This document shows, one piece after another, positions 1-64,000 of a stretch of DNA of 64,000 nucleotides. The stretch is taken from the NCBI GenBank assembly GCA_947627465.1, contig CANQWD010000010.1, positions 29,036 to 93,035 of the forward strand, written 5' to 3'. How positions within the stretch are numbered: position 1 is the first letter of the stretch; each line of letters opens with the position of its first letter. Below the pieces are notes generated by a model. It saw only the letters and a program-made list of their open reading frames with translations, was not told where the DNA came from and did no database searches. The position numbers were made by a program, and so were the translations under genes. Source of the stretch: an uncultured Clostridia bacterium. Lineage in GTDB: Bacteria > Bacillota > Clostridia > Oscillospirales > Ruminococcaceae.

Positions 1-237
1 AAGGACGACCTCGTCTGCATACGTTACGATAACAAGGAGCTGCTCTCGCAAGAGGACGCGGAACGTTACGACGCCGAAGATAAGCGCACCGTTTCGATAT
101 TTTGCGGAATATTGGCGGCATTCTGGCTTATATATGTAGCGGTGTCCGTTTACGTTATGTGTAACGCAGAGCGGTTTCCGCGGCTTATAAAGTGGTTTGT
201 AAAGCCGAGTTACCTTACAAGACCGCCGAGAAGATAA
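1..237 (+). CDS. C-terminal part of a membrane protein, truncated by window start
   Basis: Frame 1 is open from base 1 to TAA at 235-237 (KDDLVCIRYDNKELL...FCGILAAFWLIYVAVSVYVMCN...); one hydrophobic segment. Confidence 0.6.
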   Translation, partial: KDDLVCIRYDNKELLSQEDAERYDAEDKRTVSIFCGILAAFWLIYVAVSVYVMCNAERFPRLIKWFVKPSYLTRPPRR

Positions 238-252
238 AGTGAGGAATTAAAA

Positions 253-702
253 ATGGAAGATCACACGGAGCTTTGGGACGACTATTCGATAGAGTTCTGT
301 AAAAAGTTGGAGTACGGCTGTAACGGCGATTGGAAAAGGCTCGACCCCGACGAACAGGAGATAGCCGCGCTGTGGAAATTGGTTGTCGATACCAACAACG
401 GCGGCTTTGAGCAGTTTTTTACTAATTGGGGCTACGAGTGCTATTGGTACGCTATGCGCGGTATTCAGAGAATGGGTTATACGGAACTTCTCGAACTGCT
501 TCACGGTACTTATATGAATGTGTTTAATAAGTTCCGCGAGGACGCGCGGCTTACTTACTATTCGGATATTTTCGATTACCTCACTGACGAGGACGAGAAT
601 ATCCTTATGGAGACTAACACCGCGTTTTGGGAGCAGCACGGCGAGCGGCTTTGTAAGGATGCGTATGAGTTTTATCACGACAAATTGAAAAAATCTACGT
701 AA
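253..702 (+). CDS. DUF4375 / DMP19-like protein
   Basis: ORF with upstream GAGG; NGGFEQFFTNWG motif typical of DUF4375; paralog of the next CDS. Confidence 0.75.
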   Translation: MEDHTELWDDYSIEFCKKLEYGCNGDWKRLDPDEQEIAALWKLVVDTNNGGFEQFFTNWGYECYWYAMRGIQRMGYTELLELLHGTYMNVFNKFREDARLTYYSDIFDYLTDEDENILMETNTAFWEQHGERLCKDAYEFYHDKLKKST

Positions 703-735
703 CATTTGGCTAAATGCAGCAATGCGGCGGCGCAT

Positions 736-864
736 AAATTTCAAAAAGTGTCAAAATTTTGCGAAGCGAAATTTTGACCGGTCTTGAGTTTGAAGCGCAA
801 CGGAGGGAGCGAAGCGACCGCAGTGAGCATTAAAACTCAAGATTTTGAAATTATTTAAATAAGG
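736..864. repeat. Dispersed hairpin element, family A copy 1
   Basis: 129 bp, nearly identical to 12366-12495; nested inverted repeats; ends TTTAAATAAGG at the SD of the next CDS. Confidence 0.8.
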
Positions 865-871
865 AGATAAA

Positions 872-1312
872 ATGGAAGAATACAGTGAGATTTGGGACGA
901 ATTTGCCATTGAGTATAACGACAAACTTGAAAGTGAATGCAATGGTGATTGGGAAAAGCTCAATGAGACGGAAAAGGAAATAGCGGCGCTTTGGAAGCTG
1001 ACAGCGGACGTGTTCAACGAAGGCTTGCTGGAGTTTTTCGTAAATTGGGGTTACGATTGTTATACTTACGCTATGCGCGGGATAAAGCGCGTGGGCTGTG
1101 ATGAATTGTACAAGCTGCTCGATAATGCGTACAAGAAAGTATTGGACAAGTTTAAAAACGATAAGCGGATAAAGTCTTATGAAGATATTTTGCAGTATCT
1201 TTCCGAGAGCGACAATGAGATACTCGAGGATGTTTTCGATAAGTTTGACGAGAAATACGGCGAGGAACTTTGCGAAGCAGCGTATAAATTCTACAGCGGC
1301 AAGGCTGAGTGA
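872..1312 (+). CDS. DUF4375 / DMP19-like protein, second tandem paralog
   Basis: Alignable by eye to 253-702 (NEGLLEFFVNWGYDCYTYAMRGI); AAGGAG RBS. Confidence 0.75.
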   Translation: MEEYSEIWDEFAIEYNDKLESECNGDWEKLNETEKEIAALWKLTADVFNEGLLEFFVNWGYDCYTYAMRGIKRVGCDELYKLLDNAYKKVLDKFKNDKRIKSYEDILQYLSESDNEILEDVFDKFDEKYGEELCEAAYKFYSGKAE

Positions 1313-1328
1313 CAAAAGGCGGGTTAAT

Positions 1329-2180
1329 ATGGAGCTTTGGTTTACGGAAAATCACACGGAAAGCGTGCGGTTCTCGATAAAGATAGAGCGGCACTTGGTG
1401 TCGGAGCAAAGCGAGTTTCAGAAGATAGATATTATGGAAAGTTCGGAATTGGGGCGCATTCTTGTGCTGGACGGCTTTCTTATGCTCACCGAAAAGGACG
1501 AGTATATTTATCACGAGATGATAACTCACGTGCCGATGTCGGTAAATCCCGAGATAAAGCGCGTTTTGGTTATCGGCGGCGGCGACGGCGGCGCTGTTCG
1601 CGAACTTTGCCGTTTTAAGAGCGTGGAGCACATCGACCTTGTGGAGATTGACAGGCGCGTTGTGGAATTGTGCCGAGAGTATCTGCCGTTTACCGCGTGT
1701 TCTCTTGACGATCCGCGCGTGCATATTCACTATGAGGACGGCTTAAAATTCGTTCGCCGAGCGGAAAACGAATACGATCTTATAATCGTTGACAGTACAG
1801 ACCCGTTCGGTCCCGGCGAGGGATTGTTTACAAAAGAATTTTACGGAAATTGTTACAAGGCGCTGAACGACACGGGAATACTTGTGAATCAGCACGAGAG
1901 CACGTTCTACGACGAGTACGCTCGGGCGATGAAACGCGCTCACGAGCGTATCAAGAGCTTTTTCCCGACGGCGCTTGTGTATCAGGCGCATATCCCGACT
2001 TATCCGAGTGGGCAATGGCTTTTCGGGTTTGCCTCGAAGAAGTTCCACCCCGTGAAAGATCAAAACGCGGATTGGTGGGTCTCTCAAGGATTAAAGACCA
2101 AGTATTACAACAGATTTGTGCACAGCGGCTGTTTCGCGTTGCCGAACAACGTGCGGGACGTTCTCGCGGGGAGAGTGTGA
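1329..2180 (+). CDS. speE: Spermidine synthase (polyamine aminopropyltransferase)
   Basis: MELWFTENHTESVRFSIK...VLVIGGGDGGAVRELCRF...VDSTDPFGPGEGLF; ATG at 1329 preferred over track start 1179. Confidence 0.93.
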   Translation: MELWFTENHTESVRFSIKIERHLVSEQSEFQKIDIMESSELGRILVLDGFLMLTEKDEYIYHEMITHVPMSVNPEIKRVLVIGGGDGGAVRELCRFKSVEHIDLVEIDRRVVELCREYLPFTACSLDDPRVHIHYEDGLKFVRRAENEYDLIIVDSTDPFGPGEGLFTKEFYGNCYKALNDTGILVNQHESTFYDEYARAMKRAHERIKSFFPTALVYQAHIPTYPSGQWLFGFASKKFHPVKDQNADWWVSQGLKTKYYNRFVHSGCFALPNNVRDVLAGRV

Positions 2181-2195
2181 ATTTAAGGAGGTAAC

Positions 2196-2528
2196 ATGGA
2201 TAATAAAGAACTTGACGAACAGGAAGAACGAAAAATGCAGATCAAATCCGTTAAGATGACGGGAATCGTGGTTATGTCGGCAATGGTGCTGCTTGCGGTG
2301 AGCTTTGTTATACTCGGAGTTACGGTATCCGCGCAGTATCCGCAGAGACTTGCTTTTCTTATCGCGGCGGCGGGGGCGGGATTGCTCACGGCTGTGGCAA
2401 CGGGGCTTACGCTTTTGCGCGTGGATAAACTTAAAAGCCGCAGATCGCTGATGATCGGCGGCGGCTGTATGCTGTTGGGGCTTGCCGTTATGCTGACGTT
2501 GGCGCTTATCGGGTTGTTGAGCAATTGA
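2196..2528 (+). CDS. Small membrane protein, unknown
   Basis: AAGGAGG RBS; several hydrophobic segments. Confidence 0.7.
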   Translation: MDNKELDEQEERKMQIKSVKMTGIVVMSAMVLLAVSFVILGVTVSAQYPQRLAFLIAAAGAGLLTAVATGLTLLRVDKLKSRRSLMIGGGCMLLGLAVMLTLALIGLLSN

Positions 2529-2571
2529 CAATTGACAGTTATTGTTTGTAATTGAATGACTGCCGCACCGA
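2524..2571. repeat. Dispersed CAATTGACA-type repeat, family B
   Basis: gcaattgacaattgacagttattgtttgtaattgaatgactgccgc, similar to 3287-3346. Confidence 0.6.
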
Positions 2572-2638
2572 GAGAGCGTTTTCGCAAGTCTAAAATCGCA
2601 GTTTACACGAAATAAAATTTTTACGAGGAGAAATTATT

Positions 2639-3286
2639 ATGAATGGAAAAGTTGTGCCGGGGGTTATAGTTATGGCGGCAATTTCGCTGTTTCTTATTAT
2701 CTCCGGAGCGGTATCGCTGTTGAAGAACGGCTCCGCTTCTCCCGAAAGCGCGGGCAAGGGCGATGTTTGCGAGTTTTCATCTGTTTATGCTGTTGAGGCT
2801 CTGGAGATCAAACATTCCGTAAACCTCATTCCTACGGGCAAAGACCATTATTATCTTATGATAGCGTCCGACAACAGTGTAGCTCCTTTTCTTGTGAGAG
2901 CAAAGCCCTCTTTCATAGAAAAGAACTTCGTGGGCGGCATAGCGATGCTCGGTTCGCAGAAAATCAAGGGCAAGGTAACGCGGCTGAATTATAAAGCGGC
3001 TTCGGAAGTAAGCTCGATAAATTCAAAGCTGCTTGCCGAAAGCTTGATATCATCGGGCGAAGAACTGGACAAGTACTATTACATAGATATGCGCTATAAG
3101 GAGTTCGGCGGACTGCGAATTCTTTGCGGCATAGGATTTGCGGCGCTGGTTGCCGTCGGCTTTATCGGCGGCAGAAGCGGCACGCTCGGCAAGGGTGGCA
3201 ACAAACTTTTGGGCGGTGTTTTCTTGATTTTGACGCTCGGTTTGTTGGTGCTTATGCTCTATACGTTAAGTATGAGCGGAATTTGA
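2639..3286 (+). CDS. Membrane protein, unknown
   Basis: RBS gaggag; N-terminal and C-terminal hydrophobic segments. Confidence 0.7.
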   Translation: MNGKVVPGVIVMAAISLFLIISGAVSLLKNGSASPESAGKGDVCEFSSVYAVEALEIKHSVNLIPTGKDHYYLMIASDNSVAPFLVRAKPSFIEKNFVGGIAMLGSQKIKGKVTRLNYKAASEVSSINSKLLAESLISSGEELDKYYYIDMRYKEFGGLRILCGIGFAALVAVGFIGGRSGTLGKGGNKLLGGVFLILTLGLLVLMLYTLSMSGI

Positions 3287-3346
3287 GCAATTGACAATGT
3301 ACAGTTGACAGTTATTATTTGAAATTGAAACGCTGCCGCTTTGCGC
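3287..3346. repeat. Dispersed CAATTGACA-type repeat, family B
   Basis: gagcaattgacaatgtacagttgacagttattatttgaaattgaaacgctgccgc. Confidence 0.6.
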
Positions 3347-3395
3347 GGCAATAACCGTCAAGTTTTGTATAATTTTGAATTAAGGAGAAAGAACT

Positions 3396-4601
3396 ATGGC
3401 ACACAGAGCAATGATTATAGGAGCGGGCGGCGTTGCGAGCGTAGCGGTCGCGAAATGCTGTCAAAACAGCGAGGTATTTGGAGAAATTATGATAGCCAGC
3501 CGTACTAAAGCAAAGTGCGACGCGCTTAAAGAGCGTTTTCAGCCGACAACCAAGACCGTTATCTCAACGGCGGCGGTGAACGCCGACAATGTTCCCGAGC
3601 TTGTGGCTCTCATTAAGGAGTACAAGCCCGAGATAGTTATGAATATAGCGCTTCCGTATCAGGATTTGCATATTATGGACGCTTGCCTTGAATGTAAAGT
3701 GGACTACCTTGACACGGCAAATTACGAGCCGGAGGACACGGCGAAGTTTGAGTATTCGTGGCAGTGGGCGTACCGTGAGCGCTTTGAGAAAGCGGGTATC
3801 ACGGCGGTTTTGGGCTGCGGCTTCGACCCGGGAGTTACGGGAGTGTTCTCGGCTTACGCTCAGAAGCACGAGTTCGACGAGATAAACTATATTGATATTC
3901 TCGACTGCAACGGCGGCGACCACGGCTATCCGTTCGCTACCAACTTCAATCCCGAAATAAATATCCGCGAGGTATCGGCTAAAGGCTCCTACATTGAGGA
4001 CGGCAAGTGGGTCGAAACAGAGCCTATGGAGATAAAGCGCGTCTACAACTTTAAGGGCGTTGGCAAAAAGGATATGTATCTGCTCCACCACGAGGAGTTG
4101 GAGAGCCTTGCGCTCAACATCAAGGGAATTAAGCGCATACGCTTCTTTATGACATTCGGACAGAGTTACCTAACTCATTTAAAGTGCTTAGAGGACGTCG
4201 GAATGACCTCTATCGAGCCGATTATGTTCGAGGGCAAAGAGATAGTGCCGCTTCAGTTTCTTAAAGCCGTGCTTCCCGACCCCGCATCGCTCGGTCCGAG
4301 AACCAAGGGCAAGACAAATATCGGCTGCATATTCCAAGGCAAAAAGGACGGCAAACCCAAAAACTACTACCTCTACAACATCTGCGACCACCAAGAGTGC
4401 TACAAGGAAGTCGGCTCTCAGGCGATTTCCTACACAACGGGAGTTCCCGCGATGATAGGCGCGGCTATGGTGCTCACAGGCAAGTGGAAAAAGCCGGGCG
4501 TGTTCAACGTTGAGGAGTTCGATCCCGATCACTTTATGGAGAACCTCAACAAGTGGGGCTTGCCGTGGGAGGAAAACCGAGACCCCGTTTTGGTGGACTA
4601 A
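3396..4601 (+). CDS. Saccharopine dehydrogenase family protein, probable carboxynorspermidine dehydrogenase
   Basis: MAHRAMIIGAGGVASVAVAKCCQN Rossmann start; located between speE and an nspC-like gene. Confidence 0.87.
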   Translation: MAHRAMIIGAGGVASVAVAKCCQNSEVFGEIMIASRTKAKCDALKERFQPTTKTVISTAAVNADNVPELVALIKEYKPEIVMNIALPYQDLHIMDACLECKVDYLDTANYEPEDTAKFEYSWQWAYRERFEKAGITAVLGCGFDPGVTGVFSAYAQKHEFDEINYIDILDCNGGDHGYPFATNFNPEINIREVSAKGSYIEDGKWVETEPMEIKRVYNFKGVGKKDMYLLHHEELESLALNIKGIKRIRFFMTFGQSYLTHLKCLEDVGMTSIEPIMFEGKEIVPLQFLKAVLPDPASLGPRTKGKTNIGCIFQGKKDGKPKNYYLYNICDHQECYKEVGSQAISYTTGVPAMIGAAMVLTGKWKKPGVFNVEEFDPDHFMENLNKWGLPWEENRDPVLVD

Positions 4602-4621
4602 ATGTTTAGGAGAAATATATT

Positions 4622-5038
4622 ATGCCAATATCCAAAATAAAAGCCGTTTTTTCAAGCGATATTCAAGAGGTGTGGAACGTTGTCACTTGCCCTCAAAACT
4701 ACGCGGCTTGGCGCAGTGATTTAAGCAAAACCGAGATATTGGACGACAACCGCTTTGTTGAATACACCAAAGACGGCTACGCGACAACATTCACGATAAC
4801 GCTGACCGAGCCGTTAAAACGTTGGGAATTTGATATGGAAAACGGCAATATGCGCGGTCACTGGATGGGCGTTTTCAGTCAAAACGGTAATGAGACCGAA
4901 GTGGAATTTACGGAAGACGTAACGGCAAAAAAGCTGTTTATGAAGCCGTTTGTAAAGTCGTATTTGAAGAAACAACAGACGGCGTTTGTTACGGATATGA
5001 AAAAGGCATTGTCGGACGGTTTTTCATTTGGAGGATAA
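4622..5038 (+). CDS. SRPBCC (START-like) family protein
   Basis: MPISKIKAVFSSDIQEVWNVVTCPQNYAAWRSDL pattern typical of polyketide cyclase/SRPBCC proteins. Confidence 0.7.
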   Translation: MPISKIKAVFSSDIQEVWNVVTCPQNYAAWRSDLSKTEILDDNRFVEYTKDGYATTFTITLTEPLKRWEFDMENGNMRGHWMGVFSQNGNETEVEFTEDVTAKKLFMKPFVKSYLKKQQTAFVTDMKKALSDGFSFGG

Positions 5039-5039
5039 A

Positions 5040-5432
5040 ATGACGGAACGGGAATTTAAATCAAAGGCGACCGAGCTTGTAAAAGTTATCATAAATAATA
5101 TTGCGGATAAAAAATATGCCGAGCTTGCGGCTGCTGCTCAAATACATTCTTCTTGGGTGGAAGCGGGGCAAACGCAGGAGCAGGCGTTTTCAGAGTTTGG
5201 AAAATGGCTTGACGAACAGCTTGCTATGTGGGCGGAGGATGAGGAAAAGGAGTTCGTTATCGACCGTTTTGACGAAGCCTGTCTGGGAGATATTGAATTG
5301 GAGGAGGATAACACTTCTTTTACCACTTATAACCCCACAAACTCCGGAGAGGAGCTTGATCTTTGGTTTGAAATAGCTTTTAAAGTTGAAGAAAACGGAG
5401 AAATAACGGCAGCGCTTAATGTGAATTTTTAA
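5040..5432 (+). CDS. Hypothetical acidic protein
   Basis: ATG at 5040 overlaps stop of the previous gene; GGAGG RBS. Confidence 0.65.
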   Translation: MTEREFKSKATELVKVIINNIADKKYAELAAAAQIHSSWVEAGQTQEQAFSEFGKWLDEQLAMWAEDEEKEFVIDRFDEACLGDIELEEDNTSFTTYNPTNSGEELDLWFEIAFKVEENGEITAALNVNF

Positions 5433-5461
5433 AATTCGCGCGGCGGTAAGGAGAGCTTTCA

Positions 5462-5854
5462 ATGAAACATAAGGTAAAAGTGACCGTGATAGACAAAAAG
5501 CTGTACCCCGAATTACAAGCGCAGTATTGCGCCGACCCCAATTCGGGAGAATGTCCTTGCTATAACGTCGGCGACGAGTTTATCTTTGAGAGAGACGACT
5601 TAAACGACCATTTCTGGCACGGCGGCTTAAATACGCTTGTAAAAACAAACGCCGACCCCGATACCGTTGCGGGCGGTCCGAAAATGCCGCATTGCTCCGA
5701 GATGTGGGACGCCGTTTCAAGATATATCTATACGGGTTTGCAGGGCGGCTCGATAATGCGCGGCTGGATGAAAGACGAAAACGTGATGATAGCGTGCTGC
5801 TCCGACGGCACGCGCCCCGTAGTTTTCAAAATAGAGCGGATAGATTACGAATGA
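5462..5854 (+). CDS. TIGR04076-like family protein
   Basis: MKHKVKVTVIDKKLYPELQAQYC...CPCYNVGDEF...HCSEMWDAVSRYIYTGLQGGS; aaggagag RBS. Confidence 0.75.
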   Translation: MKHKVKVTVIDKKLYPELQAQYCADPNSGECPCYNVGDEFIFERDDLNDHFWHGGLNTLVKTNADPDTVAGGPKMPHCSEMWDAVSRYIYTGLQGGSIMRGWMKDENVMIACCSDGTRPVVFKIERIDYE

Positions 5855-5879
5855 GAATTTTTCGCAAAGGAGTCACAAA

Positions 5880-6830
5880 ATGTTTTTAGCTGTAATTCTG
5901 CTTTTAGTGGGCTTTGTCCTGCTCGTCAAGGGCGCGGACATCTTTGTTGACGGAAGTTCGGGAATAGCCCGAAAGCTCAAAATACCGTCTATAGTCATCG
6001 GGCTTACGATAGTTGCAATGGGAACTTCCGCTCCCGAGGCGGCGGTAAGCATAATTGCGGGCGTTCGCGGCTCTAACGATATAGCGGTGGGCAACGTAAT
6101 TGGCTCGAATATGTTCAACCTCTTGGGAGTGCTGGGCATTGCGGCGCTTATAAAGCCCGTCCGCGTGGACGGCGAGATCGTAAAGAAACAGTTTCCGTTT
6201 ATGCTGGTCGCAACGGCGGTATTGGCTTTTTCGGCGTTCGACGTGAAATTCGGAAACGGCGAGGCTAACGTGATTTCTCGAAACGAAGCGGTTATTATGA
6301 TAATTTTGCTTGGTATCTTTCTTTATTCGATAGTCACTTTTGCATTAAACAACCGTCAGCCCGAACCCGAGAACGCAAAGCCCGTCAGTCTTCCGAAGAG
6401 CATAATATTCACGATATTGGGACTTGTCGGGATAGTCATAGGCGGCGAGTTGGTGGTAAACAACGCGAAAACCATAGCTATCGGCTTAGGAATGAGCGAG
6501 ACCTTAGCGGGGCTTACGATAGTCGCCGTGGGAACATCTCTTCCAGAACTTGTAACGAGCATTGTCGCCGCGAGAAAGGGAGAGAGCGACATCGCGGTCG
6601 GTAACGTCGTCGGCTCTAATGTGTTTAATATCCTGTTCGTGCTGGCGGCTTCCGCGGCTATCACGCCTATGAATATAAATGCGCAGGGGCTTACCGACTT
6701 GCTCATTCTTTTGTGCGTTTCGATACTCGGCTATATCTTCTGCTTTACAAACAAGACGGTAAGCCGCGTTGAGGGCGGAATTCTGGTCGCGCTTTACGGC
6801 GGGTATATGGCGTATGCGATAATACGCTAA
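5880..6830 (+). CDS. Calcium/sodium antiporter, CaCA family (YrbG-like)
   Basis: Two inverted-topology repeats GLTIVAMGTSAPEAAVS / GLTIVAVGTSLPELVTS, each followed by NVIGSNMFN / NVVGSNVFN. Confidence 0.92.
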   Translation: MFLAVILLLVGFVLLVKGADIFVDGSSGIARKLKIPSIVIGLTIVAMGTSAPEAAVSIIAGVRGSNDIAVGNVIGSNMFNLLGVLGIAALIKPVRVDGEIVKKQFPFMLVATAVLAFSAFDVKFGNGEANVISRNEAVIMIILLGIFLYSIVTFALNNRQPEPENAKPVSLPKSIIFTILGLVGIVIGGELVVNNAKTIAIGLGMSETLAGLTIVAVGTSLPELVTSIVAARKGESDIAVGNVVGSNVFNILFVLAASAAITPMNINAQGLTDLLILLCVSILGYIFCFTNKTVSRVEGGILVALYGGYMAYAIIR

Positions 6831-6875
6831 ATAATTGACAGTTGACAATGTACAGTTGACAATTTCGGTTGCGCT
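6830..6875. repeat. Dispersed CAATTGACA-type repeat, family B
   Basis: aaataattgacagttgacaatgtacagttgacaatttcgg. Confidence 0.6.
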
Positions 6876-6929
6876 TCGCGCGATTTGGATTGTCCGCAAG
6901 TCGGATAATAAACTTTTAAGGAGAATTAG

Positions 6930-7289
6930 ATGAGCGTTGATTTGGATTTTTGGAGATATAAAGAGGGCGCGGCGCACGACAACGATAAGGTTTACAGTTC
7001 GGCTTGCTGCGACGGTGAAACGGTCGAGGGCTTGGAAGATCTTCCGATAAAGGATATATTGAAAAAGGTAACGACCGTCTTTTCGGATTGGGAAGCTGTA
7101 AGCGAGAATATTTACGAAAAAGGCGACGCGTCCTTTGAGATCTCTGTTACTTCACAGACCGTGCGGTTCGACTGCTACGGCGTTTCCGAAGATAATATGA
7201 ATCGGCTTATCGACATAATGGCGGAGTTCGGCTGTCCGCTTTACGACCCGCAAATTTCAACAAGATTTGATTCGTGGACAGACAGGTGA
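6930..7289 (+). CDS. Hypothetical protein
   Basis: AAGGAG RBS; MSVDLDFWRYKEGAAHDNDKVYSSACCDG. Confidence 0.7.
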   Translation: MSVDLDFWRYKEGAAHDNDKVYSSACCDGETVEGLEDLPIKDILKKVTTVFSDWEAVSENIYEKGDASFEISVTSQTVRFDCYGVSEDNMNRLIDIMAEFGCPLYDPQISTRFDSWTDR

Positions 7290-7297
7290 ACACCGCA

Positions 7298-8428
7298 ATG
7301 GATTGGATAAATAAAGTAAAGACCCCGTGCTACGTCATTGACGAACGCAAGCTGCGGGAAAATCTGGAAATACTCGCGGACGTGAAAAAGCGTTCGGGGT
7401 GTAAAATTCTTTTGGCGCAGAAAGCGTATTCCGCGTTCGCGACCTATCCGCTGATAGCGGAGTATCTCGACGGCTGTACGGCAAGCGGTCTTTACGAAGC
7501 GCGGCTCGGTTATGAGGAAATGGCAAAGCCTTTCGGACGTGAGAACCACATTTTTTCCCCCGCTTACCGTGATGAAGAGTTTGACGAAATTGCAAAAATC
7601 TGTAATCATATAGTGTTCAACAATGTAAAGCAGTACGAAAAGTTCAAGGACAGAGCGGCGGAGTGCTCGTGCGGCATACGGATAAATCCCGAGTACTCCA
7701 CGCAGGATCACTCTATTTACGACCCGTGTTCGCCGTATTCGCGCTTGGGAACTACGCTTGAAAATCTCTCGGAATTGCCCGAGGGAGTGAAAGGACTGCA
7801 TTTCCATACGCTGTGTGAACAGAACGCGGACGCGCTGTGTGAAACAATGGTGGCTGTTACGGAGAAATTCGGAAAGTTTTTGGGACGAATAGAGTGGTTG
7901 AATATGGGCGGCGGACACCATATCACGCGTTCGGATTATGATGTGGATCTGTTGATTGAGGAAATACAATTCGAGAGAAATCAGTACGGTTTTGATGTGT
8001 ATCTTGAGCCGGGGGAGGCGATCGCGCTGAACGCGGGCTATCTTGTCACGACCGTGCTCGATACGTTCCGAAACGGTATGGACATCGCGATTACGGACGC
8101 TTCCGCGGCCTGTCACATGCCCGACGTTCTCGAAATGCCGTACCGCCCGAATATTCAAGGCGCGGGACATCCGAACGAAAAAGCGTTCACTTATCGGCTC
8201 GGCGGCAACACCTGTCTCGCGGGTGATATCATCGGCGACTACTCGTTCGACAACGCGCTTGCCGAGGGCGACAGGCTTGTTTTCGAGGATATGGCTATCT
8301 ACTCAATGTGTAAAAACAACACGTTCAACGGCGTTGCCTTGCCGAGCATTTATTTACTTCGCGAAAGCGGCGAGTTTGCGCTTTTGAAAAAATTCGGTTA
8401 CGAGGACTTTAAAACAAGGCTTAGTTAG
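7298..8428 (+). CDS. nspC: Carboxynorspermidine decarboxylase
   Basis: KTPCYVIDERKLRENLEIL...LAQKAYSAF...GLHFHTLCEQ...LNMGGGHHITR...YLEPGEAIAL; fold-III PLP decarboxylase motifs. Confidence 0.92.
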   Translation: MDWINKVKTPCYVIDERKLRENLEILADVKKRSGCKILLAQKAYSAFATYPLIAEYLDGCTASGLYEARLGYEEMAKPFGRENHIFSPAYRDEEFDEIAKICNHIVFNNVKQYEKFKDRAAECSCGIRINPEYSTQDHSIYDPCSPYSRLGTTLENLSELPEGVKGLHFHTLCEQNADALCETMVAVTEKFGKFLGRIEWLNMGGGHHITRSDYDVDLLIEEIQFERNQYGFDVYLEPGEAIALNAGYLVTTVLDTFRNGMDIAITDASAACHMPDVLEMPYRPNIQGAGHPNEKAFTYRLGGNTCLAGDIIGDYSFDNALAEGDRLVFEDMAIYSMCKNNTFNGVALPSIYLLRESGEFALLKKFGYEDFKTRLS

Positions 8429-8440
8429 GGGGCGTTTAAA

Positions 8441-9088
8441 GTGGCTGTTCTGCATAATCTCAATGCGTTTGACGCGCTGAAGATATTTTATCAGGGGGAA
8501 ACGGACGGTTTTCCCGAGGAGGATTTCGCGGCTAATTTGCGGTCGCGCGTTATCGTTTTGCCTACCGTTCTGCACCGATTTCTGCGAGAATACGGCTATA
8601 TGAGTGTGAACAGGTTGTCCGACGCGCCGCGCTTCATTCACCCGAACATTATGACGAAGCGCATCTTCCGTTACGGAGATAATCAAGAACTTCCGCTGCT
8701 AATCGTGGGGCGCGTGGGCGAGTTTGAGATCACCGTTAAGGACGAGCATTCCGACGACCCGCGTGTGTTTCTTATGAAGATAACCCCTAATCAGGCGCAG
8801 CTGCTGCCCTCCGACGACACGCTCACCGAATTGTTTAAAGTAATGCTGGTGGGGCTTATGATGAAGAACGACGGCGCGGTCGTTGCCGACGACCCGCAGC
8901 TTGCCGTGCGGCTTCTTCGTGAAAACGGCTTCGATATCGAAAAGATTGAGAACGACCCCGGTCTTCACCGCGAATATTCGCTTTGTTTCTCCGAGGAAAC
9001 GCGCACCTTTATGGCGGCGGAGTTTACCGAGGGAGAGCTAGCGCGGTTCTTTTTCTTGAGTTCGGAGAAGTTTGTAAACGGTTTATAA
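8441..9088 (+). CDS. Uncharacterised protein, related to N-terminal domain of the next CDS
   Basis: GTG start; MAVLHNLNAFDALKIFYQGETDGFPEEDF aligns with MAVLYNIEPLKAMELYYDGEQNGVWNGDF at 9108. Confidence 0.65.
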   Translation: MAVLHNLNAFDALKIFYQGETDGFPEEDFAANLRSRVIVLPTVLHRFLREYGYMSVNRLSDAPRFIHPNIMTKRIFRYGDNQELPLLIVGRVGEFEITVKDEHSDDPRVFLMKITPNQAQLLPSDDTLTELFKVMLVGLMMKNDGAVVADDPQLAVRLLRENGFDIEKIENDPGLHREYSLCFSEETRTFMAAEFTEGELARFFFLSSEKFVNGL

Positions 9089-9107
9089 CAGCGGATAGGA
9101 GTGCAAA

Positions 9108-10379
9108 ATGGCTGTACTGTACAATATTGAGCCGCTTAAGGCTATGGAGCTTTACTACGACGGAGAGCAAAACGGCGTTTGGAACGGCGATTTTATCAAA
9201 AACAAGAAGCAGAGCGGCTTGGAGATACCGTCTCCTTTGCGCGAATTTTTGGAGAAATATGCGTACCTTGATATCAATAAGGGGCAGGTAAAGTTTTTTC
9301 ACCCCGACGGTATACGTATGATACATTTGTCTACCGACGTCGGCGAGGTGCATATTATGGCTGTCGGCAAAGCGGAGGGCGTCGGGGCGGACGAGATGTT
9401 TGTCGGAATTGACCTCGGCACGCGCGATCTCGACATTGCGTTCGGCGAGATAGACGATGAAAAACGTATGATACATTGGGGTCCCTCCGATGGGATAACC
9501 CTCGCGGGGCTTATGCGCGTGATGTTCGTTTCGACGCTGTTTAAAAGCTCGGACAAGTTTCTGTTTCAAGACGCGGAGATAGACGCGGTGCTGAAAAAAC
9601 ACGGCGCGGAGCGCTCGTGTATAATGCCGTCGGGCGGCAGCACTCAGCATACGTCTATAAATTTCGACGAGGAAAACGGCGCGTTTCTTGTTGCGGAATA
9701 TGACGAGCAAGGCGAGGATATCGCGTTTCTGCATGTCGTAACTCGAAAGACTTTTGAGCAGCGCAAAGCGGAGCGCTTCGCGTCCGTCTCTCTTGACGAG
9801 CTGAATTCTTTGTTTGAGACGGAGTTTTACGGAAACGCGCAGCATTGCGATTTTTCCCATTCCCTTGATATTCAGTTGGAGATAGTGTGCAGGCTTGAGC
9901 AAGCGGTTGCGGACAAGTTGGAGCTTGCCGACCGGTACAAGCTCGTCGGGCGCTGCTTGTGGTCGCTGAACCGCTTGGACGAAGCCGCAGAGTGGTACGA
10001 CAAAGCAGGCAAGATAATCAAAGGGAGCGGCGATCTTGACAGGCTTGCGAAGTTTTACGGAACGATGGCGAGCTTTTACGCCGACACAGATCAGCGGGAA
10101 AAGAGCGACGAGATGTTTGAAGCGGAGTTAGCACTGCGTTTGGAGCACTCTCCCGACAATGCATACGATATAGGTATGATCTACCGCGACAAAGCGCAGG
10201 CTCTTGAGGACGCGGGCGGCGACCCCGACAGAGTTATCGAATTGTGCGAAAAGGCTTTGGAGCAGTTTCAAAAGGATCCGCACGACAGCGGCTGCAAATA
10301 CGAGACCGCACGCGTTCAGCAGCTTCGCGGAAAGGCAAAGCGGCGAAAAAAAGAGCTTTTGAAGAATGCGGGTCAGTAA
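9108..10379 (+). CDS. Uncharacterised protein with C-terminal TPR-like region
   Basis: N-terminal half paralogous to 8441-9088; C-terminal half with TPR-like repeats (YKLVGRCLWSLNRLDEAAEWYDKAGKI...). Confidence 0.7.
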   Translation: MAVLYNIEPLKAMELYYDGEQNGVWNGDFIKNKKQSGLEIPSPLREFLEKYAYLDINKGQVKFFHPDGIRMIHLSTDVGEVHIMAVGKAEGVGADEMFVGIDLGTRDLDIAFGEIDDEKRMIHWGPSDGITLAGLMRVMFVSTLFKSSDKFLFQDAEIDAVLKKHGAERSCIMPSGGSTQHTSINFDEENGAFLVAEYDEQGEDIAFLHVVTRKTFEQRKAERFASVSLDELNSLFETEFYGNAQHCDFSHSLDIQLEIVCRLEQAVADKLELADRYKLVGRCLWSLNRLDEAAEWYDKAGKIIKGSGDLDRLAKFYGTMASFYADTDQREKSDEMFEAELALRLEHSPDNAYDIGMIYRDKAQALEDAGGDPDRVIELCEKALEQFQKDPHDSGCKYETARVQQLRGKAKRRKKELLKNAGQ

Positions 10380-10567
10380 ACGGTATTCGCGTTTCGGAAT
10401 TTTGCACAAATTTTCAACAAGTTTTCCACATAGCACTGTTGGGTTTTTACTTAATTAGCTAAGGTTCTGCGTTCCAAATTGTATGAACAAACGGACGATT
10501 GCCCCAAGATATAGTGAAATTTTATACCGCTAACTCAACATGTACCAATAAATTGCACAATTTTTGC

Positions 10568-10593
10568 CCCCCCTAAACGGAAGTTTAGGGGGG
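10568..10593. terminator. GC-rich hairpin, possible terminator
   Basis: CCCCCCTAAAC-GGAA-GTTTAGGGGGG perfect 11-bp stem; weak T-tract. Confidence 0.55.
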
Positions 10594-10667
10594 TTGGTTT
10601 GTTAAAAGTGCACAAAAAAGCGAACGAAAGTTTTTTCCGATTTTCCTTTAAAAAGTATAAATAACAC

Positions 10668-10696
10668 TTGCAAAATTTGTAAAAGTGGTTTATAAT
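10668..10696 (+). promoter_or_regulatory. Sigma-A-type promoter upstream of mraZ
   Basis: TTGCAA-17 bp-TATAAT. Confidence 0.7.
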
Positions 10697-10714
10697 TAAA
10701 AGTGGGTAAAGAGG

Positions 10715-10748
10715 GTGAATGATTTCACTCTCGGGGTGAAAAGTTCAC
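10715..10748. promoter_or_regulatory. Two GTGAA-N3/4-TTCAC dyads in mraZ leader
   Basis: GTGAA TGAT TTCAC (10715-10728) and GTGAA AAG TTCAC (10736-10748), starts 21 bp apart. Confidence 0.45.
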
Positions 10749-10908
10749 TAAAATATAAAAACTCACCTTATTACCGAGTCATAGGGAAAATATGTTCTAC
10801 GAAATCTCCGTCTGAGGAGGACGGAAACGAGCAATTGACAGTGGGCAGTTAATGCAATGATCTTCAAAACTGTAAATGTCAGCTGCAAAAAAGGGGGGGG
10901 ATATAGAA

Positions 10909-11328
10909 ATGTACGGCGAGTATGAACACACCATTGACGCTAAAGGGCGTATGAACTTCCCCGCCAAGCTTCGGGAAGAGTTCGGCGAACATTTCTATAT
11001 CAGCAAAAGCCTCAACGAAAAGTGTTTGACGGTTTATACCGCCGAAAGCTGGGAAGCTTTGAAAGAATCCCTGCGCGGCAAGCCGTCAAAGATCGCGAAG
11101 CCTATCGAGCGTTTCTTGATAGGCGGCGGCAGCGAAGTAGAGCCGGACAAGCAGGGAAGAATAGCTATACCGAGCGCGCTGCGCAGCTACGCGAACATTA
11201 CGGGCGAAGTTGTTGTCGTGGGGCTTGTGGACGGCGCCGAGATCTGGGATAAAGCCGCTTGGGAGGAATATAACAAAGGAACATCCCTTGAGGATATCTC
11301 CAAATTGGCGGAGGAGTTGGGCATTTGA
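10909..11328 (+). CDS. mraZ: Transcriptional regulator MraZ
   Basis: MYGEYEHTIDAKGRMNFPAKLREEFG...DKQGRIAIPSALR; first gene of the dcw cluster. Confidence 0.95.
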   Translation: MYGEYEHTIDAKGRMNFPAKLREEFGEHFYISKSLNEKCLTVYTAESWEALKESLRGKPSKIAKPIERFLIGGGSEVEPDKQGRIAIPSALRSYANITGEVVVVGLVDGAEIWDKAAWEEYNKGTSLEDISKLAEELGI

Positions 11329-12254
11329 TGGATTTTCGGCACACAACGGTCCTATTGAAGGAAACCGTGGACGGCGCGTTTGGGGACGCCGCCGGCATTT
11401 ACGCGGACCTTACAACGGGCGGCGGCGGTCACAGTCTGGAGTTGGCGGAAAGGCTCTCGGGGGGGAGACTTATCTGCTTCGACAGAGACAGGGAAGCTAT
11501 CGAAGCTGCCGGGGGGCGGCTTAAGGGTTATCCCGTGACGCTTGTAAATTGTAACTTCATTGAACTTAATGAAGTTTTGGATGAAATGGGGATAGATAAG
11601 CTGGACGGCGTTATCGCCGATTTGGGCGTATCTTCCCACCAATTGGACGACGCGGAACGCGGGTTTTCGTTCCACAGCGACGCTCCTCTCGATATGAGAA
11701 TGAGCGGCGAGGGATTTTCCGCGGCAGACGTCGTGAATGATTACACTGAGGACGAGCTTAAGCGCGTTCTTTATGAATACGGCGAGGAGAAATTCGCGCC
11801 GAGAATAGCGCGGGGAATAGTTGAAGCGCGGGCGGTCTCGCCGATAGAACGGACGGGAGAGCTTGCGGAGATCATTAAAAGAAGCGTTCCCGCGGCGTAT
11901 CGGCGGGAGAAAAATCCCTGCCGAAAGAGCTTTCAGGCAATAAGAATAGAAGTAAACGGCGAACTTGACGCTTTGGACAAGGCGCTGACGGACGGCTTCA
12001 ACAGGCTGAAGATCGGCGGAAAGATGGCGGTCATCACGTTCCATTCTCTGGAGGACAGGATAGTTAAGAACAGGTTCAAGGAGTTCTGTACGGGCTGCAC
12101 TTGCCCGCCCGAGTTTCCCGTTTGCGTATGCGGAAAAAAGCCGCGCGGCGAGTTGGTTTTCAAAAAGCCTGTCACGCCGAGCGCGGAAGAAATAGAAAGA
12201 AATCCGAGAAGCCGCAGCGCGAAGCTGCGCGTTATAAAAAAGGTTCGAGAGTGA
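11328..12254 (+). CDS. rsmH: 16S rRNA (cytosine1402-N4)-methyltransferase
   Basis: FRHTTVLLKETVDG...YADLTTGGGGHSLELAERL...GVIADLGVSSHQLDDAERGFSF. Confidence 0.96.
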   Translation: MDFRHTTVLLKETVDGAFGDAAGIYADLTTGGGGHSLELAERLSGGRLICFDRDREAIEAAGGRLKGYPVTLVNCNFIELNEVLDEMGIDKLDGVIADLGVSSHQLDDAERGFSFHSDAPLDMRMSGEGFSAADVVNDYTEDELKRVLYEYGEEKFAPRIARGIVEARAVSPIERTGELAEIIKRSVPAAYRREKNPCRKSFQAIRIEVNGELDALDKALTDGFNRLKIGGKMAVITFHSLEDRIVKNRFKEFCTGCTCPPEFPVCVCGKKPRGELVFKKPVTPSAEEIERNPRSRSAKLRVIKKVRE

Positions 12255-12365
12255 GCGGACAAGCCATTTTGATTTTATTTTAAAAATTTTCAAAATCTTC
12301 GTCCTGTTTTTTGAAATTTTCAGATCAACCAACGCAATTAAATTTGACTGCGTCAATTAGCGAAC

Positions 12366-12495
12366 AAATTTCAAAAAGTGTCAAAATTTTGCGGAAGCAA
12401 AATTTTGACCGGTCTTGACTTTGAAGCGCAACGGAGGGAGCGAAGCGACCGGAGAGAGCATTCAAAGTCAAGATTTTGAAATTATTTTAATAAGG
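12366..12495. repeat. Dispersed hairpin element, family A copy 2
   Basis: Near-identical to 736-864, with a compensatory C-G for G-C change in the CTTGA(G/C)TTT stem. Confidence 0.8.
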
Positions 12496-12505
12496 GGTGA
12501 CGTTT

Positions 12506-13009
12506 ATGTATACGGATAACAGTAATTTGGCGTATGATTTGTCGAGGTTCGATAATTCGGATAGAGAGCGGCGCGAAAAGCGGCGCCAAAAAGAGGAAGA
12601 AGCACGGAAAATTCGTATGGCGCCCGCCGCTTCTCTTTCAAAGAGCGGAACGAAGATCACGGCGTTTTTCGCTATCGCGGTGATGTTTGCGGCTTTTTTC
12701 GCCGTGAATTGGTTTAACGCTAAGAAAGACGATACGGCTAGACTTGTCGCGGCTCAGCAGGAGCTTTTGGACGCGGAGGCGGACGACAACGCGCTGCTTC
12801 AGAGCAAGCTTGACGCTAAAGCGAATATCGGATATATAGAGGAATACGCAAAGAACAAGCTGCAAATGAGCAAGGTCGGGTCGGCGCAGAAAAAATATAT
12901 CAGCGTCAATACCGAGAGCTTGATTGAGGTTGAAAAGGACGATTCCGAGGGATTTTTGGGTTCTATAAAGAAAGGGTTCAAATCATTTTTGGAATACATT
13001 GGGTTTTGA
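12506..13009 (+). CDS. ftsL: FtsL/DivIC-like cell division protein
   Basis: Basic N-terminus, one TM, then coiled-coil segment; position between rsmH and PBP. Confidence 0.75.
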   Translation: MYTDNSNLAYDLSRFDNSDRERREKRRQKEEEARKIRMAPAASLSKSGTKITAFFAIAVMFAAFFAVNWFNAKKDDTARLVAAQQELLDAEADDNALLQSKLDAKANIGYIEEYAKNKLQMSKVGSAQKKYISVNTESLIEVEKDDSEGFLGSIKKGFKSFLEYIGF

Positions 13010-13123
13010 CGGCATAGTATAAGGGTGAACAAGCCCTCATACCGATTTGACATCAAATCTATAGGTTTATTGCAAATCGTTATGTTGTCGTTGGACTTTT
13101 ACAGCACATTGCACAAAAGAGCA

Positions 13124-13170
13124 GCAAGTTCGGCGGCACAAGAGCTTTGTGCGCCGGGCTTGCCTTTTTT
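13124..13170 (+). terminator. Intrinsic terminator/attenuator upstream of PBP gene
   Basis: GCAAGTTCGGCG(G)CACAA-loop-TTGTGCGCCGGGCTTGC stem with one bulge, then TTTTTT (13165-13170), then RBS. Confidence 0.7.
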
Positions 13171-13192
13171 GGTTTTTCGGAGGAATGTAACA

Positions 13193-15619
13193 GTGGATAA
13201 CAATTCTGCAAACAATGAAAGAAACACCGGACTTTTTAAGAGGTTTTGGGAGTTCTTGAAACGCAAGGACAGGGAAGAAGCCGAAAAAAAGCCCATTATA
13301 GGTTATCGCGGAAGGCAGATATTGATATTGGTGTGCATAATCGGGTTTTCGGTTTTTGTGGGCTATCATCTGCTGAAGTTTACCGTGCTTGACGGCGACA
13401 AATGGCGCGAGCTTGCGAACACTCAGCAGACGGGTCAGCATGTTATCATGGCAAACCGCGGGTCTATCTACGACGCGAACGGCACCGTTTTGGCGCAAAG
13501 CTCGGCGGTTTGGAATGTTATCTTCGCGCAGAATACCACGTTTAAGCAAAGCGAGGACTGGAAAAAAGCTTACGAACAGCGCAAAAAGAATTGGGAAAAC
13601 GACAGCGACACAAGCAAGGAGCCGCTTAAGCCTTTTAAGGAGCTTTCGGATACTATCATAGACGGGCTTGCGGAAATTCTGGAGATATCTCCCGACGGAA
13701 TGCGCGACGCTTACGACAACGATCAGGCTCACAACTATTACATAGTCAAAAGCAAGGTCGAAAAGCCGCAGGTGACGATGATAAACGACTTCTTGTCCGA
13801 AAACGGCATAAGCTCCGACTGCGTTTATACGGAGCAGGCAAGCAAGCGCTATTATCCAAACGGGTCGTTGGCTTCCAATGTTATCGGCTTTACGGACTAC
13901 AAAGGCTCGGGCGTTTACGGCTTGGAGGCTTACTACGACGATTATCTTAAGGGAACGGACGGCAAGGCGTTTTACCGCAAGGACGGCACGGGAAAGGGCG
14001 TTGAATACGAAAACGACAAGTATTTCTCGGCGGTGGACGGTTACAGTCTTGTGCTGACGCTCGACGAGGTTTTGCAGCACTATCTCGAAAAAAATCTTGA
14101 ACAGTGCGTTTCGCAGCATTCCGTAATAAACCGCGCGTGCGGAATTATTATGAACTGCAAAACGGGCGGTGTGCTGGCTATGGCGACAACGCCGTCTTAC
14201 GATCTGAACAATCCGTCGACTATCTACGGCGACTATGATAAAGCTATTCTCGAAAATATGAAGACCGAGGGCAAGGACGAAAAGGAGATTGAAGAAAAAG
14301 AAGCGGCGCTGCGCGAGGGTCAGTGGAAAAACAAAGCTGTGACTGAGCTTTATTACCCCGGTTCGGTTTTCAAGACGGTCACTACAGCGGCGGCTTTGGA
14401 CGAAGAAGTCATCAATATGGATACCACGTTTGACTGCGCGGGCGTTTATAATGTCGCGGGCACGGATATCCACTGCTGGAGCCTCGGAGGACACGGTTCG
14501 CTGAATTTGCAGCAGGGTATTACGAAGTCCTGCAACCCGTACTTTATTCAAGTCGGGCTGGCATTGGGCGTGGATAAGTTCTATAATTATTACGAAGCAT
14601 TCGGATTTACCGAGAAAACCGGCATAGATCTGCCGGGCGAGGCGGACAGTATCGTTGTGCCGCGCGACAAAATGGGTCCCGTGGAGCTTGCGTCCTCCGC
14701 GTTCGGTCAGACGAACAAGATAACGCCCATTCAGATGTGCACGGCGTTCTGCGCTATCGTAAACGGCGGAAATCTCGTAACGCCGCACCTTGTGGATAAG
14801 GTTCTTGACAGCAGCGGCAACGTTGTCGAGACAAAGGAAACGCAGATAAAGCGTCAGGTGATCTCGGAGGACACCTCAAAGCAAATGCGCGATATTTTGG
14901 AAACGATAGTCAACGAAAACGGCGGTCACAACGCTTATATCGCGGGTTACCGCATAGGCGGCAAATCGGGAACGGCGGAGAAGATCGACGAATACAACGC
15001 AACCGGCCGCAAGAAAATGACATATATCTCTACGTTCGCGGCGGCTGTACCCATGGACGATCCGCAGATCGTCATGCTGGTGCTTGCCGATACGCCTACG
15101 GGTCCCGAATATTATGGCTCGGCAGTCGCTTGTCCCGTTGCCTCCGCGGTATTTAATGAGGGCTTGGAGCATTTAGGACTTTACCCGACTTACACCGCCG
15201 AGGAGCAGGCGAAAATGGACGCGGTAGTGCCGTGGGTGATCGGCGATATGTCGATGTACGCGGAGAGCTATCTTACCGCGAACAACTTTAAGGCGAAGTT
15301 TGTCGGCGACCCGAGCAGCGAGGCTGTGGTTACAGCTACTTATCCGTCCTCGGGGGCGACAATTCCCAAAGGCTCGACCGTCGTGGTTTATCTCGGCGAC
15401 GCGAAAACGGAATACGCTTCCGTACCAAATGTTATCGGTATGAGCGCGGCGGAAGCAAACGAGGCAATGACGAACGCGGGCTTTAACATAAAACTTACGG
15501 GCGGCGCGGCTGCAAACGCCGACGCAACGGCAACGGCGCAAAGTGTTGAAGCAGGCTCTTCTCAGCCTATCGGTACGGTTATTGAAGTAACGTTCCAGGT
15601 GAGCAGCTTCGGCGACTGA
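13193..15619 (+). CDS. Penicillin-binding protein 2 / FtsI-type transpeptidase with two C-terminal PASTA domains
   Basis: GTG start after GGAGG; TM, RGSIYDANG, YYPGSVFKTVT (SxxK), KSGTAE; VPWVIGDMS... and VPNVIGMSAAEA... PASTA units. Confidence 0.93.
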   Translation: MDNNSANNERNTGLFKRFWEFLKRKDREEAEKKPIIGYRGRQILILVCIIGFSVFVGYHLLKFTVLDGDKWRELANTQQTGQHVIMANRGSIYDANGTVLAQSSAVWNVIFAQNTTFKQSEDWKKAYEQRKKNWENDSDTSKEPLKPFKELSDTIIDGLAEILEISPDGMRDAYDNDQAHNYYIVKSKVEKPQVTMINDFLSENGISSDCVYTEQASKRYYPNGSLASNVIGFTDYKGSGVYGLEAYYDDYLKGTDGKAFYRKDGTGKGVEYENDKYFSAVDGYSLVLTLDEVLQHYLEKNLEQCVSQHSVINRACGIIMNCKTGGVLAMATTPSYDLNNPSTIYGDYDKAILENMKTEGKDEKEIEEKEAALREGQWKNKAVTELYYPGSVFKTVTTAAALDEEVINMDTTFDCAGVYNVAGTDIHCWSLGGHGSLNLQQGITKSCNPYFIQVGLALGVDKFYNYYEAFGFTEKTGIDLPGEADSIVVPRDKMGPVELASSAFGQTNKITPIQMCTAFCAIVNGGNLVTPHLVDKVLDSSGNVVETKETQIKRQVISEDTSKQMRDILETIVNENGGHNAYIAGYRIGGKSGTAEKIDEYNATGRKKMTYISTFAAAVPMDDPQIVMLVLADTPTGPEYYGSAVACPVASAVFNEGLEHLGLYPTYTAEEQAKMDAVVPWVIGDMSMYAESYLTANNFKAKFVGDPSSEAVVTATYPSSGATIPKGSTVVVYLGDAKTEYASVPNVIGMSAAEANEAMTNAGFNIKLTGGAAANADATATAQSVEAGSSQPIGTVIEVTFQVSSFGD

Positions 15620-15621
15620 TG

Positions 15622-15776
15622 ACAATGTACAGTTGACAGTTATTGCGCGGATACACTGCTTTATTTAGACTGTCAGCGTTTTGGTTCGCCGACAATCTAA
15701 ATCGCGCGCGGGTGGACTCGAAGCGTCCACACTCGCAACCAAAATTGTCAATTGTACATCGTACATTGTCAATTGA
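15622..15776. repeat. MITE-like family B element with inverted termini
   Basis: Left GACAATGTACAGTTGACAG; right end reverse complement CAATTGACAATGTACGATGTACAATTGACAA. Confidence 0.6.
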
Positions 15777-15796
15777 TTAAGGTTTGGGGGGATCTC

Positions 15797-17251
15797 GTGA
15801 ATATCGGAGAACTTTTTAAGGGAATTTGCGAAATTCCCTCGGAACTGAATAACATCGCGGTCTCGGGCGTTACCTCCGATACGCGCGAGGTCGAACGCGG
15901 TTTTGTGTTCGTCTGTGTCAAAGGCGGGAGTTTTGACGGGCACTCTAAAGCCGCTGAAATGCTCGAAAAGGGCGCGGCGGCAGTCGTTACACAAGAAAAA
16001 CTCGGTCTGGAGCGCGAGATAAACGTTTCAAATTCGCGAAAGGCTTATCCGGAGATTTTGTCGGCGTTTTACGGGCACCCGACGCGGAGCTTCAAGCTCT
16101 GCGCCGTCACGGGCACAAACGGCAAGACAACTATTGCCAATCTTTGCACCGAAATAACGCGCCGTTTGGGTTACAGAACGGGCGTTATCGGAACTTTGGG
16201 CACGGACACGGGAAGCGGGCTTCACTACTCGCACGACGGTCCGCCGACCACTCCCGAACCGCGAAAGCTCTATCAGTTATTCTCGCAAATGCGCGGTGAA
16301 AACACGAAATATTGCTTTGTTGAAGCAAGTTCACAGGCATTGGCTCAACATCGTTTCGCCGCGGAGAGCTTTGACGTGGGCGCGTTCACAAACCTCACGC
16401 GCGATCATCTCGATTATCACAAGACTATGGAGAACTACTTCTCGGCAAAGCGCAGACTGTTCGATATGTGCGAAAAAGCCGTTGTCAACATAGACGACGA
16501 GTACGGTAAACAGATCGCGGAATACTGCCGCGAAAAGGGCGTTCCTTTAAAAACCGTTTCAATAGACGGCGAGGCGGATTTTTATACCGAATTCGTAAAG
16601 CTCTCGGCGCACGGTTCGGAGTTCATTTTAACGGACAAAGAAAACAAGAAAAGCTATCCCGTCAGGTTCGCGCTTACGGGCAAATACAACGTCACAAACG
16701 CCGTTGAGGCGGCTGTTACCGTTCATTTGACGGGAATTCCCATGGACGAGGTGATAAACGCTTTGCAAAACGTCAAGGGCGTTGCGGGGCGGCTTGAAAC
16801 GCTGTATCAAGGCGAATTTACGGTAATACGCGACTACGCCCACACCGACGACGGCTTGGAAAAGCTGCTCGGAACGCTGAAACCGCTGACGAAAGGCAGA
16901 CTGATAACCGTTTTCGGGGCGGCGGGAGAACGCGACGCGGGAAAGCGTCCCGACATGGGCAGGGCGGCGGCGAAATTCTCGGATATTATGATAGTTACTA
17001 CGGACAGTCCGAGACACGAAAGCCCTCAACAAACCATTGACGACGTTGTAAAGGGTATTCCCGAAAAACTTCCGCACGAGGAGTTCGTTGACAGAAAAGC
17101 CGCAGTTCTCCGAGCGCTGGAGCTTGCCGAAAAAGGCGACGTTGTGGCGCTTTGCGGAAAGGGTCACGAGGATTATCAGGCGATAGGCGACGTTTACTAT
17201 CACTTCGACGAAAAGGAGATCGTCGAAGAATACTTTAAAAAGGCGGAGTGA
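15797..17251 (+). CDS. murE: UDP-N-acetylmuramyl-tripeptide synthetase
   Basis: GTG start; GVTSDTREVERGFVFVCVKG...CAVTGTNGKTTIANL...RDYAHTDDGLEKLL. Confidence 0.95.
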   Translation: MNIGELFKGICEIPSELNNIAVSGVTSDTREVERGFVFVCVKGGSFDGHSKAAEMLEKGAAAVVTQEKLGLEREINVSNSRKAYPEILSAFYGHPTRSFKLCAVTGTNGKTTIANLCTEITRRLGYRTGVIGTLGTDTGSGLHYSHDGPPTTPEPRKLYQLFSQMRGENTKYCFVEASSQALAQHRFAAESFDVGAFTNLTRDHLDYHKTMENYFSAKRRLFDMCEKAVVNIDDEYGKQIAEYCREKGVPLKTVSIDGEADFYTEFVKLSAHGSEFILTDKENKKSYPVRFALTGKYNVTNAVEAAVTVHLTGIPMDEVINALQNVKGVAGRLETLYQGEFTVIRDYAHTDDGLEKLLGTLKPLTKGRLITVFGAAGERDAGKRPDMGRAAAKFSDIMIVTTDSPRHESPQQTIDDVVKGIPEKLPHEEFVDRKAAVLRALELAEKGDVVALCGKGHEDYQAIGDVYYHFDEKEIVEEYFKKAE

Positions 17252-17254
17252 ATT

Positions 17255-18610
17255 ATGTTCACAACGAATGAAATAGCGAATGTTACGGGCGGAAAGCTTT
17301 ACGGCGCGGATATAAAAGTAACTTCCGTTTCCACCGACACGCGGTCTATTGAAAAAGGAGCGCTGTTCATTGCCGTTAAAGGCGAACGGTTTGACGGCAA
17401 TGATTATATAGGACAGGCGGCGCAAAGCGGCGCGGCGGCTGTTCTCTGCGACAGACTGCCCGGGAGCGTCCGCGCGGATATCCCGATAATTTACGTCGAG
17501 GATACGAGAACGGCGCAACTGAAGCTCGCGAGATACTACCGCGATAAATTTCCCGTGAAATTATGCGGAGTCACCGGCTCGGTCGGGAAAACTTCCACAA
17601 AGGATATGATCTACGCGGTTTTGGCGGCAAAATTCCAAACGCTGAAAACCGAGGGCAATTTCAACAACGATATCGGACTTCCCCGAACGCTGTTCCGCTT
17701 AAACGAGGAATACGGCGCGGCGGTCATTGAAATGGGAATGAGCGATCTCGGCGAGATATCGGCGCTGTCAAAGGCTTCGCACCCGAACTGCGCGGTGATT
17801 ACCAACATCGGTTGGTGTCATATCGAGAACCTCAAAACGCGAGAGAATATTCTGGGGGCTAAGCTGGAAATTCTCGACGGAACGGACTATGAGAGCGCTC
17901 CGCTTATCGTCTGCGGCGACGACGAGTATTTGGGAAAGCTCAATAAAGAACAAACGGGTTCGCATAAGCTCGTGAAATACGGCTTTAATACGGACAACGA
18001 CGTATTTGCTTCCGATATCGAGCATGTTGAGGGCGGCGAACGGTTTACGCTGAATTACGGCGGCGAAAAATACGCGGCTGAACTGCGCGTTATCGGCGAA
18101 CATCATATTTTGAATGCTCTGGCGGCTTTCGCGGTCGGCGTTGAGTTCGGAATGAACGCCGAGGAGATAATTCCCGCGTTTTTGAACTACGAAGCAAGCG
18201 GAATGCGGCAAAGAATTGAGAAGCGCGGCGATGTTACCGTAATTCTCGACTGCTACAACGCTTCTCCGACTTCCATGAAGTCCTCGCTGAACGTCTTGTC
18301 GACAATGAACGGACGGAAAATAGCGGTGCTCGGCGATATGCTGGAGCTTGGCGAAAAGTCACGGGAACTTCACGCGGGGCTTGCCGAACTCTCTGATTTG
18401 GCGGACGTGTTTTTCCTATACGGAAAGGAAATGGCGGCTCTGCGCGGCGAACTTGAAAAAAAGGGCGTTCCCGTAACGCAAAGCGAGGACAAGGCAAAGC
18501 TTACCGAGGAGCTTTTAAAAGAGATAAAAAGCGGCGATGTGATACTTTTCAAGGGCAGCCGCGGTATGAAAATGGAAGAAATTGCGGAAAAAATAGGTGA
18601 GGATTTATGA
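17255..18610 (+). CDS. murF: UDP-MurNAc-tripeptide--D-Ala-D-Ala ligase
   Basis: SVSTDTRSIEKGALFIAVKGERFDG...GVTGSVGKTSTKDM...LDCYNASPTSMKSSL. Confidence 0.96.
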   Translation: MFTTNEIANVTGGKLYGADIKVTSVSTDTRSIEKGALFIAVKGERFDGNDYIGQAAQSGAAAVLCDRLPGSVRADIPIIYVEDTRTAQLKLARYYRDKFPVKLCGVTGSVGKTSTKDMIYAVLAAKFQTLKTEGNFNNDIGLPRTLFRLNEEYGAAVIEMGMSDLGEISALSKASHPNCAVITNIGWCHIENLKTRENILGAKLEILDGTDYESAPLIVCGDDEYLGKLNKEQTGSHKLVKYGFNTDNDVFASDIEHVEGGERFTLNYGGEKYAAELRVIGEHHILNALAAFAVGVEFGMNAEEIIPAFLNYEASGMRQRIEKRGDVTVILDCYNASPTSMKSSLNVLSTMNGRKIAVLGDMLELGEKSRELHAGLAELSDLADVFFLYGKEMAALRGELEKKGVPVTQSEDKAKLTEELLKEIKSGDVILFKGSRGMKMEEIAEKIGEDL

Positions 18611-19653
18611 ACGAAACTTGGATATTCGTAGGAGCGGCGCTCGGCTCTTTTCTGCTGACGTGGCTGGGAGGATTTTGGCTGATACCGCTGCTTCACAAGC
18701 TGAAATACGGGCAGACGATACTCGATATCGGTCCGAAATGGCACAAGGCGAAAAAAGAGGGCACGGCGACGATGGGCGGCATTTCGTTCATTATCGGAGT
18801 GACGGTCTGCTTTGTGATAGGCATGATCGTTTTGGCAAACAACGGCAAGAATTATGTCGGCGCTGACAAGCCCGAGTTTATCCGCTCTGTCGCGGGAATG
18901 GCTATGGCGGTCCTGCTCGGATTTATGGGATTTCTCGATGACTTTATTAAGGTAAAGAAGAAGCACAACGAGGGGCTTTCATGGATACAGAAAATCATAT
19001 TTCAGGTAATGATAATCGCGGCGTATTTTACGACGCTGTATATAAACGGTCTTTCGCGCACAGTTATCTCGTTCCCAGGCGGCGCTCAATGGGATTTGGG
19101 ACTGTTTTATTACCCGCTTGTGGGACTGCTGATAATTTATATGGTGAACGCCGTAAATCTTACGGACGGCATAGACGGGCTTTGCAGCTGCGTCACCACC
19201 GTTTATATGATAGCGTTTTCGGTAATTACGGCGGTTTTGGGAATGTTCGGGCAGCAGCTTCTTGCTTACTGCGCGGCGGGCGGCTGTATCGGCTTCCTGA
19301 CGTGGAACGCGCCCCCCGCTAAGGTTTTTATGGGAGACACAGGCTCAATGTTTTTGGGCGGTATGGTGTGCGCTCTGGGATTGGGCTGCGGCGCGGAATT
19401 CCTTATGGTTATCGCGGGTATCGTTTACGTTCTCGAAGCGCTGTCCGTGGTCATTCAATCGACCGTGTTCAAGATAACGCGCAAGATGTACCACACCAAA
19501 GAGGGCAAGCGCCTTTTCAAGATGACGCCCATTCATCACCACTTCGAGCTTTCAAGCTGGAGCGAGCTTAAGATAGACTGTGTGTTCTCGCTTGTCGGAC
19601 TGCTGTTCGGCGGACTGGCGGTCTTATTCGCGTTTAATATGTTCACAAAATAA
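18607..19653 (+). CDS. mraY: Phospho-MurNAc-pentapeptide transferase
   Basis: GPKWHKAKKEGTATMGG...NAVNLTDGIDGL...FMGDTGSMFLGG...HHHFE. Confidence 0.96.
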   Translation: MNETWIFVGAALGSFLLTWLGGFWLIPLLHKLKYGQTILDIGPKWHKAKKEGTATMGGISFIIGVTVCFVIGMIVLANNGKNYVGADKPEFIRSVAGMAMAVLLGFMGFLDDFIKVKKKHNEGLSWIQKIIFQVMIIAAYFTTLYINGLSRTVISFPGGAQWDLGLFYYPLVGLLIIYMVNAVNLTDGIDGLCSCVTTVYMIAFSVITAVLGMFGQQLLAYCAAGGCIGFLTWNAPPAKVFMGDTGSMFLGGMVCALGLGCGAEFLMVIAGIVYVLEALSVVIQSTVFKITRKMYHTKEGKRLFKMTPIHHHFELSSWSELKIDCVFSLVGLLFGGLAVLFAFNMFTK

Positions 19654-19660
19654 ACGATAG

Positions 19661-19785
19661 ACAATTGACAGTGTACGGTCAATGCGTCGGCTTCGCCGAC
19701 AGGTTTGGATCGTATACTGATAATAGAGCGGATCTAACGCTTCAACTTGCAGTATAACTGTCAACTTTTAACTGTAAACTGTTTC
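19661..19785. repeat. MITE-like family B element in the mraY-ftsW gap
   Basis: gacaattgacagtgtacggtcaatg ... cttgcagtataactgtcaacttttaactgtaaactg; imperfect inverted ends. Confidence 0.5.
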
Positions 19786-19796
19786 GGGGGGATAAA

Positions 19797-21380
19797 ATGC
19801 AGACAAGAAATGTTTCGGAAAGGGGAAAACAGGCGCCGCCTAGGTCTTCCGCGATGCAGCGCGGAAGCAGACCGCAGACCGCGCCCCGCGCTAACGGCAG
19901 ACCTCAAAGCGCTCCGCGCCCCAATTCGCAAAATCGGAACGGAAAACCGCAGGCCTCGCCCCGTGCGGGCGGCGGAACCCGAACAGCTCCGCGTTCCGAA
20001 ATACCGCGCGGAGGTTCAAGAGGGCAGGCAACGCCCCGACAGGCGGCTTTGCGTCCAAACGCAAGCGGGCAAGCCGCGCCGAACAGGTCGGCGAGACCGC
20101 AGAACGCCCCGATACCTAAGACTGCGGCTAAGCCGAAAGCTCAAAAGGCTCCCAAGGATCCTACGGATAAGCTCAGAAAGAAGAAAGAAAAGGAAAAAGC
20201 ACGGGAGCTTGCCAAAGAACGCAAAAAAGACCCGAACCGCATTAAGTTCTTCAGCTTTGAGGGCAGAGTGGATATACCTATGCTCATCATCACGCTTGTT
20301 TTGCTTGCCGTGGGCATTACGATGATGTTTTCGGCAAGCCCCGCTTATTCCTACCGCGACAACCACGGAGACAGCTACGCGTATGTCAGACGTCAGATGA
20401 CGGCGGCTGTTATAGGTCTTGCGGGCATGGCTATGCTCACGATGTTCGACTATCGTTTTTTGAGGTATGAATCGAAGCGGCTGCACATCACGGCGGCGCA
20501 TATTTTCCTTGTCATTTGTATAATCTTGAACGCGATGTGCTATTTTGTCGGCATCGAAGCGCAGGGCGGACAAAAACGCTGGCTTCAGGTCCCGATAATC
20601 GGGCAGTTTCAGCCGTCGGACTTTTTAAAGGTCGCGCTGATAATTTTTATGGCGTGTTATATTCAAAAAAATTCCGACAAAATGCGCACATTTAAGCGCG
20701 GTCTTTTGATACCGCTGTTAATAATGGTGCCCGTGGCGGGTTCTGTTATCGTGCAGAAACACCTTTCGTGTCTGCTCATTATAGCGATGATATTCGCCGT
20801 GATGATGTTCGTGGGCGGCGTTAATTTGAAAGAAGCCGTGCCCATTGCGGTGGGATTTGTGCTGATCGTTTTCTTCGTCGTCAGCGTTGTACAGGTCGGA
20901 TATTTCCAACAGCGTATCGAGTATATGGACCCTCTTTCCGATCCGGGAGATCAGTCATATCAGAACTATCAGTCCGCGCTGGCTATCGGCTCGGGAGGAA
21001 TTTGGGGCAAAGGCTTCGGAAACTCCAGTCAGAAGTACTATTATCTGCCCGAAGCGCAAAACGACTTTGTTTACGCTATCCTCGTGGAGGAATTCGGGCT
21101 TGTGGGCGGAATTTTTGTGATTTTGATGTTCATCATTTTCATAATGCGCGGGCTTTACATTGCAAGAAAAGCCGAGGACAAATTCGGTTGTCTTGTCGCT
21201 ACGGGAATAACGTTCCAGATAGGCGTGCAGGCGCTGCTTAACATCGCGGTAAATCTTTGCTGTATCCCCAATACGGGCGTGTCTCTGCCGTTTTTCAGCT
21301 ACGGCGGTACGGCGCTTGTTTTGCAGCTTTGGGAAATGGGTTTGCTGCTGTCGATAAGCAAGCGGGCGCGCGTTAACTGA
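19797..21380 (+). CDS. ftsW: Lipid II polymerase FtsW (SEDS) with ~150-aa basic N-terminal extension
   Basis: SEDS TM core with SGGIWGKGFGNSSQKYYYLPEAQNDFVYAILVEEFGLVGG; N-terminus rich in R/P/A/Q. Confidence 0.93.
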   Translation: MQTRNVSERGKQAPPRSSAMQRGSRPQTAPRANGRPQSAPRPNSQNRNGKPQASPRAGGGTRTAPRSEIPRGGSRGQATPRQAALRPNASGQAAPNRSARPQNAPIPKTAAKPKAQKAPKDPTDKLRKKKEKEKARELAKERKKDPNRIKFFSFEGRVDIPMLIITLVLLAVGITMMFSASPAYSYRDNHGDSYAYVRRQMTAAVIGLAGMAMLTMFDYRFLRYESKRLHITAAHIFLVICIILNAMCYFVGIEAQGGQKRWLQVPIIGQFQPSDFLKVALIIFMACYIQKNSDKMRTFKRGLLIPLLIMVPVAGSVIVQKHLSCLLIIAMIFAVMMFVGGVNLKEAVPIAVGFVLIVFFVVSVVQVGYFQQRIEYMDPLSDPGDQSYQNYQSALAIGSGGIWGKGFGNSSQKYYYLPEAQNDFVYAILVEEFGLVGGIFVILMFIIFIMRGLYIARKAEDKFGCLVATGITFQIGVQALLNIAVNLCCIPNTGVSLPFFSYGGTALVLQLWEMGLLLSISKRARVN

Positions 21381-21411
21381 TACGCGTTAACTGATATAGG
21401 AGGTGCTAAAA

Positions 21412-22545
21412 ATGAAGGTGATATTTGCGGCGGGCGGTACGGCGGGGCACATAAATCCCGCGCTTGCCATTGCCGACAAAATGAAAAAGGTGTTTCCCGA
21501 AACGGATATACTGTTTATCGGAACTCCGAATGGTATGGAAAGCCGTTTGGTGACTAAGGCGGGCTATGATTTCAAGGGTGTGGAGATGTCGGGTTTTCAG
21601 CGCGATCTTTCACCGAAATCCGTTTTGAGAAATGTCAAGGCGGCGTACTGCTACCTTGTTTCCGCGAAGATCGCGGTTCGCCGTATCATCAAGGAATTCA
21701 AGCCCGATCTGGCTGTCGGTACGGGCGGCTACGTCACGGGGACGGTGCTGCGTCAGGCGGTCGCCATGGGTATCAAGACCGTTACCCACGAGAGCAACTC
21801 TTATCCCGGCGCGGCTACCAAGCTGTTATCCGACAAGGCGGATAAAGTCCTGTTGGCGGCGGAGGACGCAAAGAAGTATCTTAAGGACGCTTCGCGGTGC
21901 GTTGTTACGGGAAATCCTTTACGCTCGAACATTCCCATAGAGGCACGCGCCGCGGCACGGGAGCGTTTGGGGCTGCCCGACTGCTTTACCGTTTTATCGT
22001 TCGGCGGAAGTCTCGGCGCGAACAAGATCACAAGCGCCGTGGCGGAGCTTATCGCATGGGAGCAGAAAACGGGCGAGATCAACCACATTCACTCTTACGG
22101 CGGCAAAAATAAAGACCTGTTTCTTGACGCTTTGAAAGAGGCTAATGTTCGCGAGGACAAGCGCCACCTTATTTTTAAAGAATACATCGACAATATGTAC
22201 ACCTGTATGTGCGCCGCCGACCTTATCATTTCCCGCGCGGGTGCTATGACGATAACCGAGCTTACCGAGATCGGCAGACCGTCCGTCCTTGTGCCGTACC
22301 CCGCGGCGGCGGAAAATCACCAATACTACAACGCGATGACGTTAGTCAACCAAAACGCCGCTATCCTTATCGAGGACAAAAACCTTACCAAAGCCAAGCT
22401 TGTGGACGAGGTCTCAAAGCTTTACGCGGACAGAGGACGGCTGAAGCTTATGGAGGAGAACGCGGGAAAAATGCGCAAAGCGAACGCCGCGGACATTATT
22501 CTTAAAGAGATCGTCGAGCTTTGCGGCGAGGATAGCTTTAAATAG
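21412..22545 (+). CDS. murG: UDP-GlcNAc--MurNAc-pentapeptide-lipid GlcNAc transferase
   Basis: MKVIFAAGGTAGHINPALAIADKM...VGTGGYVTG...TITELTEIGRPSVLVPYP. Confidence 0.96.
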   Translation: MKVIFAAGGTAGHINPALAIADKMKKVFPETDILFIGTPNGMESRLVTKAGYDFKGVEMSGFQRDLSPKSVLRNVKAAYCYLVSAKIAVRRIIKEFKPDLAVGTGGYVTGTVLRQAVAMGIKTVTHESNSYPGAATKLLSDKADKVLLAAEDAKKYLKDASRCVVTGNPLRSNIPIEARAAARERLGLPDCFTVLSFGGSLGANKITSAVAELIAWEQKTGEINHIHSYGGKNKDLFLDALKEANVREDKRHLIFKEYIDNMYTCMCAADLIISRAGAMTITELTEIGRPSVLVPYPAAAENHQYYNAMTLVNQNAAILIEDKNLTKAKLVDEVSKLYADRGRLKLMEENAGKMRKANAADIILKEIVELCGEDSFK

Positions 22546-22632
22546 CCGAATACGACCATGCGAAGTCAATTGTAATCACCAATTTGCCCGTTTCAACATA
22601 CTATGCAGTATAATTGTTGAAAGGGTGATGAT

Positions 22633-23898
22633 ATGAGCGATCGCCAAAAACTTATCGTAAACGGCGGCAGACGTTTGGAGGGCGAGCTTCGCGTTCACGG
22701 CGCGAAAAACAGCGCTCTGCCGCTGCTTTCCGCGGCTGTGCTGGCGCACGGTGAGACAGTTCTGCACAACTGCCCCGCGCTTACCGATGTGGACGTTGCC
22801 TGTAGGATTTTAACGCATATCGGCTGCAAATGCCGCCGCAGCGGAGATACCGTCACTGTGGACGCGACAAATGTTTTCGGCGGAGAGATCCCCGACAACC
22901 TTATGCGTGAAATGCGCTCCTCGATAGTATTTCTGGGAGCGATGCTCGGGCGCACGGGGCGCTGCAAGCTTACATTCCCGGGCGGTTGCGAGTTGGGAGC
23001 GCGTCCAATTGACCTGCATCTTTCCGCGCTTCGCCAAATGGGAGCGGAAATTATCGAGCAGCACGGCTATCTTGACTGCAATGTCGGGAAAGGTTTGCAC
23101 GGCGCAAAGATAGTGCTGTCGTTCCCGTCCGTGGGGGCTACGGAGAATATTCTTTTAGCCGCCGTTACCGCCAAGGGCGAGACCGAGATCCACAACGCCG
23201 CCCGCGAACCCGAGATCGTCGACCTTGCCGATTTTCTGAGTAAATGCGGCGCGAAGATACGCGGCGCGGGCGAGAGCGTTATCGCGATAGACGGCGTTGA
23301 ACGTTTGGAACCTTGCGAGCACAGCGTTATCCCCGACCGAATAGCGGCGGGAACCTATCTTTGCGCGGCGGCGATGACCCGCGGCGAGATGATTCTCACG
23401 CATTGTTGTCCCGAGCATATGACGGGATTTTTGCAGGTCTTGGAAGCTATGGGTATGCGAATTTACACTTACGGCGGTGGAAAAATGTACCTCAGCGGCA
23501 AAAAAAGCTACAAAGCCCCTCCCACCGTAAGAACGATGCCTTATCCCGGCTTCCCGACGGATATTCAAGCGCCGTTTACCGCGCTTTGCACTACCGCCGA
23601 GGGTACGAGCGTTTTCGTTGAAACGATATTTGAGAACCGCTTCAGACATGTATCGGAGCTGGTGCGCCTCGGCGCGTCTATAAAAACCGAGGGCAGAGTT
23701 TGTGTGGTTCAGGGCGTAAAGCAGCTTTCGGGCGCGAAAGTCTGCGCTGCCGAGCTTCGCGGCGGCGCGGCTCTTGTCGTTGCTTCTCTCGCGGCGGAGG
23801 GTACGAGCGAGATAAGCGGTCTGCAATACATCGACAGAGGTTATGAATGTCTTGAGGGCGCACTGCGTTCGATAGGCGCGGATATTAAAAGAGTATGA
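22633..23898 (+). CDS. murA: UDP-GlcNAc 1-carboxyvinyltransferase
   Basis: VNGGRRLEGELRVHGAKNSALPLLSA...GRTGRCKLTFPGGCELGARPIDLH. Confidence 0.95.
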   Translation: MSDRQKLIVNGGRRLEGELRVHGAKNSALPLLSAAVLAHGETVLHNCPALTDVDVACRILTHIGCKCRRSGDTVTVDATNVFGGEIPDNLMREMRSSIVFLGAMLGRTGRCKLTFPGGCELGARPIDLHLSALRQMGAEIIEQHGYLDCNVGKGLHGAKIVLSFPSVGATENILLAAVTAKGETEIHNAAREPEIVDLADFLSKCGAKIRGAGESVIAIDGVERLEPCEHSVIPDRIAAGTYLCAAAMTRGEMILTHCCPEHMTGFLQVLEAMGMRIYTYGGGKMYLSGKKSYKAPPTVRTMPYPGFPTDIQAPFTALCTTAEGTSVFVETIFENRFRHVSELVRLGASIKTEGRVCVVQGVKQLSGAKVCAAELRGGAALVVASLAAEGTSEISGLQYIDRGYECLEGALRSIGADIKRV

Positions 23899-23939
23899 CG
23901 GCGGAATATGGATTATTCCCAAAAGGATGGTGACGGAAA

Positions 23940-25208
23940 ATGGCACGGAAAAGGAGCGGAGAACATTTTAAAAGCTCGCCCGAGGAACTGGGCAATTTAA
24001 AAGCAAAAAGCGCTCGCTCTTCTCGGAATACGCGTAAAAAATACGCCCGTTCCGCCGCGGAACATGACGCGGGCAAAGAAGCCGAAAAAATTATGCGCAA
24101 TAAAAGCCGACCGCGAAAGAAAAAGAAATTTCGCGGCGGCAATTATGCGCTTTATTATATTTTGGCGGCTGTCGTGGCCGTTGTCGTGCTGATAATTCTG
24201 TCTAACACCGTGTTTTTCAAGTGCTCTCATATCAACGTTTCGGGAAACGTCAAATACAGAGCCGAGGAGATAGCCGATAAATCGGGACTTAAGATTGGCG
24301 AAAATCTTCTGCGGATGAATACGTCTCAAGCCCGCGATAAGATCATAGAGTCTTTGGTATATGTCGATGAAGCCGAGGTAAAAAAATCATTTCCCACAAG
24401 CGTTGAAATTACCGTGACCGAAGCCGAAAAGGAATACTGTATAAGCGAGGGCGGCGTTACAGCGGCGATATCGCGCAAGGGCAAGATACTTGAGCACGGC
24501 GAAGCGGACGGTCTGCCTATTGTCAAAGGCTATGAAGCGGAAACGATCGAGATCGGCAAGTGGCTTAAATCAAAATCCGAGGGCAAAACAGAGATCCCCG
24601 ACATCATATTGAATGCTGCGGACAAGGCGGGTTTGAAGAATATTACCGAGATCGATATTACAGATAAGTTCTCAGTGAAAATAACCGTGGAAAACCGCGT
24701 TATCCTCCAGCTTGGACCCGCAGAGGAAGTTGAAAGCAAGCTGCTTGTCGCGGTTGAGATAATTACAAATCAGATCGGAAAGGATGAGTATGTGACGCTG
24801 CTGCTTACAAATCCCGAAAAAGTTCCCGTGCAGAACAACTCCATACCTCACACAAGCAGTCTCGCTTCAAGTAAGGCGGCTTCGACGGTATCTTCATCTT
24901 CCGCGGCGTCCGTGCCGGAATCCGTTGCAGAGCCGCAGGTTGATCCCGATCCCGATCCCGAACCCGAGCCTGAACCCGATCCCGAGCCCGATCCCGAGCC
25001 CGATCCCGAGCCCGATCCCGAGCCTGAACCCGATCCCGAACCCGAACCGGAACCCGATCCCGAACCCGATCCCGAACCGGAACCCGATCCCGAACCCGAA
25101 CCTGACCCCGAGCCTGAACCCGACCCCGAGCCGGAGCCTGACCCCGATCCCGACCCCGAACCGGAACCCGATCCCGAACCCGACCCGCAGCCCGCCTCGG
25201 AAACTTGA
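23940..25208 (+). CDS. FtsQ/DivIB-type division protein with C-terminal (D/E)P-repeat tail
   Basis: Basic N-terminus, one TM, POTRA-like [31 protein letters not shown]; ends in ~85-residue DP/EP repeats; lies between murA and ftsZ. Confidence 0.85.
24944..25196. repeat. In-frame low-complexity tandem repeat encoding (D/E)P
   Basis: Degenerate 6-bp cccgat/cccgag/cccgaa units. Confidence 0.9.
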
Positions 25209-25417
25209 TACATTCCGTTAACAAAGCCGTTCCCGAAGCGCTATAAAATAACGCGTTCGCTTGAAACATTCAAGCAAATCGACGGAAAAGCCCTCGGTAC
25301 AGTTTTTATGCGGCGACGTCCTTTGGTATAAGCCCGTTATACCCCGCAAAAAATCCGCTTTGGGCAAAATCCACGAAAAATGTCGGCTAATATTCTTAAA
25401 ATTATCGGAAAAAAGAC

Positions 25418-25446
25418 TTGCATTTTGGATTGTGATGTGTTATAAT
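25418..25446 (+). promoter_or_regulatory. Promoter upstream of ftsZ
   Basis: TTGCAT-17 bp-TATAAT. Confidence 0.7.
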
Positions 25447-25497
25447 TATAAAGTAGTACTGTATGTATTGACGTAAAAAGTAGGAGGAGAGTATAAT

Positions 25498-26703
25498 ATG
25501 GCTTTTGCTATTGACGATATTGATGATGGATTTGATCTGAGCGACGATTTCCAAATGGACACCAAAATTATGGTGTTCGGCGTGGGCGGCGCGGGCGGAA
25601 ACGCCGCGGCTCACATGGTGGACAGCGGCGTTCTTGATGTTGAATATGTTATCGCGAACACCGATGTTGCCGCTTTGAGAAAAAAAGACGGCAGCAAAAT
25701 GAAGCGCATCCAGATAGGGCGCAAGACGACGCGCGGTCAAGGCGCGGGTAACGACCCGTCCAGAGGACAGGCTTCCGCAGAGGAAAACCGCGATGATATC
25801 GCCGCGGTTCTCGATGGCGTGTCTATGCTTTTCGTGGCTGCCGGAATGGGCGGCGGCACGGGCACGGGCGCGGCTCCCGTTGTGGCGAACATCGCCAAGG
25901 AAAAAGGTATTTTGACTGTCGGCGTTGTGACTAAGCCTTTCGATTGGGAGGGCGCGGCAAAGATGAGAATGGCTATCGGCGGCATTTCCGAGATGAAGAA
26001 GTATGTCGACGCGCTTATTATAATCCCCAACGACCGCGTGCGCGAGCTTAAAGGCTCTAAGCCCAAGGTTTCGCTTAAAGAGGCGTTCGGCGAGGTCGAC
26101 GATGTTCTTTGCAAAGCGGTAACGGGTATGATAACGCTTTTGCAGGGCGAGGGTTATATCAACGTCGATTTTGCGGATATCACTATGGCGCTGAAAGAAA
26201 GCGGTGTTGCGCATATTGCTATCGGCAAGGGTAAGGGCGACAGCAAGCTCGACGACGCTTTGAACGAGGTACTCAACAGCCCGCTGCTTGAAACGTCCAT
26301 TGACGGCGCTAGACGCGGCTTGTTGAATGTTTCCGTACCCTCTACGTTCCCGCTTGAGGAGTTCGACGGACTTTTCAAGGAAGTTTCCGAAAAGTTCAAC
26401 ACAGACGCGAAGTTCAAGCCCGGCGTTGTTTTCGACGACTCTCTCGCGGACGACGAACTTTCGCTTATCGTTGTGGCTACGGATTTTGCCGAAGAGTCTC
26501 AGCCCACGGTACTTACGGGTGTTACATCGCCGAATATACCGGTCGAGGGTCCCACGCCGGAGGAAACTCTTGAGTTCGATCCCGCTTCGGAGGTCGACGA
26601 AGTTTCTCAGCAGCCGAGCCGTGTGCCGTTTACGAGCGGATTCAGCGATTCGCAGGACATCGACACTTTGCTTCGGAAATTCAATCAGGGAAAAGAAAGT
26701 TAA
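25498..26703 (+). CDS. ftsZ: Cell division GTPase FtsZ
   Basis: KIMVFGVGGAGGNAAAHMV...FVAAGMGGGTGTGAAPVVANIAKE. Confidence 0.97.
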   Translation: MAFAIDDIDDGFDLSDDFQMDTKIMVFGVGGAGGNAAAHMVDSGVLDVEYVIANTDVAALRKKDGSKMKRIQIGRKTTRGQGAGNDPSRGQASAEENRDDIAAVLDGVSMLFVAAGMGGGTGTGAAPVVANIAKEKGILTVGVVTKPFDWEGAAKMRMAIGGISEMKKYVDALIIIPNDRVRELKGSKPKVSLKEAFGEVDDVLCKAVTGMITLLQGEGYINVDFADITMALKESGVAHIAIGKGKGDSKLDDALNEVLNSPLLETSIDGARRGLLNVSVPSTFPLEEFDGLFKEVSEKFNTDAKFKPGVVFDDSLADDELSLIVVATDFAEESQPTVLTGVTSPNIPVEGPTPEETLEFDPASEVDEVSQQPSRVPFTSGFSDSQDIDTLLRKFNQGKES

Positions 26704-26720
26704 TTGTTAATTGTGCGAAT

Positions 26721-26753
26721 ATCTCCCGCGGGAACGCGGGAGATTTTTATTTT
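26721..26753 (+). terminator. Intrinsic terminator of ftsZ
   Basis: ATCTCCCGCG-GGAA-CGCGGGAGAT then TTTTATTTTT. Confidence 0.9.
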
Positions 26754-26818
26754 TGGCGGTACAGTTCGCATATTTCCGTAGATTTTTTTGATTATTTTAT
26801 GAAATTGACTAAAACCGC

Positions 26819-26847
26819 TTGCATTTTTTCGCGTTTTGTTATACAAT
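26819..26847 (+). promoter_or_regulatory. Promoter for 26906 CDS
   Basis: TTGCAT-17 bp-TACAAT. Confidence 0.6.
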
Positions 26848-26905
26848 ATAATATGTAGTATTGTTTTTTCAAAGCTTTGATACATATTTAGTAAGAGAGG
26901 GATCT

Positions 26906-27781
26906 ATGATGGACAAGCTGGTGGCTTTTTTTAAAAACGTATGGTTCAGACGGGTTATCGCCGTGATTGGCTGGGGATATACCGCTTTTATGGCGTGGAT
27001 CGCGTGGCTGTGCTTCGCTTATTATTTGCAGTTCGATAATCCGACGCCCGCGTTTATTCTTTATCTTTTTATAAATGTTGCCGCGATGGGGCTGTTTATT
27101 TTGTCGCGCAGACAGGTCATCACCCGCGTAAATTCTTTTATTCTGCCGCTGATCGTTTTTTTGGTGACGTTTTTCGGCTTCGGGAATTGGTATATCGTAA
27201 TTCCCCCGATCGTCGTTATGTTGGTGCTGTTTTTCGTCAACGCTTCCAATGAAACGCTAAAGACCGTGCTCGGAACGATGCTTCTGTTGCTGTTCGTTAT
27301 CGGAATAGCGGGGCAGATAGGCGTTACGAGGTTTATAGGCGACCTTAAGCTGCTGGGTCCCGCTCTCTCAAAGCGCGATATCAGCTATGAGTCTTTGTCG
27401 AAAACGGGCGAATACCGCTTGGTGCGCTATCTTGACAGCTACCCCGACCGCAACACGATGACTTATTATGTTGAATATACGGGCGACGACTACAAGCTGC
27501 CGCAGGGCACGGCAAAAAAGGTATTTGGGTGCAAGAGTATTCACGTGGCGGCTTACACAAATATCACGCAGAATTTCGTAGAGTGGAAAGTTACAAAGAA
27601 AAACGGCAAGGAGACCGAGGTCTTGCTGGTCGATAAGAAAAACGAGCAGGAAAATCCGTATCTTGTAAAGACGACCAAGAGCACGGTGAAGTCAACGTCG
27701 GGTTCGGCGGTGCCTTCCTCGAGCAAAGCGGCTTCAAGCGGCGCAAATTCGGTGAATTCTTCCGAACCGACCGCGCAATGA
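26906..27781 (+). CDS. Polytopic membrane protein with Ser-rich C-terminal tail, unknown
   Basis: Several TM segments, soluble C-terminal part, SSKAASSGANSVNSSEP tail. Confidence 0.75.
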   Translation: MMDKLVAFFKNVWFRRVIAVIGWGYTAFMAWIAWLCFAYYLQFDNPTPAFILYLFINVAAMGLFILSRRQVITRVNSFILPLIVFLVTFFGFGNWYIVIPPIVVMLVLFFVNASNETLKTVLGTMLLLLFVIGIAGQIGVTRFIGDLKLLGPALSKRDISYESLSKTGEYRLVRYLDSYPDRNTMTYYVEYTGDDYKLPQGTAKKVFGCKSIHVAAYTNITQNFVEWKVTKKNGKETEVLLVDKKNEQENPYLVKTTKSTVKSTSGSAVPSSSKAASSGANSVNSSEPTAQ

Positions 27782-27801
27782 TTTTGAAAGGGAGTGTTGA
27801 T

Positions 27802-30171
27802 ATGGAAAGAACGCTGAAGCTCGTGGGAAAAAATTCCAACGAGATCTTTGTGCTGCGCTATCCTGCAACGCTGTTGGATTTTTCCGAGTTCGATTTTTCC
27901 TATTTCGCAAAGCATTCCATAGATCTGTGCAATGAGTCGCTGAAAACGGGCGCGTTGGATCTGGACCGAATGGCGGAGCTTCGCCGCGACATTTGCGGAG
28001 CGCACTGCTATATTGAACACAACATAAGAACGACTTACGAAAAAGTGGTTCTCGATTGTTGGATAGATTACGTATGCAGGAGAGATAATATAGGCGTAAA
28101 CGCTCTTTGGAACAGATTTATACGCTGCAAAACCGATTTTGAAAAGCTTGTGTTCTCGCGGCTGTGCGACTTCCGCTACAACCGCGCTATCAACGAATGG
28201 CTGAATATAGTGCGCGTTCAAGATTACGCGCGCTGCAAGTCGGATTTCATATTTTCGGGTTCTATAAGAAATATCGAGGACGCTGTGGCAAGACGAAATT
28301 ATTTCGATCTGGCGTTCAGCGTGACGGCGCGCGAAATGGGCTGCCGAATAGAGGATCTGGGCGTTACCAAAACGTTCTCCGTGGGCAGAGTGCCGACCGC
28401 GCCGTTTTTGTTTCCGACCGTTTCAAAGGATATCGTTCGCAATGTGCTGAGCGATTTCGATTACAGCGAGGACTATTCGGACGTGGACGATTACAGCGAG
28501 ATATCCGACCGCATCGCTATGGACGCCTTCGCCAAAATGAAAGCGGGATTGCCGCAGGATCTGTCAAATTACGGCGTGGTTCGCGGGAAAATGGATACTT
28601 ACGGCGAAAAGCTGTATATGCCGTGCAGCCTTAAAGCCGCCATAGACCTTGAGATAGACGCGATGATCGAAAACGGCGAGTGGCTCGGCAAATGCAAGCG
28701 CTGCGGACGTTATTTTCTACGCGACAAGGAGCACCCGCACGAGTACTGTTCGCGGTTTGTGCCGGGCGGCAAGACCTGTCTTGAGATATGGGAGGACGAG
28801 CACCCCAAGCCCACTATCTCCGAATCTTTGGAGAAAAAGTCTAAGGACGTCACCGATAAAATGTACGCGCGTGTAGATAAGGATATGAGCGTCAAGGAAT
28901 ACGAAGATTGGCACACTTATATGGAGGCGATGAAGCAAAAGGTCAAGAACGGCGAGATCACTCCCGAGGAGCTTGAAAGCTTTCTTGACTATTCGCTTGA
29001 GGTGGATATCACAAAAAGCACACCGATAGTGGAGGTTCCGAAAAGGGAGCCGGAGCCTGCCGCTTCTCCGAAAGAGCGCGTGGTCAAACCGTTCGTGCCC
29101 GAGAGAATAAGCCGCGCCGAAATTCCGCAGCCGCCCGAGCGCGACCCCGAGGACGAGCGCGTTTTAAAAGAGGGTTTTTTCACATCGCCGACCAAGGAGC
29201 GCCGAAAAGGGGAGAAGCCGCAGATCTCGCATATTATCCGCAACGGTGAGAGCTTGGGTCGCGAGAGCTACACGCAAAAGCCCGATCCCGCGGGATTTCA
29301 GCCGTTCGGGGCGCAGTTCGCGCCGCCGAAAGCTCCCGAAAAAATTGAGCGCGAGCGCACTCCGCGCGAGGATCTTAAGCGATTGGAAGATCGTCTTGAG
29401 GAGGATAAGCGCATAAAGCGCGAAAAGGCGGAGGAGATCGCGCGTCGGCGGGAGCTTGACGAAGAGGAACTGGCGCGTAAAAACGCTTTTCAAGCATTTG
29501 ACGAGCAGCCCGCGAAGTTCACCGAGGATATTCACACGAAAGCGGCTCAAACGCAGATCGAGCGGCAAGCTCCAATAATTCCCGATGAAGAACCGCCGTT
29601 CCCGATCTACGACGAAGTTCCCGAGGATATGAAGCCGAACGTGAAACAGCCGCCCAAGCGTTCACGCGAGAAAAAACCGCCCGAAATTCAGCCGCCAAAA
29701 CCCAAGATAATCAAGAAAAACGCCGCCGCAATAAGCGCTTACGGAAAGGCGGCGGGCGCTCCGGTCGTTACGGCGGCGCAGGCGGATATAGTCATCCCGC
29801 GCGACGAGAGCGAGATTGCCGCAAGCGTTGACGGGGAATTGCCCGAGGCAGAGCCGTTTAAGGATATCGGCAGCATTTTCGACGTTTTGGAGCAGTCCGA
29901 GAGCGACAACGGCGGGAGAAAGAGCCGCCCCGCGCACCGTGAGCCGCCAAAACGCGTGACCGCCGAGAACGCGCCCGAGGGCATTTGGACGGAGGACAGG
30001 GGGCTTTTTGAGGGTGAAGCCGCCGCACAAGAAAGTGAAAGCGGCGCGCCCGAGCCGTCGGAGCTGGAAATGCTGAAATCCAAAAAGCATAAATCCAACA
30101 AAACACGGCGGCTTTACGATGTTATTATGCGCGAACCCGATGATAATCCAAATTTCAGAAACAAAAAATAA
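27802..30171 (+). CDS. Large uncharacterised protein with zinc-ribbon-like motif (DUF6076-like) and long disordered C-terminus
   Basis: CKRCGRYFLRDKEHPHEYCSR-type motif; C-terminal half rich in P/E/K/R; gggag RBS. Confidence 0.7.
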   Translation: MERTLKLVGKNSNEIFVLRYPATLLDFSEFDFSYFAKHSIDLCNESLKTGALDLDRMAELRRDICGAHCYIEHNIRTTYEKVVLDCWIDYVCRRDNIGVNALWNRFIRCKTDFEKLVFSRLCDFRYNRAINEWLNIVRVQDYARCKSDFIFSGSIRNIEDAVARRNYFDLAFSVTAREMGCRIEDLGVTKTFSVGRVPTAPFLFPTVSKDIVRNVLSDFDYSEDYSDVDDYSEISDRIAMDAFAKMKAGLPQDLSNYGVVRGKMDTYGEKLYMPCSLKAAIDLEIDAMIENGEWLGKCKRCGRYFLRDKEHPHEYCSRFVPGGKTCLEIWEDEHPKPTISESLEKKSKDVTDKMYARVDKDMSVKEYEDWHTYMEAMKQKVKNGEITPEELESFLDYSLEVDITKSTPIVEVPKREPEPAASPKERVVKPFVPERISRAEIPQPPERDPEDERVLKEGFFTSPTKERRKGEKPQISHIIRNGESLGRESYTQKPDPAGFQPFGAQFAPPKAPEKIERERTPREDLKRLEDRLEEDKRIKREKAEEIARRRELDEEELARKNAFQAFDEQPAKFTEDIHTKAAQTQIERQAPIIPDEEPPFPIYDEVPEDMKPNVKQPPKRSREKKPPEIQPPKPKIIKKNAAAISAYGKAAGAPVVTAAQADIVIPRDESEIAASVDGELPEAEPFKDIGSIFDVLEQSESDNGGRKSRPAHREPPKRVTAENAPEGIWTEDRGLFEGEAAAQESESGAPEPSELEMLKSKKHKSNKTRRLYDVIMREPDDNPNFRNKK

Positions 30172-30277
30172 AGCAATTTAGCTAAATTATACTTGTTGGT
30201 TAAATTCGCATTTTGTTACATCATAAATTACCAAAAATTAAACAAAAAATGCGTAAAAATTTTGGCTAAATGTTACA

Positions 30278-30306
30278 TTGAATTATCTATTGGAATGGTG
30301 TATAAT
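30278..30306 (+). promoter_or_regulatory. Promoter for 30375 CDS
   Basis: TTGAAT-17 bp-TATAAT. Confidence 0.7.
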
Positions 30307-30374
30307 ATAAATACAAAACGTATGCGGGTTGTCCGCGCGTTTGAACAAAAAATATTTTTTGGAGGAAAATTACA

Positions 30375-31079
30375 ATGAGCATGAAGAAAATTTTAGCTGC
30401 AGCAGCTGCTTCCGTTGTAGCTGTATCCGCAGTAAGCACACTCGCATTCGCTGACGATTTCACCAAGACCGATGCAACAGGTTATGTTGATGCATGGACT
30501 TGCGTAAACCTCATAGGCGACGCTGTTGCTTATGATGACACTACCGCTAAGGAGAACTTTGGTGTTGATACCGTAGCTGATCTCGCTAACATCGAGTCCA
30601 TCACTTTCACATCTACTGCTGATACTGGCGAATGGACAATCGGTTACGATGCTGTTGACGGTTGGAAGCAGGGCGATAGCGCTGCTATCGGCGGCAAGAC
30701 CGAAGCAGGCTTCTGCAATGGTGCTGATACCCTTACTATCAGCGACATCAACTGGGCTAAGGGCGACGGTATGTGCATCAAGATCTGCTACAACAACGGT
30801 GATGATTGCTCCGTTACTTGGACTGTTAAGATGAAGGACGGCGCTGGTACCGATACTCCCGCTGATTCTACTGCTGATAACACTACTTCCGGTGCTGACG
30901 ACGCTAATTCCACTGCTGCTGATTCCACTGCTACCGATTCTACAGCTGCTGATTCCACTGCTGACACCACCACTTCTGATAAGGGCAATGTAAACACCGG
31001 CGTTGAGGGTGTTGCTGCTGTTCTCGGTGTAGCTGTTGTAGCTGCAGGCGCTATGGTTGTTGCTAAGAAGAGAAAGTAA
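30375..31079 (+). CDS. Secreted, probably wall-attached protein: signal peptide, S/T/D/A linker, C-terminal TG motif + TM + KKRK
   Basis: MKKILAAAAASVVAVSAVSTLAFA signal; DSTADNTTSG... linker; GNVNTGVEGVAAVLGVAVVAAGAMVVAKKRK. Confidence 0.8.
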   Translation: MSMKKILAAAAASVVAVSAVSTLAFADDFTKTDATGYVDAWTCVNLIGDAVAYDDTTAKENFGVDTVADLANIESITFTSTADTGEWTIGYDAVDGWKQGDSAAIGGKTEAGFCNGADTLTISDINWAKGDGMCIKICYNNGDDCSVTWTVKMKDGAGTDTPADSTADNTTSGADDANSTAADSTATDSTAADSTADTTTSDKGNVNTGVEGVAAVLGVAVVAAGAMVVAKKRK

Positions 31080-31123
31080 TTTCTGCTTCGGCAAACGACT
31101 GTAAGGTCAAAAAATGAACATTT

Positions 31124-31155
31124 ACGCGGTTCGTGAAAACGAACCGCGTTTTTGT
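31124..31155 (+). terminator. Intrinsic terminator
   Basis: ACGCGGTTCGT-GAAA-ACGAACCGCGT then TTTTGTT. Confidence 0.9.
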
Positions 31156-31190
31156 TATATGGGAAGATAGTTTCATTTTCCGTTTTTTAC

Positions 31191-31231
31191 AAAAAAATGC
31201 CGCGAAGTAATTTTTTACTGCTTCGCGGCAT
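31191..31231 (-). terminator. Terminator of AbrB-family gene
   Basis: ATGCCGCGAAG...CTTCGCGGCAT with A-run on + strand (T-run on - strand). Confidence 0.85.
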
Positions 31232-31268
31232 ATTATTACGACAGGGAAATCAAACTATTTTATGTAAA

Positions 31269-31541
31269 TTAAATCGTTTTATTTTCTTCGGCTTTTCCGA
31301 GAGCGCAAAGCTCGTTAAGGCAGCTTTGGCAAATGTTTCTGCCCTTGAAAACCGTGATCCCGTCCGCGTTTGCGCAAAATGAGCAAGCGGGCGAATATTT
31401 CTTCAAAATGATGTGATCGTCCTCAACGTAAATTTCGAGACTGTCCTTTTCCTCAATGTCCAGGTTTCGGCGAAGCTCAATTGGGATCACTATTCGCCCA
31501 AGCTCGTCAACTTTTCTTACAATACCGGTAGATTTTACCAT
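31269..31541 (-). CDS. AbrB-family transition-state regulator with C-terminal Cys4 motif
   Basis: MVKSTGIVRKVDELGRIVIPIELRRNLDIEEKDSLEIY; CSFC...CQSC. Confidence 0.93.
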   Translation of the reverse strand: MVKSTGIVRKVDELGRIVIPIELRRNLDIEEKDSLEIYVEDDHIILKKYSPACSFCANADGITVFKGRNICQSCLNELCALGKAEENKTI

Positions 31542-31771
31542 ATCAGTTCCTCCCTAGAAAATCGTTGTTGTCTGTTATGATAAACGTTACAGCTGTAATT
31601 TGTTTATGCTGTATGACATTCACGTTTTCTTAATTATATCATATTATGACAAATTTGTCAAATATTTTACTGCACATTTTGTGCCAAAAGCGCGTATTTT
31701 TTTACAAATTCAGTAAATTTTTTACAAATTTTCACAATTGAGTAAATTTATTTTAGGTTAAGGAGGAAAAA

Positions 31772-32359
31772 ATGCAGGCAATATTGATAATTATTCCCAC
31801 AATTTCTATAATTATCGCGGCTCTCGGCGGGAAAATGGGGGAGATTTCCGCGGCTATCCTCTCGAAATCGGGCGAGGCTGTGGAATTGGTTATCTCGCTG
31901 TGCGGCATAATCTGCTTTTGGAGCGGAATGATGCGTGTTGCGGAACGCGCGGGTCTCACCGAGAAGCTGGCAAAGCTTCTTTCGCCGATCGTCGGTTTTT
32001 TGTTTAAAGGAGTAAAGAAGGGCGGCAAGGCGGCGGGGCTTATAACGATGAACCTTGCGGCGAACGTTTTGGGGCTTGGGAACGCGTCCACGCCGCTTGG
32101 AATTGCCGCGATGAAAGCGATAGCCGAGGAAAGCTCCGATTTTGACGGAACTGCCGCAACTGACGATATGATAACGCTCGCCGTGCTGAACACGTCAAGT
32201 CTTCAGATAATTCCCGCTACCGCCGCGGCTTTAAGAGCGGCAAACGGCTCCGCAAAGCCGTTTGACATACTTCCCTGTGTGTGGATCGTTTCGGTTTATT
32301 CGGCTGTTGTCGCGGTGGCTTCGGCGAAGATCATGTGTAAATTTCGGAGAAAAACGTGA
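31772..32359 (+). CDS. spmA: Spore maturation protein A
   Basis: LVISLCGIICFWSGMMRVAERAGL...MNLAANVLGLGNASTPLGIAAMK. Confidence 0.9.
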   Translation: MQAILIIIPTISIIIAALGGKMGEISAAILSKSGEAVELVISLCGIICFWSGMMRVAERAGLTEKLAKLLSPIVGFLFKGVKKGGKAAGLITMNLAANVLGLGNASTPLGIAAMKAIAEESSDFDGTAATDDMITLAVLNTSSLQIIPATAAALRAANGSAKPFDILPCVWIVSVYSAVVAVASAKIMCKFRRKT

Positions 32360-32362
32360 GTT

Positions 32363-32884
32363 ATGGGCTTTACGGATTGGATAATACCGCTTATCACGGT
32401 TTTTGTAATAATTTACGCGGCGGCAAAGAGGGTGGACGTTTTCGGGGCGTTTTGCGAGGGCGCGGCGGAGGGGCTTAAAACTTGTGCGGATATTCTTCCC
32501 GCGCTTGTGCTGCTGCTTGTCTGCATTGGAATGTTCAGAGCAAGCGGAACTGTGGAATTTCTTACAAGCGCGCTGAAACCGCTTTGCAATGCGGTCGGTT
32601 TTCCGAGCGAGGTCGTGCCGCTGGTGGTTTTGCGCCCCTTTTCAGGCAGCGGTGCTATGGCTGTTTACAACGAAATTGCTCAAAACGTCGGCGCGGACAC
32701 GTTCGCGGAGCGAGTTGCCGCGACGCTTATAGGTTCAAGCGAAACAACGTTTTACACGGCGGCGGTTTATTTTGGCGCTGTGAAGTGTAAGAAAACTCGC
32801 TGCGCGATCCCCGCCGCACTTACCGCCGACTGCACGGCGTGGATAATTTGCGGGGCGGCGGTTTATCTATTCTTTGGAAGGTGA
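32363..32884 (+). CDS. spmB: Spore maturation protein B
   Basis: IPLITVFVIIYAAAKRVDVFGAFCEGAAEGLKT...LRPFSGSGAMAVYNE. Confidence 0.9.
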   Translation: MGFTDWIIPLITVFVIIYAAAKRVDVFGAFCEGAAEGLKTCADILPALVLLLVCIGMFRASGTVEFLTSALKPLCNAVGFPSEVVPLVVLRPFSGSGAMAVYNEIAQNVGADTFAERVAATLIGSSETTFYTAAVYFGAVKCKKTRCAIPAALTADCTAWIICGAAVYLFFGR

Positions 32885-32888
32885 CATC

Positions 32889-33134
32889 ATGAAATTATTT
32901 ACAAAAATATCCTCAAGAGATCTGCTGGACGAAGCCGAGCGTGAGGAGCTTTCAAAGCGCATAAGTTATCTTACGGAGCGTTTGGGCGACGTTAGGATAA
33001 CGTTCGACCTGGTGACGGACGAGCGCACTATAGACGCGTTGATCTACGAGGAAAACGCGCTGCTGTGCCGTATTGAGGCGCTTCACCGCGAAGCTCGCGA
33101 ACGCGGGATATCGGTTCAGCCGTATGAAAGATAA
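32889..33134 (+). CDS. Hypothetical small protein
   Basis: MKLFTKISSRDLLDEAEREELSKRISYLTERLGD; adjacent to spmB. Confidence 0.6.
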   Translation: MKLFTKISSRDLLDEAEREELSKRISYLTERLGDVRITFDLVTDERTIDALIYEENALLCRIEALHREARERGISVQPYER

Positions 33135-33236
33135 TTTTGTCGAAATTTTTGCATATTGCTGTTTTTTTTGAGTAAAATATGACTGCGGAGAGATCCGCGA
33201 TATATTATGTTTAAAAGTTCACAGGAGGAACTAATC

Positions 33237-33326
33237 ATGTCTAATCAGAATAATCAGAACCAGCAGAACCAGAAGCAGAACCAGTCCGAGCAGCAGAAGC
33301 AGAACCAGTCTGAAAATAAGCGCTAA
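33237..33326 (+). CDS. 29-aa Gln/Asn-rich small protein
   Basis: acaggaggaactaatcATG; MSNQNNQNQQNQKQNQSEQQKQNQSENKR*, followed by strong terminator; absent from ORF track (too short). Confidence 0.7.
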   Translation: MSNQNNQNQQNQKQNQSEQQKQNQSENKR

Positions 33327-33338
33327 TTAGAGCGTCCC

Positions 33339-33397
33339 GCCGGGATAATCGGAGATTTCTTCCCCCTTTATCCCGGCTTTACATATTTTTTTGAAAA
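33339..33397 (+). terminator. Intrinsic terminator of 29-aa ORF
   Basis: GCCGGGATAA ... TTATCCCGGC then TTTACATATTTTTTT. Confidence 0.8.
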
Positions 33398-33402
33398 AGT
33401 AC

Positions 33403-33431
33403 TTGACAAACATCGAAATTTGTGTTATAAT
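33403..33431 (+). promoter_or_regulatory. Promoter of tRNA-Ser
   Basis: TTGACA-17 bp-TATAAT. Confidence 0.85.
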
Positions 33432-33460
33432 TATGAAGTTGAATATGTTCTTAGACCTTT

Positions 33461-33552
33461 GGAAAGATGGCTGAGTTGGTCTAAAGCGCACGATTGGAAA
33501 TCGTGTAACGGCTAATACCCGTTCAAGGGTTCGAATCCCTTTCTTTCCGCCA
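33461..33552 (+). tRNA. tRNA-Ser(GGA)
   Basis: GGAAAGA...TCTTTCC acceptor, CACGATTGGAAATCGTG anticodon arm, long variable arm, GGTTCGAATCC T-arm, encoded CCA. Confidence 0.95.
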
Positions 33553-33608
33553 CCCGGTAAGTCAAAAATACCCTCGCAAAGCGAGGGTATTTTTGACTTA
33601 CCGGGTGG
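33550..33608. terminator. 28-bp perfect palindrome overlapping tRNA CCA end; probable terminator
   Basis: CCACCCGGTAAGTCAAAAATACCCTCGC-AAA-GCGAGGGTATTTTTGACTTACCGGGTGG. Confidence 0.8.
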
Positions 33609-33884
33609 CGTTGTCTGCGCCGCTTCGCGGCTTGACGGCGCTCATCGCTGGGCGCGTTTTTCACTTCGCGGACTTCGTCCGCGGTTTCGCAAAGCGAAAT
33701 CGTGAAAAACGCTTAGGGTTGCTCCACCCTCCTTGCGCTGCTTTTTCGAAGTTAGCCGAGAAAATCTTTTTGTTAAACGCAATGGCTTTCGCGGCTCAAC
33801 TTCGGCGAACCGCGAAAGCTCATTACTAGCACTGTGTTGCTTTTTTTGTGTTTGCCGAAAAATCTTTTTGGCAACGATGTCACA

Positions 33885-33931
33885 GTTGAACAAATAATCC
33901 CTCGGCTTTGCCGAGGGATTATTTGTTCAAC
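33885..33931. repeat. 22-bp perfect palindrome
   Basis: GTTGAACAAATAATCCCTCGGC-TTT-GCCGAGGGATTATTTGTTCAAC. Confidence 0.85.
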
Positions 33932-34039
33932 GCAATAGCGCTCATCTGCGCCGTTTCGCGGTTTGACAAGCACTCATTGCTTGCGTCATTTTGCTTGCGG
34001 GGTTTTAAAAGTGACGGATAAAAAATTTTGGTTACGAAA

Positions 34040-35089
34040 TCACAGCGGAACGCTGCCCGTATCGATCCCTTTTATAAATTGATTAAGCTCCGCCGCCATT
34101 TCAGCTTGCTCGGTAGCTCTCGGGTGACCGCAGGTCGCGGCGGCGTTTCTGGAAAAGCGAAAGCGCATAACACGTTCACTGTTTATTTCAGTGCAGATCT
34201 CGTCGAGCACCTCGTCCCAAACAGCCTCGTGACTAAGCACCGTAAGCGTGAGAATGAACCGCGCGTCGGGATATTTACCCATAAGATCGCGAAGTATTTC
34301 GATGTACTTGTCTTTCCACATACGGCGGTAGTCGGGGCGTTTTACGCAGTCCGGGTCGGGGTGGTTATCGTTTTGCCCGATAGCGAAAATCACGAAGTCG
34401 GGAGTAAACCGAGAAAAATCCCATGTTTTCCGCGTGTAGTACGGCGTATAAGCCAGCTTGTCGTAAACGCTCTCCATTCCTGTCAGATTTTCCGCGCAGA
34501 ACCAGCCCGTGCCGTCAAGAAGCGCTATTCCGCCCTGCGCTATGTCATGAACTCGCGCGTTCAGCATTCTTCCGAGAATTTGCGGATAGGCAAAATACGC
34601 GTTGTCAAACTTGTTCGCGTGCCCCTCGGGGTCGGTCTGCCCCTCGTAATAAAGAGCCTCGGTGACCTCTCCCGCCGAAACGCTGTCGCCGTAGACCTCG
34701 ATATTCACAGCGTAGTCGTGCTTACACGGGATAAGCTCGCCGTCCGTTTTTAGAGAACAGAACTCGAAATATTCGTGCCCCGCCATAGTTTTGATTATTT
34801 GCAGATCGTGTTCGCCGTTTTCGAGATCTTCCGCGAGAACATATTCCTCGTCCGCGTCCGTTTCTTTAAAGAATATCTTTTTGAAAACTCCGTCCACAAG
34901 CGCACCGAAATGCGTTTCCGGCTGAAACGGAATGTTCTTTAAAACGACCGAAACGCGCGTTCCCGTAAACCGCGTTTTAATGTTGCTTCCCGCCCAGATG
35001 AACATGGGGCGGAGCGGGTCGTCGAAGTCAATTCTGCCCATATATTCGAGGGCTTTGTTGTCGGGCGTATATACGTTAAATGTGCTCAT
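34040..35089 (-). CDS. SGNH/GDSL hydrolase, CE2-like carbohydrate esterase
   Basis: N-terminal jelly-roll-like region, then VYGDSVSAGE (GDS), AIGQND; two-domain layout as in CE2 esterases. Confidence 0.75.
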   Translation of the reverse strand: MSTFNVYTPDNKALEYMGRIDFDDPLRPMFIWAGSNIKTRFTGTRVSVVLKNIPFQPETHFGALVDGVFKKIFFKETDADEEYVLAEDLENGEHDLQIIKTMAGHEYFEFCSLKTDGELIPCKHDYAVNIEVYGDSVSAGEVTEALYYEGQTDPEGHANKFDNAYFAYPQILGRMLNARVHDIAQGGIALLDGTGWFCAENLTGMESVYDKLAYTPYYTRKTWDFSRFTPDFVIFAIGQNDNHPDPDCVKRPDYRRMWKDKYIEILRDLMGKYPDARFILTLTVLSHEAVWDEVLDEICTEINSERVMRFRFSRNAAATCGHPRATEQAEMAAELNQFIKGIDTGSVPL

Positions 35090-35115
35090 TTAAATCACCT
35101 AACCTTGTAAAATTT

Positions 35116-35553
35116 TTATGTATCATCCGTATATCTCATAATTTGCGCGCGGGGCTTAAATCCGTATTTTTCATAGAGATGAACAGCTTCGTTTCCTGCG
35201 ATGACTTTCAGTTCCACCGCCTTAATGCCCGCGCTGCGAAAAGAGTTCATTGCCCAATCCAAAAGGCTTTTGCCGAAACCTTTTCCGCGGTATTCCTTTA
35301 AAATGACCAGATAAGCGAGATATCCGCATTTTGGGTCGAGGTCGATTTTGGAAAAACCGACTATCTTTCCGTCTTCCTCAATTACCGCGATTTTTGAGAA
35401 ACCCGATGAGATGTCTTTCTTTAGATCTTCAAGCACCTTGTCGTGCGGATCTATTGGATAAACGCCCTTGTGGTAAAGCGATACGCTGTTGTGGTGTTCC
35501 GCCAGAGCTTCAAGACACTCGCGGAGTTTTGAAATTTCATTGACATTATTCAT
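35116..35553 (-). CDS. GNAT family N-acetyltransferase
   Basis: AYLVILKEYRGKGFGKSLLDWAMN...GNEAVHLYEKYGFKPR. Confidence 0.85.
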   Translation of the reverse strand: MNNVNEISKLRECLEALAEHHNSVSLYHKGVYPIDPHDKVLEDLKKDISSGFSKIAVIEEDGKIVGFSKIDLDPKCGYLAYLVILKEYRGKGFGKSLLDWAMNSFRSAGIKAVELKVIAGNEAVHLYEKYGFKPRAQIMRYTDDT

Positions 35554-36625
35554 TTCGCGCAGCATTTTTCCCCTCCAAATGCGACAAAAGCGTCGCAATA
35601 ATTTCATTTGACACCAAAAATCCATTTGGCGTAAGCGACAATCTGCCGTTTTCAATTTTGTAATAATTTTTCGGAATAAGCGGCAGAAAGTTTTCGACTT
35701 TTCGCCAAAGCGTTTCCGGAATGCCCTCGCAGAGCCGCAGCCCGAGCATTATACGTTCTTCAAGTTCATTCGGGTTTTCGTCCGTGACGATTTCAAGTTG
35801 ATGTTCGCTTGAAATAAACTCGCGGATATCGCGCTTCACCGCGAACCGCCGTCCTTTATAAAATGAGTGCGCCGCCGCGCCTATTCCGAGATATTCCTCG
35901 CGCCGCCAGTATTTGAGATTGTGACGGCTTTGAAATTTTGCCTTTGCGAAATTGCTTATTTCGTATTGCTTAAAGCCCGCGTTTTCAAGTAAACTCACCG
36001 CCGAGAGATAAAGCTCCGCCGTTTCGTCTTCGCTTGGGAGATTTTCGGGCGGATTTTTCCCGAAAACAGTGTTCGGTTCAATTTTGAGAAGATACGCGGA
36101 AACGTGTGTTATCGGAAGTTCCGCGAGACTTTTTACGGAGCGTTTCAGCGTTTCGGCGGTCTGATTTGGCACGGCAATCATTAAATCGGCGGAAATATCG
36201 GAAAAGCCTATGCTGTCAGCCATGAGTATCGCCAGCCGCGCCTGCTCGAACGTATGAGAACGTCCGAGCGCTTTCAATTCGCAGTCGTTCGCCGACTGAA
36301 CGCCCACCGAGAGCCTGTTCACGCCGCATTCGTGCAGAATTTTCAGCGTTTCCTCATCCATTTCGAGAGGGTTACATTCAACCGTTATTTCCGCGCCGCT
36401 TTTTATTTCACATTCCGCGAGTATTTGAAGAATATGTCGTGCCATAAGAATTGGAGTTCCGCCGCCGAAATATACCGTGTCGTATTCCTCGTTATAGTAA
36501 TGAATATTGCGGATAACCGCTTTTGCGTATTCTTCCGCCAACTCCTCGCGGTAGCCAACCGAGTAAAAGTCGCAGTACGGGCACTTTTTTCGGCAGAACG
36601 GAACGTGAATATAAAGCCCCGCCAT
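35546..36625 (-). CDS. hemW: Radical SAM heme chaperone HemW (oxygen-independent coproporphyrinogen oxidase-like)
   Basis: MAGLYIHVPFCRKKCPYCDFYS...YFGGGTPILM...GVQSANDCELKALGRSHTFEQA. Confidence 0.93.
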   Translation of the reverse strand: MAGLYIHVPFCRKKCPYCDFYSVGYREELAEEYAKAVIRNIHYYNEEYDTVYFGGGTPILMARHILQILAECEIKSGAEITVECNPLEMDEETLKILHECGVNRLSVGVQSANDCELKALGRSHTFEQARLAILMADSIGFSDISADLMIAVPNQTAETLKRSVKSLAELPITHVSAYLLKIEPNTVFGKNPPENLPSEDETAELYLSAVSLLENAGFKQYEISNFAKAKFQSRHNLKYWRREEYLGIGAAAHSFYKGRRFAVKRDIREFISSEHQLEIVTDENPNELEERIMLGLRLCEGIPETLWRKVENFLPLIPKNYYKIENGRLSLTPNGFLVSNEIIATLLSHLEGKNAARNE

Positions 36626-36645
36626 TTTATCGCCGTCCTTTACGT

Positions 36646-36676
36646 AAAAAAGCGTCAAGTTTTTGGGGCTTGACGC
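36646..36676 (-). terminator. Terminator ending the small-ORF operon before hemW
   Basis: Minus strand GCGTCAAG-CCCCAAAAA-CTTGACGC followed by TTTTTT. Confidence 0.75.
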
Positions 36677-36685
36677 CTTTGGATT

Positions 36686-36820
36686 TTAGTCTTCTAAGGT
36701 TTTTTGAAGATTGTCGATTAATTTCTTTAATTTCGGGTTTGGGTTTTCTTCATAGATTTCTTTAAGAGTTTCAAGCGTTACACGAATAAAAGCTTTGAAT
36801 TGGCTGTCTGTTTGTCCCAT
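36686..36820 (-). CDS. 44-aa small protein
   Basis: caggaggtgaaaaaATG; MGQTDSQFKAFIRVTLETLKEIYEENPNPKLKKLIDNLQKTLED*. Confidence 0.75.
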   Translation of the reverse strand: MGQTDSQFKAFIRVTLETLKEIYEENPNPKLKKLIDNLQKTLED

Positions 36821-36864
36821 TTTTTCACCTCCTGAAATCACTTTCGGTTAATCTTTTCGACAGT

Positions 36865-37035
36865 TTAGTCGGGGAGTTCGGTTGGCTGCAATTTCAATTT
36901 AATGGTTTGCATTTTTTTGTCAATCAGCTTTACTGTTTCGACTGCGTTTTCCTCTTTTGCCATATCTCTGATGTCTTTAAGCGTCATATATTCATCTATC
37001 AGTCTGCCTTCGTATTGTCTGTCGGTCTCGCTCAT
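36865..37035 (-). CDS. 56-aa small protein
   Basis: aggaggtgagggaaATG; MSETDRQYEGRLIDEYMTLKDIRDMAKEENAVETVKLIDKKMQTIKLKLQPTELPD*. Confidence 0.75.
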   Translation of the reverse strand: MSETDRQYEGRLIDEYMTLKDIRDMAKEENAVETVKLIDKKMQTIKLKLQPTELPD

Positions 37036-37054
37036 TTCCCTCACCTCCTAAAAA

Positions 37055-37201
37055 TCACTTTTGGTTTTCGCATATTTCGGCGTATTTTTCCACCAACTCC
37101 TTAAAATCCTCGAGAGTAGTACAGCTTTGCAATTCGTTTAAAAACTTTTGTTGTTCAAGCTGTCTTGCCAGCCGCTCGATTGTTTCAGCGTTGTTTGGCA
37201 C
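37055..37201 (-). CDS. 48-aa small protein
   Basis: cagggggtgattttGTG; MPNNAETIERLARQLEQQKFLNELQSCTTLEDFKELVEKYAEICENQK*. Confidence 0.7.
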   Translation of the reverse strand: MPNNAETIERLARQLEQQKFLNELQSCTTLEDFKELVEKYAEICENQK

Positions 37202-37224
37202 AAAATCACCCCCTGTTTACTTTA

Positions 37225-37253
37225 ATTATAACAAAGATTTCCCAAATTGTCAA
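37225..37253 (-). promoter_or_regulatory. Promoter of small-ORF operon
   Basis: Minus strand TTGACA-17 bp-TATAAT, starting 4 nt after the lepA stop. Confidence 0.85.
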
Positions 37254-37256
37254 GGC

Positions 37257-39065
37257 TTATTCGTCGTCCAATTTCAGCACCGCCATAAACGCTTCCTGCG
37301 GCACTTCCACCGTACCGAACCGGCGCATACGCTTTTTGCCCTCTTTTTGCTTTTCAAGGAGTTTTTTCTTTCGCGTGATGTCGCCGCCGTAGCACTTCGC
37401 CAGAACGTCTTTTCGCAATGCCTTTATCGTCTCCCGCGCGATTATTTTGCCGCCGATGCACGCCTGAATGGGTATCTCAAACAATTGCCGCGGGATATGC
37501 TCTTTAAGTTTTTCCGCCATTTTGCGTGCTCTGTCGTAGGCTCTGTCCGCGTGGACGATAAACGACAGCGCGTCTATAACCTCGCCGTTCAGCATTATAT
37601 CAAGCTTTACGAGCTTAGACGGCGCGAAGCCCATCATCTCGTAGTCGTAGCTGGCGTAGCCGCGCGTGCGGGATTTCAATGCGTCAAAGAAGTCGTAAAC
37701 TATCTCGTTGAGCGGCAGTTCGTAATGCAAGTCCACACGAGTTTGGTCGATGTACTTCATATCCTTAAACACTCCGCGCCTGTTTTGACAAAGCTCCATA
37801 ATGCCGCCTACATAGTCGCTCGGCGCGTAAACATGCGCGTTCACCATAGGCTCGTAAGCTTGCTTTATCAGCGTTGTGTCGGGGAAGTTGAACGGGTTAT
37901 CTATCATCTTGACTTCGCCGTCCGTAAGCTCAATCTTGTAGACTACCGAGGGCGCGGTCGTGATAATGTCGAGGTCGTACTCGCGCTCGATACGCTCCTG
38001 CACCACGTCCATGTGAAGAAGCCCCAAAAATCCGCAGCGGAAACCGAAGCCCAGCGCTACTGAGCTTTCCGGCTCGAACGACAGCGACGCGTCGTTGAGC
38101 TGTAATTTTTCGAGAGCGTCCCGCAAATCGGGATATTTCGCGCCGTCGGCGGGGTAAATTCCGCTGAACACCATGGGATTTACCTCGCGGTAGCCCGCTA
38201 AAGGCTCGGCGGCGGGATTTGTCGCCGAAGTCACCGTGTCTCCGACTTTCGTGTCTCCAATGGACTTTATAGAAGCCGCGATATAGCCGACTTCTCCCGC
38301 GCGGAGTTCCGAACAAGGAACAAGTTCGGTTGCTCCCATATAACCGACTTCTACAGTCGTAAACTCCGCGTTTGAAGCCATCATTCTTATCTTATCACCC
38401 GCTTTTATACAGCCCTCTTTCACGCGGACATAGACGATAACGCCTTTGTAGCTGTCGTAGTAGCTGTCGAAGATCAAGGCTTTCAGCGGCTTTTCGGTAT
38501 CGCCTTTCGGCGCGGGAATTTTCTTGACGATCTCCTCCATAACCGCGTGGATGTTCGTTCCCATTTTCGCGGAGATCTCGGGTGCGTCCATAGCTTCAAT
38601 GCCTATGACATTTTCAATTTCCTCTTTGACAACCTGCGGCTGAGCCGAGGGCAAGTCGATTTTGTTGACTACGGGCACGACTTCCAAATCGTTTTCCACG
38701 GCGAGATAGGTGTTGGCGAGGGTCTGCGCTTCAATGCCCTGAGAAGCGTCCACTATCAGAATAGCGCCCTCGCAGGCGACCAGCGACCGCGACACCTCGT
38801 AGTTAAAGTCAACGTGACCGGGCGTGTCTATAAGATTGAAAATGTAGTCCTCGCCGTCGTCAGCTTTGTATTTCAGACGAACGGCGCGCGCTTTAATCGT
38901 AATTCCGCGCTCTCGCTCGATGTCCATATTGTCGAGAAGCTGCTCCTCCATATCGCGCAGAGCCACTGTTTCGGTCTGCTCCAAGATCCTGTCGGCGAGC
39001 GTGGACTTTCCGTGGTCTATATGCGCTATTATGCAGAAATTGCGTATTTTACTTAAATAATCCAA
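37257..39065 (-). CDS. lepA: Elongation factor 4
   Basis: [31 protein letters not shown]...[24 protein letters not shown]. Confidence 0.97.
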
Positions 39066-39080
39066 ATGAATAACCTCCGT

Positions 39081-39536
39081 TTATTTTTCTAAATAAAATG
39101 CAATAAAAATTGAGGGTACCAATATAACGGCAAGAGCTATCAGCACTTTCCACCAAAGATTTTTACCGTATTTAAGCTGACAGTCCGCGATACTGTCCTG
39201 CGGATTTTGACTGTCGTAATGCAGCGCGATCTTGTCTCCCGCCTTGCCGATATTCCGCTGCCATTGAAAAGAGGCGGTGCGGCGCTGCCCCCAATTATCG
39301 GTATAGGAGTAGGTTACTATATAGTAATCAGGTACTTCATATCCCCCGGAATAATCATCGCTTCCGCGGACATATTCCGTCTTGTCGATTATTCCCATTA
39401 CTTTAACGGGCTTTTTAAAGCGCTTGTAAATTTTTGTATGATAGGTGCATATAAAAATTATGATACCGATAAACAGTATAAGCATCAACACCCCTATCGA
39501 GACTATTATTGCAAGTCCAAGCTGATGATCGTTCAT
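39081..39536 (-). CDS. Membrane protein, DUF3592-like
   Basis: Two TM segments flanking a short beta-rich domain (PDYYIVTYSYTDNWGQRRTASFQ...GDKIALHYDSQNPQDS). Confidence 0.65.
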   Translation of the reverse strand: MNDHQLGLAIIVSIGVLMLILFIGIIIFICTYHTKIYKRFKKPVKVMGIIDKTEYVRGSDDYSGGYEVPDYYIVTYSYTDNWGQRRTASFQWQRNIGKAGDKIALHYDSQNPQDSIADCQLKYGKNLWWKVLIALAVILVPSIFIAFYLEK

Positions 39537-39547
39537 AAATTATCTCC

Positions 39548-40174
39548 TTAATTATCCTCGTCATATTCGCTGTCAAGATAATGCTCAAGCCGTTCGAGCT
39601 TATCCAGAAACTCGTCCTCTTCCTCCCAGTCGGGCAGGTCGAACGCTTTCCAGTTATCGTTTTTAAGAAGCTGTCTTATTACGTAGAGGTCGTTTTTGCG
39701 CTTTGTGGTGCTTTCCTCGAAGTCGCGCAGCGGAGCGCAAACTCCGTATTCGCCCTCAAGTCTGTATATTATAAATTCTCCGAACTGGTAAACGTTAAGC
39801 CCCGTTTTGTTAAGCAAAGTTTTCACTGTGGTGTTATCCATATTAAGCGGCGTTTCGTTCAGCGTGAACATCGCGAGCGGAGCGTCGGAATAATGGATCT
39901 TGTCGTGTTCCGAGCCGACTTTTTTGTAGCGGCTTTCGTCAAATTCAAAATCGTCCGGCATAAGATAATAGTGGCTTGCGGGGTTTTGATAGCACTGTAC
40001 CACAGTAAATTTATCATTGCCGTATTCCTTTTTGTAAACAGTATCTTTCGGCTCGTAGAATATGCCGATAACGAACTTTATCGCAAATATGAAAATGCCC
40101 GTGCTCACCAATACTATCAGCATTGGCAGGCATTTCAGAAACGCGTTTTTTGCTTTTTGTTTTGTAATTGCCAT
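39548..40174 (-). CDS. Hypothetical membrane-anchored protein
   Basis: N-terminal TM, soluble C-terminal domain; ggagtgat RBS. Confidence 0.65.
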   Translation of the reverse strand: MAITKQKAKNAFLKCLPMLIVLVSTGIFIFAIKFVIGIFYEPKDTVYKKEYGNDKFTVVQCYQNPASHYYLMPDDFEFDESRYKKVGSEHDKIHYSDAPLAMFTLNETPLNMDNTTVKTLLNKTGLNVYQFGEFIIYRLEGEYGVCAPLRDFEESTTKRKNDLYVIRQLLKNDNWKAFDLPDWEEEDEFLDKLERLEHYLDSEYDEDN

Positions 40175-40178
40175 TTTA

Positions 40179-40607
40179 TCACTCCTGAAACCAAGCGTCC
40201 TCGGTGAATTCGTTCCAACGGTACAGAACCTCGGCGCACATAAATTCGAGTGTGCAGAAGCCCGCGTCTTTGTTATCCTTAAAGGCGTCGCAAGCTAACG
40301 TTACCGAATTGATAAGACGCCTGAAGTCCAACACCCAAAGCTCCTGTTCCGACAGGTTTTCCATGGCGAGCGTTTTTGTGCCGCCGTCGCTGTAAAGCTC
40401 GCCCGAGACGTATGCCGCGCCTTTCAGAACCACCTCGGATTTTCCGGTTCGTTTATGCCGTCCGGTATCGTTTTGCGGATTGTCCGCGAACACATCGAAG
40501 CCGTCGTCAAATTCGCAGATAATGTCCTTACCGAACGCCCAACGGCTTATCTCGCAGTCATGCAGCGAGACGCTGCCGCAGTCGTCGGAAACGAAGCTCC
40601 AATCCAC
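40179..40607 (-). CDS. Hypothetical protein
   Basis: MDWSFVSDDCGSVSLHDCEISRWAFGKDIICEFDDGFDV; tightly spaced with 39548-40174. Confidence 0.65.
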   Translation of the reverse strand: MDWSFVSDDCGSVSLHDCEISRWAFGKDIICEFDDGFDVFADNPQNDTGRHKRTGKSEVVLKGAAYVSGELYSDGGTKTLAMENLSEQELWVLDFRRLINSVTLACDAFKDNKDAGFCTLEFMCAEVLYRWNEFTEDAWFQE

Positions 40608-40799
40608 ATCATCAACTCCTATTTTACATATACATACTTATTATAGCATATTTTGAAGTGTTTGAAAAGTACTTTTTTATATTTTTACACTTTTTTCAAT
40701 GCTTGTTACATGGAATTGTGTCGATACCGGTGAATTCGTTCTGCATAGTTGTACGAAAACGGCTGATTTTATACGAAACCTCCGCGCTTCAAAAAAACG

Positions 40800-40845
40800 G
40801 AAATCCCGCACTGTAAAGCCGTTTAGCTTAACAATGCGGGATTTT
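40800..40845 (-). terminator. Terminator of tRNA-Gly
   Basis: AAATCCCGCA...TGCGGGATTT, T-run beyond it on minus strand. Confidence 0.65.
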
Positions 40846-40859
40846 CGTGTTATTCTGTT

Positions 40860-40933
40860 TGGAGCGGATAATGGGAGTCGAACCCACCACCTCAGCTTGG
40901 GAAGCTAATGTTTTACCGATAAACTATATCCGC
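40860..40933 (-). tRNA. tRNA-Gly(CCC)
   Basis: Minus strand GCGGATA...TATCCGC acceptor, TTAGCTTCCCAAGCTGA anticodon arm, GGTTCGACTCC T-arm, encoded CCA. Confidence 0.93.
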
Positions 40934-41093
40934 AAATCGAACTAAGAACAAACCGGAGCATTTTTGCTGTAAGTTTGCTGCTTTTTCATTATATCATAAT
41001 GTTTCGAAAATGTCAAGTGGCAAACGAAAAAAACATTGATTATCGAAAAATCGGAAAGTTTTCTGTAAATTTTGATCTGAGCTTGACAACAAC

Positions 41094-41122
41094 TTGACAA
41101 CAAAAGGAAAAAGTATTATAAT
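41094..41122 (+). promoter_or_regulatory. Promoter for 41176 CDS
   Basis: TTGACA-17 bp-TATAAT. Confidence 0.8.
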
Positions 41123-41175
41123 ATATGTATGTGTAATATTACGCGGCGGAGCCGTTTTTGAAAGGACGATCAAGA

Positions 41176-41784
41176 ATGAACTTGGAAAAATTGAAAGGTC
41201 TTCGCAGAAATTTGCTGCTGCTCTCTATGCTGGAGCTTGTGTGCGGACTGTTTATGATTGTGATGAACGACAAATCACTGGAGATACTTATAGTCGTGCT
41301 GGGAATTACCGCCGCGTCATACGGGATTATCAACTTTTTCGCATGGCTTATAAAAAAGGATAAGGACAGCCCCGCGGGAGCGGTCATTATTTTGATAATG
41401 GGGATTATAGCGGGCGCGCTGTTAATAGTCTTTACAAAGCACATAACATCGTTCTTCGCGCTTATCGCGGGGATATTGGCGGGCGTGTTCGGACTTATTA
41501 AGCTGCCGAATATGGCGAGCATAAAAAAAGCGGGCTTTGAGAAATGGTGGGTGATCCTGCTGCTTATTCTCGTGATAGTCGGAATGGGAATTATTATCGG
41601 TTTGAACGCGTTCGCCGAGGGGTTTGTGCCCACGGCGTCCGTACTGTTGGGTGTTGCGTTGATTTTAGGCTGCGCCGCGGATATCTTCGCAATGGCGGGC
41701 ACAAGCAACATTCAAAAGCAGCTTGTCGCTATTGAAGCCGAGATCGACGCCGACGGCGAGGAAAAACTTAACGAAAAGAAATAA
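41176..41784 (+). CDS. DUF308/HdeD-like membrane protein
   Basis: Six short TM segments, AASYGIINFFAWLI. Confidence 0.7.
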   Translation: MNLEKLKGLRRNLLLLSMLELVCGLFMIVMNDKSLEILIVVLGITAASYGIINFFAWLIKKDKDSPAGAVIILIMGIIAGALLIVFTKHITSFFALIAGILAGVFGLIKLPNMASIKKAGFEKWWVILLLILVIVGMGIIIGLNAFAEGFVPTASVLLGVALILGCAADIFAMAGTSNIQKQLVAIEAEIDADGEEKLNEKK

Positions 41785-41801
41785 GGTTATAACTTAAATA
41801 G

Positions 41802-41839
41802 CTCCGTTCGCTTGTTCGAGATAAAGTGAACGGAGTTTT
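41802..41839 (+). terminator. Intrinsic terminator
   Basis: CTCCGTTC...GAACGGAG then TTTT. Confidence 0.7.
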
Positions 41840-41938
41840 GGCTTTTGGTATTGACATTTTGTGTAAAATATGGTATAATATAAGATATTGTGCGAAAATA
41901 ATCCGCGCAGATTTCATAAGCGGAGGTCAAAAAAGCTA

Positions 41939-43264
41939 ATGAGAATGTTTTTTGCGATATTTGTGTGCAAATTGGCATATTTCTTCGGACACTTGATAGG
42001 GCGCGGCTCCAGTCTGCCCGGAAGTATCGCGCTCAGAATTTATCCCGACGTCCTCTCCCAAATAACGCTGCCCGAATACGTGATAGCCGTGACGGGCAGC
42101 AACGGCAAAACTTCAACAGTTGAAATGATTACGCATATTTTAACATCGCAGGGAAAAAAAGTGGTTACAAATAAGGAAGGCTCTAACCTTGAGGCGGGGA
42201 TTGCGTCCACGCTGCTGTATAACTGCACTTTCGGCGGGAAAATGAAAGCCGACGCGCTCGTTCTCGAAAGCGACGAGCGTTTCGCGAAGCTGACATTCAA
42301 ACATTTTGCGCCTACGCATTACGTCGTCACCAATCTTTACCGCGACCAGCTTACAAGAAACGCGCACCCCGAGTGGGTCTACGAATATATCAAGGACAGC
42401 GTTTCCGATAAAAACACGCTTATTCTGAACGCAGACGATCCGTTGGTCTCGCTGCTCGGCAAAGACCGCGAAAATGTCAAATGGTTCGGAATGGACAAGC
42501 AGAGCTTCTCGACCGCTGAAAATACCTCGGTTTACGACGACGGCGCGTTCTGCCCGAGCTGCAAAAGCCGCATGAAGTACAACTACCGCCACTTCAATCA
42601 CATAGGGGAGTATTATTGCGAGAACTGCGGACATAAAAAGCACGAAACCGAGTTTACGGTGACAAACGCCGACCTCAAAAACGGCATTATCACCGTAAAC
42701 GGCAAAAATCATATAAAACTCAGCTTTAAAAGCATTTACAACGTTTACAACATTCTCGCGTGCTATGCGGCTTGCAGCATGGCGGGAGTTGACGAGCAGA
42801 CCATTTCCGAGGAAATAAGCAATTACGTCCTCAAAAACGGCAGAGTGGTTGAGTATTATCTCGGGGTGAGCGACGGCACATTCCTTATCTCAAAGCACGA
42901 AAATTCCGTTTCCTACGACCAGTCGATACGCTATATTATCGAGCAGAACGAACCTTGCGGCGTTATAATAATCGTGGACGCCGTAAGCCGCCGCTATTCC
43001 ACGGGCGAAATAAGCTGGCTTTGGGACATTGATTTTGAGCGTCTGAACGCGGAATGCGTCGAGCATATTTACCTGCTCGGCTCTCACGCGGCGGATCTGG
43101 AAACGCGCTTTTCGTATACGGATATTCTTCCCGAGAAAATCACCGCGATGCCCGACATTGACGACGCTGTGGAGCAGATCGCGGCGAAGAAGCACAACAG
43201 ACTTTATACTGTCACCTGCTTCTCGGACAAGGCGAAGTTTTTGTCTAAGGTTAAAATTAAGTGA
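41939..43264 (+). CDS. murT: Lipid II isoglutaminyl synthase subunit MurT
   Basis: IAVTGSNGKTSTVEMI...ESDERFAKL; zinc ribbon CPSCKSRMKYN...YYCENCG. Confidence 0.92.
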   Translation: MRMFFAIFVCKLAYFFGHLIGRGSSLPGSIALRIYPDVLSQITLPEYVIAVTGSNGKTSTVEMITHILTSQGKKVVTNKEGSNLEAGIASTLLYNCTFGGKMKADALVLESDERFAKLTFKHFAPTHYVVTNLYRDQLTRNAHPEWVYEYIKDSVSDKNTLILNADDPLVSLLGKDRENVKWFGMDKQSFSTAENTSVYDDGAFCPSCKSRMKYNYRHFNHIGEYYCENCGHKKHETEFTVTNADLKNGIITVNGKNHIKLSFKSIYNVYNILACYAACSMAGVDEQTISEEISNYVLKNGRVVEYYLGVSDGTFLISKHENSVSYDQSIRYIIEQNEPCGVIIIVDAVSRRYSTGEISWLWDIDFERLNAECVEHIYLLGSHAADLETRFSYTDILPEKITAMPDIDDAVEQIAAKKHNRLYTVTCFSDKAKFLSKVKIK

Positions 43265-43276
43265 GGGCGTTAAGTT

Positions 43277-43897
43277 ATGAAGATCTTGCATTTGTTTCAC
43301 GATTTGATGAATTTATACGGCGAATACGCGAATACTTTGGTGCTTCAGCGCGCGCTGTCTGAAAAGGGCAGAGCCGCCGAGATCGAAAATATGTCCGTGG
43401 GCGACGAGCTTGATTTTTCCGAGTATGATCTTATTTACATAGGCTCGGGCACGGAGCGCAATCAAAAAGTCGCTCTGGAGTATCTGAGACCGTATGCCGA
43501 ACAGCTTAAATGCGCTTTGGAAAGCGGAAAGATCGTCTTGGCGACCGGCAACTCGTTTGAAATGTTCGGGAAGACCATCACCGACCGTTACGGAAAAGAG
43601 CACGAGGGCTTGAAATTCTTTGATTTTACCGTGACCGAAGGCGCGGAGCGTATTGTAGAGGACGTGACGGCAAGCTTCGAGGACGAGAAGATAATAGGAT
43701 TTATCAATAAGGCAAGCCAAATAGAAGGCGTTACAAATCCGATGTTCGTGATAAAACAAGGCGTTGGCAATTGCAGCGGCTCTCCCGATGTCGAGGGCAT
43801 TCAGCAGGGCAGCTTTTACGGAACGCACATTATAGGTCCGCTGCTTATCCGCAATAAATTCATTGCGGATTATTTCGCCGATCTTCTTATAAAATAA
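43277..43897 (+). CDS. gatD: Lipid II isoglutaminyl synthase glutaminase subunit GatD
   Basis: MKILHLFHDLMNLYGEYANTLVLQRAL...IGSGTERNQ; adjacent to murT. Confidence 0.92.
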   Translation: MKILHLFHDLMNLYGEYANTLVLQRALSEKGRAAEIENMSVGDELDFSEYDLIYIGSGTERNQKVALEYLRPYAEQLKCALESGKIVLATGNSFEMFGKTITDRYGKEHEGLKFFDFTVTEGAERIVEDVTASFEDEKIIGFINKASQIEGVTNPMFVIKQGVGNCSGSPDVEGIQQGSFYGTHIIGPLLIRNKFIADYFADLLIK

Positions 43898-43900
43898 ATT

Positions 43901-43929
43901 AAACCGCCGAGTTACAAACTCGGCGGTTT
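43901..43929. terminator. Bidirectional terminator between gatD and trpB
   Basis: AAACCGCCGAGTT-ACA-AACTCGGCGGTTT. Confidence 0.85.
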
Positions 43930-43934
43930 CGTTA

Positions 43935-45152
43935 TTATCTTATACCGTACTTTTCGATGATGTAATCCATATCCTTGTCGCCGCGTCCGGAAAGGTTGAT
44001 GAGAATGGAACCCGTATCCATTTCTTTGGCAAGCTTCATGGCGTAAGCTACGGCGTGGGAGCTTTCGATAGCGGGGATAATTCCCTCCAGTCTCGAAAGC
44101 GTGAAGAACGCGTCTATCGTTTCCTCGTCGTCGACTACGCCGTACTTTACCCTGCCAATATCGCGCAGGAACGCGTGCTCGGGACCGCTTGACGGATAAT
44201 CCAAACCGCTCGCGACGGAGTAAACGGGCGCGGGATCGCCGTTTTCGTCCTTGAGCATGATTGAATTAAAGCCGTGCATAACGCCCTCCGAGCCAAACGA
44301 GAGCGAAGCTGCGTGGTCGCCGAGCTTGGAGCCGCGTCCCAATGGTTCAACGCCGTAGATCTCAACGGGATCGTTCAAGAATCCCGAAAACAAGCCCATG
44401 GCGTTGGAGCCGCCGCCCACGCAGGCAACGATTGCGTCGGGCAGTTCGCCTGTCATTTCGATAAACTGTTCGCGCGCCTCGATCCCGACAACGCTCTGGA
44501 AATCGCGTACCATCATCGGGAACGGGTGCGGTCCGACAACGGAGCCTATGCAATAGATACAGTTTTTATAATCCTTGAGATAAGCCGCGAACGCCGCGTC
44601 CACAGCTTCTTTAAGCGTTTGCAGACCTTCGGTCACCTCTACCACGTTCGCGCCGAGAATTTTCATACGAGCAACGTTCGGAGCCTGTTTTTTGATGTCG
44701 ACCGCGCCCATATAAATGTCGCATTCCAATCCGAAATACGCCGCCGCCGTTGCGAGAGCGACGCCGTGCTGCCCCGCGCCCGTTTCGGCGATTATCTTCT
44801 TTTTGCCCATATATTTAGCGAGCAGAGCCTCTCCCATACAATGGTTGAGCTTATGCGCTCCCGTGTGGTTCAGATCTTCACGCTTAACGTAAAGCTGCAC
44901 GTTGCCGATCTTCGCAGATAATCTTTCAAGATAGGAAATGGGCGTCGGCCTGCCTTGGAACTCCTTGCGTATTCTGCGCAGTTCGCTTATGAACTTAGAG
45001 GATTTGCAGATCGTGAAGTAAGCCTCGGTGATCTCGTCCATTGCGGCTTTCAGATCGTCGGGAATGTACGAGCCGCCGTATTTTCCGAAATAACCCTCTT
45101 TGTTGGGATAGTTTTTAAAGTAGGTGTCAAAATCAATTTCGCCGTATTTCAT
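43935..45152 (-). CDS. trpB: Tryptophan synthase beta chain
   Basis: [76 protein letters not shown]. Confidence 0.93.
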
Positions 45153-45703
45153 GGCAAACCTCCGTATGATATAATAGCTCTTGGCAGTTATCCGCCTGCC
45201 GAAGACGGTTGAAGCGCGTCTATAACCACTCATTATATCAGTATAACACACTAAAGCGGATTTGTCAAGAGTTTTTAGGGCAATACCGCGCAAAGAACGC
45301 TGTTTAAATGCACAGACAGATATTTTTTTCGTCGCGGGTTGGATTTCGCTTGTATATCCGTTGCCAATTGAGTGAAATTTTCGTCAATTAAGTGATATAT
45401 CTTGAAAAATTCGGCGATTTATGTTAGAATAAAAACGATTTGGTGTGTATATAAAATTTAGAGACCCCTAAAACAAAACAATAATTGTTTTTTTTTACAT
45501 TTGATGTTGTCTTTTTGGAAAATTTGTGGTAAAATGTAATAAAAGGTTTTGTGAAAACATGAAAAAAGCCGTAAGGGCATTTCAAAAAAAATATGACTTC
45601 TATAATTGATCTCCGTATCTCTTCGTGGGGCGGAGGGTTAAGAGAAAAGCAGGTTTTTAGAGATTGCCGTAACGCAAAATAATATGGAAAGGAAACCAAA
45701 CTC

Positions 45704-47611
45704 ATGAATTCTCGAATAGGAAGAAAACTGCTATTGGCAATTATCATTTGTATTGTATTGACGGTGGGGATCGTGAGCACTATCACCATCTTTCGCTCCG
45801 GATCTCACACCGATTCGCTTATGGTGACTCACGCAAAAACGGGTATGAACGCTCTTATAAACGGGCTTCAGACGCAGCAGGACAGATTTCAGGACACTAT
45901 CGACGTAACGGAGGCCACCCTTGGACAAAACGAGGCGCTTAATCTTGACGCGGTCTGGAAGTCACGCCAAAAGACGGAAAGTGATTTTTGCGCGCTTTTT
46001 GACGGCGAGGGCACGGTGTTTTGGAAAACAGAGAACTACGCTCTGACTGATTTTTCCGCAAATACCGTAGGCGACGGCTTTGCGGGTATCGTCGAGGATT
46101 CCGGCGCGGGGCTGACGATACAGGCCGCGGTACCGTTCATCAGGAACGGACAGTTTAACGGCGCTATGGTTGTAGGAATGTATTTAAGCGAAAACAGCTG
46201 GCTTGACGAGCTTAAAGAGAAATTTGAGGACGAGCTTACGATATTCAGCGGCAGTACGCGGTACGCTACCACGATCATGGACGGCGGAAAACGCGCCGTC
46301 GGTACGAGTATGGCAGACAGCGTAAAGGATATCGTTATCGGAAAGGGCGAGCCGTATTCCGGAACGGCTGTTATTCTCGGACAAAAGCATTATGTAAGCT
46401 ATGAGCCTATGCGGGACGTCAACGGTCAGGTCATCGGCGCGTACTTTTCGGGTACGTCCTCGGCGGAATCGGACGCGCTTAGAACATCAATGATCGTAAC
46501 GACGACCATCATTTCCGTTGTCGTAGGTGTGATCTCGATGTGCGCTGTAGGAATTTTCGCGGTAAAGATTATTGTTAAGCCCATTCAAGAAGCCGAAAAG
46601 CTTGCGGGCAACATGAGCGTCGGTATTCTCGACAGCAGTACTCAAATGACGCTCGCAAACGATGAGATTGGAGATTTCGTGCGAAAGCTGCAGTCCACTC
46701 AAAATACATTGAGCAGCTACATAAATGATATCAAGAATGTGCTTGCGCAAATGGCAATGGGAGATTTCACCGCTAAGCCGCAGATTCAATATGTCGGCGA
46801 ATTTACCGAGATAAAGACGTCGTTTGAGCAGATAAGCGAAGCATTGCGCGAGATAATCGGCGAAATATCCGAGACTTCCAACGAGGTAATGAACGGCTCT
46901 ATGCAGATATCCGAGGGTTCGCAAACCTTGGCTGAGGGCACAACGCGTCAGGCGGCTTCCGTTGAGGAGCTGTCGGCAAGTATCAACGAGATCACCATAA
47001 AGGTGGAGGAGACAGCCAAAAACGCTGCGGAGGCGGGCAGAATTTCCTCCGAGAGCGCGGACAAGATAGAGCTTCAAAACGACGAAGTGCAGAATATGCT
47101 GTCGGCAATGGATGAGATCAAGGAAAAGTCCGACAAGATACAGAATATAATCAAGGCGATCGACGACATCGCGTTCCAAACCAACATTCTTTCGCTAAAC
47201 GCGGCTATTGAAGCCGCACGCGCGGGTGAAGCGGGCAAGGGCTTTGCGGTAGTCGCGGACGAGGTTCGCACGCTCGCCGCAAAGAGCGCGGAGTCCGCAA
47301 AACAGACGGGCGAACTTATCAACGCAACCATTACGGCTGTGGACAAGGGCACTCATATCGCGCAAAACACCGCCGACACGATGAAGGATGTTATCGAGCT
47401 TTCAAACCGCACGAACGAGTATATCAGCGGTATCTCCGTAGCGTCCGAGCTGCAGGCGGAGTCCATTCAGCAGGTGAAGATCGGCATAGAGCAGATATCC
47501 ACGGTGGTTCAGCAGAACTCCGCGACTGCCGAGCAGTCTGCCGCTTCCTGTGCTGACCTCAATAATGAGGCCGCTCAGCTGCAGAACCAGATCTCCAAAC
47601 TCAACGTGTGA
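45704..47611 (+). CDS. Methyl-accepting chemotaxis protein (extracellular Cache-like domain, HAMP, signalling domain)
   Basis: [45 protein letters not shown]. Confidence 0.95.
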
Positions 47612-47668
47612 CAGCGATTTGTTTATAACGTATAAAAACATGCGAAGTTATTTTTAAAAGAAAGCATT

Positions 47669-47706
47669 ACAAGCCGCGAAGCGAAAGCTCCGCGGCTTGT
47701 TTTTTG
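47669..47706 (+). terminator. Intrinsic terminator of chemoreceptor
   Basis: ACAAGCCGCG...CGCGGCTTGT then TTTTTT. Confidence 0.85.
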
Positions 47707-47776
47707 CAATTTTTTGATATAATGGCGAAAGGACGCAGCCTTATAAAAAGAAGCTCCGTGTTATTTATGAGGTGAA

Positions 47777-48016
47777 TTGAATGTGAAAGTATTTGGCTAT
47801 CCCCGCAAAAGAGCTTTTGGATATTTATTCCGATATGATTTACCGAATAGCTTATTCACAAATGTAAACGAACTCGCCGCAAATGAATATAATATAGTGA
47901 ATATGGTTGATGTTATTGGTGAAAATCACCTAAACGTAACATATAATGTTAAGCAGATTTGGGAACAAAACGTCTCAAAGCCTATTGACAAGATATGCTT
48001 TAAGTGGTACAATTAA
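47777..48016 (+). CDS. Hypothetical small protein
   Basis: ORF after gaggtg; start codon uncertain (TTG/GTG). Confidence 0.4.
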   Translation: MNVKVFGYPRKRAFGYLFRYDLPNSLFTNVNELAANEYNIVNMVDVIGENHLNVTYNVKQIWEQNVSKPIDKICFKWYN

Positions 48017-48048
48017 AAAAGCGAAAAAGAATTTTGAGGTTGATGTAA

Positions 48049-48702
48049 TTGAATATAGATTTTATCCAAAAATACGCGCCGCTGTACGTTCAAGCCGCAA
48101 AGCTTACCGTTGTAATCGGCGTTATTGGAACGGTGCTTGCCGCTGCGGTCGGGCTGCTGTGTGCGCTGGCGAAATATTTTAAGATACCCGTGGCGCGGCA
48201 GATAGCTTCGGTCTACATAGAATTATCCCGAAACACCCCGCTTATCGTGCAGCTTTTTTTCTTGTATTTCGGGCTTCCGAAAGCCGGAATAAGGCTATCA
48301 AGCGAGGCTTGCGGCGTTATCGGCTTGGCGTTTCTCGGCGGCAGCTATATGGCGGAGAGCTTTTTGAGCGGTCTTAAGTCAGTCGGCAAAATACAGCTCG
48401 AAAGCGCGGAAAGTCTCGGCATGAAGCGCGGGCAGCTCATGAGATATATCGTTGTTCCTCAAGCGGCGGCTGTATCAGTGCCGTCCGTTTGCGCGAACGT
48501 CATCTTCCTGTTAAAGGAAACCAGCGTTTTCAGCGCCGTATCGCTTGCCGATCTTATGTACGTCGCTAAAGATCTTATCGGAATGTATTACAACACGGGC
48601 GAAGCGCTTTTAATGCTTGTTGCCGCGTATTTGATAATCATACTTCCGATATCCGTTCTGTTTTCCGTACTTGAAAGGAGGCTTAAGCGTGCAAGGAATT
48701 AA
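48049..48702 (+). CDS. Polar amino-acid ABC transporter permease
   Basis: YIELSRNTPLIVQLFFLYFGLP...ESAESLGMKRGQLMRYIVVPQA; TTG start. Confidence 0.9.
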   Translation: MNIDFIQKYAPLYVQAAKLTVVIGVIGTVLAAAVGLLCALAKYFKIPVARQIASVYIELSRNTPLIVQLFFLYFGLPKAGIRLSSEACGVIGLAFLGGSYMAESFLSGLKSVGKIQLESAESLGMKRGQLMRYIVVPQAAAVSVPSVCANVIFLLKETSVFSAVSLADLMYVAKDLIGMYYNTGEALLMLVAAYLIIILPISVLFSVLERRLKRARN

Positions 48703-49366
48703 CGTGCTCTTTATGGGCAATAACTTTTTGCGTCTCCTTTCGGGATTGTGGGTGACGGTCCGTATCTCGCTTATTTCGATCGCGTTTTCGCTGGTTTTGG
48801 GAACGCTGCTCGGCGCGGTTATGACTTCTAAAAATAAAGTTGTCAAGGTTATTTGCCGAGTGTATCTTGAGATCGTGCGCATTATGCCGCAGCTTGTGTG
48901 GCTGTTTATCGTATTCTTCGGAGTAACGCGGCTTACGGGCGCGAATTTCGGCGGAGAAACGTCCGCGGTCATCGTATTCACGATCTGGGGAGCGGCGGAA
49001 ATGGGCGATCTGGTTCGCGGAGCGTTTCAGGCTATCCCGAAGCACCAATTTGAAAGCTCGCTGTCGCTTGGACTTACAAAGCCGCAGATGTACTTAAACA
49101 TCATTTTTCCGCAGGCTTTGCGAAATCTCCTGCCGAACGTCATAAACCTCGCCACGCGCATGATAAAGACGACCGCGCTGGTATCTATAATCGGCATTAC
49201 GGAGGTTTTGAAGGTCGGCAAGCAGATAATCGACGCGAACAGATTTGAGTTCCCGAACGCCGCAATCTGGGTCTACGCCGCGATATTCTTTATGTATTTC
49301 CTGATATGCTTCCCGCTTTCCATGATATCGAGGGCGATAGTCAAAAAACAGCAAAGGAGTGAGTAA
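48689..49366 (+). CDS. Polar amino-acid ABC transporter permease
   Basis: YLEIVRIMPQLVWLFIVFFG...ESSLSLGLTKPQMYLNIIFPQALR. Confidence 0.9.
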   Translation: MQGINVLFMGNNFLRLLSGLWVTVRISLISIAFSLVLGTLLGAVMTSKNKVVKVICRVYLEIVRIMPQLVWLFIVFFGVTRLTGANFGGETSAVIVFTIWGAAEMGDLVRGAFQAIPKHQFESSLSLGLTKPQMYLNIIFPQALRNLLPNVINLATRMIKTTALVSIIGITEVLKVGKQIIDANRFEFPNAAIWVYAAIFFMYFLICFPLSMISRAIVKKQQRSE

Positions 49367-49368
49367 CC

Positions 49369-50148
49369 GTGACTGAACAAGAACAAAACGCTTCGGCGGC
49401 GAACCCCCCCGAGCATATCATTGACATTAGCGGCTTGGTAAAGAGCTTTGGAGACAACGTCGTCCTTGACGGCATTGATATGTCGGTGTCGCGCGGCGAA
49501 GTCGTGGTTTTGATAGGACCGTCGGGGTGCGGCAAGAGTACTTTGCTGCGGTGTTTAAACGGCTTGGAACCTATTCAGGGCGGTTCGATCTCGCTTCACG
49601 GCGAACCTGTCGTTTACGGGAGCAAGTCGCTGTATAAAATTCGTCAGAAGATTGGAATGGTTTTCCAAAGCTACGACTTGTTTCCGCATTTGACGGTACT
49701 GAAAAACATAATGCTCTCGCCGATTAAGGTGCAGAAGCGCTCGAAGGAAGATACCGAAAAGGAAGCGATGGAGCTTCTGGAGCGCGTCGGGCTTGCGGAT
49801 AAGGCGAAAAGCTATCCGTCGGAGCTTTCGGGCGGTCAAAAACAGCGTGTGGCTATTTGCCGCAGTCTTATAATGAACCCCGAGATAATGCTTCTGGATG
49901 AGATTACGGCGGCGCTCGACCCCGAAATGGTACACGAGGTTTTGAACGTTGTGCTGGATCTTGCGAAAAACGGCACGACAATGATGATAGTAACGCACGA
50001 AATGGCGTTCGCGGAGGCTGTCGCCGACAGGATAATTTTCCTTGACGGCGGCTCGATAATCGAGCAGGGCGTGCCGAGCGAGTTTTTTAAGCGCCCGCAA
50101 ACCGAACGCGCGGAGCGTTTCTTGAAAACGTTCACTTATTCCAAATAA
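49369..50148 (+). CDS. Polar amino-acid ABC transporter ATPase
   Basis: GPSGCGKSTLLRCLNGLEP...LSGGQKQRVAICRSL...MLLDEITAALDPE. Confidence 0.95.
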   Translation: MTEQEQNASAANPPEHIIDISGLVKSFGDNVVLDGIDMSVSRGEVVVLIGPSGCGKSTLLRCLNGLEPIQGGSISLHGEPVVYGSKSLYKIRQKIGMVFQSYDLFPHLTVLKNIMLSPIKVQKRSKEDTEKEAMELLERVGLADKAKSYPSELSGGQKQRVAICRSLIMNPEIMLLDEITAALDPEMVHEVLNVVLDLAKNGTTMMIVTHEMAFAEAVADRIIFLDGGSIIEQGVPSEFFKRPQTERAERFLKTFTYSK

Positions 50149-50200
50149 TTCCCCTTGAAAGGCAAGGAGAAATACAGTAGATAAAAGAGAGGTAACGGCT

Positions 50201-51148
50201 ATGAAATTTACAAAGATGATCTCCGCAGTATTTGCCGCGGCAGCAATGACATTGACAATGGCGGGCTGCGGAAACGGAGAAAGCGGTTCGACTCCCGCGA
50301 ACTCAAACGCGCAGAGCAATACTTCCGAAACGTCAAGCGCGTCGGGTTCTTTCCGCACGGTAGATCAGATCAAGGAGAGCGGCGAGATAAAAATCGGCGT
50401 ATTCTCCGATAAGAACCCGTTCGGCTATGTTGATAACGACGGCAAATATCAAGGCTACGACGTTTATTTCGCGGAAAGGATCGCAAAGGATCTTGATGTG
50501 AAGCTCACTCTCGTTCCCGTTGAAGCGGCGGCGCGCGTGGAATTTCTGGAAACCGCAAAGGTGGATATCGTTCTCGCGAATTTTACCGTGACCGATGAAC
50601 GCAAGCAAAAGGTCGATTTTGCGCCCGCTTATATGAAAGTCGCGCTCGGCGTTGTATCGCCCGATTCCGCGATCATCAAGAGCGTCGACGACCTCAAAGG
50701 CAAGACGCTTATCGTAGTTAAAGGCACGACTGCTGAGACTTATTTCACGGAAAACGCTCCCGATGTTAAGCTTCAAAAATACGACGAATACAACGAGGCG
50801 TACTCCGCATTGCAGGACGGACGCGGCAACGCGTTCTCGACAGACAACACGGAGGTTCTCGCTTGGGCGAAATCCAATCCGGGCTTTACGGTCGGAATAG
50901 AGTCGCTCGGCAGCGCCGATGCGATAGCTCCCGCCGTTACAAAGGGCAACGAAACGCTTCTTAAATGGCTCACCGACGAGATTACAGCGCTTGGCGAGGA
51001 GCAGTTCTTCCACAAGGATTACGACGAGACTTTGGCGGACGTTTACGGCGCCGACGAAACCTATAAGGAGAACCTCGTGGTAGAGGGCGGAAAGATGGAT
51101 ACATCGTCCGAGACTGCGTCAAATTCGGATAAATCGGCATCTGCGTGA
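50201..51148 (+). CDS. Amino-acid ABC transporter substrate-binding lipoprotein
   Basis: Lipobox MAGC; IKIGVFSDKNPFGYVDNDGKYQGYDVYFAERIAKDL. Confidence 0.93.
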   Translation: MKFTKMISAVFAAAAMTLTMAGCGNGESGSTPANSNAQSNTSETSSASGSFRTVDQIKESGEIKIGVFSDKNPFGYVDNDGKYQGYDVYFAERIAKDLDVKLTLVPVEAAARVEFLETAKVDIVLANFTVTDERKQKVDFAPAYMKVALGVVSPDSAIIKSVDDLKGKTLIVVKGTTAETYFTENAPDVKLQKYDEYNEAYSALQDGRGNAFSTDNTEVLAWAKSNPGFTVGIESLGSADAIAPAVTKGNETLLKWLTDEITALGEEQFFHKDYDETLADVYGADETYKENLVVEGGKMDTSSETASNSDKSASA

Positions 51149-51160
51149 TTATGCCTTACA

Positions 51161-51385
51161 GCCTGTTCAGTATCTCCCCGCACGCATTTCGCTTGCATAT
51201 TTTCCGCCCGATTTAGTCAATTTTTCTTGAAATACATAAAGTATTCCTGCGAAAAATTGCCGTCATCGGGCGAAAAATCTGCTGCGCAAACAGGATGGTT
51301 GTGCAGTCGCAATCAAGTCGGCAACAGGACGTTGCCGACCAAAAGCGACAGGCGCGTTCTCCGCACGTTGAGATACTAAACAGGC
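51161..51385. mobile_element. MITE-like element with terminal inverted repeats
   Basis: Ends GCCTGTTCAGTATCTCCCCG and (reverse complement) GCCTGTTTAGTATCTCAACG. Confidence 0.65.
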
Positions 51386-51420
51386 TCTAAGACAAGGTTT
51401 TTAGAGGCACCCTAAAGTTG

Positions 51421-51450
51421 TTCTCCCCGTATAAAGCGGGGAGAATTTTT
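51421..51450 (+). terminator. Intrinsic terminator
   Basis: TTCTCCCCG-TATAAAG-CGGGGAGAA then TTTTT. Confidence 0.85.
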
Positions 51451-51482
51451 ATCGATCCTTATTCGCTTTTCACAAAAAGGTG

Positions 51483-51511
51483 TTGACATTTTCGCTATAA
51501 TATGATATAAT
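51483..51511 (+). promoter_or_regulatory. Promoter of DAHP synthase gene
   Basis: TTGACA-17 bp-TATAAT. Confidence 0.85.
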
Positions 51512-51582
51512 ATAATTATATGGGCTTTGATAATTCATATTGCTAAAGCTGTTATAGAACTAAAGTATTGGAGAGAAAAAAT

Positions 51583-52611
51583 ATGTCAATGACGTTTAAC
51601 AGAAAACTTCCTATCCCGAAAGAGATCAAGGAAATGTACCCGATCACCGAGGAGATAAAGCAGGTAAAGGAAGCCCGCGACAAAGAGATCGCGGATGTGT
51701 TCACGGGAAAATCGAACAAGTTTTTGCTGATAATCGGACCGTGTTCGGCGGACAACGAGGATTCGGTTATGGATTACATAAACCGTCTCGCAAAGGTTCA
51801 GGAAAAGGTAAAGGATAAAATACTCATAATCCCGAGAATTTACACAGGCAAGCCGCGCACCAACGGTACGGGATATAAGGGGCTTATCCACCAGCCCGAC
51901 CCCACAAAGGGCGAGGATATGCTGCAAGGGCTTATCGAGGTGAGAAAGCTGCACCAGCGCGCTATTGCCGAGACACATCTGACTTGCGCCGACGAAATGC
52001 TTTACCCGGAAAACTACCGCTACCTTTCCGACCTGCTGTCTTACGTAGCTGTCGGAGCGCGTTCCGTTGAGGATCAGCATCACCGCCTTGTGGCTTCGGG
52101 CATGGAGTGCCCCGTCGGAATGAAGAACCCCACTTCGGGCACGCTTTCGGTAATGTTCAATTCGATACAGGCTGGACAGGCTAAGCACACGTTTATTTAC
52201 CGCGGCTGGGAGGTCGTTTCGGACGGTAACCCGCTTTGTCACGCTATTTTGCGCGGCGCACAGAATAAACACGCACAAACTCTGCCGAATTACCACTACG
52301 AGGATTTGAAGCTCTGCTACGACCTCTATATGGAAAAGGGCTTGCAGAACCCCGCGATAATTGTTGATACCAACCACTCGAACAGCGGAAAACAGTATTT
52401 GGAGCAGGTGCGCATTTCCAACGAGGTACTGCACTCTATGCGCCACAGCGAGGAAATTCGCGGAATTGTCAAAGGTCTTATGATAGAAAGCTATATCGAG
52501 GACGGCGCGCAGAAAATCGAGGAGGGCACTTACGGAAAGTCTATCACCGATCCCTGTCTCGGCTGGGAGAAGTCAGAGAAGCTGATTTACGGAATTGCCG
52601 ACCAGTTATAA
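51583..52611 (+). CDS. 3-deoxy-7-phosphoheptulonate (DAHP) synthase, class I
   Basis: LLIIGPCSADNEDSVMDYINRLAKV...PRTNGTGYKGLIHQPD...GARSVEDQHHR...GMKNPTSG. Confidence 0.94.
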   Translation: MSMTFNRKLPIPKEIKEMYPITEEIKQVKEARDKEIADVFTGKSNKFLLIIGPCSADNEDSVMDYINRLAKVQEKVKDKILIIPRIYTGKPRTNGTGYKGLIHQPDPTKGEDMLQGLIEVRKLHQRAIAETHLTCADEMLYPENYRYLSDLLSYVAVGARSVEDQHHRLVASGMECPVGMKNPTSGTLSVMFNSIQAGQAKHTFIYRGWEVVSDGNPLCHAILRGAQNKHAQTLPNYHYEDLKLCYDLYMEKGLQNPAIIVDTNHSNSGKQYLEQVRISNEVLHSMRHSEEIRGIVKGLMIESYIEDGAQKIEEGTYGKSITDPCLGWEKSEKLIYGIADQL

Positions 52612-52621
52612 GGAGCAAGCT

Positions 52622-53479
52622 ATGAGCTTTTTCGCAAAAAGGTACAAGCAATGCGTTGTCACAATGTTCCGCGGAATGAGATCGTGGGTTTGGATCGTAA
52701 TCACTTTGGTTTTCGCATTTTGGTTTCGCGGTTCTCGGCGGCGCGGTTCTTTAATTCGCTTTATAGTGGGCGCGGCGTTCGGCGCTGTGCTTACGGTACT
52801 TTTTGTGCTTATCGCGTCGATTTTCGCTGCGCGAAAGGATATAAAGCTCTACGAAGTTCTTGATAAATACGGCTTCGGGTTGGAATATCTTAAAGCTTAC
52901 GAACAACATCGGATAATCGGCAAGCAGTTCAGACTTCAGTACGCGGCGGAGTATGCGGAGATTTTTGTGAATATCGGTAAGCCTCGGGACGCGCTGAACT
53001 ACTTAAACGCCGTGGTTATACCGCCGAACGCGCCCATTGAGGAACTTGTCGCGTTTTTCTACGTTTACGTAACCGCGGCGCTGAAAACGGGCAACGTATC
53101 GCTTGCCGAGGAGATCTGGCGGCGCTATGAGGGAATGCTTATGCAGGCGAGAAACTCTCCGCAATACAGAGCAGTGAGCGTATTGACGGTTTTGCCGCTT
53201 ATATACATTGATTGCTGCGCGGGGCGCATTCAAAGAGCGTATGAGCAGACCGTGGCGTTTATGAACAGCAAGGATTATCAAGAATGTTTATCGCCGACCA
53301 TTGATATTGATATTATGTATCTTTACGAGCTTGTCACGCTCGGGCGGACGAGCGAAGCGGCGGCGTTTCAAAACGCTCTAGCGGCGAAAATACAAAAGTT
53401 TGAGCCGCCGTTCGCCGCGCTTAAAGAAAAAACCGTCGAGGATTTTAATAAAGCGGCGCGCGGGGAAATGCCTTTGTAA
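52622..53479 (+). CDS. Hypothetical membrane protein with TPR-like C-terminus
   Basis: Two TM segments, then helical repeat-like region. Confidence 0.65.
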   Translation: MSFFAKRYKQCVVTMFRGMRSWVWIVITLVFAFWFRGSRRRGSLIRFIVGAAFGAVLTVLFVLIASIFAARKDIKLYEVLDKYGFGLEYLKAYEQHRIIGKQFRLQYAAEYAEIFVNIGKPRDALNYLNAVVIPPNAPIEELVAFFYVYVTAALKTGNVSLAEEIWRRYEGMLMQARNSPQYRAVSVLTVLPLIYIDCCAGRIQRAYEQTVAFMNSKDYQECLSPTIDIDIMYLYELVTLGRTSEAAAFQNALAAKIQKFEPPFAALKEKTVEDFNKAARGEMPL

Positions 53480-53502
53480 GCGGTCTTGATTTTATTTACC
53501 CC

Positions 53503-53531
53503 TTGACAAACATGACAAAATGTGATATAAT
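53503..53531 (+). promoter_or_regulatory. Promoter of T-box leader
   Basis: TTGACA-17 bp-TATAAT. Confidence 0.85.
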
Positions 53532-53545
53532 TAAAAATAACAAAA

Positions 53546-53811
53546 AGCGTTGACGAGAATCCAGTAGCGTTGTGAACTCCTTTTCAGAGAGCCGTCGGCA
53601 GGTGCGAGACGGCAGGGAACACACTGCGAATTACCTCTCCGAGCGGCGGCGTGAAAAGCGCGGGCAGCATTTGTGTGCCCGTTCCGAATAGCGCGCACGG
53701 GTAAGCCCGTTATAGCTGTTCAAGGCGCGGTCTTGCTGTCGCGATCGCGTAAATTGAGGTGGTACCGCGGTGTTTATTCGCCCTCTGAAGTTTTGGCTTC
53801 GGAGGGCTTTT
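53546..53811 (+). ncRNA. T-box riboswitch leader, Tyr-type
   Basis: T-box core AGGTGGTACCGCG (53757-53769), terminator GCCCTCTGAAG...CTTCGGAGGGC-TTTT, candidate specifier TAC at 53632-53634; tyrS downstream. Confidence 0.9.
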
Positions 53812-53906
53812 CTATTTCCCTTGAAAGGGGTGGTATTCGTGAGATGTGAACATCTCATCGGCTATAAAGAAGTTTTCCTATAATTTTTAAGTAAGGAGGA
53901 CTTTTT

Positions 53907-54365
53907 ATGATAAGGATCGCGAATATTAATGATACGGAGCGGCTTGCGGAGCTTTTTATCGAGCTTCACCGCCGCCACGTTGAAATAAGACCCGACGCGT
54001 TTTTAATGCCCGAGTGCGAATGGTTCAAGCGAAGAATTTCCGAGATTCTGGTCGACAAGGAACAGACGGTTCTGGTTCATGCGGACGGCGAAATTGACGG
54101 CTACGCTGTGGTGAAGCTTATCAACGTGAATGTCGAGGACAAGCCGCCGCGCCGAATGTGCTATATCGACTGCTTTGCCGTTTCGGAGAATTGTCGGCGG
54201 CAGGGAATAGGCACGCGGCTTTTCGACGCCGTCAAACAATTCGGAAAAGAGCGAGGGTGCGATACCATACAGCTCGGCGTGAACGCCGATAACGCGGACG
54301 CTATAAAATTCTACAAAAAAATGGGACTTAATTTCCGAACGATACAAATGGAAGTTAAGCTATGA
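53907..54365 (+). CDS. GNAT family N-acetyltransferase
   Basis: CYIDCFAVSENCRRQGIGTRLFDAVKQFGKERGCDTIQLGVNADNADAIKFYKKMGL. Confidence 0.9.
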   Translation: MIRIANINDTERLAELFIELHRRHVEIRPDAFLMPECEWFKRRISEILVDKEQTVLVHADGEIDGYAVVKLINVNVEDKPPRRMCYIDCFAVSENCRRQGIGTRLFDAVKQFGKERGCDTIQLGVNADNADAIKFYKKMGLNFRTIQMEVKL

Positions 54366-54377
54366 AAGGAAATGGAT

Positions 54378-55583
54378 ATGGAACTTTACGATGAATTAAC
54401 AGCACGTGGCTTGATAGCCCAAGTCACAGACAAGGACGAGATCTCAAAAATGATAAACGCGGGCAAGGCGACGTTCTACATCGGCTTTGACCCTACGGCG
54501 GACAGCCTGCACGTCGGACACTTTATGGCGCTGTGCCTAATGAAGCGTTTGCAAATGGCTGGAAACAAGCCGATAGCGCTGTTAGGCGGCGGTACGGGAA
54601 TGATAGGCGACCCGTCGGGCAAAAGCGATATGCGAAAAATGCTTACAAAAGAGGATATCGACCACAACATCGCATGCTTCAAAAAGCAGATGAGCCGCTT
54701 TATCGACTTCTCCGATGACAAGGCTACTATGGTGAACAACGCGGACTGGCTGACCAACCTCAATTGGATAGACTTGCTGCGCGACGTCGGCGCGTGCTTC
54801 TCGGTAAACAAAATGCTGACGTTCGAGTGCTATAAGCAGCGTATGGAGCGCGGACTTACGTTCCTCGAGTTCAACTATATGATAATGCAGAGCTACGATT
54901 TTTACATGCTGTTCCAAAAATACGGCTGTAATATGCAGTTCGGCGGCGACGACCAGTGGGCGAATATGCTCGGCGGCACGGAGCTTATCAGGAAAAAACT
55001 CGGCAAGGATGCGCACGCTATGACGATAACCTTGCTTTTGAACTCCGAGGGCAAGAAAATGGGCAAGACCGAGAAAGGCGCGGTGTGGCTCGATCCCGAT
55101 AAGACATCGCCTTACGATTTCTTCCAGTATTGGCGCAATGTCGACGACGCGGACGTTATCAAGTGCTTGAAAATGCTGACGTTCCTGCCGCTTGAAGAAA
55201 TCCTCGAGATGGAAAAGTGGGAGGGCGCGCAGCTTAACAAGGCTAAAGAAACTCTCGCGTTTGAGCTTACTAAGCTCGTTCACGGCGAGGAGGAAGCGAA
55301 AAAAGCCCTCGACGGCGCAAAGTCCTTATTCGGCGGCGCGGGCAATACCGACAATATGCCCACGGCGGCTGTGGAAGCTCCCGAGGGGAAAATCGGCATA
55401 CTCGATCTGCTTGTAAATACGAAACTCGCCCCCTCGAAGCGCGAAGCCCGCAACCTTATTTCGGGCAAGGGTATCGCCGTCGACGACGTGATCATCGATG
55501 ATACGGCCGCTCAGATCGACCTTTCCAAAGAGGTTATCGTCCGCAAGGGAAAGAAAGTTTTCCTGAAAGTTACAAGGGCTTAA
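54378..55583 (+). CDS. tyrS: Tyrosyl-tRNA synthetase
   Basis: FYIGFDPTADSLHVGHFMALCLMKRLQMAGNKPIALLGGGTGMIGDPSGK; S4-like C-terminus. Confidence 0.96.
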   Translation: MELYDELTARGLIAQVTDKDEISKMINAGKATFYIGFDPTADSLHVGHFMALCLMKRLQMAGNKPIALLGGGTGMIGDPSGKSDMRKMLTKEDIDHNIACFKKQMSRFIDFSDDKATMVNNADWLTNLNWIDLLRDVGACFSVNKMLTFECYKQRMERGLTFLEFNYMIMQSYDFYMLFQKYGCNMQFGGDDQWANMLGGTELIRKKLGKDAHAMTITLLLNSEGKKMGKTEKGAVWLDPDKTSPYDFFQYWRNVDDADVIKCLKMLTFLPLEEILEMEKWEGAQLNKAKETLAFELTKLVHGEEEAKKALDGAKSLFGGAGNTDNMPTAAVEAPEGKIGILDLLVNTKLAPSKREARNLISGKGIAVDDVIIDDTAAQIDLSKEVIVRKGKKVFLKVTRA

Positions 55584-55603
55584 TACTGTAGAAGCGAACC
55601 TCA

Positions 55604-55640
55604 AAATCCCTCCGTCGTAAGCGGAGGGATTTGTGTTTTA
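55604..55640 (+). terminator. Intrinsic terminator of tyrS
   Basis: AAATCCCTCCG...CGGAGGGATTT then TGTGTTTT. Confidence 0.8.
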
Positions 55641-55658
55641 TAATTTTGAGAATATCCG

Positions 55659-57074
55659 TCAATCGTCAAAGTGGTAAATAATGACCTCTTTAAGATCGTC
55701 TCCGCAGCCTATGCAGCGATTGTCAACTTTAAACGCCGATTTTCCGTCGTTGAGTTCGTCATAGGATTCGGCTATCATGCGTCCGTATTCGTCCGCGCCC
55801 GAAATAATAAACGAGGAGTAGATCATCCCGTCGTTAGGGCAGTAAACGAAGCAGATATCGCCCGCCTCGGCGTTATCCGGTAAAATTACCGTGCGGTCGT
55901 CGCGTATCTTTTGAGAATACGCCGTTCCGAGGTGCGATTTCAGAAGCTGCAAAAATACGGCGGATTGATTGGGATAGCCTACGTAAAGTCCGCCCGCTTG
56001 TAAAATAGCGGAAGTGTGCTCGGCTCCGTAATAGCCTAAGCCGTCGTCGGGGTTTTCTTTGGCGTATTTCAAAGCCGCTTCGCGGTCGTACTTTTCATCG
56101 GGAATTACGTAAGCCTCTTTTTCCCAAAGCATGATATTTTTGTTATTCACGACCTCTTCGGGCAAGCCGCTGTCGTCATCTTTGTAGAAGTGGTAAAAGA
56201 ACACCTCAACGGTCTCGCTTTCGCAGTCGTAGCAAGGGTCGTTCAAGTCGTCTATGTAAAAAGTATAAGTGCCGCTGTTGCGGTAGTTGTGGCATACGGC
56301 TTTGAGTTTGCCATCCTCATCGGTGCCCACCATAAGCAGAGAATGTATCATAACGCCCTCATAGGAGCAGTATATCTGAACCACGTCGCCGGGACGCGCG
56401 TATTCGGGCAGGCTGATCGAATGGTCGTCCTTATTGTATTTAACAAATTGTCCGAAGCCCAACCTTGAGTGCAGAAGCTGCAAAGTTATCGAGGTGGAGC
56501 TTTCGGTGTATTCCGTGATGTTGCCCGTCGTTATGCACCGCGAGACAAACGGCGCGCAAATCCCCACTCCGTCGTCCCAATGCGCTTTGCCGTAAGCGAC
56601 CGCCGCGTCCGCGTCATAGGCTTCCCATGGCTTTTCGTCAATTTCGCTGATCCACAGCGTTTTTGAGTCGTCCGTCCACTCGAAATCCGCGTAGTAGCGC
56701 CGTTCATTGGAAGTGTCGGTGACGTTCGGGTTGTAAACGAAATTGCCCGTAGAAAGATCGTGAATTCCGTAAACCTCATCGGGGGTGTCCTCGGGCGGGG
56801 TCTTGACGGAATCGGAGGAGCTTTTTCCCATCGGTCTTTTCTGAGATTTTTTTTGGTCAGAGCTGTCGGGAACTGCGGAAGCGTTTTCGGAACCTGCCGA
56901 AGAAACCGCCGAATTTGCAGAATTTGCAGAATTTGCAGAATTTGCAGAATTTGCAGATTTCGCGGAGACAGCGGCGCCCGAAGAAGCCGCGCTGCTCGGA
57001 CTTTCGTCCTTGGCACAGGCGGCGAGGTTCAGAGTAAAGACTAAGATAAGAATTGAGGCAATGGTTTTTCTCAT
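55659..57074 (-). CDS. Lipoprotein with two related amidase/CHAP-like domains
   Basis: MRKTIASILILVFTLNLAAC lipobox; AAVAYGKAHWDDGVGICAPFVSRCI vs AALKYAKENPDDGLGYYGAEHTSAIL repeats. Confidence 0.7.
   Translation of the reverse strand: MRKTIASILILVFTLNLAACAKDESPSSAASSGAAVSAKSANSANSANSANSANSAVSSAGSENASAVPDSSDQKKSQKRPMGKSSSDSVKTPPEDTPDEVYGIHDLSTGNFVYNPNVTDTSNERRYYADFEWTDDSKTLWISEIDEKPWEAYDADAAVAYGKAHWDDGVGICAPFVSRCITTGNITEYTESSTSITLQLLHSRLGFGQFVKYNKDDHSISLPEYARPGDVVQIYCSYEGVMIHSLLMVGTDEDGKLKAVCHNYRNSGTYTFYIDDLNDPCYDCESETVEVFFYHFYKDDDSGLPEEVVNNKNIMLWEKEAYVIPDEKYDREAALKYAKENPDDGLGYYGAEHTSAILQAGGLYVGYPNQSAVFLQLLKSHLGTAYSQKIRDDRTVILPDNAEAGDICFVYCPNDGMIYSSFIISGADEYGRMIAESYDELNDGKSAFKVDNRCIGCGDDLKEVIIYHFDD
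56911..56957. repeat. 9-bp in-frame tandem repeat encoding (SAN)n
   Basis: gaatttgca x ~5. Confidence 0.9.
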
Positions 57075-57177
57075 AAATATATTTTCCTTTGCAGTTGTTG
57101 AAATCATTGTATATTACAGCAATAAGCGCAATTAAAATTATACCACACAAATAGTGAAACGCGGTATGGAAATCTAA

Positions 57178-57371
57178 GGCAACACCGCGCAATTACCGGC
57201 TAACGCCTTTGCTGCCCGCTTGCTTGCATATTTTCCGTCATATTGCACAATTCGTCCTCGCAAGGCGTCAGCCTTGCTTCGTCCTCATTGTACAAGCGTT
57301 GAGCAAAGCTCAACCCGCTGACAGAAAAATCTGACTGCGCAATCGGACAGCAATAATTGTGCGGTGTTGCC
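57178..57371. mobile_element. MITE-like element with terminal inverted repeats
   Basis: GGCAACACCGCGCAATTA ... TAATTGTGCGGTGTTGCC. Confidence 0.7.
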
Positions 57372-57394
57372 CTAACAAACAAATTGACGGCAAA

Positions 57395-57712
57395 TTATTC
57401 CTGAAGAAGTCCGCGTAAATACGCCTGAAGCTTGGCTTTTTGCAGATCATTCAGCCGTTTGAATCCGAAAAGCACGTTCTTTTCGGATTCTGAAAGCCCG
57501 TAAACCGATACGCTGGTTTTGTCGTCGCTGAGTTCAAGAAGATAATCGGCAGATACGCCGAATATTTCGGCAAGGCGGCAAATCGTCGCGATGTCCGGCT
57601 CCGACAAGCCCAGTTCGTATTTGCTTATCATAGCTTGTGTGACGTTTAATTCGATAGCAAGCCGCTGTTGGCTCATTTTGCGCTCGTCACGCAAGATCTT
57701 TATTCTTTTCAT
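57395..57712 (-). CDS. XRE-family HTH regulator
   Basis: KILRDERKMSQQRLAIELNVTQAMISKYELGLSEPDIATICRLAEIFGVSADYLL. Confidence 0.93.
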   Translation of the reverse strand: MKRIKILRDERKMSQQRLAIELNVTQAMISKYELGLSEPDIATICRLAEIFGVSADYLLELSDDKTSVSVYGLSESEKNVLFGFKRLNDLQKAKLQAYLRGLLQE

Positions 57713-57816
57713 TGCACCACCCTATTTCTATTTTATAACTTTTTTGAGTATATAAAATTCTTAATAGTTGTAGAAAGTACTCAAATTTATTATAAGAATT
57801 TGTGAAAAAAGCCGGT

Positions 57817-58677
57817 TTAAAACAGCGAAAGCTGCTCAGCTTCGGGAAATTCGCGCAGATACGCAAAAATACGCGACGGGTCGCTTTCAATGCCGAACTT
57901 CTCGCATTCCTCGTCAAAGCACTTCCAAAGCCGCGGCGCGTTTGGTGAAACAAGCTCGTATGCGTTGCCGTAGGTCGAGATATATCGAGCTTTAAGTCCG
58001 GGGAAAAAACGGTCGAGCTGCGCGTAGAAATACTCGCGGTCGCCGCTGCGGAGCGTCATTCCCATTCCGAAGGTTATTATCCCGAAAACTCCCGCTTCGG
58101 CGCACAGCCGTACTATTCCGCGAACGTTTTCCTCCGTGTCGTTGATAAACGGCAGCAGCGGAGTGAGCCACACAACAGTCGGTATGCCGCGGTTCTTCAT
58201 TTCGCAAAGGACTTCGGCGCGCCGAGCGGAGCCGCAGACGTTCGGTTCAACAATGCGGCATAATTCTTCGTCAAACGTGGTTATCGTCATCTGGACTACC
58301 GCTTTAGCGGTGAGGTTTATCCGCTCGAGAAGCTCTATATCGCGCATTATCAGATCGGATTTTGTAAGCACCGTCACCCCAAAGCCGTACTTTGAGATTA
58401 TTTCTAAACATTGCCGAGTTATCTTAAGTTCGCGTTCCGCGTGAAGATACGGGTCGCACATCGCGCCCGTGCTTATCATACAGCGTCGGCGTTTGGCTTT
58501 CAAAGCCGCTTCAAGAAGCTCGGGAGCGTTTTCCTTGACCTCAATATCCTCAAACGCGTGCGTCATTTGATAGCAGTCGCTGCGCGCGTCACAGTAAATG
58601 CAGCCGTGCGAACAGCCGCGGTAGACGTTCATTCCGCTGCCCGAGTTCAGTATCCCTTTTGCTTGTATTTTGTGCAT
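57817..58677 (-). CDS. SPL-family radical SAM protein
   Basis: NVYRGCSHGCIYCDARSDCY (CxxxCxxC); VLTKSDLIMRDIELL. Confidence 0.88.
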   Translation of the reverse strand: MHKIQAKGILNSGSGMNVYRGCSHGCIYCDARSDCYQMTHAFEDIEVKENAPELLEAALKAKRRRCMISTGAMCDPYLHAERELKITRQCLEIISKYGFGVTVLTKSDLIMRDIELLERINLTAKAVVQMTITTFDEELCRIVEPNVCGSARRAEVLCEMKNRGIPTVVWLTPLLPFINDTEENVRGIVRLCAEAGVFGIITFGMGMTLRSGDREYFYAQLDRFFPGLKARYISTYGNAYELVSPNAPRLWKCFDEECEKFGIESDPSRIFAYLREFPEAEQLSLF

Positions 58678-58882
58678 AAAATCTCCTGCCTTTTCGTTTT
58701 GTTGCTTGATCATGTAAAAATGCGGTTCACGACTATTGGGGTGCATGAATATTATAAATGATTTTTTGAATAAAGTCATAGAAAATCGAATAAAATATCG
58801 TGTTTTCGGTAAAAACAGTAATATTGCACAATAAATTATTAAAAAAGCCATACGAGTTTGTATATGTTTTTTGCAAAAACTC

Positions 58883-58911
58883 TTGACAAATGTGAAAATT
58901 TATGTTAAATT
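58883..58911 (+). promoter_or_regulatory. Promoter of hrcA operon
   Basis: TTGACA-17 bp-TAAATT, directly upstream of CIRCE. Confidence 0.7.
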
Positions 58912-58915
58912 ATAT

Positions 58916-58942
58916 TTAGCACTCAGGAGTACAGAGTGCTAA
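58916..58942. promoter_or_regulatory. CIRCE element (HrcA operator)
   Basis: TTAGCACTC-N9-GAGTGCTAA, exact consensus. Confidence 0.97.
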
Positions 58943-58968
58943 ATCAACCGATAACGGGGGTGGAAGCG

Positions 58969-60021
58969 TTGGAAGGGCGCGCGGCGAAGATATTGGGAGC
59001 AATTGTCGACGCTTATATAATAACAGGCGAGCCGATAGGTTCAAAGGCTTTGGCACAAAATCCCGAGATCGGAGTGTCGCCCGCCACGATAAGAAATACA
59101 ATGGCGGCGTTGGAGCAGGATGGATATTTGGATCATCCGCATACGTCCGCAGGACGTGTGCCGACGTACAAGGGCTTCAGATACTATATTGAGAACCTGA
59201 TGAGCCTCGAACCGCCGAACCCCGAAACGCTGTCCGAAATAGACGCGCGGCTGAACGACGAGATGAGCGATGAAGCGATAATCGAAAACGCTTCGACGGC
59301 TCTCGCCGAGATAACCAAATGCGCCGCGATAACCACCAATCACGTTTCAAAGTTCTCGGTGATAACAAAAGTCGACGTAGTACCGGCGGGACGGCGAATG
59401 TATGTTCTGCTGATGATAACGTCCAACGGTACGATAAAAAACAAGGTCTGCCGAATGGAATTCGATATGACGAACGAACAGATGGCGGATTTTACAAGAT
59501 TTTTGAACGAGCATTTACGCGGCGTTGACCCGGAAAGTATGTCGGAGGATTACGTGAACGGACTGACAGCGGCTTTAAGCGGCTACATGTTGTCGCTTGC
59601 GCCTCTTCTGCACGCGGTTTACGAGCTTTCCGAAGAAATGCTCCGCGACAGTGTGGAGGTCAGGGGCGAAGCCAATTTGCTGGCATGCCGAGAGCTGCCG
59701 CCCGAGGACGTTATAAAGTTTATCGAGCAGAAAGCGGAGCTTTCCGGACTATTGGAAAGCGCGTTTTCGGGAATTAATATCCGTTTTGGTGAGGAATACG
59801 ATACGATCGCGATATCAAATTCAACGCTCGTCAGCGCGAGTTATTATAAAGACGGAAAACCCGCTGGCGCGTTGGGAATTATAGGCCCTATGAGATTGGA
59901 TTACCGCAAGGTGATCCCTTATATAGAATATCTGAGCAAAAAGGTGACGCAGATGCTTTCCGACGGGGAAGAACCGCGTTTGCCCGAAGCGAAGGAAGGG
60001 GACAACAAGAATGACAAATGA
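58969..60021 (+). CDS. hrcA: Heat-inducible repressor HrcA
   Basis: LEGRAAKILGAIVDAYIITGEPIGSKAL...SPATIRNTMAALEQDGYLDHPHTSAGRVPT; TTG start after ggggg. Confidence 0.93.
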   Translation: MEGRAAKILGAIVDAYIITGEPIGSKALAQNPEIGVSPATIRNTMAALEQDGYLDHPHTSAGRVPTYKGFRYYIENLMSLEPPNPETLSEIDARLNDEMSDEAIIENASTALAEITKCAAITTNHVSKFSVITKVDVVPAGRRMYVLLMITSNGTIKNKVCRMEFDMTNEQMADFTRFLNEHLRGVDPESMSEDYVNGLTAALSGYMLSLAPLLHAVYELSEEMLRDSVEVRGEANLLACRELPPEDVIKFIEQKAELSGLLESAFSGINIRFGEEYDTIAISNSTLVSASYYKDGKPAGALGIIGPMRLDYRKVIPYIEYLSKKVTQMLSDGEEPRLPEAKEGDNKNDK

Positions 60022-60559
60022 AGAATTGGAAGAATTCCGCGAAGGCGTTGAGGAGATAGCCGAAGCGGAGACCGCCGAGATGTTAGCGGAGGAACAAGCC
60101 GCGGAGAACAGCGGCGCCTCCGACGAGGAGAAAAAGGTTGCCGAGGAGCTTGCTTCGGTGAAAGATCAACTGCTTCGCACGATGGCGGAATACGACAACT
60201 TCCGAAAGCGTTCCGCACGCGAAAAGGACGCGCTTCGCGCCGAGATCGTAACGAACGTTACGTCGCAGTTCCTGCCCGTTATGGATAATCTTGAACGCGC
60301 CTTGCAGACCGAGTGCGCGGACGAGAATTACAAAAAGGGCGTGGAGATGATAAGCGACAGTTTTCTCGAGACGCTGAAAAATCTCGGCGTTGAGGAGATC
60401 GCAAGCGACGGCGAGCCGTTCAACCCGAATTATCATCAGGCTGTTCAGCGCGTGGACGATTCCGATAAAGAAAGCGGCACGGTGGTGCAGACGTTCGCAA
60501 AAGGTTACAAGATTGGCGAAAAGGTGATACGCTTCGCTATGGTGGCGGTCGCTAACTAG
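60011..60559 (+). CDS. grpE: Nucleotide exchange factor GrpE
   Basis: LRTMAEYDNFRKRSAREKDA...GEPFNPNYHQAVQRVD. Confidence 0.94.
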   Translation: MTNEELEEFREGVEEIAEAETAEMLAEEQAAENSGASDEEKKVAEELASVKDQLLRTMAEYDNFRKRSAREKDALRAEIVTNVTSQFLPVMDNLERALQTECADENYKKGVEMISDSFLETLKNLGVEEIASDGEPFNPNYHQAVQRVDDSDKESGTVVQTFAKGYKIGEKVIRFAMVAVAN

Positions 60560-60601
60560 CATATCAACGCATTAAATAAAAACAAATTTTTGGGTTGCAG
60601 T

Positions 60602-60707
60602 GAAATTTGCGAAAGCATCCAAGCTGTTCACTCGGAGTAAAGCGGAGAGTGAACAACTTGAATGGCTAGCGAACGGAGCAAAGCGAAGTGAGCGGTTCGC
60701 AAATTTC
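60602..60707. repeat. Dispersed hairpin element, family A-like
   Basis: GAAATTTGCGAA ... TTCGCAAATTTC outer arms; CAAGCTGTTCACTC/GAGTGAACAACTTG inner arms; followed by TTTAAATAAGGAGG. Confidence 0.7.
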
Positions 60708-60730
60708 CTTTAAATAAGGAGGAACTAATT

Positions 60731-62593
60731 ATGAGCAAGATCATTGGTATTGATTTGGGTACAACAAACAGCTGCGTATCGGTTATCGAGGGCGGCGAGC
60801 CTGTGGTTATCACGAACTCCGAGGGTTCGAGAACGACCCCGTCGGTAGTGGCGTTCACAAAGGACGGCGAGAGACTTGTAGGTCAGCTCGCGAAGAACCA
60901 AGCCGTACAAAACCCCGAAAAGACGGTTATTTCGATAAAGCGTCACATGGGTTCGGATTATAAAGTTGATATCGACGGCAAGAAGTACACTCCGCAGGAG
61001 ATCTCCGCAATGATACTTCAAAAGCTGAAAGCAGACGCGGAGGGCTACCTCGGCGAAAAGGTAACGGACGCTGTAATCACAGTTCCCGCGTACTTCACCG
61101 ACAGCCAAAGACAGGCGACCAAGGACGCGGGTCAGATCGCGGGCTTGAACGTTCAGCGTATCATCAACGAGCCGACGGCGGCGGCTTTGGCTTACGGCGT
61201 TGATAAGGAAGAAGATCAGAATATCGTGGTTTACGACCTCGGCGGCGGCACGTTCGATGTTTCCGTAATTAACATTGGCGACGGCGTTCAGGAGGTTCTC
61301 GCGACCGCGGGAAACAACCACCTTGGCGGTGATGATTTCGACCAGAGAATTATTGATTTCCTTAAGGACGAGTTCAAGAAGTCGGACGGCATAGACCTCG
61401 CAAACGACAAGTTCGCTATGCAGAGATTAAAGGACGAAGCGGAAAAGGCGAAGATAGCGCTTTCCAACTCCACATCTGTCAACGTTTCCATTCCGTATAT
61501 AACCGCGGACGCTACTGGCCCGAAGCACTTGAACGTAACTCTTTCGAGAGCGAAATTCAACGATTTGACGGCGGATCTGGTTGAAGCTACAATGGGTCCG
61601 CTGAAACAGGCGATCTCGGATTCGGGACTTGACAAGAGCGAGATACACAAGATCTTGCTTGTCGGCGGTTCTACGAGAATACCCGCAGTTCAAGACGCCG
61701 TTAAGGGCTTCCTCGGAAAAGACCCGTTCAAGGGCATTAACCCCGACGAGTGCGTTGCTATCGGCGCTTCCATTCAAGGCGGCGTTCTTAATAAAGAAGT
61801 CGGCGGTATCGTATTGCTCGACGTTACTCCGCTGTCTCTCGGTATCGAGACCGCGGGCGGCGTTTGCACGAGAATGATCGAGCGCAACACCACCATTCCG
61901 ACCAAGCACAGTCAAGTATTTACGACCTACGCTGACAATCAGCCGTCCGTTGACATCAACATTTTGCAGGGCGAGCGCGAGTTCGCGAAAGACAACAAGT
62001 CGATAGGCAACTTCCGTTTGGACGGTATCGCTCCCGCGCCGCGCGGAATTCCGCAGATCGAGGTAACGTTCGATATAGACGCGAACGGTATCGTAAACGT
62101 AACGGCAATGGATAAGGGCACGGGCAAGGAGCAGCACATCTCCATTACCGCGTCCACGAATATGAGTAAGGACGATATCGACAAGGCTGTCAAGGAAGCG
62201 GAAGCGTTCGCGGCAGAGGATAAGAAGCGCAAAGAGGACGTTGATACGCGCAACGAAGCGGATTCTCTGGCGTACAATATCGAAAAGGGAATGAAAGATT
62301 TTGGCGACAAGGTTACCGAGGACGACAAGAGCAAGGTTCAGCCGAAGCTTGACGCGCTTAAGGAAGCTCTCAAAGGTACGGATATCGAGGATATCAAGCG
62401 CAAGAAAGAGGACTTGCAGAACGCGTTCAACGAGGTAGCTCAAAAGGTTTACCAAGCGGCGGGCGGCAATCCTCAGGACTTTGCTGACGCTGCAAACGCG
62501 GCAGGCGCTGCGGGCGCTGCTCCGACCGACGACGGCAACAACGGCGGCAACGATGACGGCGCAGTCGACGTTGAGTTCACCGAAAAGAAGTAA
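60731..62593 (+). CDS. dnaK: Molecular chaperone DnaK
   Basis: [39 protein letters not shown]. Confidence 0.98.
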
Positions 62594-62710
62594 TTAAATA
62601 AGCAGATGCACCGCGTAAAAACGCGCGGTGTATTTGCCGACTTTGGAGGGAACAGCGGAAAAGCTCGCGCGGAAGTCAGCCGAGCACATTTTGAAAGGAT
62701 AAACATTTTT

Positions 62711-63766
62711 ATGAACGACAACCAAAAGAACATTGCGCAAAAGGCACTCTGCGATTGGCTCGCCGAGCAAAAGGGAATGAGCGGAAAGCCGCCTAAGAAA
62801 ATTGAGTACGCGTTCGCTTTAAAGGACGATGAAAACGACAACTTGATATTTTACGTTTTTAAGTTCAAAAAGAACGCGATCGGCAAGTGGCTTATCGGAG
62901 TTGCGGGAGGATTTCCCGACGAGGAGAGCACGGATTGTACCACGATATTCAGCGGTTTGGACGAATTCCCCGAAAATCGCGACGAAGCTGTTGAGTTGGC
63001 GTTCAAAATGATTGATTTTATTCTTCACTTTAACGCGCGGGAAAACATTCAGGCGGTTTTCGAGAAGAACTTAAAATATATCAGCAAAACCGAGGTTGAC
63101 GTTGACAAGATCGCTCGGCAGTTCGTAAAGACCGAAACGCGCTTTTTCCTCACCGTCGGTACGGTGGATGTTCCGAACGGAAAGGTGATAGTCGCCGACC
63201 CGCTGTGCTATCTTTCGGGAGAGCATGTGATAGCTCCCGTTTTGGAGCGCGAAATTCCCAAAGGGAGTTATCCGGTCGAGGTCTCGATTTGCCGTCACAG
63301 CGAAATTGGGATTAGAATGTGTACGGCGCGGCTCAAAATAAAGGACACGAAAGCCGTGCGCTACGAGCTTGCGAAGTCCGAGGAGGAAAGTGCGGCGTTC
63401 AAGGCGAAAGACGGCGTCATGCACGGTTATCCCGTCGACGCGGGAATGATGTGCTTTATAGATGCGGGCGCGGCGCGGCATTTCGACGAGTTCATTACAA
63501 AATGGCACAAGGAAAATCCCGGAAAGAACCACTACGACGATTATTTTGCCGCGTTTTTCGCCGAGAGCGATAAAAAGCTCCCCGCGTATCAGCGCGAGGG
63601 CGGAGATTTTATAGAGTGGGCAAATCCTGATACGGGCGAACGCACGGTGATGATAAGTTCGGGTTTCGGCGACGGTTTTTATCAGAGCTTTTGGGGCTTT
63701 GACGAGAGTGGCGAGATCTGTGAGCTTATTGCGCCGCTTGTCGACCCCGACCTGTATGACAATTGA
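62711..63766 (+). CDS. DUF4241-like domain protein
   Basis: C-terminal VANGKVIVADPLCY-type VPNGKVIVADPLCYLSGE...GSYPVEVSICRHSEIGIRMCTARLKI. Confidence 0.65.
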   Translation: MNDNQKNIAQKALCDWLAEQKGMSGKPPKKIEYAFALKDDENDNLIFYVFKFKKNAIGKWLIGVAGGFPDEESTDCTTIFSGLDEFPENRDEAVELAFKMIDFILHFNARENIQAVFEKNLKYISKTEVDVDKIARQFVKTETRFFLTVGTVDVPNGKVIVADPLCYLSGEHVIAPVLEREIPKGSYPVEVSICRHSEIGIRMCTARLKIKDTKAVRYELAKSEEESAAFKAKDGVMHGYPVDAGMMCFIDAGAARHFDEFITKWHKENPGKNHYDDYFAAFFAESDKKLPAYQREGGDFIEWANPDTGERTVMISSGFGDGFYQSFWGFDESGEICELIAPLVDPDLYDN

Positions 63767-63795
63767 CAGTTGACAATTGTCCGCGGCGTTTCGGC

Positions 63796-64000
63796 AGCGC
63801 GTAAAATTTGAGAAAGCGAGAGACGTTTGCCGCAGTGAGCGAAGCGAACGCAGGCAAATGTCGCTCGGCTAGCGAACGGAGCGCGAAGCGCGGAGAGAGC
63901 GGTTCTCAAAATTTTTAAAGAATAGCGCGTAAAATTTGAGAAAGCGAGAGACGTTTGCCGCAGTGAGCGAAGCGAACGCAGGCAAATGTCGCTCGGCTAG
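63796..64000. repeat. Tandem direct repeat (128-bp period) of family A-like element, truncated by window end
   Basis: agcgcgtaaaatttgagaaagcgagagacgtttgccgcagtgagcg... starts at 63796 and again at 63924. Confidence 0.85.

Follow-up and report, generated by a model that had tools for sequence, protein, structure and literature searches.

Phage morons, described for lambdoid and Mu-like phages, are defined as units of promoter, gene, and terminator that lie between genes adjacent in related genomes and have a deviant composition (PMC4378225). The pid gene of P22 is one example (PMC3573128), and Tab, a moron product of 83 residues, is able to block competing phages (PMC10884400). How morons are acquired has been termed mysterious, in part for want of any recognized common flanking sequence (PMC4378225). 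Another small phage protein, gp4 of LUZ24, has 46 residues and two helices and binds MvaT (PMC8501957).

We examined a 64,000-nucleotide stretch of the genome of an uncultured Clostridia bacterium (here called the window) that contains a unit resembling these morons. Like them, the unit carries its own promoter and terminator around a coding region, lies between genes that are adjacent in relatives (24 of 29), is AT rich compared with its neighbors, and encodes small ORFan products; its site, too, is empty or otherwise occupied in relatives. Morons reside in phages and prophages, whereas the window copy sits among housekeeping genes, and we therefore call it moron-like rather than a moron. Unlike phage morons, the family occurs in many copies per genome, its units have one to three genes each, and unrelated sites have in common a left end and a terminator specific to the cassette. 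Integron gene cassettes share with it an exchangeable cargo between constant ends but differ in that the cargo here has its own promoter region and terminator, and no integrase or attC was seen adjoining the cassettes. Catalogues of unannotated bacterial proteins of this size, GMSC (PMC11364881) and sORFdb (PMC11796252), may include the three window proteins, P1 to P3, although such an entry would not cover the cassette, its dispersal, or its cargo exchange.

The unit, bounded by lepA (stop at 37257) and hemW (ATG at 36625), is read from the minus strand and has the following features.

37257..39065, minus strand: lepA, flanking gene, ancestral left neighbor
37225..37253, minus strand: promoter TTGACA-17-TATAAT with extended -10 (TG), 12 of 12 consensus positions; left cassette edge
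37206..37213, minus strand: Shine-Dalgarno of P1, GGGGGTGA, read from the sequence
37055..37201, minus strand: P1, 48 aa, GTG start, MPNNAETIERLARQLEQQ..., 77% identical to a relative in G003:C1
37041..37049, minus strand: Shine-Dalgarno of P2, AGGAGGTGA, read from the sequence
36865..37035, minus strand: P2, 56 aa, MSETDRQYEGRLIDEY..., TDxQ family; predicted alpha-hairpin; basis includes pN/pS
36825..36833, minus strand: Shine-Dalgarno of P3, AGGAGGTGA, read from the sequence
36686..36820, minus strand: P3, 44 aa, MGQTDSQFKAFIRVTLETLKE...LQKTLED, TDxQ family; predicted alpha-hairpin; basis includes pN/pS
36645..36680, minus strand: terminator hairpin AAAGGCGTCAAG-CCCCAAAAA-CTTGACGCTTT and T-run, a variant of the cassette-specific terminator; right edge
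35546..36625, minus strand: gene for a hemW-like radical SAM protein, flanking, ancestral right neighbor

Most of this layout had been proposed in a sequence-only reading, and the three short ORFs of 48, 56, and 44 aa, each with a Shine-Dalgarno, were recovered by sequence and scans. The promoter was as described there, but its -35 begins 3 nt past the lepA stop (37253-37225), not 4. Exact TTGACA-N14-TGNTATAAT sites numbered 150 in the window's genome (reversed control, 0), so that the window promoter alone proves little, and we rejected a perfect promoter as a hallmark of the cassette. The hairpin noted before hemW held up: its 12-bp stem (36680-36648, then the T-run to 36645) folds at -14.8 kcal/mol (z, -4.9), with no shuffled sequence equally stable. 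A generic terminator scan missed it only because it allows loops of at most 8, and this loop is one of 9. The GC content of the cassette was 37.8%, compared with 52% for lepA, 48% for hemW, and 49% for the window. The locus had no match in Rfam. Elsewhere in the window, we observed an FtsQ-like cell division protein with a C-terminal repeat tail of ∼100 residues (23940-25208, plus strand) and a T-box leader (Rfam RF00230, 112 bits; 53541-53788, plus strand) that precedes an acetyltransferase-like gene and tyrS. The region upstream of tyrS in G003 and G029 contains P2-type cassettes.

Frame conservation in related genomes had been named as one check that could refute a three-gene small-protein operon, and synonymous divergence proved far above nonsynonymous divergence for every gene. 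Between the window and its G038 orthologues, P2 had 18 synonymous and 6 nonsynonymous differences (pS, 0.57; pN, 0.044) and P3 had 10 and 5 (pS, 0.395; pN, 0.047), and P1 compared with its relative in G003 gave a pS of 0.86 and a pN of 0.156. The pN/pS ratios of P1 to P3 against relatives were thus about 0.08 to 0.18, indicating purifying selection on all three frames, and for 17 Lachnospiraceae relatives as a set the pS was 0.49 and the pN 0.056. Judged by this codon-level selection, the three window ORFs are real genes, and it is on this ground that we count the unit as real. A compact promoter-terminator unit would also be expected if the transcript were a noncoding RNA with ORFs present by chance, but that reading is contradicted by a pS 5 to 13 times pN in every comparison at the locus and by amino acid motifs that are kept across families of Clostridia; we give it almost no credence.

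We compared the lepA-hemW junction with its counterpart in 29 further genus genomes for which the lepA end was fetched. In 24 of these, lepA and hemW overlap or abut, with 10 to 19 nt separating the lepA stop from the YIHVPFC motif of HemW, versus 643 nt in the window. On this comparison, ∼0.6 kb of AT-rich DNA is inserted between the two genes in the window's genome (G000). G038 carries, at the same junction, the promoter and P2, a repeat-like spacer, and P3 with the terminator (a copy split over two contigs whose ends have 44 nt in common); P1 is absent and would therefore have entered or left between the promoter and P2. G029 retains a decayed P3 at this position. The insertion, being common to G000, G038, and G029, is ancestral to these three, and an insertion old enough for three species implies that the window copy need not be mobile today. 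The G038 and G029 copies together indicate that the cassette is dispensable. In G038 (L071/L087), the contigs are interrupted between P2 and P3 by a GC-rich repeat-like element, and each of the two genes is preceded by a copy of the leader TTAAGTTAAGCGCATTTTTGAGGAG. A different ORF of ∼220 aa lies between lepA and hemW in G030 (L227), and G029 also has a 572-aa gene there; from these two inserts, the junction may be an insertion hotspot.

The sequence-only reading had also remarked that the three peptides share a style. For P2 and P3 this reflects homology, found by iterative HMM search and by hhalign (E value, 2e-6; probability, 89), whereas no relation of P1 to P2/P3 was detectable by sequence. 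The proteins are acidic and soluble (pI 4.6 to 5.3). Searches of Pfam, NCBIfam, PHROGs, PADLOC, and PDB sequences with P1 to P3 and their alignments gave only scattered subthreshold matches, and the PADLOC defense library had no match for the cassette proteins. AlphaFold2 predicted an alpha-hairpin both for P3 (pLDDT, 91.9; helices 3-25 and 29-43) and for P2 (pLDDT, 90.6; helices 5-28 and 32-49). The P3 family keeps its invariant or nearly invariant residues where helix 1 begins (TDxQF, R13) and where helix 2 finishes (NLQ...LED), and the loop varies; in a hairpin these positions lie together at the open end, which suggests a putative site for a conserved partner.

In both structure libraries, the top full-length hit of P3 was gp4 of a LUZ24-like phage (TM, 0.85 to 0.94), and LUZ24 gp4 (Mip; PDB 6YSE) is a two-helix hairpin of nearly equal length with a long first and a short second helix, a layout also predicted for P3. 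Together with the strong purifying selection on the cassette genes, this match fits host-beneficial regulators, hairpins that bind a host protein and tune a bacterial process as gp4 does with MvaT or Sda with a sporulation kinase. The full-length fold match (23% identity in the fold alignment) had Foldseek E values of 0.47 to 0.71, which are not significant, and two-helix hairpins match easily; moreover, the structural matches of P2 differ from those of P3. No sequence homology to gp4 appeared among PDB sequences, nor does anything point to an H-NS-like target for P3. A resemblance to Sda or Spo0E was considered and dropped as unsupported, as neither family matched in Pfam. A core function is hard to square with the patchy presence described below and with the decayed copy in G029, and a host regulator, although the main alternative to a function in conflict, seems to us unlikely.

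The distribution of the family is patchy. A profile of P2/P3 had confident hits in 11 of the 43 genus genomes (a twelfth listed match, in G001, was at chance level and was left out of this count), and a P3-type match occurred in 9 of 393 genomes sampled evenly across the class. G038 has the most, with the family at about seven separate sites; because the genomes compared are mostly drafts and many are MAGs, copy numbers are minima. Within the genus, copies lie among unrelated housekeeping genes (for instance, pgk/tpi, uvrB/uvrA, tyrS, rimO, and lysS), often two in tandem, and single-gene cassettes are common. Most first genes of these arrays have the same promoter type as the window. In the wider search, 142 loci were confirmed in genome_contigs (80 kept), mainly in MAGs labeled Lachnospiraceae, Oscillospiraceae, and Monoglobus, and 22 family loci were confirmed in viral contigs. 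The window's genome itself has a further, decayed copy with stops (G000:C41:9416-9544).

Copies at unrelated sites also have common noncoding DNA around the cargo. In 601 kb of fetched genus DNA, a terminator motif (GGYGTNAAG-loop-CTTNACRCC followed by T) and a promoter core, GATCCGTGTTATAATGTAGGTAA, occurred only at cassette arrays, including one led by a P1 relative. Searching all 43 genus genomes for the strict terminator pattern, as an out-of-sample test of a motif found in fetched DNA, gave 12 hits that represent 10 distinct hairpins, two of them read on both strands. All were in 7 family-carrying genomes, with none in the other 36 and none in the control, and every hit was directly behind a gene for a small helical protein (including a P2-type gene in G018:C283). 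The promoter-core pattern with 3 mismatches was too strict for such use, with 2 hits genus-wide. The terminator stem is kept by compensation, with pair 8 being TA, AT, CG, GC, or TG and pair 5 being TA or CG (in this comparison the automatic finder chose the wrong hairpin for one row, L289).

Three further cargo families were found through the terminator.

F3: MQDxEL...LIDSYANLxRI...KLEAMGIVTT; related to P2 (hhalign E value, 7e-6)
F4: MTNQELCxQYELLxALIETGN
F5: MSQKSLTVGDV...LEQMEARS

A cassette consists of one to three genes for predicted alpha-helical-hairpin proteins of 41 to 57 residues. The cassette family was previously unnamed, and several of its protein families have no Pfam, NCBIfam, PHROG, or PADLOC model. 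The window's genome has an F5-P2 cassette near ilvE (L082; G000:C7:77988-78155). In the lysS-htpG region, L298 (G028:C84) and L089 (G003:C25) hold cassettes in opposite orientation, with F5 versus P2/P3-type cargo, and are possibly independent insertions at one site.

One orthologous pair of prsA-like loci, G003:C1 and G028:C14, captures a difference in cargo. The flanks are 85 to 92% identical in DNA over kilobases on both sides. Identity on the left runs through TTCCTTGAAAACCGAATACAGACTTGACA, is lost past the -35, and returns just before the terminator, GGTGTTAAGTCTG...CTTAACACC. Between these constant ends, G003:C1 has 685 bp encoding P1-F3-F3 and G028:C14 has 189 bp with one F4 gene, and the two have no similarity. 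From this alignment, the frame stayed and the cargo was replaced at this one locus. An ordinary, vertically inherited small-protein operon with nothing mobile would account for the insertion common to G000, G038, and G029 and for several further cassette sites common to two species. It is contradicted by the full replacement of cargo at an orthologous locus, and dispersed paralogues at unrelated sites, common cassette-specific ends, and phage copies also speak against it; we regard it as highly improbable.

Near-identical Lachnospiraceae copies have a common segment that begins at the -35 (mean identity of 40% in the 40 nt upstream and 75% downstream) and ends shortly past the stop of the next gene. 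In L097, L101, L287, and L082, the left end CAGACTTGACA is an inverted repeat of the right arm GGTGTTAAGTCTG, and both arms deviate together in L082 (CTTTAC) and L303 (CAGGC/GCCTG). None of 34 host promoters read had CAGRC before TTGACA. (A left-end hit in L307, inside a coding region, was set aside as chance.) We also noted a stretch, TTCCTTGAAAACCGAATA, before the cassettes L097, L287, and L101, which we take to resemble the 16S-23S spacer of Firmicutes. Such ends could belong to a MITE-like element, a nonautonomous transposon with terminal inverted repeats CAGACTTnACAnC ... GGTGTnAAGTCTG, a transposase acting in trans, and the genes as passengers, and the covarying arms, their difference from host promoters, and the left edge at the -35 in Lachnospiraceae as well are in its favor. 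The arms are short and degenerate, and several copies lack a clear left arm, including the window, where the arm is only CTTGACA, hardly beyond a -35 box and too short to count; the terminator stem alone would also account for the right arm. No transposase, integrase, recombinase, or target site duplication was identified for the cassettes compared, and no close pair of filled and empty sites with precise ends was found among these loci. We consider a MITE-like origin fairly unlikely. The common ends fit mobile-element terminal repeats and homologous recombination alike. A bolder proposal, which we find rather improbable, is that the ends (left TTCCTTGAAAACCGAATACAGACTTGACA, right hairpin GGTGTnAAGTCTG...CTTnACACC) are fixed chromosomal docking frames between which one tiny alpha-hairpin gene is exchanged for another through a dedicated recombination process unlike that of integrons; this would also explain the movement of morons between phage and host.

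Viral contigs L207 and L208 have the family gene flanked by the genes for the tail chaperone and the tape measure protein, a position that matches the classical moron arrangement. Phage occurrences of the family are confined to metagenomic viral contigs: two P3-type queries had no match by tblastn in INPHARED phages or PLSDB plasmids. A scan of the viral contigs for P1, a P2-type protein, F3, and F4 gave no matches; the P2 alignment was too weakly conserved for a scan of this kind. In a set of Lachnospiraceae loci (L168, L170-L174, L179, and L183), the P3-type gene is followed by a repressor-like gene (PHROG 876, which we read as ribbon-helix-helix), from which a GC-rich hairpin separates it. 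Within the promoter spacer lies a GGTCGACC palindrome with an operator-like look, and the layout is acr-aca-like. Their 3' region had no match in Rfam.

The repressor-like gene and palindrome of these loci could indicate a toxin-antitoxin or orphan antitoxin module, and an antitoxin-like role had been among the earlier suggestions for the window. That suggestion was not sustained, there being no partner toxin in the window, and neither a repressor-like gene nor a toxin was present there or in cassettes elsewhere in the genus. The proteins are soluble and acidic, and single-gene cassettes are common. We demoted both the toxin-antitoxin and the acr-aca-like reading of the Lachnospiraceae cluster to a weak rival, and the module is in our judgment very unlikely.

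We favor the reading that the window unit is a mobile, moron-like cassette that has settled in the chromosome of a bacterium; we think this likely and are slightly more confident still of the cassette or moron architecture as such. Such a cassette, placed between housekeeping genes, would consist of a strong sigma-A promoter, one to three alpha-hairpin genes, and a dedicated terminator. It would spread and exchange cargo by recombination between the common cassette ends, perhaps with help from the inverted repeat CAGACTTnACA / GGTGTnAAGTCTG or from phages carrying the same genes. The proteins would be made constitutively and in large amounts and would serve as small binding proteins. It is important to note that we infer the mobility of the cassettes only from comparative genomics. 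Beyond what the sequence-only reading proposed, the window unit would belong to a cassette family that is dispersed and mobile and exchanges its cargo, with this copy lodged in an ancestral lepA-hemW pair. The quick turnover of cargo, the patchy presence, the copies in phages, and the strong purifying selection together favor a part in conflicts with phages or mobile elements of other kinds (superinfection blocking or counterdefense, as for known phage morons), which we put forward tentatively, as possible rather than probable.

Dispersed copies with both ends in common, together with a cargo swap between two species, would make the mechanism of moron entry testable, and the G003/G028 pair offers a natural before-and-after of cargo replacement. 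These unannotated families, under strong selection in gut Clostridia and their phages, are a plausible reservoir of phage-host conflict proteins.
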